Part shown: positions 1 to 32,240 of the stretch, one piece after another
Position numbering within the stretch: position 1 is the first letter of the stretch
How the letters are laid out: each line of letters starts with the position of its first letter
NCBI GenBank assembly: GCA_949297715.1
Contig: CASFTJ010000015.1
Coordinates: 1 to 32,240, forward strand
Direction: 5' to 3'
Source of the DNA: an uncultured bacterium
GTDB taxonomy: Bacteria; Cyanobacteriota; Vampirovibrionia; Gastranaerophilales; Gastranaerophilaceae
Length of the DNA: 32,240 bases
Translations under genes and position numbers: made by a program
The notes under the pieces: model-generated
Database searches by the model: none
What the model saw: the letters and a program-made list of their open reading frames with translations, nothing else
What the model was told of the DNA's origin: nothing

Positions 1-18
1 GCGTCGTTCCGACGCACC
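1..18. repeat. GGTGCGTC/GACGCACC palindromic repeat, cut by window edge
   Basis: GCGTCG, loop TTC, CGACGCACC. The left arm is truncated by the window edge. The same hairpin recurs at 1010-1029 (degenerate) and 32130-32150 (complete), so this is a dispersed intergenic palindrome. The loop reads TTC on this strand and GAA at the right-end copy, so the two copies lie in opposite orientation. Confidence 0.7.
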
Positions 19-81
19 GAATGATAGTTTCGATGCAAAAAATAATTTGCCGCGCTGAACAGGCGCATAAAATCTAAATAC

Positions 82-110
82 TTGTCAAAATTAAAAAGGA
101 TTGCTATAAT
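82..110 (+). promoter_or_regulatory. Sigma70-type promoter of the first prepilin gene
   Basis: A -35 TTGTCA (82-87), a 17-bp spacer and a perfect -10 TATAAT (105-110). Transcription would start near 117, giving a leader of about 28 nt that contains AAGGAG (133-138) six bases before the ATG at 145. This gene therefore uses a conventional Shine-Dalgarno start. Confidence 0.7.
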
Positions 111-144
111 AAAATTGTAGCATAGAAAAGATAAGGAGCTGGAA

Positions 145-657
145 ATGCTTGATATGATTGAATTGCAGGGGGGGGGGGCACCCAAGAATAGCTCCTTAAG
201 AGGGAAAGAAACAGGATTTACATTAGCAGAAGTTTTAATAACTTTAGGGATTATTGGAATTGTCGCAGCACTGACTTTTCCGTCAATAATCGGATATTAT
301 CAAAAAAAGGTTTTGCAAGAGCAGTTTAAAGTAGCATATTCAATGCTTTTACAGCTTTTGCTAAAATCAGAAGTTGATTTAGGCGGAAAAGCTGAGTGTT
401 ATTATTGGGATAAAAATCCTTATGGAGGTGTTGTTTGTATAGAATATGATGATAGAGGTGCATGTACAAGATATGAATTAGCAGATGGTAGTCCTGTGCC
501 ATCAAATTATAATGGTAATATGAGTGAATGTAAGGTGCTGCTGGATAATATATTATCTAATGTTGAAGTTATCTCAAAGTGCGAAGGAAATGCCTATCAA
601 AAAGGCTGTATACCTGAATATGAGGGGTATGATACTGTTCAACAAGTAAGATCCTGA
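145..657 (+). pseudogene. Type IV prepilin-like protein, N-terminal part of a frameshifted gene
   Basis: The reading frame encodes a 24-residue leader ending in KETG, then the prepilin signature FTLAEVLITLG with Glu at +5 and a hydrophobic helix, so cleavage by prepilin peptidase is expected after Gly24. A Cys-rich globular part follows (about residues 80-165). AAGGAG sits 6 nt upstream of the ATG. The frame ends at TGA 655-657, but the homologous C-terminal half continues in the +2 frame (659-973). Together they match the domain order of the intact prepilin at 14316-14999, including the shared DINGxKxPNKxGxDLF block. One extra base near GTAAGAT (about 645-652) explains the break. Removing one A gives VDPDMTDDEA in a continuous frame. 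The leader contains an 11-G run. Function is probably a minor pilin or secreted pseudopilin. It could also be a sequencing error, although no homopolymer lies at the break. Confidence 0.75.
168..178 (+). repeat. Eleven-G homopolymer inside the prepilin leader
   Basis: An uninterrupted run of 11 G within codons 8-12 of the prepilin gene, in otherwise AT-rich DNA. At this length the frame runs through into FTLAEV. With 10 G the frame meets TAA within about seven codons of the tract, and with 12 G it meets TAG after about four. The tract would therefore act as an on/off switch under slipped-strand mispairing. Confidence 0.8.
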
Positions 658-658
658 T

Positions 659-973
659 ATGACTGATGATGAGGCATACAAAGCTACTGCTAGTTGCGCT
701 GAGTTTAGAAAAGAGTCAATTCTTAATAATAAAACAGCTTATGTCTTTAAAAATGGAATAATATTTATACCTTATACCCCAAAAACTCCTTTGTATATAG
801 TAGATATAAACGGTAAAAAAGGACCTAATAAATGGGGATATGATTTGTTTACATTAAGGGTAAAATCAAATAATTTTAAACCTTTAAAAATTGATGATGG
901 GGTTTGCATGAAAGCGCATAAGGGTGGATATACAACTGCTGAAATGATAAAGAATCTCTATTCTAAAAAGTAG
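659..973 (+). pseudogene. Type IV prepilin-like protein, C-terminal part of a frameshifted gene
   Basis: This is the continuation, in the +2 frame, of the prepilin begun at 145. In-frame coding can be followed back to about 650 (DPD before the first Met), and TAA at 647-649 closes the frame upstream. The block DINGKKGPNKWGYDLFTL is clearly homologous to DINGNKSPNKMGRDLFVF in the intact prepilin at 14316-14999, so this is the pilin C-terminal domain and not an independent gene. No ribosome binding site precedes the ATG at 659. The stop at 971-973 is followed by no obvious terminator, only by the degenerate palindromic repeat at 1010. Confidence 0.75.
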
Positions 974-1009
974 TAATTAATTTAACTTTTTGCAAACGAA
1001 AGAAACATC

Positions 1010-1029
1010 GTGCATCGTTCTGACGCACC
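1010..1029. repeat. Degenerate copy of the GGTGCGTC palindrome
   Basis: GTGCATCG, loop TTC, TGACGCAC plus C. The 8-bp stem has one A/C mismatch and one G-T wobble relative to the perfect copy near the right end of the window. It lies 37 nt after the stop of the broken prepilin gene, which therefore has a copy on each side (1-18 and here). Confidence 0.65.
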
Positions 1030-1091
1030 AATATAATTTTAAAACAAGTTTAGTTGTGTTTGTAATTGAAAAATTTAAAGCGAAATTTTTG

Positions 1092-1100
1092 TGTTAAAAT
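1092..1100 (+). promoter_or_regulatory. Extended -10 box placed for a leaderless transcript
   Basis: TGT followed by TAAAAT (1095-1100), then six bases (CAGGTT) and the ATG at 1107. No good -35 is visible, as expected for an extended -10. The predicted start point is the A of the ATG. Confidence 0.5.
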
Positions 1101-1106
1101 CAGGTT

Positions 1107-2024
1107 ATGATTTTGATTGGCGAAAATATCCATGTCGTTTCCAAAAATGTTAGAGAAGCACTTTTAAAACGTGACGAAAGTTTTGTAAAAAAGCTTTTGG
1201 ATATTCAAAGCGGTATGGATTTTGCAGATTTGAATGTCGGCCCAGCAAGAGGTGAATTAAGCGGAATTTTAAGTTGGATTTGTCCGATTGTTGAAGAAAA
1301 TTCCGATTTAAAAATTTGTTTGGATACGACAAATTTTGATGAAATTGAAAATGTTTTTAATATTATAAAAAATCCTGAAAGAGTGATTTTGAACAGTACA
1401 ACTGGTGATGATTTAAAGCTTGAGCAGATGACGGATTTTGTTTGTGAGAAGGGGTGCGGTTTAATTGCTCTTACAATGACAAAAGAAGACGGAATTCCCA
1501 AAAGCTGCGACGGGCGAATGGAGATTGCGTTTAAAATTTACGAAAAATGTTTGGAAAAAAATATTGCGGACAAAGTTTATTTTGATCCGCTTATATTACC
1601 AATTAAGGCAGATCAAACTCAGGCAAAAGAGTCGCTTGATACTTTGAAAATGCTCAAGGAAGCTTTTGAAGTTCCTGTTAAAACCGTAATCGGACTTTCA
1701 AATATTTCAAACGGGGTACCTGAGAAGTTAAGGAGATTAATTAACAGAGTTTATGCGGTGCTTGCATTTGGTGCAGGGTTGGAGGCTGTGATTATGGATG
1801 CTTCGGACTGCGAATTAAAGAAAATTTTTAAAATGCTTGAAGCTCAAAATCCTCAAAATTCTTTAGATAAGCTTTATTTAAGTTTATGTGAAATGATTAA
1901 AAATTTTGGGGATTTGGAAGATATTGAATATGACAAAAAAGATTGTGAACAGGTAGAGATTATAAAAACTTGCGAAGTGTTGTTAAATAAAAAAATATAT
2001 TCTGACAGTTTTGCACAAGTTTAA
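1107..2024 (+). CDS. Pterin-binding methyltransferase, AcsE/MetH-type (methyl-H4folate:corrinoid methyltransferase-like)
   Basis: The 305-residue protein has the size and layout of a stand-alone pterin-binding TIM barrel as in AcsE and the second domain of methionine synthase. It opens with MILIGENIH, a typical AcsE-like start. Strand-end motifs follow in order: DLNVGPAR (about 42-49), LDTTN (72-76), ILNSTTGD, ALTMTKEDG, FDPLILPI, VIGLSNISNG and IMDASD. The Asp/Asn positions are those that usually contact the pterin ring. Family members move a methyl group from methyl-tetrahydrofolate to a corrinoid protein. No corrinoid protein, CO dehydrogenase or methionine synthase gene is adjacent, so the partner is unknown. 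Dihydropteroate synthase is less likely because the FolP signature is absent. The start has no Shine-Dalgarno sequence but has an extended -10 box 6 nt upstream. Confidence 0.75.
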   Translation: MILIGENIHVVSKNVREALLKRDESFVKKLLDIQSGMDFADLNVGPARGELSGILSWICPIVEENSDLKICLDTTNFDEIENVFNIIKNPERVILNSTTGDDLKLEQMTDFVCEKGCGLIALTMTKEDGIPKSCDGRMEIAFKIYEKCLEKNIADKVYFDPLILPIKADQTQAKESLDTLKMLKEAFEVPVKTVIGLSNISNGVPEKLRRLINRVYAVLAFGAGLEAVIMDASDCELKKIFKMLEAQNPQNSLDKLYLSLCEMIKNFGDLEDIEYDKKDCEQVEIIKTCEVLLNKKIYSDSFAQV

Positions 2025-2093
2025 TTTTTATGCTAATATATTGCTAAAGATACACAATGTTATTTGTAAAGGGTTGAGGTTATTATTAAAATC

Positions 2094-2108
2094 AGGAGCG
2101 GGAAAATT
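2094..2108 (+). promoter_or_regulatory. Shine-Dalgarno AGGAG followed by a probable ATT start codon
   Basis: AGGAG (2094-2098), seven bases, then ATT (2106-2108) followed by AAA AAG CAG. Translating ATT as Met gives a textbook signal peptide. The open frame extends upstream only to a TAA at 2067 and holds no ATG, GTG, TTG or CTG before the ATG at 2148, which lies inside the hydrophobic core. Confidence 0.6.
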
Positions 2109-4208
2109 AAAAAGCAGTTATTAACAGTTTCGGCAATTTTAGCGTTAATGTTAACGGGTGTTCAGGCAGAGGCTTATATGTCGCCTGAAGCAAATTCTTT
2201 ATATCAGCAGGCTTGTTCTTTAGAGTATCAGCATAATTTTGATGAAGCTATTTTGAAGATTCAGGAAGCTATTAAAATAGCAGGGGATGATGCACTTCTT
2301 TATACAAAGCTTGCCGGACTTTTGACGGAAACAGACAGGTATGATGAAGCAATTGAGGCTTATAATACGGTTGTAAAACTCAGACCTGATGATGCTTTTG
2401 TGTATATCAGTATCGGTAATATTTACGAAACACAATCTAAGTATATTCAGGCGCTCGAAGCGTATAATCAGGCGCTTAAACTTTTCCCGCAGTACAAGTA
2501 TAATTATTTAAATATCGCAAATGTCGAATATTTAATGAACGATTATAATGCGGCGATTGAAAATTATGAAAAGTTTTTGGAAACTTATTCCAACCATAAA
2601 GAAGCAAGAGAAAGTCTTGCAAATGCCTATCTTTCGGCGAATAAACCTGATAAAGCCGTTGAAGAATATTCAAAGCTTTATGAAGCTGATCCTGCAAATT
2701 TTAAGTATAATTCTAACTACGGTCTTGCATTATTTCAAACAGAAAATTACGCTAAATCTGTCGAATTTTTGGAAAGAGCTATTGAGCAGGAACCTGACAG
2801 TTTGTCTTCACACATAAGCCTTGCGCTTTCCTATCAGGAACTTAATAAAAAAGAAGAAGCTTTAAGACAATATGAAATTGTATTTAATCAGGCGCCGAAT
2901 TTGCATTCAATAAGGTTTGATTATGCAAATCTTCTTGCGGATATGGGTAGAAACGGTGAAGCGATTGCACAATATAAAATTTATGCTGAAAATTATCCTG
3001 AAGATGTCAGAACTTTTAAAAATATGGCAATTGTTTATAAAAGACTTAATGATTACGATAATACGATTGCTAATTACGAGAAAGCTCTTGCACTTGACGG
3101 TAAAGATTTGGATATTAAAAAAGAACTTGCAACTTGCTATCATATGAAGAAAGACTACGCCAGTGCGCTTAAATATTATGATGAAGTTCTGCAAGCAGAA
3201 CCGAATAATTATGATGTTAAAGTAAACAGAGCAATAGCACTTCACGCTCAGGAAAAATATGAAGATGCAATATCAGTTTATAAAGAACTGCTTACTCAAA
3301 AAGAAAATCCGATAATAGAAAGTAATTTAACTGATGCTCTTGTGGCACAAGGAAAAATTGATTTTGATTTGAAAAATTATTCAAAAGCATCGGAAGAATT
3401 TGAACAGGCGATATCCAGAGGAACGAAAGACGGATTTGCATACTATGGGCTTGCAAAATGTTATCGTGTTAGCGGCGCAACTAATAAAGTCGGCGAATTG
3501 TATGAAAAAGCGGTTGAATTGTCACCGCAGCAGAAATTGTTTAGTGATGAATATGCTGAATTTATTGCGGAAGTAAATGCTGCTGAGGCAGCTGCGCAGG
3601 CTTCGACTGTACAAACTCAATCTGCAAATGATATGCGGCCTGTTGAATTGGAGGTTCCTGCGGATACTTCTAAGCAGACTTCGGATGGCAAGCTTCCGTC
3701 TATAAGTGTTGAGGATAAAGATAAAAATGTTGTTAAAGTTGCAAATGTCGATAAAAGTAAAGATTTAATCGCTAAAGGTGATGAAGCTTATAAAAAAGAC
3801 AATTTTAGCGGTGCTGTTGAAAATTATAAAGCAGCTTTGAAAATTAATGCAAATGATGAGGAAACCCTTCTTAAGCTTGGTAATATTTATAAAATGCAGA
3901 ATGATAACAGCAAAGCGCTTGATTTTTACAAAAAAGCTATTTTTGTAAATCCTGACTATGCTGACGGATGGTTTAACCTTGGACTTGTATATGCTAATGA
4001 CAATAATATTTCAAAGAGCAAGGAATGTTTTGAAAAGGTAATTTCTTTGAATGCTGAATATGCTTATGCTTATTATGCTCTTGCGATTGCGTATGAAGAA
4101 GAAGGTAATAAAGCGGAAGCGATAGAAAATTACCGTTCGTTTTTAAAATATAACAAAGATTCCAATATGGTAAAAGTTGTGGAAGACAGGATTAACATTT
4201 TACAGTAA
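2106..4208 (+). CDS. Large secreted tetratricopeptide-repeat protein, likely ATT start
   Basis: With initiation at ATT 2106 the product is 700 residues. It starts with a signal peptide (KKQ, then a hydrophobic core, then GVQA, with predicted cleavage after residue 21). About 13 consecutive TPR units follow (residues about 31-485), then an Ala/Thr/Asp-rich linker (about 487-550), then four more TPRs to the C-terminus. The repeats show the usual A/G-8, Y-11 and A-20 pattern, as in YDEAIEAYNTVVKLRPDD. TPR superhelices are protein-binding scaffolds, and here the location would be periplasmic or outer-membrane associated. The next gene, a small lipoprotein, begins on the A of the stop codon (TAATG), so the pair is translationally coupled. 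The first ATG, at 2148, would remove most of the signal peptide. The partner and exact role are unknown. Confidence 0.85.
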   Translation: MKKQLLTVSAILALMLTGVQAEAYMSPEANSLYQQACSLEYQHNFDEAILKIQEAIKIAGDDALLYTKLAGLLTETDRYDEAIEAYNTVVKLRPDDAFVYISIGNIYETQSKYIQALEAYNQALKLFPQYKYNYLNIANVEYLMNDYNAAIENYEKFLETYSNHKEARESLANAYLSANKPDKAVEEYSKLYEADPANFKYNSNYGLALFQTENYAKSVEFLERAIEQEPDSLSSHISLALSYQELNKKEEALRQYEIVFNQAPNLHSIRFDYANLLADMGRNGEAIAQYKIYAENYPEDVRTFKNMAIVYKRLNDYDNTIANYEKALALDGKDLDIKKELATCYHMKKDYASALKYYDEVLQAEPNNYDVKVNRAIALHAQEKYEDAISVYKELLTQKENPIIESNLTDALVAQGKIDFDLKNYSKASEEFEQAISRGTKDGFAYYGLAKCYRVSGATNKVGELYEKAVELSPQQKLFSDEYAEFIAEVNAAEAAAQASTVQTQSANDMRPVELEVPADTSKQTSDGKLPSISVEDKDKNVVKVANVDKSKDLIAKGDEAYKKDNFSGAVENYKAALKINANDEETLLKLGNIYKMQNDNSKALDFYKKAIFVNPDYADGWFNLGLVYANDNNISKSKECFEKVISLNAEYAYAYYALAIAYEEEGNKAEAIENYRSFLKYNKDSNMVKVVEDRINILQ

Positions 4209-4615
4209 TGCGAAAGATTTTATTTACGGTCTGTATATTATTCATAATGCTTTTCACAACTGCCTGTGATGAGGAAAAGCCCGGAATACTTTTTAACAAA
4301 TATCCGATAACGATTGATACCGTTATGGGGCATGAGCAGGTTTTTGAAAGAGGAACAAGGATTTATTATCTTGTTGTTATGCCTCAGAAAATTCATTCAA
4401 GATTTATGTATCTGCAAATTGTAAAAAAAGATAACGATTACGGCAGACTGGGGTATAAAGTTTATTATGGTAAAGACATAAGATTAAAGGATGAGCAGGT
4501 TTATTATTATGACGATTATATAGTTATAAACCAGTCCGGTGATTATGTAATGCAGGTTTTTTCACGTGACAACCCGAGAACCCCTTTAACTATGAACGAG
4601 TTTTGGGTTAAGTAA
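4208..4615 (+). CDS. Small lipoprotein of unknown function, coupled to the TPR gene
   Basis: The 135-residue product begins with a lipoprotein signal peptide: MRK, a hydrophobic stretch, then FTTAC with Cys20 as the predicted lipidation site. The mature part is rich in Tyr and beta-branched residues and ends in a basic tail. It contains no motif I can name and looks like an all-beta domain. It overlaps the stop of the TPR gene by one base, so the two proteins probably act together at the envelope. The gene ends 5 bp before the convergent radical SAM gene. An AT-rich 16-nt perfect palindrome (4617-4632) covers the junction and may act as a weak terminator. Confidence 0.7.
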   Translation: MRKILFTVCILFIMLFTTACDEEKPGILFNKYPITIDTVMGHEQVFERGTRIYYLVVMPQKIHSRFMYLQIVKKDNDYGRLGYKVYYGKDIRLKDEQVYYYDDYIVINQSGDYVMQVFSRDNPRTPLTMNEFWVK

Positions 4616-4620
4616 AGATT

Positions 4621-6102
4621 TTATATAAAATCGGAAATATCTCGGAATACTTCTTTGCGGTTTATATCCTCTTTTGATATCGGAAAATCTTCTCTTAAAT
4701 TTGCAAGTTTTGGAGTTTCAGACTTGTTTTTTAAGTTAAGCTGAATTTCGGTCGGGAAAAATCTTGCGTAATCCATGTGATAAACTTTCCCGTCTGTGTC
4801 AATAAATTTCATCCCTAAATATCTGTGGTATCTTCCGCTGGTTTTTAAATCCTGCGCCATAATAACTGTGGATTCTGTGTGGTCTTGCAGCGGGGCTTTT
4901 ATTTTAAAATCCTGCATAAATTTTCCCATCCTGCCTGAAGAGTTTAAATTAGCGTCAAATCTATAAATTTTGGAAAAATATAAATCTATTAGATTTTCAA
5001 TTTCAGCTTTAGATTTTACATATTTTTGTTCACCTTTAAGATCGGCGTAGTACATTTTGGCAAGTTTGTTAAGAACATCATTACTAAGCTCAAACATTGC
5101 TGAAAAATCAAAATATTGGGCATTTTTTGCGTTATCCCCAAAACATCTTGACATTACATTAAATTTTTTATCTTTAACAAGCGGTGTAAAAGTAAACAAT
5201 GCATTTGCAATTCTGTCGGTAAATTTGTTTTTAAGTCTTAAATATTTTTCTTTGTCCCCGTTTTTGAGTGCTTTAACCGCTGCAATATAAGTTGCGTTAA
5301 AACAGTTGAACGAAAGACTGAAAGCATTTAATTGAGTCATATTTTCAGGTTTTGAAAAATATTCGGCATATTTTTCTGCACGTTCTTGAAGCTTTTTATT
5401 GTTCGGATCCCACCCTGAAGTATCAAAAACTGTTTTTCTGCCTAACGAATTGTATAACTCGCTTGAAAGTTTTGTAAAATCGTAAATATTTCCTTTTTTA
5501 TCCTTGATTGCAATATCCATACAATCGGAATCGTAAAAAAGTTCCGTCGATCTGTATAATAGAGTATCATTTCCGGAAGTCATGTTTTCACCAAACAAAG
5601 GCAGATTTCCCAGCCGTTTTCTAAGTTTTTTATATCCGTCTGTAATTAGTTTGAAATCCTCCCAGGACATTTCTCTATTTGAAGGTTTTGCATCAGCATA
5701 ACAATATCCGCACATGTTTTTGCACCCTCGCTTAACTGCAATAACGTGAAGGTTTTCGCTCATATATTGAATATCTTTCATCGAAAGCCCTTTGAAAACC
5801 TCAATTCCGTATTGAATTCCTTCCATTGTTTCCATGCTTAGGTTTCTAAAAAGAAGCTTGTCTCCGTTTGGTTCTTTTGCAAGCTCTTTTTCAACAGCTT
5901 TTGCGTATTTTTTAACTTTTAAAAAGTTCAAATACTCTATAATGTTTTTTGTTAAGCTGCCTTCAAATGCAGGCATGTTGGAATTTGGAGAGCTGACGGA
6001 GGAAGAAAAATAGTTTTGCTTGGGGTTTTGTTGGCTCTTATTGCTTGAAACAATGCCGTTGTTATTTATATTTCTGTAGTAATAGTTTGCGGTAATTCTC
6101 AT
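4621..6102 (-). CDS. Orphan radical SAM protein with an Asn-rich N-terminal tag
   Basis: The 493-residue protein carries the radical SAM cluster motif CxxxCxxC (Cys127, Cys131, Cys134 in GCKNMCGYCYAD), which binds a 4Fe-4S cluster and S-adenosylmethionine. SAM is then cleaved to a 5'-deoxyadenosyl radical. A GEN/TSGND stretch follows at the usual distance for SAM contacts. I see no C-terminal SPASM-type Cys cluster and cannot assign a substrate. The first 48 residues are low-complexity (Asn/Ser/Gln), start MRITANYYYRN and end in PAFEG, resembling the N-terminus of the protein at 20545. AGGAG lies 13 nt upstream of the ATG, which is long. The gene is flanked by convergent and divergent genes and so is transcribed alone. 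Confidence 0.75.
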   Translation of the reverse strand: MRITANYYYRNINNNGIVSSNKSQQNPKQNYFSSSVSSPNSNMPAFEGSLTKNIIEYLNFLKVKKYAKAVEKELAKEPNGDKLLFRNLSMETMEGIQYGIEVFKGLSMKDIQYMSENLHVIAVKRGCKNMCGYCYADAKPSNREMSWEDFKLITDGYKKLRKRLGNLPLFGENMTSGNDTLLYRSTELFYDSDCMDIAIKDKKGNIYDFTKLSSELYNSLGRKTVFDTSGWDPNNKKLQERAEKYAEYFSKPENMTQLNAFSLSFNCFNATYIAAVKALKNGDKEKYLRLKNKFTDRIANALFTFTPLVKDKKFNVMSRCFGDNAKNAQYFDFSAMFELSNDVLNKLAKMYYADLKGEQKYVKSKAEIENLIDLYFSKIYRFDANLNSSGRMGKFMQDFKIKAPLQDHTESTVIMAQDLKTSGRYHRYLGMKFIDTDGKVYHMDYARFFPTEIQLNLKNKSETPKLANLREDFPISKEDINRKEVFRDISDFI

Positions 6103-6244
6103 ACTTTTTCAAAAACTCCTAAAAATAAATTTTGCTATATGTAACAAAATGTAAATTCCAAAATAAAAATTAGTCAATTAATTTTATTAAATATTTTTTA
6201 TATAAATACACAATAAATGGGGATATTTTGAAAGGAGATTTATT

Positions 6245-6679
6245 ATGGGATTAATTGTACCTAAAAATGTTTATTCAGCTAAGAATGCTTATGAAGGTAA
6301 AAATGTAAAGGTTTCAGAAAACAATGGTAAGAAAACTGAAACTTTGTACAATGCAGATGGTCAGGTTTTAAAAAGGACAATATTTGTAGACAGAAATAAA
6401 GACGGTAAATATGATATGTCAGAAGCTGTTTCAGTAAAATTTTATGACGTTAATTCAAAATCTGCCAATACCAGAGAATATAGAGATTTAGATAATGACG
6501 GAAATTATGATGAAATTGTAGAAAGCGACTGGACAGGTTTTGAAACAATCAAAAGACGTAACGGAAATGGAAGTCCAAATGCCTATAAGATGAGTGATGT
6601 TTATGGTTCAAAAAGCAATACAATAGGTGAATGGTTTAAAATAGATACACAAAATTCAAACAAGATGTTTTTAAAATAA
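6245..6679 (+). CDS. Small protein with two Ca-binding-type Asp loops
   Basis: The 144-residue product has a strong AAAGGAG ribosome site 6 nt upstream of the ATG. Two acidic loops stand out. DRNKDGKYDMSE (49-60) fits the 12-residue EF-hand spacing D-x-N-x-D-G with Glu at position 12. DLDNDGNYD (81-89) resembles the Asp loops of dockerin- and thrombospondin-type repeats. Between them lie YD/DG-rich beta-strand-like segments. No signal peptide is evident, but the N-terminal MGLIVPKNVYSAKN is not charged like a cytosolic start. Function is unknown and calcium binding is an inference. It is a single-gene unit ending in a hairpin that overlaps the stop codon. Confidence 0.65.
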   Translation: MGLIVPKNVYSAKNAYEGKNVKVSENNGKKTETLYNADGQVLKRTIFVDRNKDGKYDMSEAVSVKFYDVNSKSANTREYRDLDNDGNYDEIVESDWTGFETIKRRNGNGSPNAYKMSDVYGSKSNTIGEWFKIDTQNSNKMFLK

Positions 6680-6691
6680 AACATCTTGTTT
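6658..6691. terminator. Hairpin between convergent small Ca-loop gene and gyrA
   Basis: A perfect 14-bp stem, AAACAAGATGTTTT (6658-6671) and AAAACATCTTGTTT (6678-6691), with a 6-nt loop. It contains the stop codon of the upstream gene and lies 27 bp beyond the end of gyrA. T-tracts are weak on both sides, so terminator function in either direction is probable but not certain. Confidence 0.5.
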
Positions 6692-6717
6692 AAGAGGTCA
6701 TATATTAATTTAAAAAA

Positions 6718-9270
6718 TTAATTTTCGTCGTCAATCAGTTTAGTTTGTTCGACATTGAAATCTTCAGCAACTGCCTTTTGCATATCGGCAGGAATTGCGG
6801 TTTCATCTTCTTCAGGGTTCAGGATTTTATTAACCGAAACAACGGTATCATTATCCATCAAGTTTTGGGCTCTGACGCCTGTTGCTGGTCTGCCCTGACA
6901 GCTTATTGAACCTGCATTAATACGGGTTACGACGCCGTTTGCCGTTACCATCATAATGTCGTCGGATTCTTTAACGATTGTAAGTGCAACTAATCTTGAT
7001 TTAGGTGATTTAAATTTAGTTGCGATAAGTCCTATTCCGCCTCTGTTTTGGCTTCTGAATTCGGACAATTTGGTACGTTTGCCAAATCCGTCAGATGTTA
7101 CGACAAGAAGATCCGCATCATAGTTTCTCGGAACTATATCGCAGCCGACGATTGTATCACCTGTTCTAAGTTTCATAGAAGTTACACCTCTTGCGCTTCT
7201 GCCTAAAGGTCTTAGATCTTCAATCGGGAATCTGATTGCCATACCGCATGAGGTTCCGATAATGATTTCATCGTGTGCGGTTGCAAGTTTAACCCAGCAA
7301 AGCTCATCGCCTTCTTCAAGTCCGATTGCGATAATTCCGTTGCGGCGGATATTTGAGAAGTTGTCGAGTTCTATACGTTTGATGTAGCCTTTTCTTGTCA
7401 GCATAATCAAATTCAAATCATGTGAGAATGTGCTGACAGGTACAACTGCTGTAATTGTTTCATTTTGTTCAATCGGAAGGACATTTACTATCGGCAAACC
7501 TTTTGCCTGGCGTCCGCCTTCTGGGAAGTCGTATACATTCAGACTGTAAACAGTTCCTTTTGATGAGAAGAACAGAACTTTATCGTGCATCATTGCCGTA
7601 AAGAAGTGCTGAATATCATCATCTTCTTTTGTTTTTATACCTGATTTACCTCTTGTTGCGCGGTTTTGGCGCTCAAATGTGTCAAGTGAAATTCTCTTTA
7701 AATATCCCTGATGAGTTATAAATACAGCCATCGGAGTGTTTGGTGTTAAATCTTCAATGGTTACTTCACCTTGTTCCGGCAGAATTTGAGTTTTTCTGTC
7801 ATCTCCGTATTTTTCTTTATCTTCGAGAAGTTCTGTTTTAATAATTTCAAGAATTTTGTGACGGCTTGCAAGAATTTCTTCATACTCTGCAATTTTCTTA
7901 ACAAGTTCATCATATTCAGCCTTAACTTTATCCTGTTCCAATCCTGTCAATCTGCGTAATTGCATTTCAAGAATTGCGTTCGCCTGATCGGTGTCAAGCC
8001 CGAATCTGCTCATCAAACCTTCTCTTGCATCGTCGGTTGTTTTTGAATTTTTGATTAATTCAATAACTTCATCAATTGAGCCTAATGCGATGATTAAGCC
8101 TGCTAAAATATGGGCTCTGATTTTAGCTTTTTTAAGGAAGAAAATAGTTCTTCTTGTTACAATTTCAACCCTGTGTTCAACAAATTCGTCTAAAACCTGT
8201 TTCAAATTCATCAATCTTGGCTGCTTGCCGCAAAGAGCAAGCATATTTACGCCGAAAGTTGTTGAAAGTTGAGTATATTTGAACAAATTATTTTTAACAA
8301 CATCAGGTTTTGCATCACGTTTAAGCTCAATAACGATTCTCATACCTTCACGGTCGGACTCGTCACGAATGTCGGAAATTCCTGTAATTCTTTGATCCTT
8401 AACAAGTTCTGCGATTTTTTCGATAAGCATTGATTTATTAACCTGATAAGGAATTTCAGTCACGACGATTGCTGTTCTTGCCTGACGTCCGCCGCCTCCT
8501 GCAATTTCTTCAATAGTTGCAACGGCTGACATTTTTATTGAGCCTCTGCCTGTTTCGTAAGCCTGCTTAATATCGTTCAAACCGATAATAGTAGCCGCTG
8601 TCGGGAAGTCAGGGCCTTTAATATATTCCATAAGTTCACTAACCGTAATATCGGGGTTGTTAATAAGAGCAACCGTACCGTCAACGATTTCGCATACGTT
8701 ATGAGGCGGAATATTTGTTGCCATGCCGACTGCGATACCTGAGCATCCGTTCAGCAAAAGCATCGGAAGTCTAACAGGAAGAACTGAGGGTTCCTGCAAT
8801 GAGCCGTCAAAGTTCGGTTCAAATTCGACTGTTTCGCAGTCAATATCAGCAAGCATTGATTGAGTAATTTTATGCATGCGGGCTTCTGTATACCTCATCG
8901 CAGCCGCCCCGTCACCGTCGACTGAACCGAAGTTTCCGTGACCGTCTACTGTCAGATATCTTGTTGAAAAGTCTTGTGCCATACGAACAAGAGCTTCATA
9001 TACGGCACTGTCGCCGTGCGGGTGGTATTTACCGAGAACTTCACCAACGATACGGGCGCATTTCTTAAACGGTTTGTCAGGTGTCATCCCTAATTCGTTC
9101 ATTGCATACAAAATACGTCTGTGAACAGGTTTTAAGCCGTCCCTTACATCCGGCAGCGCACGACCTACGATTACACTCATTGCATAATCTATATATGAAC
9201 GCTTCATTTCTTCTCTTATATTTACCGGAATTATCTTCCCGTCACTAAACATACTTTGTTGATTACTCAT
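6718..9270 (-). CDS. gyrA: DNA gyrase subunit A
   Basis: The 850-residue protein is full-length GyrA, the DNA-cleaving subunit of the ATP-dependent supercoiling enzyme (with GyrB, not in this window). The winged-helix/tower core is clear: [18 protein letters not shown], the [17 protein letters not shown] quinolone region (Ser88 and Glu92 at the positions of E. coli Ser83 and Asp87) and the active-site Tyr127 in AMRYTEAR. The C-terminal beta-pinwheel is present, but the usual first-blade GyrA box (QRRGGKG) is replaced by [10 protein letters not shown] near residue 537. A box-like QNRGGIG occurs later, near residue 740. GAGGT lies a few bases upstream of the ATG. The ends are well supported, and the start MSNQQSMFS fits family length. 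Confidence 0.97.
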
Positions 9271-9419
9271 CTCTTACCTCAGTCTGATTATTTCTATTTA
9301 CTTTTAATCTTTTTATCCATGAAAGCTGTTTATACCTAAAACATTCAACAAGTCTTTTAATTTTATATTTATTATTTCCCTAAGTGTCTGTTTAAAAGAA
9401 AACTTGCTTCCACTCCTAC

Positions 9420-9449
9420 ATTGTACCATAAACACGTGATTTTGGACAA
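9420..9449 (-). promoter_or_regulatory. Possible gyrA promoter
   Basis: Read on the minus strand: TTGTCC (9449-9444), an 18-bp spacer and TACAAT (9425-9420). This would give a leader of roughly 140 nt before the gyrA ATG. The rest of 9271-9419 is AT-rich and shows no gene or clear riboswitch fold. Confidence 0.4.
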
Positions 9450-9498
9450 TTTTAAATTAATCTTTACATAGGGTAAAGTTATGAAAATATTTTTGAAT

Positions 9499-9527
9499 TT
9501 GTACAGGGATTTAATTTGTGCTAATAA
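9499..9527 (+). promoter_or_regulatory. holA promoter, near-leaderless
   Basis: TTGTAC (9499-9504), 17 bp, then TAATAA (9522-9527) preceded by TGC (extended -10). The ATG of holA begins 7 nt after the hexamer and there is no Shine-Dalgarno sequence. Confidence 0.5.
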
Positions 9528-9534
9528 TTAAGAT

Positions 9535-10491
9535 ATGGCAGTTTATTTTTTCTACGGCGACGAAGATTTTAATATAGAAAAAGAAATCGACAAGCTGAAA
9601 AAAGGTCTTGATAAGAATTTTTTGGAAATGAGTTTTAAAACTTATGACAATCCGAAGTTTCCGGATTTAATTTCGGTTTTGCGCTCACAGCCTTTGATGT
9701 TTGGGAAAATGCTTGTGGTTATAAAATGTTTGGATTATTTTACGAAGACTTTTGACGACAAACAGATAAAAGAAATTGAATCAGCTTTAGAGAATAATAA
9801 TGAAAATCTTGATATAGTTTTTGTGGCGGAACTTCCTCGTGACGGCGGTAAGAAGCTTGACAGCAGAAAGAAAATTTTTAAAATTCTCTCAAAATATAAC
9901 GCAAAAGAATGTGCTTCAATTCCGAGTTACAAGACGGCAGAACTTGAAGATTGGGTTAAAAGGGAGGCAAAGGCTAAGTCTTTGAAAATTAATCCGGATG
10001 CAGTTACTTCTTTAATTATTCAGGTCGGAAATAATTTGCGCCAGCTTGACGGCGAGTTGGAAAAACTGAAGCTTATGTGCTATCCCGATAAAGTTGCAAC
10101 AAAAGAAATGATTAAAGAAATTTGTATTTCAAACGAAGATTTATTTGCGTTTTCTGATTATTTGATGTTGGGAGAAAAAGATAAGGCGCTTTTGGAATAC
10201 AGAAAATTATTGGAGAAAAAATATCCGCTTGAGATTTTGTCAACTTTGCAAACTATGCTGAGAAGATGGATTATAATCAAGGCAAAATCGTCTGAGCTTT
10301 CTCCTTTTGAGCTTGGAAAATTGACCGGACAGCACGAATATGTTGTAAAACTTTCTATTCAAAAACTTAAAAAAACAAATTTGAAAGATCTTGTAGCGAT
10401 GAAAAAAAATCTTACTGAAGCGGAATACAGAATAAAATCAGGGCAGTCTTTTAACGTGGAAGATGAGGTGGAAAATGCTTTCCTCAAATAA
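9535..10491 (+). CDS. holA: DNA polymerase III delta subunit (clamp loader)
   Basis: The 318-residue product has the size and composition of HolA, the 'wrench' subunit that opens the beta sliding clamp. The N-terminal region starts VYFFYGDEDFNIEKEI, the degenerate nucleotide-binding fold typical of delta. The central LIIQVGNNLRQLDGELEKLKL is the hallmark delta segment, and the C-terminal collar domain has repeated basic helices. The gene overlaps holB by 17 nt, so delta and delta' are made from one transcript, which fits their assembly into one complex. The start has no Shine-Dalgarno but a well-placed promoter. Delta is poorly conserved between phyla, and the identification rests on the motifs, the length and the holB neighbour. 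Confidence 0.88.
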   Translation: MAVYFFYGDEDFNIEKEIDKLKKGLDKNFLEMSFKTYDNPKFPDLISVLRSQPLMFGKMLVVIKCLDYFTKTFDDKQIKEIESALENNNENLDIVFVAELPRDGGKKLDSRKKIFKILSKYNAKECASIPSYKTAELEDWVKREAKAKSLKINPDAVTSLIIQVGNNLRQLDGELEKLKLMCYPDKVATKEMIKEICISNEDLFAFSDYLMLGEKDKALLEYRKLLEKKYPLEILSTLQTMLRRWIIIKAKSSELSPFELGKLTGQHEYVVKLSIQKLKKTNLKDLVAMKKNLTEAEYRIKSGQSFNVEDEVENAFLK

Positions 10492-11344
10492 AATCAGAGA
10501 AGATTACCCGAAACTTATCGAATATTTTGAAAGCGGGATTAATAATCCCCAAAGAAGTATCGCACATTGTATTCTTCTTTATGGAAATGATTTGAATGCT
10601 CAATATCAAATTGCACTGGAAGTTGCAAGAATGCTTAATTGTAAAGGTTCCCGCACCCCAGATTGCGATTGTTTAAATTGCCGCTGGATAAGAGAAAATA
10701 ATCACCCCGAAGTTAAAACAATATCCAAAGTTGACAACAAACCCTCCGATGATGATGCTAAAACCGTAATTTCAATTTCGCAGGCAAGAATGATTAAGAA
10801 TGATTTGATGGTTTCGTCGGATTATCATAGAGTTTTAATTTTTTGCGACAAAGATAAGGACGGAAATATTTGCCCGTTGAATGAGATTAATTTTCCTGAA
10901 GCTGCTGCTAATGCTCTTTTGAAAACTTTTGAAGAACCGCCTTCCGGTACGACTTTTTTCTTTCTGACAAAAGACAAAACCGATGTAATTACAACGGTGC
11001 TTTCTCGTGCGCAAAGCTTTTTTGTGCCGTCAAAACTTTCCGAAGACAGAGATTTTTCAATAGTTAAGGATTTAATGGATTTCTTTTTGGAAATTGAACG
11101 TTCTCAAGTTTTGGAATTTAGTGAAAAGCTTACTGAACTTTCTCAGGAGCACGAACCTTTGTTAATCTTAACTCAGATGCAAAACTATCTTGCGGCAATA
11201 GTTTCAGGTGGAAGTTTGTCCAGAGCAAAACAGTATGAATTTATTAAATATATGAAGTTAATCGAAAATGCGAAAAAACAATTTGATGTGAATATGAACC
11301 CGCAGATTGTTTTTGAAACTCTCAGCCTGAATCTTGTTTTGTGA
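10475..11344 (+). CDS. holB: DNA polymerase III delta' subunit (clamp loader)
   Basis: This 289-residue AAA+ family protein has a zinc-module-like Cys set (Cys56, 64, 66, 69), the helical segment AAANALLKTFEEPP typical of delta' and gamma/tau, and an arginine-finger region LSRAQSF (Ser177-Arg178). The usual SRC triad is SRA here. The Walker A position reads YGNDLNAQYQ with no GK[ST], so it should not bind ATP. That fits delta', the stator subunit, rather than DnaX. I chose ATG 10475 because GAGGTG lies directly upstream. An in-frame ATG at 10463 overlaps that site. The gene starts inside holA and is probably translationally coupled to it. Confidence 0.88.
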   Translation: MLSSNKIREDYPKLIEYFESGINNPQRSIAHCILLYGNDLNAQYQIALEVARMLNCKGSRTPDCDCLNCRWIRENNHPEVKTISKVDNKPSDDDAKTVISISQARMIKNDLMVSSDYHRVLIFCDKDKDGNICPLNEINFPEAAANALLKTFEEPPSGTTFFFLTKDKTDVITTVLSRAQSFFVPSKLSEDRDFSIVKDLMDFFLEIERSQVLEFSEKLTELSQEHEPLLILTQMQNYLAAIVSGGSLSRAKQYEFIKYMKLIENAKKQFDVNMNPQIVFETLSLNLVL

Positions 11345-11355
11345 TTTTTAACAAA

Positions 11356-11384
11356 TTGATTATCGGACGTTTCTTATTTATAAT
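11356..11384 (+). promoter_or_regulatory. Promoter of the histidine kinase gene, leaderless spacing
   Basis: TTGATT (11356-11361), 17 bp, then a perfect TATAAT (11379-11384). The six bases TTAGGC separate the -10 box from the ATG at 11391, placing the predicted start point on the A of the start codon. Confidence 0.65.
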
Positions 11385-11390
11385 TTAGGC

Positions 11391-13049
11391 ATGAAAAAGT
11401 TCGACATATTCAACCGTTTTAGGGATGCGGTAATTATTGTAAACAACAGCGGGGATGTTGTTTATAAAAATAATAAATTTAAAAGATGGTTTTCGGAGTT
11501 TTCGGGGCTTAAAAAATTTTCGCATAATGTGAATTTTGATATCTGCCCGCTTGAAAGTGATAATATCCGAAACTATTCTCCCATCTATAATGCGCTGATT
11601 TCTAAAGAGGATTTTTCAGCAAGAATTTCTTACCAAAGTGAAACCGGAGAACTTAAATATTATGACCTTTTTGCTGCTAAAAGATGGCGTTATACTATAA
11701 TGTTTTTTTCTGACATAAGCGCCGAAACAGAGCTTAATTCAATTGAAAAACAAAATCAAAAACTTAAAGAACAAATAAATATTCTTGAAAAACAAAACGA
11801 AGATTTGATGAAAATTAAACAAAAAGCGCAATCCCAAGCTATCCGAATTGCACTTATAAACAAAGTTTCCAACACAATCAGAGAGTCGATGGATTTGTCC
11901 GTAATTTTGGTTTCAGCGTTGAAAGAATTGTCTGTAATGTTCGGTGCTTTTAAAACTTATTATGCATCTTACAATGAGAAAAAATTTTTTATAGAAGAAG
12001 TTTATCCGTCTAAAAATTCCGAGTTAAAAAAAGAATTTGAATTTGATGAAGAAACGGCTGAAACTATTCTCTCACAAAGGATTTCGATACAGTATATTTT
12101 GAAAGAATTTAAAAATGCCCACCCGTTTAAGCAGCCTGTAATGCGGATTGCTCTTCCGGTTTTTCATCTCCAAAACCTAATCGGAGTGATAGTTTTGCTG
12201 AGTTACAACAAAAGGGAATTGAATGAAGAATTGGAAATTCTGGAAGCAATCTCTTCGCAATTAGGAAACGCAATTATAAGAGCCGAACTTTATAATAAAA
12301 ATATTCAAACCGTTCATCAGCTCCAGAATGCATTGAAAGAGCTTAAAGAAACACAACTTCATTTGATAAATTCGGAAAAAATGGCATCTCTCGGTCAGCT
12401 TGTTGCAGGAGTAGCCCATGAAATTAATACTCCGGTCGCTTCAATTAAATCGAATAATGCAATACTTTCAAAGTTTATTCCCCGCATAGAAGATGCTGAA
12501 ATATCCTCGATACTTGCTGATATCAATGAAGTTGACCGTGAAGCAATACAAAGAATCAGCCATATGGTAACTTCATTAAAAAAATTCGTTCGTCTTGATG
12601 AAGCCGAACTTCAGGAAGCCGATATTAACAAAGAGCTGGAACTAACGCTGGACTTGATTCGCCACGAAACAAAGAACAGAATAGAGATTGAAAAACATTA
12701 CGGAGATATCCCTCTTATAAAGTGCTATCCGAATATGCTAAATCAAGTATTCACCAATGTTTTGGTCAATGCTTGCCAGGCAATTGAAGGGTGCGGAAAG
12801 ATAACAATAACGACTTCTTATGAGGCTAAAACTTTGACTGTGTCTATAAAAGACACCGGAAAAGGAATTGAAAAATCAGAAATTAATAAAATTTTTACAG
12901 CCGGATATACTACAAAGGGAGTAGGAGTCGGAACAGGATTAGGATTAGCGATTTCTGCAAAGATAATTGAAAAGCACGGGGGCGAAATTATTGTAAACAG
13001 TGAGGTCGGCAAAGGTACCGAGTTTATTATTACTATCTGTAGTGAGTAG
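11391..13049 (+). CDS. Soluble PAS-GAF sensor histidine kinase, orphan
   Basis: The 552-residue protein has an N-terminal PAS-like domain (about 1-110), a Gln/Lys/Glu coiled coil (about 115-155), a GAF domain (about 160-300), a second short coiled coil, and a HisKA/HATPase_c kinase core. The phospho-acceptor is His343 in AGVAHEINTP. The N box NVLVNACQAI, G1 box DTGKGIE and G2 box GTGLGLAISAKIIEKHGG are complete, so it should autophosphorylate. There is no transmembrane segment, so it senses a cytoplasmic signal. No response regulator is adjacent. The H-box and the kinase core next to a GAF domain recall cyanobacterial-type sensors. It begins 46 nt after holB with its own promoter. AT-rich gene-free DNA follows. 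Confidence 0.92.
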   Translation: MKKFDIFNRFRDAVIIVNNSGDVVYKNNKFKRWFSEFSGLKKFSHNVNFDICPLESDNIRNYSPIYNALISKEDFSARISYQSETGELKYYDLFAAKRWRYTIMFFSDISAETELNSIEKQNQKLKEQINILEKQNEDLMKIKQKAQSQAIRIALINKVSNTIRESMDLSVILVSALKELSVMFGAFKTYYASYNEKKFFIEEVYPSKNSELKKEFEFDEETAETILSQRISIQYILKEFKNAHPFKQPVMRIALPVFHLQNLIGVIVLLSYNKRELNEELEILEAISSQLGNAIIRAELYNKNIQTVHQLQNALKELKETQLHLINSEKMASLGQLVAGVAHEINTPVASIKSNNAILSKFIPRIEDAEISSILADINEVDREAIQRISHMVTSLKKFVRLDEAELQEADINKELELTLDLIRHETKNRIEIEKHYGDIPLIKCYPNMLNQVFTNVLVNACQAIEGCGKITITTSYEAKTLTVSIKDTGKGIEKSEINKIFTAGYTTKGVGVGTGLGLAISAKIIEKHGGEIIVNSEVGKGTEFIITICSE

Positions 13050-13359
13050 TATGTATTAAAAAATGTTACAAATTTGATTTACATATAATTGAATTTCATC
13101 TTATATTTAAAAAACAATCATTAAATTTGAACAAATAATATAACCGGCGCATGACAGAATGCAAAAAATAGTTTATATTATAAATATAAAGTGTGAGTGT
13201 TACCCTTTATAAAAAATTTTACTAAAGACAGATATCCCGCAGTAAAAGATTTAAATTGTAAACAAATTTTAATATAAGTAGGTAAAAAGGCAATAATATT
13301 CTAACCAAATTTTTTATAAAAGTATAGTGTGTAGAATATTTTTGTAGTGTCGGAGGAAA
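13050..13359. other. Gene-free AT-rich spacer before the HEAT-repeat gene
   Basis: No credible coding frame or RNA gene is visible. It contains an AT-only palindrome TTTATATT-ATA-AATATAAA (13172-13190), which may be an operator or chance in this composition. A GGAGG (13352-13356) serves the downstream gene. No convincing promoter pair could be chosen. Confidence 0.5.
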
Positions 13360-14220
13360 ATGATGACAATTAGTGTGAACAGCAAGAAAAAACAGGTGAA
13401 GAAAACTTTTGATGAATTGTTGATGGATTTGAGAACAAGTAATTCAGAAAAAGTAAGATATAATGCAGCCCGTGTTTTAGGCGAAATGGGTGATTCAAAA
13501 GCTGTTGAACCGTTAATTGATGTTTTGAAAAATGATAAAAACGGTTCCGTCAGATTGTATGCAGCGCGCGCTTTAGGTGAACTTGGCGACAGCAAAGCTA
13601 CAACTCACTTAATTGAATCTTTGCGAGAAGACAGAAATGTCGATGTTAGAGTACGTGCTGCCCGTGCATTAGGTCGTTTGGGCGGCGCTATTGTTGTTGA
13701 ACCGCTTGTTGAAGCGTTGAATGACGAAAACCCGCAAGTGTGTATTACTGCAACTGATGCTCTTATTGAAATAGGCGATGTCGCAACTGATGCTTTGATA
13801 GCATCACTTGATCATGAAAAAGTTAACGTACGCTGCGATGCAACAAGAGCATTGGGCGAAATCGGAAACAAAAAGGCAGTTGATAAAGTCATTAATATGC
13901 TTTATGACGAATGGGTAAACGTTAGAATTTATGCGGTTACATCTTTGGGTAAATTGAATGATACAAAAGCAGTTCCGGCTTTGATTGATGTAATGAAAAA
14001 CCGCAACGAAAATGAACTTGTTAGAGCCGGAGCAGCAGCAGCTTTAGGAGTATTGAGAGATCAAAGAGCATTGCTTCCTTTAAGAGAACTTATTATGGAA
14101 GCTGAAGAACTCGGCGAACTTGAAGATACTGCTTTGAAATCATTCAAGAAAATTATGGCTGCAAACTGGCAATCAATTCCGGGCGCAACTGCTCAGAAAA
14201 AACCGGCTAACGCTTTTTAA
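13360..14220 (+). CDS. HEAT-repeat protein of the PBS-lyase HEAT-like type
   Basis: The 286-residue product is almost entirely seven HEAT-like repeats of about 31 residues. Each has the pattern VRxxAARALGELGDxxAVxPLIxxL that defines PBS-lyase HEAT-like repeats. The first covers about residues 25-60 and the last ends near 255. Such repeats form alpha-solenoids that bind other proteins. In Cyanobacteria relatives include phycobilin lyases, but no phycobiliprotein gene is present here and the protein lacks extra domains, so a scaffold or adaptor role is more likely. GGAGG lies 3 nt before ATG 13360 and 6 nt before ATG 13363; the second Met may be the true start. A strong terminator follows. Confidence 0.85.
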   Translation: MMTISVNSKKKQVKKTFDELLMDLRTSNSEKVRYNAARVLGEMGDSKAVEPLIDVLKNDKNGSVRLYAARALGELGDSKATTHLIESLREDRNVDVRVRAARALGRLGGAIVVEPLVEALNDENPQVCITATDALIEIGDVATDALIASLDHEKVNVRCDATRALGEIGNKKAVDKVINMLYDEWVNVRIYAVTSLGKLNDTKAVPALIDVMKNRNENELVRAGAAAALGVLRDQRALLPLRELIMEAEELGELEDTALKSFKKIMAANWQSIPGATAQKKPANAF

Positions 14221-14264
14221 TTGAAACCAATAGTTTGAAATAATTCTCAATAATGTATGTACAA

Positions 14265-14293
14265 AAAAAGACCGCTTAACCCGCGGTCTTTTT
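14265..14293. terminator. Bidirectional intrinsic terminator
   Basis: An 11-bp stem, AAAAAGACCGC (14265-14275) and GCGGTCTTTTT (14283-14293), with a 7-nt loop. The A-run on the left and T-run on the right serve both the HEAT-repeat gene (+) and the convergent prepilin gene (-). Confidence 0.9.
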
Positions 14294-14315
14294 AATTTTA
14301 TAAATTAAAAAATAA

Positions 14316-14999
14316 TTACCAGGGATAATCTTTTTTTATTTCCCATCCGTCGTATTCAATTAATTTCGAACAGTAGCAGCCAGGGCCTAAAACTCCTCCT
14401 TGTGCATTTGGGTTGCACTGACCGCTTGTTCCATTTTCTGCCATAAGAGCTTTTCTTGACCAACTCCAATCTTTATATTGGTCATAGGTTTGGAATTGGT
14501 TGTTTACTATGCTAAAGACAAATAAGTCTCGTCCCATTTTATTAGGTGATTTATTTCCGTTTATATCAACTGCTATATGAAAAGGGTTATTAAATGCTCT
14601 TACTATTATAATAAAAATATATGTACCATCTTCTAATACTAATGTTGGGTGAGCAGGGTTATGTTTTTTTCCACCTAAATCAGTATAGTTGTATGTATTA
14701 GATTCTTTATTGATTATTGTTCTAAGATATGGTGCGTAATATGTTTGTAAAAACGTATTTTCATCCAAATTATAGTCCCAGTCTTCAACATTTCCATATT
14801 TGGATTTTGCAAATTCCGTTGCTTGTTTTAATGTTGAATATACCTTTTTTAGTTGGGTTGTTGTTTGCTTTTTTTGATACTTGCTAATAATTGACGGTAA
14901 GGTCATAGCAATTACAATTCCAAGCACGCCAAGTGTGATAAGGACTTCTGCCATTGTAAATGCCGTTTTTTTTAGATTACGTACCTTTTTTTCTAACAT
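14316..14999 (-). CDS. Type IV prepilin-like protein
   Basis: The 227-residue protein has a short basic leader (MLEKKVRNLKKTA) followed by FTMAEVLITLGVLGIV, with Glu at +5 of the mature chain and a hydrophobic helix, as in type IV pilins and pseudopilins. The residue before the cleavage site is Ala13, not the usual Gly. The C-terminal domain contains DINGNKSPNKMGRDLFVF and ends with a Cys pair (GCYCS) and an aromatic tail. The start at 14999 is preferred over an in-frame ATG at 15086 because AAAGGA lies just upstream and the leader then has normal length; the sigma70 promoter at 15066-15094 also overlaps the longer frame. A small HTH gene is divergent from it. Confidence 0.85.
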   Translation of the reverse strand: MLEKKVRNLKKTAFTMAEVLITLGVLGIVIAMTLPSIISKYQKKQTTTQLKKVYSTLKQATEFAKSKYGNVEDWDYNLDENTFLQTYYAPYLRTIINKESNTYNYTDLGGKKHNPAHPTLVLEDGTYIFIIIVRAFNNPFHIAVDINGNKSPNKMGRDLFVFSIVNNQFQTYDQYKDWSWSRKALMAENGTSGQCNPNAQGGVLGPGCYCSKLIEYDGWEIKKDYPW

Positions 15000-15065
15000 A
15001 TCTGTCCTTTCAATTATTTGTAAATTATTAAATTTTTCAATAAAAATAATGCATTTATTAATTGC

Positions 15066-15094
15066 ATAGTACATTATATAGTGCATTTTGTCAA
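15066..15094 (-). promoter_or_regulatory. Strong promoter of the prepilin gene
   Basis: Read on the minus strand: consensus TTGACA (15094-15089), a 17-bp spacer and TACTAT (15071-15066). It lies about 67 bp upstream of the ATG at 14999, leaving a leader of about 60 nt. Confidence 0.75.
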
Positions 15095-15122
15095 TTTAAT
15101 TTCGCAAAAATTCATTAAATAG

Positions 15123-15128
15123 TATGAT
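15123..15128 (+). promoter_or_regulatory. -10 box at leaderless spacing before the small HTH gene
   Basis: TATGAT (15123-15128), then six bases (TGTACA), then the ATG at 15135. No Shine-Dalgarno and only a weak -35 (TTTCGC or TTCGCA) can be seen. Confidence 0.5.
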
Positions 15129-15134
15129 TGTACA

Positions 15135-15374
15135 ATGAATAGTGAATATAGATTGGATTTGGATAATTTAAAAGAGCAAATAAAATATCTTGCAGCAGTT
15201 CAGGGGATAACGATGAACAAATTGAAGCAAGAAGTAAATTCCAAATACAATAAAACTGACAGCGTAAGAAATTTAGGCAACAAGCTTAGAAATAAGACAT
15301 TTAGAGTTTCTGAACTTGCTGAAATAGCAGATATTCTGGGGTATGAAATTTATCTGCACAAAAAAATGGTTTAA
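15135..15374 (+). CDS. Small helix-turn-helix protein (XRE-like)
   Basis: The 79-residue product is basic and mostly helical. The segment LKYLAAVQGITMNKLKQEV resembles the first helices of an XRE/Cro-type HTH, and ELAEIADILGYEI is the typical last helix of small XRE-like DNA-binding proteins. It is divergent from the prepilin gene, and the two start within 136 bp of each other, so autoregulation or control of the prepilin is possible (inference). It has no Shine-Dalgarno sequence, and a -10 hexamer ends 6 nt before the ATG. Its stop lies one base from the stop of the convergent ispD gene. Confidence 0.75.
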   Translation: MNSEYRLDLDNLKEQIKYLAAVQGITMNKLKQEVNSKYNKTDSVRNLGNKLRNKTFRVSELAEIADILGYEIYLHKKMV

Positions 15375-15375
15375 A

Positions 15376-16023
15376 TTATTTCAAAAATATTTTGGCGGTT
15401 TCAATATCAAATTGAGTTGTAATTTTTATATTTTTATAACTTCCGTCAAGAATATAAACCGTTTCACCTAAAGCCTCAAGCATTCCGGCATCGTCTGTGA
15501 AGTTTTGATCTTTAAGTTTGTCGTGAGCTTTTTTAATCAGTTTATATTCAAAAGCCTGTGGGGTTTGTGTGTTGTAAAGTTTTGAGCGGTCAATAGTGCG
15601 GATAATTTTTCCGTTCTCAACTTCTTTAATCGTGTCGATTGTTTTGGTTGCGACAGTAAGCGCCTTCATATCCTTAACCATTTCAATGCAGTTGTTTATG
15701 ATATCAGTCGTAACCATAGGTCTGGCTCCGTCATGAATTATCACATAATCGCATTCGGATTTTTGAAGTCCATTGTAGACCGATTGCTGGCGTGTTGTCC
15801 CGCCTTCGGTAAAGGTTATTTTTTCGTAATCTTTGAAAATTTCTTTTAATTCATCCATTATTGAAATGTGAGAACAAACGATAATTTCATCAACATTTGA
15901 GGCTTCAAAAGCGTCAATCGTGTATTTTATAATCTCTTTATCATAAACTTTTTCAAGAAGTTTGTTCTTGTTTCCAAACCTTGAAGAGGTTCCTCCTGCT
16001 GTTATAACGGCATTAATTTTCAT
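15376..16023 (-). CDS. ispD: 2-C-methyl-D-erythritol 4-phosphate cytidylyltransferase
   Basis: The 215-residue enzyme condenses MEP with CTP to give CDP-methylerythritol and diphosphate, the third step of the MEP isoprenoid pathway. The nucleotide-binding loop TAGGTSSRFG is at residues 8-17 with Lys21 following. The IspD signature VIIHDGARP, the TTRQQSVYNGL segment and the QTPQAF motif are all present. Length is close to the usual 225-235 residues. The start is supported by GGGAG 8-10 nt upstream. The gene stands alone, convergent with the small HTH gene; ispF is not in the window. The related TarI/IspD2 cytidylyltransferases share much of this pattern, but the MEP-type motifs favour IspD. 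Confidence 0.9.
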   Translation of the reverse strand: MKINAVITAGGTSSRFGNKNKLLEKVYDKEIIKYTIDAFEASNVDEIIVCSHISIMDELKEIFKDYEKITFTEGGTTRQQSVYNGLQKSECDYVIIHDGARPMVTTDIINNCIEMVKDMKALTVATKTIDTIKEVENGKIIRTIDRSKLYNTQTPQAFEYKLIKKAHDKLKDQNFTDDAGMLEALGETVYILDGSYKNIKITTQFDIETAKIFLK

Positions 16024-16096
16024 CTTAAAACTCCCGCATAAATCTTATATAATAAATTCTACCATAAAAATATCGTAATTAAATTTAACATGATAC

Positions 16097-16124
16097 TTGA
16101 TTTATTTGATTTTTAATATATTAT
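16097..16124 (+). promoter_or_regulatory. Possible rpmB promoter
   Basis: TTGATT (16097-16102), 16 bp, TATTAT (16119-16124). The leader then contains CTAGCTAG and AAAAGGA ahead of the ATG at 16160. Overlapping AT-rich hexamers make the exact -10 uncertain. Confidence 0.4.
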
Positions 16125-16159
16125 AAGATTACACAACTAGCTAGAAAAGGAAATTTATT

Positions 16160-16351
16160 ATGTCAAAAAAATGTGATGTATGCGGAAAAGAATCTTTAAA
16201 AGCAGCAAAATTAACATTCTCTCATAAACAAATCGTGCACCGTCAGATGCCGAACCTTCAGTCTGTAAAAGTTAACGTAAACGGTCAGACAAAGAGAATT
16301 AATGTTTGCACTTCTTGCTTAAGAGCAGGTAAAGTTCAAAAAGCTGTTTAA
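16160..16351 (+). CDS. rpmB: 50S ribosomal protein L28, zinc-binding (C+) form
   Basis: The 63-residue protein matches bacterial L28: SKKCDVCGK at the start, the basic SHKQIVHRQMPNLQ segment and VNGQTKRINVCTSCLRAGKV. Two CxxC pairs (Cys5/Cys8 and Cys50/Cys53) form the zinc-ribbon of the C+ paralogue; in many bacteria the C- paralogue replaces it under zinc limitation. AAAAGGA is a good ribosome site. The gene is monocistronic and ends before a bidirectional terminator. Confidence 0.96.
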   Translation: MSKKCDVCGKESLKAAKLTFSHKQIVHRQMPNLQSVKVNVNGQTKRINVCTSCLRAGKVQKAV

Positions 16352-16385
16352 TCTTTTGATTACGCAAGATTTTATTTTTAAAAAG

Positions 16386-16410
16386 AGCCTTGATTATTCA
16401 AGGCTTTTTT
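16386..16410. terminator. Bidirectional terminator holding a stop codon in its loop
   Basis: Stem AGCCTTGA (16386-16393) and TCAAGGCT (16398-16405), a 4-nt loop, then T5 on the plus strand. On the minus strand the stem is followed by CTTTTT. The TAA of the minus-strand gene (16396-16394) occupies the loop. Confidence 0.85.
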
Positions 16411-16966
16411 CAATGTCGTAAGGATTAACAAACTTTTTACCGCTTGGTGTTTTTGTATTAATTTGCGGAGCTTTTGGAGCAGGATATTCTTGCGGAGATA
16501 AAATGTTTTCCAAATCCTCCGGAACTAAATTAGAATCAAAATTAAAATCAAGATTAAAATTTTCTAACATTTTGACAAGTTTAAGAATATTCATATCCAT
16601 ATTCAGGATAACACCGATTTCTTCTCCTTCCTGAAATGAAGGAGGCGGAAAAGGAGAAGATTTTTTAACCGCACTAATTACACGATTGTCGTAATCTGTA
16701 TTTCCTGAAGTTTGTGTTATTTCATAACTTAAAAGTTTGCCGTTTTTGTCGACTTTGAAAGTAACAATCGTTGCAAGATTACCGTCGGTTGAAGGAAGCT
16801 CAAAATTTTTGATAATTTTTTTGCCGACTTCAAGAGAATAAGCCTGCAATTCAGGATCTCCAAGCATTGGACTTACGACGGTCATATCAGAAGAAAAATC
16901 CTGTGCAAAGACTTTTCCTGATAAAATTAAAATAAAAATTATTGTAATAAGTATTTTTTTTAACAT
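16394..16966 (-). CDS. Secreted protein with a TonB/TolA C-terminal-type domain (third of three)
   Basis: The 190-residue product begins with a cleavable signal peptide (MLKKI, a hydrophobic core, then KVFA before Gln). Residues about 45-125 show the TonB C-terminal pattern: KKIIKNFELP, then VTFKVDKNGKLLSYEITQTSGN and VISAVKKSSPFPPPP-like. This fold docks to TonB-box or Tol proteins in known cases. The C-terminal tail is Pro/Asn-rich. There is no Adhesin E-like domain, unlike its two upstream neighbours. It starts 7 nt after the stop of the upstream paralogue, so it is in the same operon. The lack of a TM anchor argues against a working energy transducer; it is more likely a periplasmic or secreted module. 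Confidence 0.8.
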   Translation of the reverse strand: MLKKILITIIFILILSGKVFAQDFSSDMTVVSPMLGDPELQAYSLEVGKKIIKNFELPSTDGNLATIVTFKVDKNGKLLSYEITQTSGNTDYDNRVISAVKKSSPFPPPSFQEGEEIGVILNMDMNILKLVKMLENFNLDFNFDSNLVPEDLENILSPQEYPAPKAPQINTKTPSGKKFVNPYDIEKSLE

Positions 16967-16973
16967 ATTTTTC

Positions 16974-17735
16974 CTATTTTTTGTTTACATCCATAACGTA
17001 ATAATCAAAGGTCATAATAATATTTATTTCTTTCAAATTTTTGTCTGTATTTTCAGGGAAAGCATCAAACGGTTCGGTATTTTTGATTGCGGCAACAGCA
17101 CTATCATCATTGATTTTGTTGCCTGAGCTTTGTTTAATTTCGCAAGAAAGAAGCTTACCATCTCTGCTTATTTTAAATTGAACTTTTGCAACCCCGCCGT
17201 TATTTGTAACAGGAAGCTTCCAATTATGGTGAATTTTTGTTTCAACCGATGTAATGTAATCCTTCATAGTCGGATATTTTTCACCGTATTTTTTGATGAG
17301 TTCGGAATTATTGGATTGAGTATTTTGCTTTCTCAACTGTCTTGTGGTTACAAGTTTTTGAACCATTTCATCATCTTTTACGAAATTGTTTATATTGTTA
17401 AAGAAAGAATCTTCACTTACCTTTTTCATAAAAGCATACGAGTCCTGCCAAACTTTAGGTGATTCATATTTTTCTTTATTATATTCTTTAACTTTAATAA
17501 TGCCTATTTTATCTTCATTAATTTCGTATTTCATATAAGCAAGTTTTTCTTTATTACTGTCATTTTTAAATCTGACAACATAATAAAGATTATTTTCATT
17601 TTTATAAATGGAATCGTGATCTAGGTAAATGTATTTTTCAGTATTAGTGATATTGAGTCTGATCCAGTCGGCTGCCAAAACAGCAGAATTTAAAGAAAGA
17701 AACGCAATACATAATATGATTGTTTTTTTAATCAT
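16974..17735 (-). CDS. Secreted Adhesin E-like plus TonB C-terminal-type protein (second of three)
   Basis: The 253-residue product has a signal peptide (MIKK, core, SAVLA before Ala). It then has a domain resembling surface-adhesin protein E (about residues 22-90; DWIRLNITN, YIYLDHDSI, YYVVRFKN). A helical linker follows, then a TonB/TolA-type C-terminal domain (about 155-250; HHNWKLPVTNNGGVAKVQF, ISRDGKLLSCEIKQSSGN, AAIKNTEPFDAFP). Architecture matches the next gene upstream, so these are tandem paralogues. GAGGAA is the ribosome site. The gene follows a hairpin terminator of the upstream gene and shares an operon with the downstream paralogue. The ligand or partner is unknown. Confidence 0.8.
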   Translation of the reverse strand: MIKKTIILCIAFLSLNSAVLAADWIRLNITNTEKYIYLDHDSIYKNENNLYYVVRFKNDSNKEKLAYMKYEINEDKIGIIKVKEYNKEKYESPKVWQDSYAFMKKVSEDSFFNNINNFVKDDEMVQKLVTTRQLRKQNTQSNNSELIKKYGEKYPTMKDYITSVETKIHHNWKLPVTNNGGVAKVQFKISRDGKLLSCEIKQSSGNKINDDSAVAAIKNTEPFDAFPENTDKNLKEINIIMTFDYYVMDVNKK

Positions 17736-17762
17736 AAATTATTCCTCATTTGTTGTAAATCT

Positions 17763-17800
17763 AAAAAGGAGAAATTATCAATTAATAAGATAATTTCTCC
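17763..17800 (-). terminator. Terminator between the first and second TonB-C paralogues
   Basis: On the minus strand: a 12-bp stem GGAGAAATTATC (17800-17789) and its complement (17779-17768), with a 9-nt loop, then TTTTT (17767-17763). It follows the first paralogue and precedes the ribosome site of the second, so expression downstream depends on readthrough or an unseen promoter. Confidence 0.75.
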
Positions 17801-17809
17801 GAAAGCAAA

Positions 17810-18553
17810 TTATTTAACGTAATTTTTAAAGAATTTTTGTTGGAAATGAAGTGGAATATTGATAACGGTTGAAGTTATAAGGTTTCCGTCCGGAAACGGA
17901 TTAAAGGGTGCCGAAAGCATAATAGCTGCAATAGCAGCTCTTTTAGCTTTTTCTCCGGAAGGTGAGTTAATTACTCTATAACCATTTAAGCTTCCATCCA
18001 TATTAATACTTACAAGTATATCGACATCAGTATAAATTGTACCAATCGTTGTATTCCAATTAGAAAGAACTTTAGCTCTTACATCATCAGCATAGGCTTT
18101 GAATGCGCTATTTTCAAGAGAGCTACTACTAGTGTCTATAGCAGTAGTTGTACTTCCGGCATAGGAAGGTTCAAATTTTGCTCTGTGTTGTGCTAAAGCG
18201 TAATTATGAGCAGAAATTAAAGTTTTATTATTTTCTGCATTTTTCATATAAGCTTTTGAGTGTTTAGCATAAAAGGCCGGATTATATTTTTCAATTTCAT
18301 AATCTTCAACCCTGATTACACCTATTTTGTTATCAGAATAATTTGATTTTACATAAGCAAGCTTAACAGGATTATTTAATTTTTTGTAAAGAACAGCATA
18401 AATACATTGGTCATTAGAAGTGTATTTAATGGAATCATTGTCAATAAACAATTGAATATCAGGATTTCCACTTTCTAAAGCAACCCAAGTGGCTGCTTGC
18501 GCTGATACGGCTGTTAACAAACACATTGCCAAAATTAATAATTTCTTTTTCAT
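17810..18553 (-). CDS. Secreted Adhesin E-like plus TonB C-terminal-type protein (first of three)
   Basis: The 247-residue product starts with a clear signal peptide (MKKKLL, core, AVSAQA before Ala). An Adhesin E-like domain follows (about 21-90; TWVALESGN, IQLFIDNDSI, CIYAVLYKK), then a Ser/Thr-rich linker (about 130-150, with DTSSSS) and a TonB/TolA-type C-terminal domain (about 155-247; KVLSNWNTTIG, ILVSINMDGSLNGYRVINSPSG, APFNPFPDG). GAGGG precedes the ATG, and a sigma70-type promoter lies upstream. It is the promoter-proximal member of a three-gene paralogous set. A conserved secreted or periplasmic role is likely, but no function can be named. Confidence 0.8.
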   Translation of the reverse strand: MKKKLLILAMCLLTAVSAQAATWVALESGNPDIQLFIDNDSIKYTSNDQCIYAVLYKKLNNPVKLAYVKSNYSDNKIGVIRVEDYEIEKYNPAFYAKHSKAYMKNAENNKTLISAHNYALAQHRAKFEPSYAGSTTTAIDTSSSSLENSAFKAYADDVRAKVLSNWNTTIGTIYTDVDILVSINMDGSLNGYRVINSPSGEKAKRAAIAAIMLSAPFNPFPDGNLITSTVINIPLHFQQKFFKNYVK

Positions 18554-18578
18554 ATTTAACCCTCATTCTTTTAAAAAC

Positions 18579-18608
18579 ATTATAATAGCAAATATGCAAG
18601 TTGTGCAA
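18579..18608 (-). promoter_or_regulatory. Promoter of the TonB-C paralogue cluster, with TGCAAGTT direct repeats
   Basis: Minus strand TTGCAC (18608-18603), an 18-bp spacer and TATAAT (18584-18579). On the plus strand, two TGCAAGTT copies (18595-18602 and 18604-18611) repeat with a 9-bp period across the -35 region, suggesting a regulator site. Confidence 0.55.
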
Positions 18609-18723
18609 GTTTTTAAAAACCGTAAAATTTTATTAAGTGATGTTACAAGATTGTAAAATAGATTTGTTTTTTTTGTGCGAATAAAATAAAATATAATTGG
18701 GAAATTTGAGGGATTAAATTAAT

Positions 18724-19242
18724 ATGTTAAAAGAAGAGGTTAAAGAAAAAACTTTATCTCCGCAACAAGTCAGAGCGATATTGAATGCGGATAACAAAGA
18801 GATAGTGGAGCTTTGTAAAAAGGCTTCTATTTTGCCGAAAAAAAATGAAAAAGGGCAAACATATTTTTCTTATGAGGAAGTTCGCAATTTAAGAAGGCTT
18901 CAGGCAATGAAAGGTGTTTCAAATCCTATAACGGTATCAACGCCGGTTGCGGCTGCGGCAGCACCTCAAAAGCAGGCTTCTGCAATTAAAAATATTTTGG
19001 TTTCATTAAAAGAAATGGAAACTAAATTAAGTGACAGAATTGCAAAAGTTATTGACGAAAAACTTGAAGGCATGGATGAAGTTGTGGTAGAACTTATCCG
19101 CTGTAAGACTGATAATGAAACTTTGCGTCAAAAAATTATTGATTTAAACAAAGAGATTTATCAATTAAAGAATGATTTAGGCTGTTATAAGCATGTCGGT
19201 TTTGGCATGTACAGAAAAAAAGAAAAAAATGTATGGGAATAA
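18724..19242 (+). CDS. MerR-like HTH and coiled-coil protein upstream of recA
   Basis: The 172-residue product has an N-terminal winged-helix segment of MerR type (about residues 10-62). LSPQQVRAIL and ADNKEIVELCKKASILP give the two helices, and TYFSYEEVRNLRRLQ the wing and following helix. An Ala/Pro/Thr-rich linker (about 68-85) leads to a long coiled coil (about 87-155) and a basic Trp-containing tail. The layout recalls DNA-binding proteins that dimerise through a coiled coil. I recognise no named family. A terminator lies between it and recA, so the two are separate transcripts. TATAAT at 18692-18697 and GAGGG before the ATG support a led start. Confidence 0.65.
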   Translation: MLKEEVKEKTLSPQQVRAILNADNKEIVELCKKASILPKKNEKGQTYFSYEEVRNLRRLQAMKGVSNPITVSTPVAAAAAPQKQASAIKNILVSLKEMETKLSDRIAKVIDEKLEGMDEVVVELIRCKTDNETLRQKIIDLNKEIYQLKNDLGCYKHVGFGMYRKKEKNVWE

Positions 19243-19254
19243 GCATTATTAATT

Positions 19255-19280
19255 AAAAACGCCGCAAAGCCGGTGTTTTT
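19255..19280 (+). terminator. Intrinsic terminator before recA
   Basis: A 10-bp stem with one G-T wobble, AAAAACGCCG (19255-19264) and CGGTGTTTTT (19271-19280), with a 6-nt loop and a terminal T5 run. Confidence 0.8.
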
Positions 19281-19291
19281 AATTATAAGGG

Positions 19292-19320
19292 TTTAACCTC
19301 TTTTAAGAATAAAGTAGAAT
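19292..19320 (+). promoter_or_regulatory. Possible recA promoter
   Basis: TTTAAC (19292-19297), 17 bp, TAGAAT (19315-19320). I found no match to the usual Gram-positive or gamma-proteobacterial LexA boxes. A short TTGTA-5-TACAA inverted repeat (19326-19340) is downstream and could be an operator or chance. Confidence 0.35.
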
Positions 19321-19357
19321 TGCTCTTGTAAGGGCTACAAAATGATTAGGGAAAACA

Positions 19358-20383
19358 ATGGCTACGAAAGAAAAAGAAGCAGAAACAGCATCAAATGTTG
19401 ATGAAAGAAGTAAAGCATTAAAACTTGCAATAGAAAAAATTGAAAAGGATTTTGGTAAAGGTTCAATAATGAAGCTTGGCGATAAGGTTTCGGTAAATGT
19501 TGAAGCTATTCCGACCGGTTCATTGGCACTTGACTTGGCTTTAGGAATTGGCGGTGTACCGAGAGGCAGAATTATTGAGATTTACGGCCCTGAAAGCTCA
19601 GGAAAAACGACTTTAGCGCAGCATATTGTTGCAGAATGTCAAAAAAGAGGTGGTATTGCGGCATTTGTAGATGCAGAGCATGCTCTTGATCCTGAATATG
19701 CAAGAAATTTAGGTGTAAAAGTTGATGATTTGTTAATTTCGCAACCCGATACAGGTGAACAGGCTCTTGATATAACAGAGGAACTTGTAAGATCCGGTGC
19801 GGTTGATGTTGTCGTTGTTGATTCTGTTGCGGCACTTGTTCCGAAAGCTGAAATTGAGGGTTCAATGGAAGATCAGCAGATGGGCTTGCAGGCAAGATTG
19901 ATGAGCAAGGCGTTGAGAAAATTGACAGGTGTAATCGGCAAGACAAATACAACCGTAATTTTTATTAACCAGTTAAGAATGAAAATCGGTGTTATGTACG
20001 GTAACCCTGAAACTACGACCGGCGGTAATGCTCTTAAATATTACGCATCCGTTCGTATGGAAATTAAGCGTACTGAGGGTGTAAAAGGTGAAGAAGGAGA
20101 TGTCGGAAACCACGTAAGAGTAAGAGTTGTTAAAAATAAAGTTGCACCTCCGTTTAGAACTGCTGAGTTTGATATAATTTTTGGCAAAGGTATCTGCAAA
20201 GTCGGAAATATTTTAGATGTTGCGGTCAACCTTGATATTGTTAAAAAAGCAGGTTCATGGTTTAGCTTTAATGATGAAAAGCTTGGTCAGGGACGTGATA
20301 AGGCAAGAGATTTCTTAACGGAAAATCCTGACATTCTTAATCAAGTTGAAACTCTTGTAAGAGAAAAACTTGAAAAACAATAA
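19358..20383 (+). CDS. recA: Recombinase RecA
   Basis: The 341-residue protein is complete RecA, the ATP-dependent strand-exchange protein that also triggers LexA self-cleavage. The Walker A motif GPESSGKT is at 77-84. The [12 protein letters not shown] segment, Walker [10 protein letters not shown], the L1/L2 region and [31 protein letters not shown] are all canonical. The C-terminal acidic tail of E. coli RecA is missing: the protein ends in a basic LVREKLEKQ, as in several phyla. AGGG lies about 9 nt upstream of the ATG. It is transcribed alone and ends with its own terminator. Confidence 0.98.
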
Positions 20384-20403
20384 GATAAATTTGAAATTTT
20401 GAT

Positions 20404-20439
20404 AAAAAGAACGTCTGAAAATATCAGATGTTCTTTTTT
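20404..20439 (+). terminator. Intrinsic terminator of recA
   Basis: A 15-bp stem with one G-T wobble, AAAAAGAACGTCTGA (20404-20418) and TCAGATGTTCTTTTT (20424-20438), with a 5-nt loop and a T-run. Confidence 0.9.
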
Positions 20440-20544
20440 ATGTCTATAATTTAAGATATATTAAGATTTGTCGGAATGAATAGCAAAAAAAAATATTTCG
20501 GGATTTAATATGATTACGTAAAATTAAGTAAACGGAGGCATGTT

Positions 20545-21561
20545 ATGCGAGTAAATTCAATAAATTTTTATAACTCAAATCCATTGACATTTGGTTCTGA
20601 AAAAAATAATAAATCAGATCATTCAATGAGAAAAGCAACAAAAGCAATAATGCTTGCAACAGCACTTTCTGCTGCAGTTGGCGGATGTGATAAATTGAAT
20701 GTAGAACACAATCATTTTTTCGAATTACCGACAGATACATTTACAAAGACAGAATTGGTTGCTACACCTGTACCGCCTCAAGTAATAGTTATTGAAAAAG
20801 AACTCCCCGGCAGAGTAGATACATTAATACAGGAAGTTCCTGTTCCGCAGGATCCGGATACTATTATTCTCGGGCCGGATACTGTTTTCATAGACAAACC
20901 GCCGATTATTAAATGGGATACGGCATATATAACTTTACCGCCTGAAATCATATTGGATACCTTATATATCAAAGGCGACACTGTTTGGATGAAACCGGAT
21001 TGGACTTCTCCTGTTCCGCCTAAGCAAGAAGAAATTTATGATGAATTAGGGCTTGAGCAAAATGGTGATGGTAAATTCTATTTAGCAATGTCTTATTATG
21101 ACAAGAAAAATAATGAATTTGTTCAAAGACATCTTGACGGACAATCAAGTTCAAGAGATGGTGAAATTCTTGTATATAATGTGGTTAAAACTAAATGGGA
21201 TAACAAAGCTGAAGGTGTCGTATTAGGTAAAAATGAAACATTTGAAAAACATCTTGAGTATTTGTCAGAAGATGGAGAATTGCTTGGAGTAAAGGTTATG
21301 AAACCTAAAGTTGATATTAAAGTTTCAAATGATGACAAAAAATCTAATTGGCAGGTATTCGAAAAAGGTACACTTTCAACTCCTGATGCTTGGCAAGATG
21401 CAGATGCCTTCTTCGCAGTTCCGAAATCTCAATTTATTGAACTTACAAACGGGTTTAAATTAAAATCCGATGGCCCTAAACAATCAGTTACAGTTGTTAA
21501 TCCATACGAAAGCGAATGGCTTTTAAAAGATTGGAATATTATTAAAGGCGATGTTGACTAA
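20545..21561 (+). CDS. Lipoprotein-like Asp-Thr repeat protein with an N-terminal FG tag
   Basis: GGAGG (about 20535-20539) fixes the start at 20545, giving 338 residues. The first 20 read MRVNSINFYN then SNPLTFGS, an Asn-rich tag resembling the N-terminus of the radical SAM protein at 4621-6102. A basic/hydrophobic stretch (29-47) then ends in VGGC (Cys48), close to a lipobox, so the protein may be exported and lipidated after an unusually long n-region. Residues about 85-150 are a Pro-rich stalk with six Asp-Thr units (VDTLI, PDTII, PDTVF, WDTAY, LDTLY, GDTVW). The C-terminal 180 residues look globular and beta-rich. A surface or envelope role is inferred. A second Met at residue 28 would give a normal signal peptide but has no ribosome site. 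Confidence 0.7.
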   Translation: MRVNSINFYNSNPLTFGSEKNNKSDHSMRKATKAIMLATALSAAVGGCDKLNVEHNHFFELPTDTFTKTELVATPVPPQVIVIEKELPGRVDTLIQEVPVPQDPDTIILGPDTVFIDKPPIIKWDTAYITLPPEIILDTLYIKGDTVWMKPDWTSPVPPKQEEIYDELGLEQNGDGKFYLAMSYYDKKNNEFVQRHLDGQSSSRDGEILVYNVVKTKWDNKAEGVVLGKNETFEKHLEYLSEDGELLGVKVMKPKVDIKVSNDDKKSNWQVFEKGTLSTPDAWQDADAFFAVPKSQFIELTNGFKLKSDGPKQSVTVVNPYESEWLLKDWNIIKGDVD

Positions 21562-21587
21562 GTTTGAAATGAGAATGTAAATACCCG

Positions 21588-21627
21588 AAAAACTTCTTTA
21601 AAAAATATTTTTTAAAGAAGTTTTTTT
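21588..21627 (+). terminator. Terminator formed by a 38-nt perfect palindrome
   Basis: AAAAACTTCTTTAAAAAAT (21588-21606) is followed directly by its exact complement (21607-21625) and two more T. There is no unpaired centre in the sequence. It ends four bases before the TATAAT of the next gene. Confidence 0.8.
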
Positions 21628-21630
21628 ATG

Positions 21631-21636
21631 TATAAT
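21631..21636 (+). promoter_or_regulatory. -10 box at leaderless spacing before the HTH/zinc-ribbon gene
   Basis: A perfect TATAAT, then six bases (TTTGTT), then ATG at 21643. The -35 position falls in the T-run of the preceding terminator palindrome. An ATG at 21628 overlaps the -10 box and is therefore not the start. Confidence 0.6.
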
Positions 21637-21642
21637 TTTGTT

Positions 21643-22044
21643 ATGAAAACACTTGCAAGATTTGTACAGGAAAGACGTGAGCAGGTCGGGTTGTCAGTAA
21701 CCGGGCTTGCTAAAAGGTGTAATATTTCGCCTGAAATTATTGAAGAAATTGAGAGCGGTAAAGAATTATTTTTGCCGGTTACAATAAGGCAAAATTTGTC
21801 TAAGGGGTTGAAATGTCTGCCGGAAGATATTAAAAAATATGAAAAGGATTTCAGCACTGATTTTGTATCATTAGAGGTTATTGAAAGTTTAAAAGAGCTT
21901 ATATTAAATGGTGCGGGCGGTCTGAAGTGTCCGAAATGCGGGGCGGATTTGATTACAAAAGTTGAGCGGATGTACGATTTGGAGGATAACCTTGTTTTAC
22001 ATCCGAAAGCTCATTGTTCAAAATGTGTTTTTCAAATTCATTAG
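21643..22044 (+). CDS. XRE-type HTH protein with C-terminal zinc ribbon
   Basis: The 133-residue product has an XRE/Cro-type HTH (about residues 3-60: LARFVQERREQVGLSVTGLAKRCNISPEII and EIESGK) and a C-terminal zinc-ribbon with two CxxC pairs (Cys96/Cys99 and Cys125/Cys128). The DNA-binding half and metal-binding half together suggest a regulator, perhaps metal- or redox-responsive (inference). The start at 21643 is chosen over the in-frame ATG at 21628 because TATAAT at 21631-21636 would overlap the longer frame. Its stop codon overlaps the stop of the convergent TPR gene by 4 nt (TTAG at 22041-22044), with no terminator between. Confidence 0.75.
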   Translation: MKTLARFVQERREQVGLSVTGLAKRCNISPEIIEEIESGKELFLPVTIRQNLSKGLKCLPEDIKKYEKDFSTDFVSLEVIESLKELILNGAGGLKCPKCGADLITKVERMYDLEDNLVLHPKAHCSKCVFQIH

Positions 22045-22598
22045 AGATTTTCTTTGACAAGTGATTGGATATGAAGTCTTATATCTGGCGTAATCAAAAG
22101 ATCCGGTTCACGATAGGTAAATTCATCTAAGGTAGTGATGGCTTTTCTGATATCTCCGGTTTGTTCGTAGAGCATGCCGCGCATTACAAGGTTTAGGGGG
22201 TTGGAATTATCTCTGGTTTCTTGAATTTTTTTGTCTGCAATATTCAGTGCATTGTAGCATTCGGCAAGATTTTTGTAATATTTAAGGTTCAGGCTGTACT
22301 GTAAAATTGCGCGTTCAAAACAATCTACCGCAAGATCAGGGGCGCCTATTTTCATATAAACTTCACCGAGATTGTTATAATAAACTGCGGTTGCCTGTGT
22401 GTTTGGATTAAGACTTATAGCGATTTTAAATTCTTGAATTGCAGGGTAATAAAGCCTGTCTTGAACGTAGTTTATGCCTTTATTGTTATGGATATATGCG
22501 TTTCTGACCGCATCAATCTTATAAACATCTGGCTTTTTATAACCACAGGTTAAGAATGACAAAAATATGAGAAAAAATATTACAGATGTTTTTTTCAT
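22041..22598 (-). CDS. TPR-containing exported protein, last gene of the five-gene run
   Basis: The 185-residue product has a signal peptide (MKKTSVIFFLIFLSFLTC) in which Cys18 could be lipidated, although the lipobox FLTC is not canonical. Three to four TPR-like units follow (about 35-175), such as NNKGINYVQDRLYYPAIQEF and YNNLGEVYMKIGAPDLAVDCFERAI. The start at 22598 is preferred over an in-frame ATG at 22658: it gives a normal signal peptide and removes overlap with the upstream MBL gene, leaving a 25-nt gap. It is the last gene of the minus-strand run. A periplasmic scaffold role is inferred. Confidence 0.75.
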   Translation of the reverse strand: MKKTSVIFFLIFLSFLTCGYKKPDVYKIDAVRNAYIHNNKGINYVQDRLYYPAIQEFKIAISLNPNTQATAVYYNNLGEVYMKIGAPDLAVDCFERAILQYSLNLKYYKNLAECYNALNIADKKIQETRDNSNPLNLVMRGMLYEQTGDIRKAITTLDEFTYREPDLLITPDIRLHIQSLVKENL

Positions 22599-22623
22599 AA
22601 AAAATTCCGTTTTTTTTATTTGC

Positions 22624-23550
22624 TTAAAGAAGTTCGACTTCCATACCTTCATAAGCAAGTTTTATATTTTCAGTTTCATATTGTTTTTTAATGGAATTAA
22701 GTTTTTTGTCATCATAAGCAGGATCAAAATGGAAAAATATAAGATTTTTTGCCGCAGCTTGTTTTGCACATTCAACTGCCATATCGAAGGTTGAATGTCC
22801 GTAACCCTGCTTTGGTACGAATTTGTTCAAATAATCTTCAGTTGTATATTGTGCATCGTGAATTAACAGATCGCAGTTGCGCGCAAAATTTGTAAGTTTT
22901 GCATCTCCGCCCTGATAGCTTTCTTTGTCAGTTGCATATACCATAACTTTATCTTTATATTTAATCTTGTAGATTAAAACACCTTCCTGCGGGTGTGCGT
23001 ATGAGCGGTAATAGGTAATTAAAACATCGTCTTTTCCGATTTTTTCATCTTCCGGTGTTTCAATTCTTTTGATAATTATTTCTGAATTCTTTTTAATTAT
23101 TATTCCTTCTGATTCGTTCAAGTCGGAGATTTCAAGGTTACCTGCGATATCGCCAAGATCAAGCGGAAAAGATTTCCCGAACAAAAGATTTGCAAGCTCA
23201 TCAGACAAATTTTCATCATAATTTGCGTTTCCGTAAACTTTGACAGTAGTCGAAGGGATATGAAGCGGTCTGAAGAATGTAAAACCTTGAATATGATCCT
23301 GATGAATATGCGAAATTAAAACAATTGCTTTCATCGGAGTTCTGTCGGCATTGGAAACTCCTGAGGCTATGTATTTTTCTAAAAGCGCATTTCCTGTGTC
23401 AATAAGCCCCGTTCCGGCATCAAGAATAATCAAATGCCCGCCGACATTAACTTCAACACAAGACGTATTTCCTCCGTAATCTAAAAATTCTTTTTTAGCA
23501 ACAGGATAACTGCCTCTTACTCCTCTAAATTTTATATTAAATTCGCTCAT
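22624..23550 (-). CDS. MBL-fold metallo-hydrolase, PhnP/RNase Z-like
   Basis: The 308-residue protein belongs to the metallo-beta-lactamase fold. The metal motif HIHQDH (His81, His83, Asp85, His86) is complete, with later ligands in LLIHDAQYT, GYGHSTFD and FFHFDP. The opening FRGVRGSYPVAKKEFLDYGGNTSCVEV-type segment (residues 8-34) is typical of a stand-alone subgroup related to PhnP cyclic phosphodiesterases and RNase Z, so phosphodiester hydrolysis is likely but the substrate is unknown. There is no signal peptide, so it is cytoplasmic, unlike its operon partners. GGAGG precedes the ATG. It lies 14 nt downstream of the phosphoesterase gene. Confidence 0.85.
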   Translation of the reverse strand: MSEFNIKFRGVRGSYPVAKKEFLDYGGNTSCVEVNVGGHLIILDAGTGLIDTGNALLEKYIASGVSNADRTPMKAIVLISHIHQDHIQGFTFFRPLHIPSTTVKVYGNANYDENLSDELANLLFGKSFPLDLGDIAGNLEISDLNESEGIIIKKNSEIIIKRIETPEDEKIGKDDVLITYYRSYAHPQEGVLIYKIKYKDKVMVYATDKESYQGGDAKLTNFARNCDLLIHDAQYTTEDYLNKFVPKQGYGHSTFDMAVECAKQAAAKNLIFFHFDPAYDDKKLNSIKKQYETENIKLAYEGMEVELL

Positions 23551-23564
23551 CTTTTCCTCCGAAG

Positions 23565-24542
23565 TTAATCTTTTATAATCTCAAAAACTCCAGAACGGTC
23601 TTTATCTTCTCCAGCGTAAAGGTTAGCAGCAAAGACCATTATTTTTGAAAGTTTTTGTAAATTTGTCAATCGTGTTTCTCTATATTCAATATCAAAAACC
23701 ACTTTTTTGCGCTGGTTTGTAACTTTTATTATTCTGAAAGCGTTAGGATATGAAACAAGTGCCGGGGTGCTTATATAAAGGACATTGTCATGCTGAGTAA
23801 TTTTTGCCGCATGATAGTGGCCTTGAAATACTGCAATCGGGTTTTTATGTTTTTCAATAACAGTTCTGACCTCGTTTGAATTAAGAAGCATGTGGCTTGC
23901 GCTTGCAAAGGGTTCAATTACGGGTACGTGCATAAAAATAAGCACTGTATCTTTTTTAGCTTCATCAAGTTCATTATCTAGCCATTTGAGTTGTTCTTCG
24001 CTTATGTTGCCGTTGCTTGTAAGTCTATCTCGGATTATTGTATCTAAAACTATTACCTTATAACCTTTTTGAGGTGTGAAAGAATAATACGGTTTTTTAA
24101 ATTCAAAATTAGGATTAGCATTGTGTACCATATTAAGGTAAACTTCAGGTGTAAGGTATCCGCCAATACAAGTGTCGTGATTTCCGAATGCTATATACCA
24201 CGGATAATTGAGCTTTTGAGCGTGCGGAAGGAAGGCTCTTAATTCTTTTTCAAATGATTTGTCAATTTGATCGCCTGTAAACATTACAAAATTAATGTTA
24301 GGGGTTTCATTCACTTGAGCAATTGCATCGTCAAGAAGTTTATCGGATTCTGCCCTGAGCTTGTACGATGTATTATCATCACCGGTATAAAAATGGACGT
24401 CGCTTATATTGGCAAATTTTAATGACGAAGCCGCACTATAACATTGAAGTCCGTATGCCATTACAATTGCCAGCAATATTGTAAATATTGCATTTGCAAG
24501 TTTTATTAAAGCTGATTCTTTCTTTTTCATACGTTTTTTCAT
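23565..24542 (-). CDS. Membrane-anchored calcineurin-like metallophosphoesterase
   Basis: The 325-residue product has a basic N-terminus and a hydrophobic segment (about 11-33) acting as an anchor or signal peptide. A complete calcineurin-like domain follows: SDVH (Asp48, His50), GDQID (Asp91), GNHD (Asn121, His122), HVPV (near 205) and GHYHA (near 243). These bind two metal ions and hydrolyse phosphate esters. Substrate cannot be told from sequence; exported members act on nucleotides, lipids or phosphorylated saccharides. The ATG overlaps the stop of the TPR gene upstream (ATGA), so translation is coupled. The C-terminal tail (about 290-325) is not part of the core fold. Confidence 0.85.
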   Translation of the reverse strand: MKKRMKKKESALIKLANAIFTILLAIVMAYGLQCYSAASSLKFANISDVHFYTGDDNTSYKLRAESDKLLDDAIAQVNETPNINFVMFTGDQIDKSFEKELRAFLPHAQKLNYPWYIAFGNHDTCIGGYLTPEVYLNMVHNANPNFEFKKPYYSFTPQKGYKVIVLDTIIRDRLTSNGNISEEQLKWLDNELDEAKKDTVLIFMHVPVIEPFASASHMLLNSNEVRTVIEKHKNPIAVFQGHYHAAKITQHDNVLYISTPALVSYPNAFRIIKVTNQRKKVVFDIEYRETRLTNLQKLSKIMVFAANLYAGEDKDRSGVFEIIKD

Positions 24543-25453
24543 ACACCGCTTTGCATTTGATTTTTCAATTTTGATTTTATTTCATTATACTTTGTTTTCA
24601 ATTCCATATCATCGTTAGATAGAATGATTGCTTTGTCAAGATTTAAAAGCGCATTGTTTAAATCTCCCGTTGCATAATAGCTTAGTCCCAAAAATTTGTA
24701 AATATCGGATGTCTGAATTTGAGAGGCTATTTTTTCAAGAGAAGTTTGCGCCTTTTTGTAATTTCCTCTTTTAAACAGGATAAGTCCTTCAAGATATCTG
24801 TATTCAATTGTATCCTCAAGTGCGATTGCTGTAACTACATCGGTTTCGGCGTCATTATATCGCCCAAGTTCTGTTTCAACTCTTGCTCTCATGGCATAAG
24901 CATAACTTTCTTGCTGATTGTAGGCTATAAATTGTGTTAAAATCGGGTATGCTTCGTTGTAATTTTTCATTTCAAAATAGCAAATCCCGATATAAAGTAA
25001 TGGAGCTGACGATTGGGTTGTTGCATTAAGAGCATTTTGATAATACTGCAGAGCTTTAGAGAATTGTTTTTCTTTTCTGAAGAAGTGGCCTGCAAACATA
25101 TTCTGCCAATAACCTCCTGAGGCTGCCGCTTGAGTCAGAAGCTGCATTTGTAATTGTTTATTACCTGTTTTAAGCGCATTTTGTGCTTGAGCTAATTTTG
25201 AGTCTGATGATACAATCGCAGATGGCGTATTATTTTTTTGTGCCTGCTGCAGAAATATTTTTAAATTTGCGACATCCTTATTCCCTGGTTCAAGTGATAG
25301 AATTTTATTGAGATATTCTTCTGCCGTTGCATAATTGCCTGAAACCGCATAACTTGCAGCAATATCCATATAATCATCAGTTACTTCATTTGCAAATGAG
25401 GCAGTTGTTGTCATTATAAGAAAAGCTGCTATAAATAAAAAAGCTTTTTTCAT
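24539..25453 (-). CDS. Exported TPR protein
   Basis: The 304-residue product starts with a signal peptide (MKKAFLFIAAFLI, then TTTASFA before Asn), followed by about seven TPR-like units, some degenerate, for example AASYAVSGNYATAEEYLNKIL and LGLSYYATGDLNNALLNLDKAI. ATG 25453 is chosen over an in-frame ATG at 25495 because an extended -10 box (TGC TATAAT) ends exactly 6 nt upstream and the signal peptide then has normal length. The longer frame would also overlap the GH13 stop. It is translationally coupled to the phosphoesterase downstream, so the two proteins probably work together in the envelope. Confidence 0.85.
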   Translation of the reverse strand: MKKAFLFIAAFLIMTTTASFANEVTDDYMDIAASYAVSGNYATAEEYLNKILSLEPGNKDVANLKIFLQQAQKNNTPSAIVSSDSKLAQAQNALKTGNKQLQMQLLTQAAASGGYWQNMFAGHFFRKEKQFSKALQYYQNALNATTQSSAPLLYIGICYFEMKNYNEAYPILTQFIAYNQQESYAYAMRARVETELGRYNDAETDVVTAIALEDTIEYRYLEGLILFKRGNYKKAQTSLEKIASQIQTSDIYKFLGLSYYATGDLNNALLNLDKAIILSNDDMELKTKYNEIKSKLKNQMQSGV

Positions 25454-25459
25454 ATTCGG

Positions 25460-25468
25460 ATTATAGCA
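25460..25468 (-). promoter_or_regulatory. Internal extended -10 promoter at leaderless spacing
   Basis: Minus strand TGC (25468-25466) and TATAAT (25465-25460), then six bases (CCGAAT) and ATG 25453. It lies between the GH13 stop and the TPR gene, so the last four genes can be expressed apart from the GH13 gene. Confidence 0.55.
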
Positions 25469-25481
25469 CAAAGATTTGAAT

Positions 25482-27038
25482 TTATTTTGTGACATTGAAG
25501 TCCTCCACCATAAGAACTTGTATTTCTCCGGGTTTTAATTTTGTTTTAAAACGGTTATCTTCAAAAACAGGAATACTGTTTATTTTTATCGGAATTGCAA
25601 TAAGTTTTTCATTATACTTAGGAACTTTGATATTACTTTCATTAATGTCAGAAAAATCTAAATTCCCAAAAACAAGAACGGTTTTATTATCATAACTCAT
25701 TGCATAGGCAAAAACTTCAGAATTTGAAGATTTAAGTACTGTGAATTTGCCGTTTGCAAGCATTGGCGCAATTGCTTTTCTAAATTTAACTGCGGAAATA
25801 AAACTGTCATTAAGAGCTTGATTAGTCAATCCCGGTTTTCTTGAAAAATTAAATATATCAATTTTGCCTCTGTGTGCAAAATAGTATTCATCATCGGTGT
25901 AAGTTTTCGGAGCTTTTTTGTTTGCCCAGAAATAAATATAATTATCGCCTGTTTGCATACCGTCAACGTAATATGAATTTATCGGAAGTGTTGCATTAAG
26001 CCAGAAAATCATATCACTGTATGGAATTCCGTTAATAAGTACAGGGCTTAATTCATCGTGAGTTGAAAAACTTCCGATAACTGATTTTGGATCTTTAAAT
26101 TTTGTACGAAGTTCATTGTTGAATTTTACGTGTTTGTACAAATCGGAAGCTTTTTTCCAGTTTTTGAGATTAAACCAGCTTCCATAATACCCGTCAAAAC
26201 CGGCTTCAAGAAGCTTGTTATATGGTGTATAAACGCCGTAATTTGAAACAGGAGAAGTCCAACTGTCGGAGCTTTCTGCAAGCCACATAAACTGCATATC
26301 TTTTTTTCTTGAATATTCGATTAATTCTTTCCAGAATTTTGCGGGTTTTAAAGGCGCAACGTCTGCTCTAATTCCGTCAGCTCCAAGATCTATAACCATA
26401 TCAACAAATTCTTTATATAAATTATAAACATCTCTGTTTATTTTGTCCTCGGAACCTGCATTTAAAAGCCTTACGTCAGTCCAATCCGATGGAACGACAG
26501 GCTGGTTATTTTTATCTTTAACGAATAGTTCAGGGTGCTGAAGATAAAGATCATAAGAGCCGCAAGCAGGCAAATCAACAATTACTCTGATATTACGTTT
26601 GTGGGCTTCCTGGAAAAACTTTCTTGCCTGATTTTCAAGAGAAAGTGTGGAATTTTTGTCTTTTAATTGGGGATTAAGCGTGTTAAATGATGATGCGGCA
26701 TAAATAGAACCGGCAGTTCCAAGAGCTTTGGTTTGTCCGACAGGTGTAATCGGTTGAACGTGAATGGTGTTTATCCCTGCATCTTTAAGTTCATCCAATC
26801 TGTTTATTGCATTTATAAAAGTTCCGCTTTCTTCGCCTTCATCAAAGTCAATAATACCGTTGCCGTTTTTGTCATCAGCATTAAATGTTCTTATATTTAA
26901 CTCATAGATTGAAGCTCTGTTAGAAAGAAAAAGTCTTCTTAAATCATTTACCCATACTTGTTGAGCGGCAAATGCTTTTGTATATGTACAAAATGCTAAT
27001 ATTAAGATAATAAAAGCTATTTTAAGATTTTTAAGCAT
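25482..27038 (-). CDS. Secreted GH13 alpha-amylase-family glycoside hydrolase
   Basis: The 518-residue protein has a signal peptide (MLKNLKIAFI and core, KAFA before Ala) and a GH13 (beta/alpha)8 barrel. Catalytic residues are present: nucleophile Asp226 in DGIRADVA, acid/base Glu255 in WLAES and Asp328 in STHDEL. The strand-3 region I motif is degenerate (VDLPACG, without the NH). A 12-residue EF-hand-type loop (Asp56-Glu67, DKNGNGIIDFDE) is inserted near the N-terminus. It should cleave alpha-glucans such as starch or glycogen, or make glucosyl transfers. The enzyme is exported. The gene is divergent from a ROK kinase, which fits glucan use. A promoter with an extended -10 lies upstream. 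Subfamily is not assigned. Confidence 0.88.
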   Translation of the reverse strand: MLKNLKIAFIILILAFCTYTKAFAAQQVWVNDLRRLFLSNRASIYELNIRTFNADDKNGNGIIDFDEGEESGTFINAINRLDELKDAGINTIHVQPITPVGQTKALGTAGSIYAASSFNTLNPQLKDKNSTLSLENQARKFFQEAHKRNIRVIVDLPACGSYDLYLQHPELFVKDKNNQPVVPSDWTDVRLLNAGSEDKINRDVYNLYKEFVDMVIDLGADGIRADVAPLKPAKFWKELIEYSRKKDMQFMWLAESSDSWTSPVSNYGVYTPYNKLLEAGFDGYYGSWFNLKNWKKASDLYKHVKFNNELRTKFKDPKSVIGSFSTHDELSPVLINGIPYSDMIFWLNATLPINSYYVDGMQTGDNYIYFWANKKAPKTYTDDEYYFAHRGKIDIFNFSRKPGLTNQALNDSFISAVKFRKAIAPMLANGKFTVLKSSNSEVFAYAMSYDNKTVLVFGNLDFSDINESNIKVPKYNEKLIAIPIKINSIPVFEDNRFKTKLKPGEIQVLMVEDFNVTK

Positions 27039-27079
27039 TAAGCTATCCCCTATTTTAAAATGATACCATCCCTACCAGA

Positions 27080-27108
27080 ATTTTAACAGAATAAGATTTT
27101 TAATGCAA
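27080..27108 (-). promoter_or_regulatory. Promoter of the GH13-led gene run
   Basis: Minus strand TTGCAT (27108-27103), a 17-bp spacer and TAAAAT (27085-27080), preceded by TGT (extended -10). An AATGC-9-GCATT inverted repeat (27102-27120) overlaps the -35 box. Confidence 0.6.
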
Positions 27109-27130
27109 GAAATAAGCATTATTTGACGGT

Positions 27131-27159
27131 TTGCCAAATAAAATATTTTAATATATAAT
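27131..27159 (+). promoter_or_regulatory. Promoter of the ROK kinase gene
   Basis: TTGCCA (27131-27136), 17 bp, TATAAT (27154-27159). The ATG lies nine bases further, so the predicted leader is only about 3 nt. Confidence 0.7.
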
Positions 27160-27168
27160 TTTGTCAAT

Positions 27169-28128
27169 ATGAAAAAGTATTCAATCGGAATAGATTTAGG
27201 CGGAACCAAGATTCTCACGGCTCTTATAAACAGGGAAACGGGAGAAGTTGTGGACTCCGTAAAGAAGAAAACTAAAAAAGAAAAAGGCCCTGAAAATATA
27301 ATTCGAAAAATGAAGGAAGGAATAGAAGAACTTTTTGAAGAAACTTCTGTTAAAAAGGACGAAATTTCATCAATCGGAATAGGTGCGGCAGGACAGATAG
27401 ACAGAGAAAACGGAATACTAATTGGTGCGCCTAATTTGGATTGTTATGACTTAAGTATTCGGGATTTAATTTATGATTATTTTAAAATACCTGTATATTT
27501 AGGTAATGACGTAGAGATTGCAACGATAGGGGAAATGAAATTCGGCGCTGCAAAAGGGTGTGATGATTTTGTATGTATTTTTGTTGGAACCGGAGTAGGT
27601 TCTGCGATTGTAAAAAACGGTGAGATAATCAGAGGTGCAACAGGAACGGCAGGTGAAATAGGGCATATCATAGTTGATTTGAACGGTCGTCCTTGTGCTT
27701 GCGGAGCGCATGGGTGTTTGGAGGCTTATGCATCAAGATCTGCAATAGAAAAAAGGATTGAGGGTGCTCTTAAAAAAGGCAGATATTCTGTTATTTTGGA
27801 TTATCTTGAAAAAGGCAAGTCTATTTCTTCAAGCATGATAAGAAAATCAATCGAAAGAGATGATGAGCTTGTGAAAGCTTGCGTGGATGAAGCAAGTGAA
27901 TACCTTTCAGGCGGAATTGCTAGCATTATAAACTTTGTTAATCCGAAACTTATAGTATTAGGCGGTGGATTAATTGACGCAGTGGATTATTTTTATAAAA
28001 ATACAATTAAAAAGGCAAGGGCAAAATCTTTGCCTGTGCCTGCAAGTAAAATAGAATTTAAAAAAGCTGAGCTCGGTGATTTTTCAGGAGTTGTCGGGGC
28101 TGCGTTTTTAGAATACAGAAAATTATAA
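27169..28128 (+). CDS. ROK-family sugar kinase, glucokinase-like
   Basis: The 319-residue enzyme belongs to the ROK family. The ATP-binding DLGGTK is at 9-14, the catalytic Asp114 lies in LGNDVE, and GVGTGVGS-like loops are present. The zinc signature GHIIVDLNGRPCACGAHGCLE has His166, Cys176, Cys178 and Cys183. Bacterial ROK kinases of this type phosphorylate glucose or related hexoses with ATP. The divergent secreted GH13 enzyme suggests glucose from alpha-glucans as the source. There is no DNA-binding HTH at the N-terminus, so it is a kinase, not a repressor. The heptosyltransferase gene begins four bases after its stop, so they share a transcript. Mannokinase or N-acetylmannosamine kinase activity cannot be excluded. 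Confidence 0.9.
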   Translation: MKKYSIGIDLGGTKILTALINRETGEVVDSVKKKTKKEKGPENIIRKMKEGIEELFEETSVKKDEISSIGIGAAGQIDRENGILIGAPNLDCYDLSIRDLIYDYFKIPVYLGNDVEIATIGEMKFGAAKGCDDFVCIFVGTGVGSAIVKNGEIIRGATGTAGEIGHIIVDLNGRPCACGAHGCLEAYASRSAIEKRIEGALKKGRYSVILDYLEKGKSISSSMIRKSIERDDELVKACVDEASEYLSGGIASIINFVNPKLIVLGGGLIDAVDYFYKNTIKKARAKSLPVPASKIEFKKAELGDFSGVVGAAFLEYRKL

Positions 28129-28132
28129 ATAA

Positions 28133-29185
28133 ATGAAAAAAGTTTTAATTGTACGATTATCCTCTATGGGAGATATTATTTTTCATATTCCTTTAGCCAA
28201 CGTATTCAAGCAAAACGGATATGAAGTAGGTTGGGTTGTATCTGAAAAAGGGTATGATGTTTTAAAAAATAATCCTTGTCTTGATACGGTTTATTTGGTT
28301 CCTGCTAAAAAATGGAAAAAACGCGGATTGAATATTCTAAATTTTATAGAATATTTAAAAATTCTTTTTGCAATCAGAAAAGAAAAATATGATATTGTAT
28401 TAGATTGCCAGAGGATGTTTAAGAGTCTTCTTTGGACAAAATTTTCAGGCGGAAAACGCAGATTGATAATGGAACCGTACAAGGAATTTTCAAATTTCGG
28501 TGCAAACGAGATTATAAAAAATGTAAAAATGGATTTTAATAAGCATTTTTTGTATTACAATCTTGAATATGCAAGGTATCTTGGCTTAAACACTGATGAA
28601 ATAAAATTAACGTTGCCAGAAACATCAACAGAAGTTAGGTCTTATGTAGATGAACTTTTAAGAGATTTAGATAAAACAAAACCAATGGTTATAATATCGC
28701 CTGCAACAACAAGAGAGATGAAGCATTGGGATATTGGAAATTGGCAGATTGTAGTTGATAATCTTAAAGATAATTGTTCTCTTGTTTTTACGGGAACAGA
28801 AGAAAATAGAGAGCTTTTAGAAGAAGTAGGAGCTGATAAAGGATTGAATTTGTGCGGGAAAACAGATATTGAAAGTTTAATAGAAGTATTTAAAAGAGCG
28901 GATTTAGTTATTTCTCCAGATAGCGGAAGTTCACACTTGGCTTGGGCAAGCGGAAAACCTGCAGTTATTTCCATATTTACCAGTACAAATCCGAAATTTT
29001 TCGGGCCTTTTGGGGATGAAAAGTATGTTGCAATTAATGGCGGATTAGATTGTCAGCCTTGTAATTTAACTCAAAAGTGTCCTATGTCGGGTGACAAATA
29101 TAAACAGTGTACAAGAAATCCTTCGCCTGATAAAATACTAAATATTGTAAAAAAATTGCTTAAATTTGATACAGTAAATTCATAA
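28133..29185 (+). CDS. GT9 glycosyltransferase, LPS heptosyltransferase-like
   Basis: The 350-residue protein is a GT-B fold family 9 transferase. The first Rossmann half starts with KVLIVRLSSMGDIIFHIPL, as in WaaC. The second half has ISPATTREMKHW and the nucleotide-sugar region SPDSGSSHLAWASGKP. ADP-heptose is the usual donor, with Kdo-lipid A as acceptor, so the gene implies an LPS-like outer membrane. A C-terminal Cys set (CQPCNLTQKCP and a later Cys) is common in the family. It has no Shine-Dalgarno of its own and is only four bases from the kinase gene. A role in another heptose-containing glycan is possible. Confidence 0.88.
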   Translation: MKKVLIVRLSSMGDIIFHIPLANVFKQNGYEVGWVVSEKGYDVLKNNPCLDTVYLVPAKKWKKRGLNILNFIEYLKILFAIRKEKYDIVLDCQRMFKSLLWTKFSGGKRRLIMEPYKEFSNFGANEIIKNVKMDFNKHFLYYNLEYARYLGLNTDEIKLTLPETSTEVRSYVDELLRDLDKTKPMVIISPATTREMKHWDIGNWQIVVDNLKDNCSLVFTGTEENRELLEEVGADKGLNLCGKTDIESLIEVFKRADLVISPDSGSSHLAWASGKPAVISIFTSTNPKFFGPFGDEKYVAINGGLDCQPCNLTQKCPMSGDKYKQCTRNPSPDKILNIVKKLLKFDTVNS

Positions 29186-29196
29186 TACGGTATAAT
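29166..29196 (+). promoter_or_regulatory. Possible promoter of the GGDEF gene
   Basis: TTGATA (29166-29171), 19 bp, TATAAT (29191-29196). The spacer is long. A second -10-like hexamer, TATAAA (29227-29232), lies 8 nt before the ATG at 29241 and may instead drive a near-leaderless transcript. Confidence 0.35.
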
Positions 29197-29240
29197 TTTA
29201 ATGTATTTTGTTTTTAAAAATATGGTTATAAAAGGGTATA

Positions 29241-31145
29241 ATGAACTTTTTCGATAAATTAAAAGAATACAGAAAAACTTTAGCGGAAATAGAAAACAGC
29301 GTTTACGGAAACAAACAGGATTATCTGGAGGTTTATGAGCGCAATTTAGAGCTGGAAAAACAGATTGCAGCACGTACTCAGGAGCTTAATATTGCAAATA
29401 AAAGAATGCTGACGTTACAGCATATTTGGGAGATGATGAATTCGGCAAGACCGCTTGAGAGTGTTTTGGAAACCATAGTAAACAGCCTTCAGGGAGAACT
29501 CGGGTATCTTCACAGTACAATTTTAAGGTACCAGAAGGATGAAAAAGGGCCTTATATGTCTGTGATTGCGGAAGCTGATAACAATATAATTAAGCGGGTA
29601 AATTCCATAATTCAAATTCCGATGCAGATGAGAAGGCTTAATTATTTTGAGGACAGTTTTTATGCTGAAGCTTTAAATAAAAGAGAAATTCGAACGACAA
29701 AAAATATAGCGGAAGCCTTAAGAAATATTATTCCTGATTTGCGTGAGGATATTTTCAATAATGTTATGAGCGGCATGCAGACGAAGCTTTTGATAGTAAT
29801 TCCGCTTTATACCCGAAATAATCCGTTTGGCTGGTTTTGCGTATTTTCTTCCAGAGCTGATCTTGCGGACAGCGAAACCGATTTTTTGACGATTTTTGCC
29901 CAGCAGATTGAAATGGCAATAACTATTGCAGATTTATTTCAAGCGGTTAGAGAACAGGCAATAACAGACGGGCTTACAGGGCTATATAACAGAAGATATT
30001 TTGAAGAATATATTTCAAAAGAAGTTACAAGGGCATTAAGGCAGAAGCAGCCCTTTAGTATAATCGGGCTAGATTTAGATTTTCTGAAAAAAATAAACGA
30101 TCAATACGGGCATGCCTATGGAGATTTAGCAATTAAGACTGTAGCCGATGTTTTAAAAAGCAATGCCAGATCAATTGATATTGCGGCAAGAATGGGCGGG
30201 GAGGAATTTAATATTTTGCTTCCCGGAATTGATTCAAACGGTGCAATGGCTGCGGCGGAAAGAATTCGTAAGGCGATAGAAGCCTGTGAACTTGATACAA
30301 TCGGGCATATAACAGCAAGTATAGGAGTTGCATCATTTCCGGAGCATTCGGACAGTTTAGAAGAAATTATGGAACTTACGGATCAGGCGATGTATCAGTC
30401 AAAGAGAGAAGGCAGAAACAGAGTTACTCTTGCAAAACCTGTTTCAGAAACAAGCTGGCAGGAAATTGCTGTTAATACGTTTATGGATATTCTCTCAAAA
30501 CACGATGTGCCGATTGAGGTCGGATTGACCGAAGAACTTGTTAACAAGCTTACATCAATTAATCATCAATCGGAAATGCCAAAAGGAGTGCTTTATAATG
30601 TAGCGGATATGCTGACAAAAACTTACAATCCTCTGCATGAGTCAGGGGTTGTAAAATCGAAAGTTCTTCTTGCATCTTCTCTTGCCAAAAGGTTTGACCT
30701 TCCAAAAGATGAGATTGATAATTTAAGAGTAGCGGTTTTGCTTTATGATATCGGAAATCTTATGCTTCCGAAAGAAATTTTGCAAAAAGCATCTCCTTTG
30801 ACAGATGATGAGAGAAAACATATTCAGGAACATCCTGTGATTGCGGCAAGAGAAATTTTAAAACCTATTTCATACGTGCAGGATATAATTCCGATTGTGG
30901 AGCATCACCATGAAAATTGGGACGGGACAGGGTATCCGGGAAAAATTTCAAAGGATGAAATTCCTATAACATCTCAGATAATATTAATAGTCGATGCTTA
31001 TTTTGCGTTGACGGAGCAAAGACCTTATCGTGCAAAGCTTTCGCCAGTGGAAGCTCTTATCGAAATTAAGAAAGATACCGGCAAAAAATGGTCGCAAACT
31101 CTTGTTCAGGAATTTGTAACATTAATCGAACACGATTTGAATTAA
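29241..31145 (+). CDS. GAF-GGDEF diguanylate cyclase with degenerate HD-GYP domain
   Basis: The 634-residue protein has an N-terminal coiled coil (about 1-55), a GAF domain (about 60-225), a GGDEF domain (about 240-395) and an HD-GYP-like domain (about 440-634). The cyclase signature GGEEF is at 319-323 and an inhibitory I-site RSID at 310-313, so c-di-GMP synthesis with product inhibition is expected. The HD-GYP part retains HHHENWDGTGYP (555-566), VDAYFALT and an early His, but the HD dyad reads Tyr502-Asp503 (LLYDIGN). The metal-binding His is therefore lost, and phosphodiesterase activity is doubtful. There is no membrane segment. It sits 55 nt after the heptosyltransferase gene. The HD-GYP half may be a c-di-GMP sensor instead (inference). 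Confidence 0.92.
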   Translation: MNFFDKLKEYRKTLAEIENSVYGNKQDYLEVYERNLELEKQIAARTQELNIANKRMLTLQHIWEMMNSARPLESVLETIVNSLQGELGYLHSTILRYQKDEKGPYMSVIAEADNNIIKRVNSIIQIPMQMRRLNYFEDSFYAEALNKREIRTTKNIAEALRNIIPDLREDIFNNVMSGMQTKLLIVIPLYTRNNPFGWFCVFSSRADLADSETDFLTIFAQQIEMAITIADLFQAVREQAITDGLTGLYNRRYFEEYISKEVTRALRQKQPFSIIGLDLDFLKKINDQYGHAYGDLAIKTVADVLKSNARSIDIAARMGGEEFNILLPGIDSNGAMAAAERIRKAIEACELDTIGHITASIGVASFPEHSDSLEEIMELTDQAMYQSKREGRNRVTLAKPVSETSWQEIAVNTFMDILSKHDVPIEVGLTEELVNKLTSINHQSEMPKGVLYNVADMLTKTYNPLHESGVVKSKVLLASSLAKRFDLPKDEIDNLRVAVLLYDIGNLMLPKEILQKASPLTDDERKHIQEHPVIAAREILKPISYVQDIIPIVEHHHENWDGTGYPGKISKDEIPITSQIILIVDAYFALTEQRPYRAKLSPVEALIEIKKDTGKKWSQTLVQEFVTLIEHDLN

Positions 31146-31172
31146 ATTTAATCAGCGGTTATAAAAGCCGGG

Positions 31173-31178
31173 TATATA
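31173..31178 (+). promoter_or_regulatory. -10-like box at leaderless spacing before thiL
   Basis: TATATA, six bases (GGGTTC), then ATG 31185. No clear -35. A GGTTATAAAAG-GGGTATA arrangement just upstream (31157-31176) also precedes the GGDEF gene. Confidence 0.4.
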
Positions 31179-31184
31179 GGGTTC

Positions 31185-32090
31185 ATGAAAGAAAAAGAAT
31201 TTATAAATACAATTAAAACCGTTTTAAATTCCGAATATATAGGAGATGACTGTGCATATCTTGCGGATTTAGGAATTGTGATTACTCAGGACAATTTAAT
31301 TGAAGGTGTTCATTTTAAACAGGATTTAATTTCACCGTATCAATTGGGTTGGAAGTCAGCGATGGTTAATATATCTGATGTCTGCGCAAGCGGGGCTGAA
31401 CCAAAATATTTAACAGTCGGGCTATCGCTTCCTCAAAATATAAATAAGGATTTTGTTGAAGAATTTTATAAAGGGATGAAAGATGCAGGCAGTGGGGTTA
31501 AAATTGTAGGCGGAGATATTACGGGGGCGGATAAAATTTTTGTTTCTGTCGCTGCAATTGGCAGAACTTCAGGTCGCAGAATCTCTTCAAGAAAAAATGC
31601 AAAAGTCGGGCAAAAAATAATTGTTGCAGGATTGCACGGCTCAAGTTCTGCAGGATTAAGGCTTTTAATGAACGGACAAAAAGAGCCTGAAAAATTTATA
31701 AAAGCACATCTTACACCGTTAGCACAAGTGGAATTTTCAAGGGGAATTGCTGAAAATATAAAAGAAGATTATGCCATGATGGACACTTCCGACGGTTTAG
31801 CTGATGCGTTATCTCAAATTGCCGAGGCAAGCGGAGTTAACATTGAAATTGATTTTTCTGAAATTCTGTATGACAAAGATTTGGAAAGATTTGAAGATTA
31901 TAAAGATTTGATACTGTTTGGCGGCGAAGATTATGGACTTGTGGCATCAGTTAATGATGATATCGCAAAAGATTTTACGGTAATCGGAGAGGTTAAAAAA
32001 GGTTCAGGGGTTACGGTTTTGTACCAAAACGGGTTGCGAAAAAAATTTTCCAAAACCGATGTCGAAAATAGGATTTTTAATCATTTTTAG
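31185..32090 (+). CDS. thiL: Thiamine-monophosphate kinase
   Basis: The 301-residue enzyme phosphorylates thiamine monophosphate to thiamine diphosphate with ATP, the last step of cofactor synthesis. It belongs to the PurM/ThiL fold. Motifs in order: IGDDCA (19-24), TQDNLIEGVHF (34-44), NISDVCASGAEP, VGGDITGA, DTSDGLADAL and LFGGEDYGL. Length is slightly shorter than E. coli ThiL (325). No other thiamine gene is adjacent, which is common for thiL. The start lacks a Shine-Dalgarno sequence. The gene is 39 nt after the GGDEF gene, and the palindromic repeat lies 35 nt beyond its stop. Confidence 0.93.
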   Translation: MKEKEFINTIKTVLNSEYIGDDCAYLADLGIVITQDNLIEGVHFKQDLISPYQLGWKSAMVNISDVCASGAEPKYLTVGLSLPQNINKDFVEEFYKGMKDAGSGVKIVGGDITGADKIFVSVAAIGRTSGRRISSRKNAKVGQKIIVAGLHGSSSAGLRLLMNGQKEPEKFIKAHLTPLAQVEFSRGIAENIKEDYAMMDTSDGLADALSQIAEASGVNIEIDFSEILYDKDLERFEDYKDLILFGGEDYGLVASVNDDIAKDFTVIGEVKKGSGVTVLYQNGLRKKFSKTDVENRIFNHF

Positions 32091-32125
32091 AATATTTTTG
32101 GCAAGCGAATGTCTTGCAGACAGTA

Positions 32126-32150
32126 GTAGGGTGCGTCGGAACGACGCACC
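32126..32150 (+). repeat. REP-like element: GTAG followed by a GGTGCGTCG hairpin
   Basis: GTAG (32126-32129) sits directly before GGTGCGTCG, loop GAA, CGACGCACC (32130-32150), a 9-bp perfect stem. The GTAG-plus-hairpin layout is that of REP elements mobilised by REP-associated tyrosine transposases (RAYT); no such transposase is in the window. The remaining 90 bp to the window edge contain no gene, only an AT-rich tract and a partial GTCC/GGAC hairpin cut by the edge. Confidence 0.7.
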
Positions 32151-32240
32151 GAAATTTTATAAAGCCTCTGGCAGGTCTTGTGCAGACGGCGGTTGTTTTT
32201 TCGCAAAAAGAGTAATATATTAAAAAAGTCCTCCGGACGG

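Follow-up and report, generated by a model that had tools for sequence, protein, structure and literature searches.

A deeply conserved AUU start codon, probably weak and IF3-sensitive, at the head of a putative two-gene envelope operon in Gastranaerophilales

Known bacterial genes that depend on an AUU, AUA or AUC start codon are few. In Escherichia coli, infC autoregulation exploits the destabilising effect of IF3 on 30S complexes at AUU-type codons (PMC5472188). The AUU start of E. coli pcnB is likewise described, in the account that cites the original work, as limiting expression (Binns and Masters 2002, cited in PMC13009471). Two Staphylococcus aureus genes, cvfC1 with AUU and ccpN with AUA, reach about 10% of AUG expression and carry extended Shine-Dalgarno (SD) sequences (PMC13009471), and in Streptomyces the sigR gene, which starts with GTC, is repressed by IF3 (PMC5472188). 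Nothing relevant on start-codon use or leaderless mRNAs in Gastranaerophilales came up in a literature search.

The gene described here, which encodes a predicted secreted TPR-repeat protein of an uncultured Gastranaerophilaceae bacterium, can be compared with each of these systems. Like infC (AUU in E. coli; AUA, AUC or AUU in Gastranaerophilales), it joins an AUU-type start to a good SD, and in both genes the weak-codon class is conserved while the exact codon drifts; infC is moreover present in the same genome, with AUA. However, infC encodes IF3 itself, which closes an autoregulatory loop, whereas the TPR product is a secreted protein. The pcnB gene resembles the TPR gene in having an AUU start without encoding an initiation factor, but its product is a cytoplasmic poly(A) polymerase, with no homology to the TPR protein. 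The staphylococcal genes share a conserved non-canonical start with a strong SD, and cvfC1 is also the first gene of its operon; unlike the TPR gene, both encode small cytoplasmic regulators of Bacillota, and their starts were verified by experiment, whereas the TPR start is supported by sequence. In sigR, a non-canonical start is conserved across the genus together with a strong ribosome-binding site and is substituted within its weak class (GTT in 2/34), as in the TPR gene, yet the codon is GUC rather than AUU, the product is a sigma factor and the IF3 effect was shown by experiment. The TPR gene joins this known small class of AUU-type starts, with an unusual phylogenetic depth.

The window, that is, the whole stretch of 32,240 nucleotides that was analysed, belongs to a genome of 2.0 Mb that is 99.6% complete. 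The features of the locus, with the evidence for each, are as follows:
2010..2039, plus strand: putative promoter, with -35 box TTTGCA at 2010-2015 and extended -10 element TGC-TAATAT, TAATAT at 2034-2039 (conserved motif)
2067..2069, plus strand: in-frame stop TAA upstream of the TPR gene (sequence)
2094..2098, plus strand: Shine-Dalgarno AGGAG, 7 nt spacing (invariant in 14/14 species of the genus; anti-SD confirmed in sister genomes)
2106..2108, plus strand: proposed AUU (ATT) start codon (14/14 species of the genus; 42 ATT, 1 ATC and 2 ATA among 109 orthologues)
2106..2174, plus strand: predicted signal peptide (M)KKQLLTVSAILALMLTGVQAEA (translation; third-position-biased substitution in congeners; canonical-start orthologues begin about there)
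2106..4208, plus strand: predicted secreted TPR-repeat protein, 700 codons, AUU-initiated (Pfam TPR models; predicted solenoid; orthologue in 370/383 family genomes)
4208..4615, plus strand: small lipoprotein-like gene, second in the putative operon, whose start overlaps the stop of the TPR gene in TAATG (conserved neighbour)

The frame of the TPR gene is open from the TAA at 2067-2069 through 4208. After this stop the codons read AGG GTT GAG GTT ATT ATT AAA ATC AGG AGC GGG AAA ATT(2106), and from 2106 they continue as ATT AAA AAG CAG TTA TTA and on to ATG(2148). When the frame was read codon by codon, the window sequence bore out the preliminary description on several counts: ATG, GTG, TTG and CTG are absent between the stop at 2067 and the ATG at 2148, this first ATG falls in the middle of the signal peptide, and ATT 2106 is placed 7 nt after the AGGAG at 2094-2098. 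The secretory N-terminus claimed from 2106 likewise held, since translation gives (M)KKQLLTVSAILALMLTGVQAEA followed by YMSPEAN..., a typical signal peptide. Three further near-cognate codons lie in frame upstream (ATT 2082, ATT 2085 and ATC 2091); among the four, a well-placed SD is kept by relatives for ATT 2106 only. A search for the 16S 3' end gave no result in the assembly that contains the window but succeeded in sister genomes, and the anti-SD ACCTCCTTT is intact in the 16S of G003 and G006.

The encoded protein matches the Pfam models TPR_1, TPR_2 and TPR_16, with E-values down to 3e-71 and arrays of 34-residue TPR helices. Its predicted structure is a TPR solenoid (mean pLDDT 87), for which the best Foldseek matches are TPR superhelices, e.g., the OGT TPR domain. 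No Pfam family matched the lipoprotein-like gene at 4208..4615. A homologous gene of about 135 aa either overlaps the TPR stop or lies at most about 45 nt from it at nearly all orthologous loci examined, and with such a conserved overlapping neighbour, the expression of both genes of this putative envelope operon is probably governed by the start codon.

Each of the 14 species of the genus carries one clear TPR orthologue, with identities of 69-100%. The comparison of orthologues that the preliminary description had asked for in connection with its AUU start lends that start strong support: ATT stands at the start codon in 14/14 species, and in the same 14/14 it is preceded by AGGAGC, with a spacing from AGGAG to ATT of exactly 7 nt. 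Upstream of the ATT, 13 of the 14 congeners have no canonical in-frame codon; in the exception, L015, an in-frame ATG stands seven codons ahead of the ATT, yet both AGGAG and ATT are kept. A stop codon lies five codons ahead of the ATT in L005 and L011 and eight codons ahead in L013, and L014 has a frame-changing indel farther upstream, so neither upstream near-cognates nor a hidden canonical start explains the group. Downstream, substitutions among congeners in codons 2-16 number 270, 113 and 394 at positions 1, 2 and 3, a third-position-heavy pattern like that of coding sequence. The 14 proteins have 19 invariant-Ile columns, the start column included; besides the start, just one of them (1/18 of the other invariant Ile columns) is all-ATT, so ATT is kept at the start more than expected by chance. 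At other invariant degenerate columns the codon is also invariant in 25/338, so common descent could account for part of the ATT conservation.

Beyond the genus, the TPR orthologue was present in 370/383 genomes sampled from the family, and 5' ends were read for 109 orthologues from this and related families. The sole plausible start was ATT in 42, ATC in 1 (L063) and ATA in 2 (L072 and L216), the last three being substitutions inside the weak class; AUU, AUC or AUA thus starts 45 of the 91 unambiguous orthologues. Canonical starts were found in 46/109, mostly more distant (ATG 43, GTG 2, TTG 1). The remaining 18/109 are ambiguous, either because the weak codon is kept with an ATG, GTG or TTG a few codons upstream or because the exact start is unclear (genus g10), and at these loci, L015 included, AUU may not be the sole start. 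Several other genera also have a stop just upstream, namely g54 (TGA GGA GCA GGG AAA ATT), g2 (TAA GGA GTT AAA AAA ATT) and g7 (TAG GAG AGT GGG ATT ATT); in L005, L011, g54, g2 and g7, the 3-5 codons between stop and ATT include none that is canonical. In distant orthologues the canonical starts occupy about the same place, ahead of the signal-peptide core (L026, GTG AAA AAA CAA; L029, ATG AAA AAA GAA), and this shared position of their ATG or GTG confirms the start site. A conserved ATG in orthologues, which the preliminary description had named as grounds against an AUU start, is seen in more distant relatives only and not among congeners.

A maximum-likelihood tree of the orthologues was built with the N-terminal segment left out. 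On this tree the weak class makes up the majority of one large clade and appears again in g48/g13/g57/g18 and in g29, which belongs to another family, with a minimum of six class changes. Several genera have switched to AUG, so a brake exerted by the start codon is apparently not indispensable.

Read from these 5' ends, the orthologues show start codon and SD changing together. Median SD energy was -7.7 kcal/mol for weak-start orthologues versus -4.7 kcal/mol for canonical-start ones (Mann-Whitney p 9e-10, uncorrected for kinship), against a baseline median of -4.35 in 68 ATG genes of one sister genome. In kinship-corrected pairs, 4.4 of 5 pairs agreed and none was reversed for the weak class alone (p about 0.13, five pairs being few); with GTG and TTG counted as weak, 5.4 of 8 pairs agreed (median p 0.03).

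In the main clade, the promoter motif TTTRCA-(17-19 nt)-TAAWAT lies ahead of almost every AUU-type orthologue, and the form TTTRCACAA...TGCTAAWAT has one exact occurrence in the genome under study, at 2010-2039. From its position we infer that transcription in the window begins near 2046, which would give a leader of about 60 nt. In most other AUU genera, the -10 box ends about 25 nt before the ATT and the leader is about 18 nt, which leaves no room for an upstream start.

Several other explanations of this start region were weighed. The AUU could be a real start that is simply tolerated, efficient enough by virtue of its strong SD, without a regulatory role and persisting by inheritance. We consider this improbable. 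The strength of the SD, the short and simple mRNA leaders and the switch of several lineages to ATG or GTG would all fit it, yet a single T-to-G change would create ATG and is seen in no closely related AUU-type species, whereas ATC and ATA have arisen, in small numbers. In addition, infC is the one further gene of this type in the sample, and reporters in other systems lose about tenfold with AUU or AUA (PMC13009471). The preliminary description had also left room for a recent ATG-to-ATT mutation or a read error at 2108. The assembly is fragmented and single errors can occur in such data; nevertheless, the same codon in independent assemblies of 14/14 congeners, and in many further genera, disposes of a recent mutation and leaves an assembly or sequencing error with a negligible probability.

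Placing the start elsewhere fares little better. Initiation at a non-canonical codon farther upstream (ATT 2082, ATT 2085 or ATC 2091) is highly improbable: a GAGG at 2076-2079 is suitably spaced for ATT 2085, and L015 carries an ATG at the 2085 position, but stops cut these positions off from the gene in L005, L011, L013, g54, g2 and g7, the frame-changing indel of L014 falls there, some congeners have GTT or AGT at 2091, and the SD of these codons is not conserved. The stops, the indel and the altered codons of relatives thus reject the three near-cognates as a shared start. Marginally less credible still is a start at Met 2178, just past the signal peptide, or at Met 2148, which would yield a protein without a signal peptide. 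Gene finders would pick 2148, and Met 2178 is found in most orthologues, with a GAGG 5 nt before it in the genome under study. The orthologue comparison rejects both, since Met 2148 is missing in L012-L015 and many others and Met 2178 in L023, L024, L081, L082, L085 and L088, codons 2-16 evolve as coding sequence, canonical-start orthologues begin ahead of the signal peptide, and the conserved strong SD precedes the AUU rather than 2178.

Translation of the TPR gene almost certainly starts at AUU 2106, which, judged by sequence, is the sole start consistent with all congeners, deeply conserved and compensated by a strong SD. It is likely that this AUU is a selected low-efficiency start, probably sensitive to IF3, and we have reasonably good confidence in the whole reading, i.e., an old, conserved weak start, probably responsive to IF3, that holds down expression of a two-gene envelope operon. 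In the mechanism we infer, with its low efficiency, IF3 sensitivity, coupling and any physiological signal, one conserved promoter would give an mRNA with a short leader, and the strong, precisely spaced AGGAG would recruit the 30S subunit to the AUU. The initiator tRNA would read this codon poorly, so that IF3 proof-reading would throttle initiation, as known for infC and pcnB. The output of the secreted TPR protein would thereby be kept low, as would that of the lipoprotein-like gene through the overlapping stop and start, and both would probably become sensitive to the state of free IF3 and 30S.

An IF3 control point for the TPR gene is plausible because the infC gene in this genome begins with AUA and because the codon varies among AUU, AUC and AUA. 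This infC (L121; C5 ~65569-65829, minus strand) has the context TAA GGA GAT ACA ACA ATA GCA AAC. Across the order, infC (L106-L135), whose start codons were located by match coordinates, begins with AUA, AUC or AUU after GGAG or AGGAG, and never clearly with AUG. A tentative and rather doubtful extension is that infC and the envelope operon make up an IF3 regulon in Gastranaerophilales, both keeping a weak AUU-class start across tens of genera; if true, the state of translation initiation would set envelope composition.

The rarity of such starts in the lineage was surveyed in stretches of five sister genomes, covering 371 orthologous groups, 134 of them in three or more species, by searching for coding sequence that is conserved upstream of the first canonical codon. 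Ten of the 371 groups were flagged, and only infC and the TPR gene were convincing cases without a canonical start; the flagging of infC indicates that the test recovers a known positive control. The other eight flags were two-species pairs that by eye were conserved leaders before ATG or GTG, or were uncertain and possibly wrong-strand ORFs. The idea that AUU starts are a general habit of the lineage is thus unsupported.

Standard gene finders cannot call AUU-type starts, and at this locus they would trim the signal peptide, so that a secreted protein would look cytoplasmic. The results suggest that further genes of this kind would emerge from comparative screens aimed at conserved AUU-class starts. 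The natural AUG-, AUA- and AUC-type orthologues are ready-made controls, and the TPR gene makes start-codon weakness as a selected expression dial directly testable.

Elsewhere in the window, a type-IV-prepilin-like gene at 145-657 (MLDMIELQGGGAPKNSSLRGKETGFTLAEVLI) has a run of 11 G at 168-178 in its first codons. In 1.6 Mb of the window and sister genomes, there are 19 G runs of at least 8, all 11-13 long, and at least 13 of them stand directly before a prepilin motif. The G11 of the window is in frame, and nearly all the other runs (G12/G13) set the SD-led ATG out of frame; together these have the appearance of a prepilin family subject to phase variation through poly-G contingency tracts. 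A second ORF, at 659-973 in another frame, directly follows the prepilin-like ORF, and the pilin gene may be frameshifted in the window. Finally, at 11351-11420 and 27141-27200, and at orthologous places in G004, G006 and G012, TATAAT lies about 5-9 nt before ATG. These genes, several in number and conserved between species, have no SD and probably give leaderless mRNAs in which the -10 box abuts the start codon.

Follow-up and report, generated by a model that had tools for sequence, protein, structure and literature searches.

Introduction

Type III effectors carry their export signals at the extreme N-terminus, in a stretch that is probably disordered, rich in Asn, Ser and Pro, poor in acidic residues and Leu and, to our knowledge, without a common residue motif. 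Extended signal peptides of the YSIRK and ESPR types have a conserved motif in front of their Sec signal. The N-terminal tag described here is placed and composed as in the former, while having a residue motif of its own, and in tagged lipoproteins it is arranged as in the latter. A further system is found in early flagellar subunits where, according to the sections of PMC8983047 that treat these signals, a hydrophobic N-terminal element is combined with a Phe-led motif and at least 19 residues are needed between the two. Complete or partial sets of flagellar genes have been described in Gastranaerophilales, and the passages of these reports on these bacteria make no mention of an N-terminal tag (PMC3787301, PMC5877343). 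In searches of open-licence literature by title and abstract opening we likewise found no report of such a tag, nor of any non-flagellar type III system in members of the order.

The DNA analyzed here is a 32,240-nucleotide stretch (the window) of an uncultured member of the Gastranaerophilales, an order of non-photosynthetic gut relatives of cyanobacteria; its genome is referred to below as G000. The analysis establishes the tag as a real, lineage-specific N-terminal signal that likely functions as a targeting peptide, with a type III route as the leading but unproven explanation.

Results

Two unrelated proteins of the window share a tagged start

The original prediction noted an "FG/FEG" tag on two otherwise dissimilar proteins of the window, an Asp-Thr repeat protein and a radical SAM protein (Table 1). 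The two are indeed alike in the tag only, as BLASTP finds no similarity between them (best E 0.61). The product of 20545-20598 is MRVNSINFYNSNPLTFGS, and the claim that this start is forced by its ribosome-binding site holds: GGAGG lies 6 nt upstream of the ATG, while the alternative in-frame starts (ATG of M28 at 20626; TTG at 20584) have no site of this type. The alignment of this protein begins at residue 1 in all 14 of 14 genomes of the genus. The radical SAM protein begins MRITANYYYRN and has PAFEG at residues 44-48, as had been read, and its reading frame opens just 6 nt ahead of its ATG; neither gene has a better in-frame start nearby. A lipoprotein-type signal peptide follows the tag of the Asp-Thr repeat protein, again as proposed, and its hydrophobic segment ends in a lipobox Cys (IMLATALSAAVGGC).

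Table 1. Coordinates of the tagged genes, their N-terminal elements and the FlhA-related gene.
Feature	Position	Strand	Basis
Tagged Asp-Thr repeat protein, 338 aa	20545..21561	+	
Ribosome-binding site GGAGG, fixes tagged start	20534..20538	+	sequence
Tag part A MRVNSINF, Asp-Thr repeat protein	20545..20568	+	position model; residue-1 alignment across genus
Tag part B PLTFGS, Asp-Thr repeat protein	20581..20598	+	position model; scan scores A8.3 B7.2
Lipoprotein-type signal peptide MRKATKAIMLATALSAAVGG followed by C, downstream of tag	20626..20688	+	sequence; best 14-aa hydropathy 1.83
Tagged radical SAM superfamily protein, 493 aa	4621..6102	-	Pfam Radical_SAM 25 bits, under cut-off 29.5
Tag part A MRITANYY, radical SAM protein	6079..6102	-	M1, I3 invariant in 11 sequences
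Tag part B PAFEGS, radical SAM protein	5956..5973	-	F46 invariant in 11 sequences
FlhA cytosolic-domain paralogue, soluble, 491 aa	L100:2608-4080 (G000 C1:272608-274080)		

The Asp-Thr repeat protein matches neither a Pfam family at E 0.01 nor any NCBIfam family. Its structure prediction from the single sequence gave no usable model (mean pLDDT 33.2), and that of the radical SAM protein from 11 sequences was uninformative (mean pLDDT 54.6). Tagged radical SAM genes of three other genomes (G081 C25, G087 C3 and G099 C7) have ADP-ribosyltransferase-domain genes in the same orientation at most about 1 kb upstream.

The tag is a two-part motif

The motif was modeled on two families of the order, the radical SAM relatives (40 loci, some of them one gene represented in two collections; dereplicated to 29) and a family of amidohydrolases (30 loci, dereplicated to 20), which have a common start despite linkers that differ in length and sequence. 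The tag consists of a part A, M-[KRQ]-[IV]-x-x-[IV], an Asn-rich, acid-poor linker of variable length and a part B, [VIPL]-[SNA]-F-x-[GAS], or more fully [VIPL]-[SNA]-F-[GTKSN]-[GASN]-[NSK]. The "FG/FEG" description was therefore right about a real tag and too narrow, since the core is F-x-[G/A/S] together with an M-x-[IV] start. In the smoothed model of the 49 training N-termini, position 3 is I (0.62) or V (0.23) and position 6 is I (0.27) or V (0.23). Among the amidohydrolase starts, 26 of 30 have F-x-[G/A/S] shortly upstream of the enzyme domain; by eye, three of the others (L076, L086, L093) have F with a different residue at +2 and one (L084) has none. A free EM motif search was rejected after it settled on the catalytic HxHxG of the amidohydrolases, and was replaced by an F-seeded search on truncated sequences. 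The Phe frequency of the resulting model is partly built in, and the model-free support for this residue is the invariant F46 of the radical SAM alignment.

In that alignment of 11 sequences, M1, I3, I12 and F46 are the only invariant columns before R86. Such a pattern is not expected of neutral remnants, and it speaks against common descent without current function, wherein a recombining 5' gene end would have spread across genes. The tagged genes of G000 do lie somewhat near one another, as such spread would suggest, though not significantly so (4 pairs within 3 genes against a permutation mean of 1.6, p=0.07), and we regard this origin as very improbable. The residue at F+2 is small in the smoothed model (G 0.57, A 0.17, S 0.10) and is followed by N, S or K, which would suit a cleavable leader from which a protease removes the tag by cutting after F-x-G/A/S, as in leader-peptide systems. 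However, the consensus has no double glycine and part A would be superfluous, making a leader of this kind improbable.

The core Phe of the tags falls anywhere from residue 8 to about residue 58 (residues 8-21 in the amidohydrolases), and its codons are used at background frequency (TTT:TTC 31:10 versus 16944:4922). Together these two features indicate that selection probably acts on the peptide. Relative to untagged, non-hydrophobic N-termini, tags are enriched in N (2.5x), P (1.6x), Q (1.5x) and S (1.4x) and depleted in E (0.4x), D (0.5x) and L (0.55x), with G and C also low; with the variable Phe position and the background codons, this composition points to a flexible peptide that is read by a protein. 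Of 33 tags found by the scan, 16 have a hydrophobic residue at F+4; for this count alone, eight false-looking rows of 41 were dropped. The original prediction had offered a sorting or a translation-level signal. An element acting on translation or mRNA, and encoding the tag residues by coincidence, would agree with the location of the tag where the reading frame begins, and initiation is helped by AT-rich starts; the varying distance of F-x-G from the start and the background Phe codons nevertheless make it highly improbable, so that the translation-level half of the proposal is disfavored and the sorting half remains plausible.

The tag is enriched at N-termini within the order

A scanner built on the model of the two training families was run on N-termini of genes called with a simple script of our own, rather than a published caller, with internal-Met windows as controls. 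In G000, 17 of 460 N-termini were tagged compared to 1 of 1791 control windows (p=2.2e-11), with thresholds that had been loosened after G000 was inspected; an earlier, stricter fixed-offset scanner, loosened once its hits had been viewed, recovered 9 of 470 genes versus 1 of 1791 at its lowest threshold. A set of 19 stretches of the same genome, taken unseen, contained 11 tagged genes of 339 (3.2%, 95% interval 1.6-5.7%), or 10 of 338 without a training-family member, against 1 of 1318 controls (p=1e-6). Cleaner tests come from sets not used for threshold setting. These gave 7 of 370 versus 3 of 1258 controls (p=0.0019) in families f2-f7 of the same order, and, for relatives within the window's family on mixed contigs, 6 of 303 versus 5 of 1446 (p=0.0055). 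The large contigs from this family showed no significant excess (4 of 458 versus 5 of 1686, p=0.1). Hits that appear spurious on visual inspection (including L013:623, L099:3627, L149:19218, L166:11705, L113:3853, L216:16611 and two IspD-like genes) stay, where they pass, in all enrichment counts for G000, the family, f2-f7 and the order, and the scanner also misses some starts that look tagged by eye. A bare F-x-G search showed no clear enrichment at N-termini (50 of 302 versus 212 of 1513 interior windows); the two-part model alone did.

Over the sampled order, 34 of 1591 genes were tagged, including two training-family members, compared to none of 554 in 12 sampled genomes from other orders of the class (p=3.5e-5), where 3 of 2075 control windows scored positive and the stricter scanner found no tag among 72, 74 and 65 genes. 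The two parts also occur together in the order: a good part B was found in 24 of 175 N-termini with a good part A and in 32 of 1416 others (odds ratio 6.9, p=4e-10), while outside the order the figures were 0 of 29 and 13 of 525. A chance origin is unlikely. The enrichment, the coupling of the two parts and the absence from the sampled genes of other orders together indicate that the tag is real, lineage-specific as sampled and unevenly distributed along genomes. The search of N-termini proposed with the original prediction thus returned enrichment where a lack of it would have counted against the tag, and the suggested restriction to this lineage is borne out both by these counts and by the named relatives of the radical SAM gene, 10 of 11 of which are titled Candidatus Gastranaerophilales.

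Tagged proteins are functionally diverse

A Pfam scan of 39 proteins with a tag or tag-like start left 26 (counted by hand) without a match at E 0.01. The matches comprised radical SAM (two proteins), an amidohydrolase, a CheR-type methyltransferase (in two genomes), a distant GH77, a GNAT acetyltransferase, HNH, DUF2963 (two), LRR_5, an ADP-ribosyltransferase domain and one weak phage/Sec1 match, with the GH77 and CheR proteins scoring far under NCBI cut-offs. Of four tagged enzymes searched against the PDB, one matched a CheR and the other three had no match. We considered whether the tag marks effector-type proteins, which the family tests did not support: 1 of 16 ADP-ribosyltransferase-domain genes with intact starts was tagged (from 30 fetched of 67 listed matches), and none of 11 intact LRR_5 rows, in which two pairs represent one gene each.

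A lipobox follows the tag or tag-like start in three proteins (the window's Asp-Thr repeat protein, L015:17422 and L148:4454), a signal-peptide-like segment does so in L100:13925, and a hydrophobic segment lies near the tag in 8 of 41 proteins of the unfiltered list. Most tagged proteins have none, and the lipobox of the window's protein is thus not general among them. A paralogue of the Asp-Thr repeat protein in G000 (about 32-35% identity) has the lipobox and lacks the tag, and paralogues in other members of the genus align only from residue 22 or later. An Asp-Thr protein paralogue that lacks the tag and has a lipobox lies at L004, about 8670-10112; its Thr-Asp-Thr repeat is longer.

The tag therefore looks detachable, which would agree with an intracellular docking peptide that holds proteins at a scaffold or inner-membrane site, enzymes permanently and lipoproteins before Sec, with no type III export. 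This explanation suits tagged enzymes and tagged lipoproteins equally, and the start (I3, V/I6) plus F-x-G could constitute a strand-type binding peptide; we judge it possible, if on the unlikely side.

A flagellar-type export apparatus is kept without flagella

The window's genome contains a run of genes for FliF (PF01514 and PF08345), FliH and FlhA, with a FliE-like gene recognized by eye. This flagellar-type export locus (L097:13169-19277; G000 C2) occurs in a genome with no flagellin or FlgD match. FlhB is found in 115 of 117 genomes of the order, G000 included, and in 72 of the 74 flagellin-negative ones (counted by hand), while 43 of the 117 have flagellin and 41 have the hook cap FlgD. 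Neither occurs in any of the 9 genomes sampled from the window's genus. Flagellin-positive relatives mostly have at least two FlhB matches and the others one (at least two in 36 of 43 versus 6 of 74 genomes, counted by hand; some of the matches may be fragments), and the rod/hook C-terminal family has 2 matches in G000 compared to mostly 5-9 in flagellated members.

A soluble paralogue of the FlhA C-domain is present in 116 of 117 Gastranaerophilales genomes; in G028 (83% complete) its match reaches only E=1.6e-37. The protein has an N-terminal part beyond the FlhA match and no membrane span. The 1.5-kb flanks of 29 other loci of this paralogue (98 genes) contain no tagged gene. The retention of FlhB and of the FlhA paralogue where flagellin and FlgD are often absent indicates that an export gate without a filament is widely kept. 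FlhA-type proteins occur in 94 of 146 genomes of the class, including other orders and most of the 12 sampled genomes that had no tag, so the export apparatus alone does not explain the tag.

Two proteins, L097:4971-6536 and L022:14265, begin MGMAASQAR[FY]LGLTARKTNVEYEGQQIN. The former is encoded some 8 kb ahead of the export locus, with no NCBIfam match and only a sub-threshold Pfam match; both are possible axial or secreted parts of the export apparatus.

Discussion

The tag is very probably a targeting-type peptide signal of some kind. The leading mechanism, which we put forward tentatively, is that it is read by a flagellar-type type III export route. It would be a short linear targeting signal prefixed to many unrelated Gastranaerophilales proteins, and its N-terminus (rich in Asn, Pro, Gln and Ser, acid-poor, with small hydrophobics at positions 3 and 6, and followed by an anchoring Phe) would be recognized in the cytosol by the export apparatus of the order; the soluble FlhA C-domain paralogue may serve as a docking factor. 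Tagged proteins would then leave the cell or be placed at the envelope without flagella. The enrichment and coupling of the two parts, the composition, the retained FliF, FliH, FlhA and FlhB and the FlhA C-domain paralogue count for this route, and so, less clearly, do the hydrophobic residues at F+4 in 16 of the 33 tags. Against it stand the tagged proteins with a lipobox or signal-peptide-like segment, which speak for Sec, as well as the short spacing in the amidohydrolase tags, the occurrence of FlhA-type proteins in other orders where no tag was found, the non-significant enrichment on large contigs, the mostly untagged ADP-ribosyltransferase genes, the untagged LRR_5 genes and the paralogue flanks without tagged genes. 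Fe-S radical SAM enzymes are also unusual type III cargo. A wider version, in which a non-motility machine with its private soluble FlhA C-domain receptor operates across the order and the tag is a general address label on tens of proteins per genome, is doubtful.

A readable N-terminal consensus means that, for an animal-gut lineage that is poorly cultured, candidates for targeting can be listed from sequence alone, and the I3, Phe and Gly of the tag offer a direct handle on their destination. If the tag is linked to the filament-less apparatus, relatives of cyanobacteria would use a flagellar export machine for secretion in general; if the address-label reading is true, a readable signal would direct tens of proteins per genome out of a bacterium that is common in the gut.

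Among known systems, type III effectors differ in that the ADP-ribosyltransferase genes examined here are mostly untagged, YSIRK and ESPR peptides in that most tagged proteins have no hydrophobic segment near the tag, and double-glycine leaders in that a single small residue, rather than GG, stands at F+2 of the consensus. Relative to early flagellar signals, as presented in the relevant sections of PMC8983047 and with F-x-x-x-hydrophobic as their gate recognition motif, the tag has a core of F-x-[GAS] with a hydrophobic F+4 in about half of cases, its elements are often fewer than 19 residues apart, so that amidohydrolase tags break the spacing rule, and its cargo consists of enzymes and uncharacterized proteins rather than axial subunits. 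It nevertheless resembles the dual export signal described there for FlgD, FlgE and FlgG (Bryant et al. 2022, PMC8983047), with small hydrophobics near the start followed by a Phe-led motif, and as in that system a flagellar-type gate is encoded in the genome.
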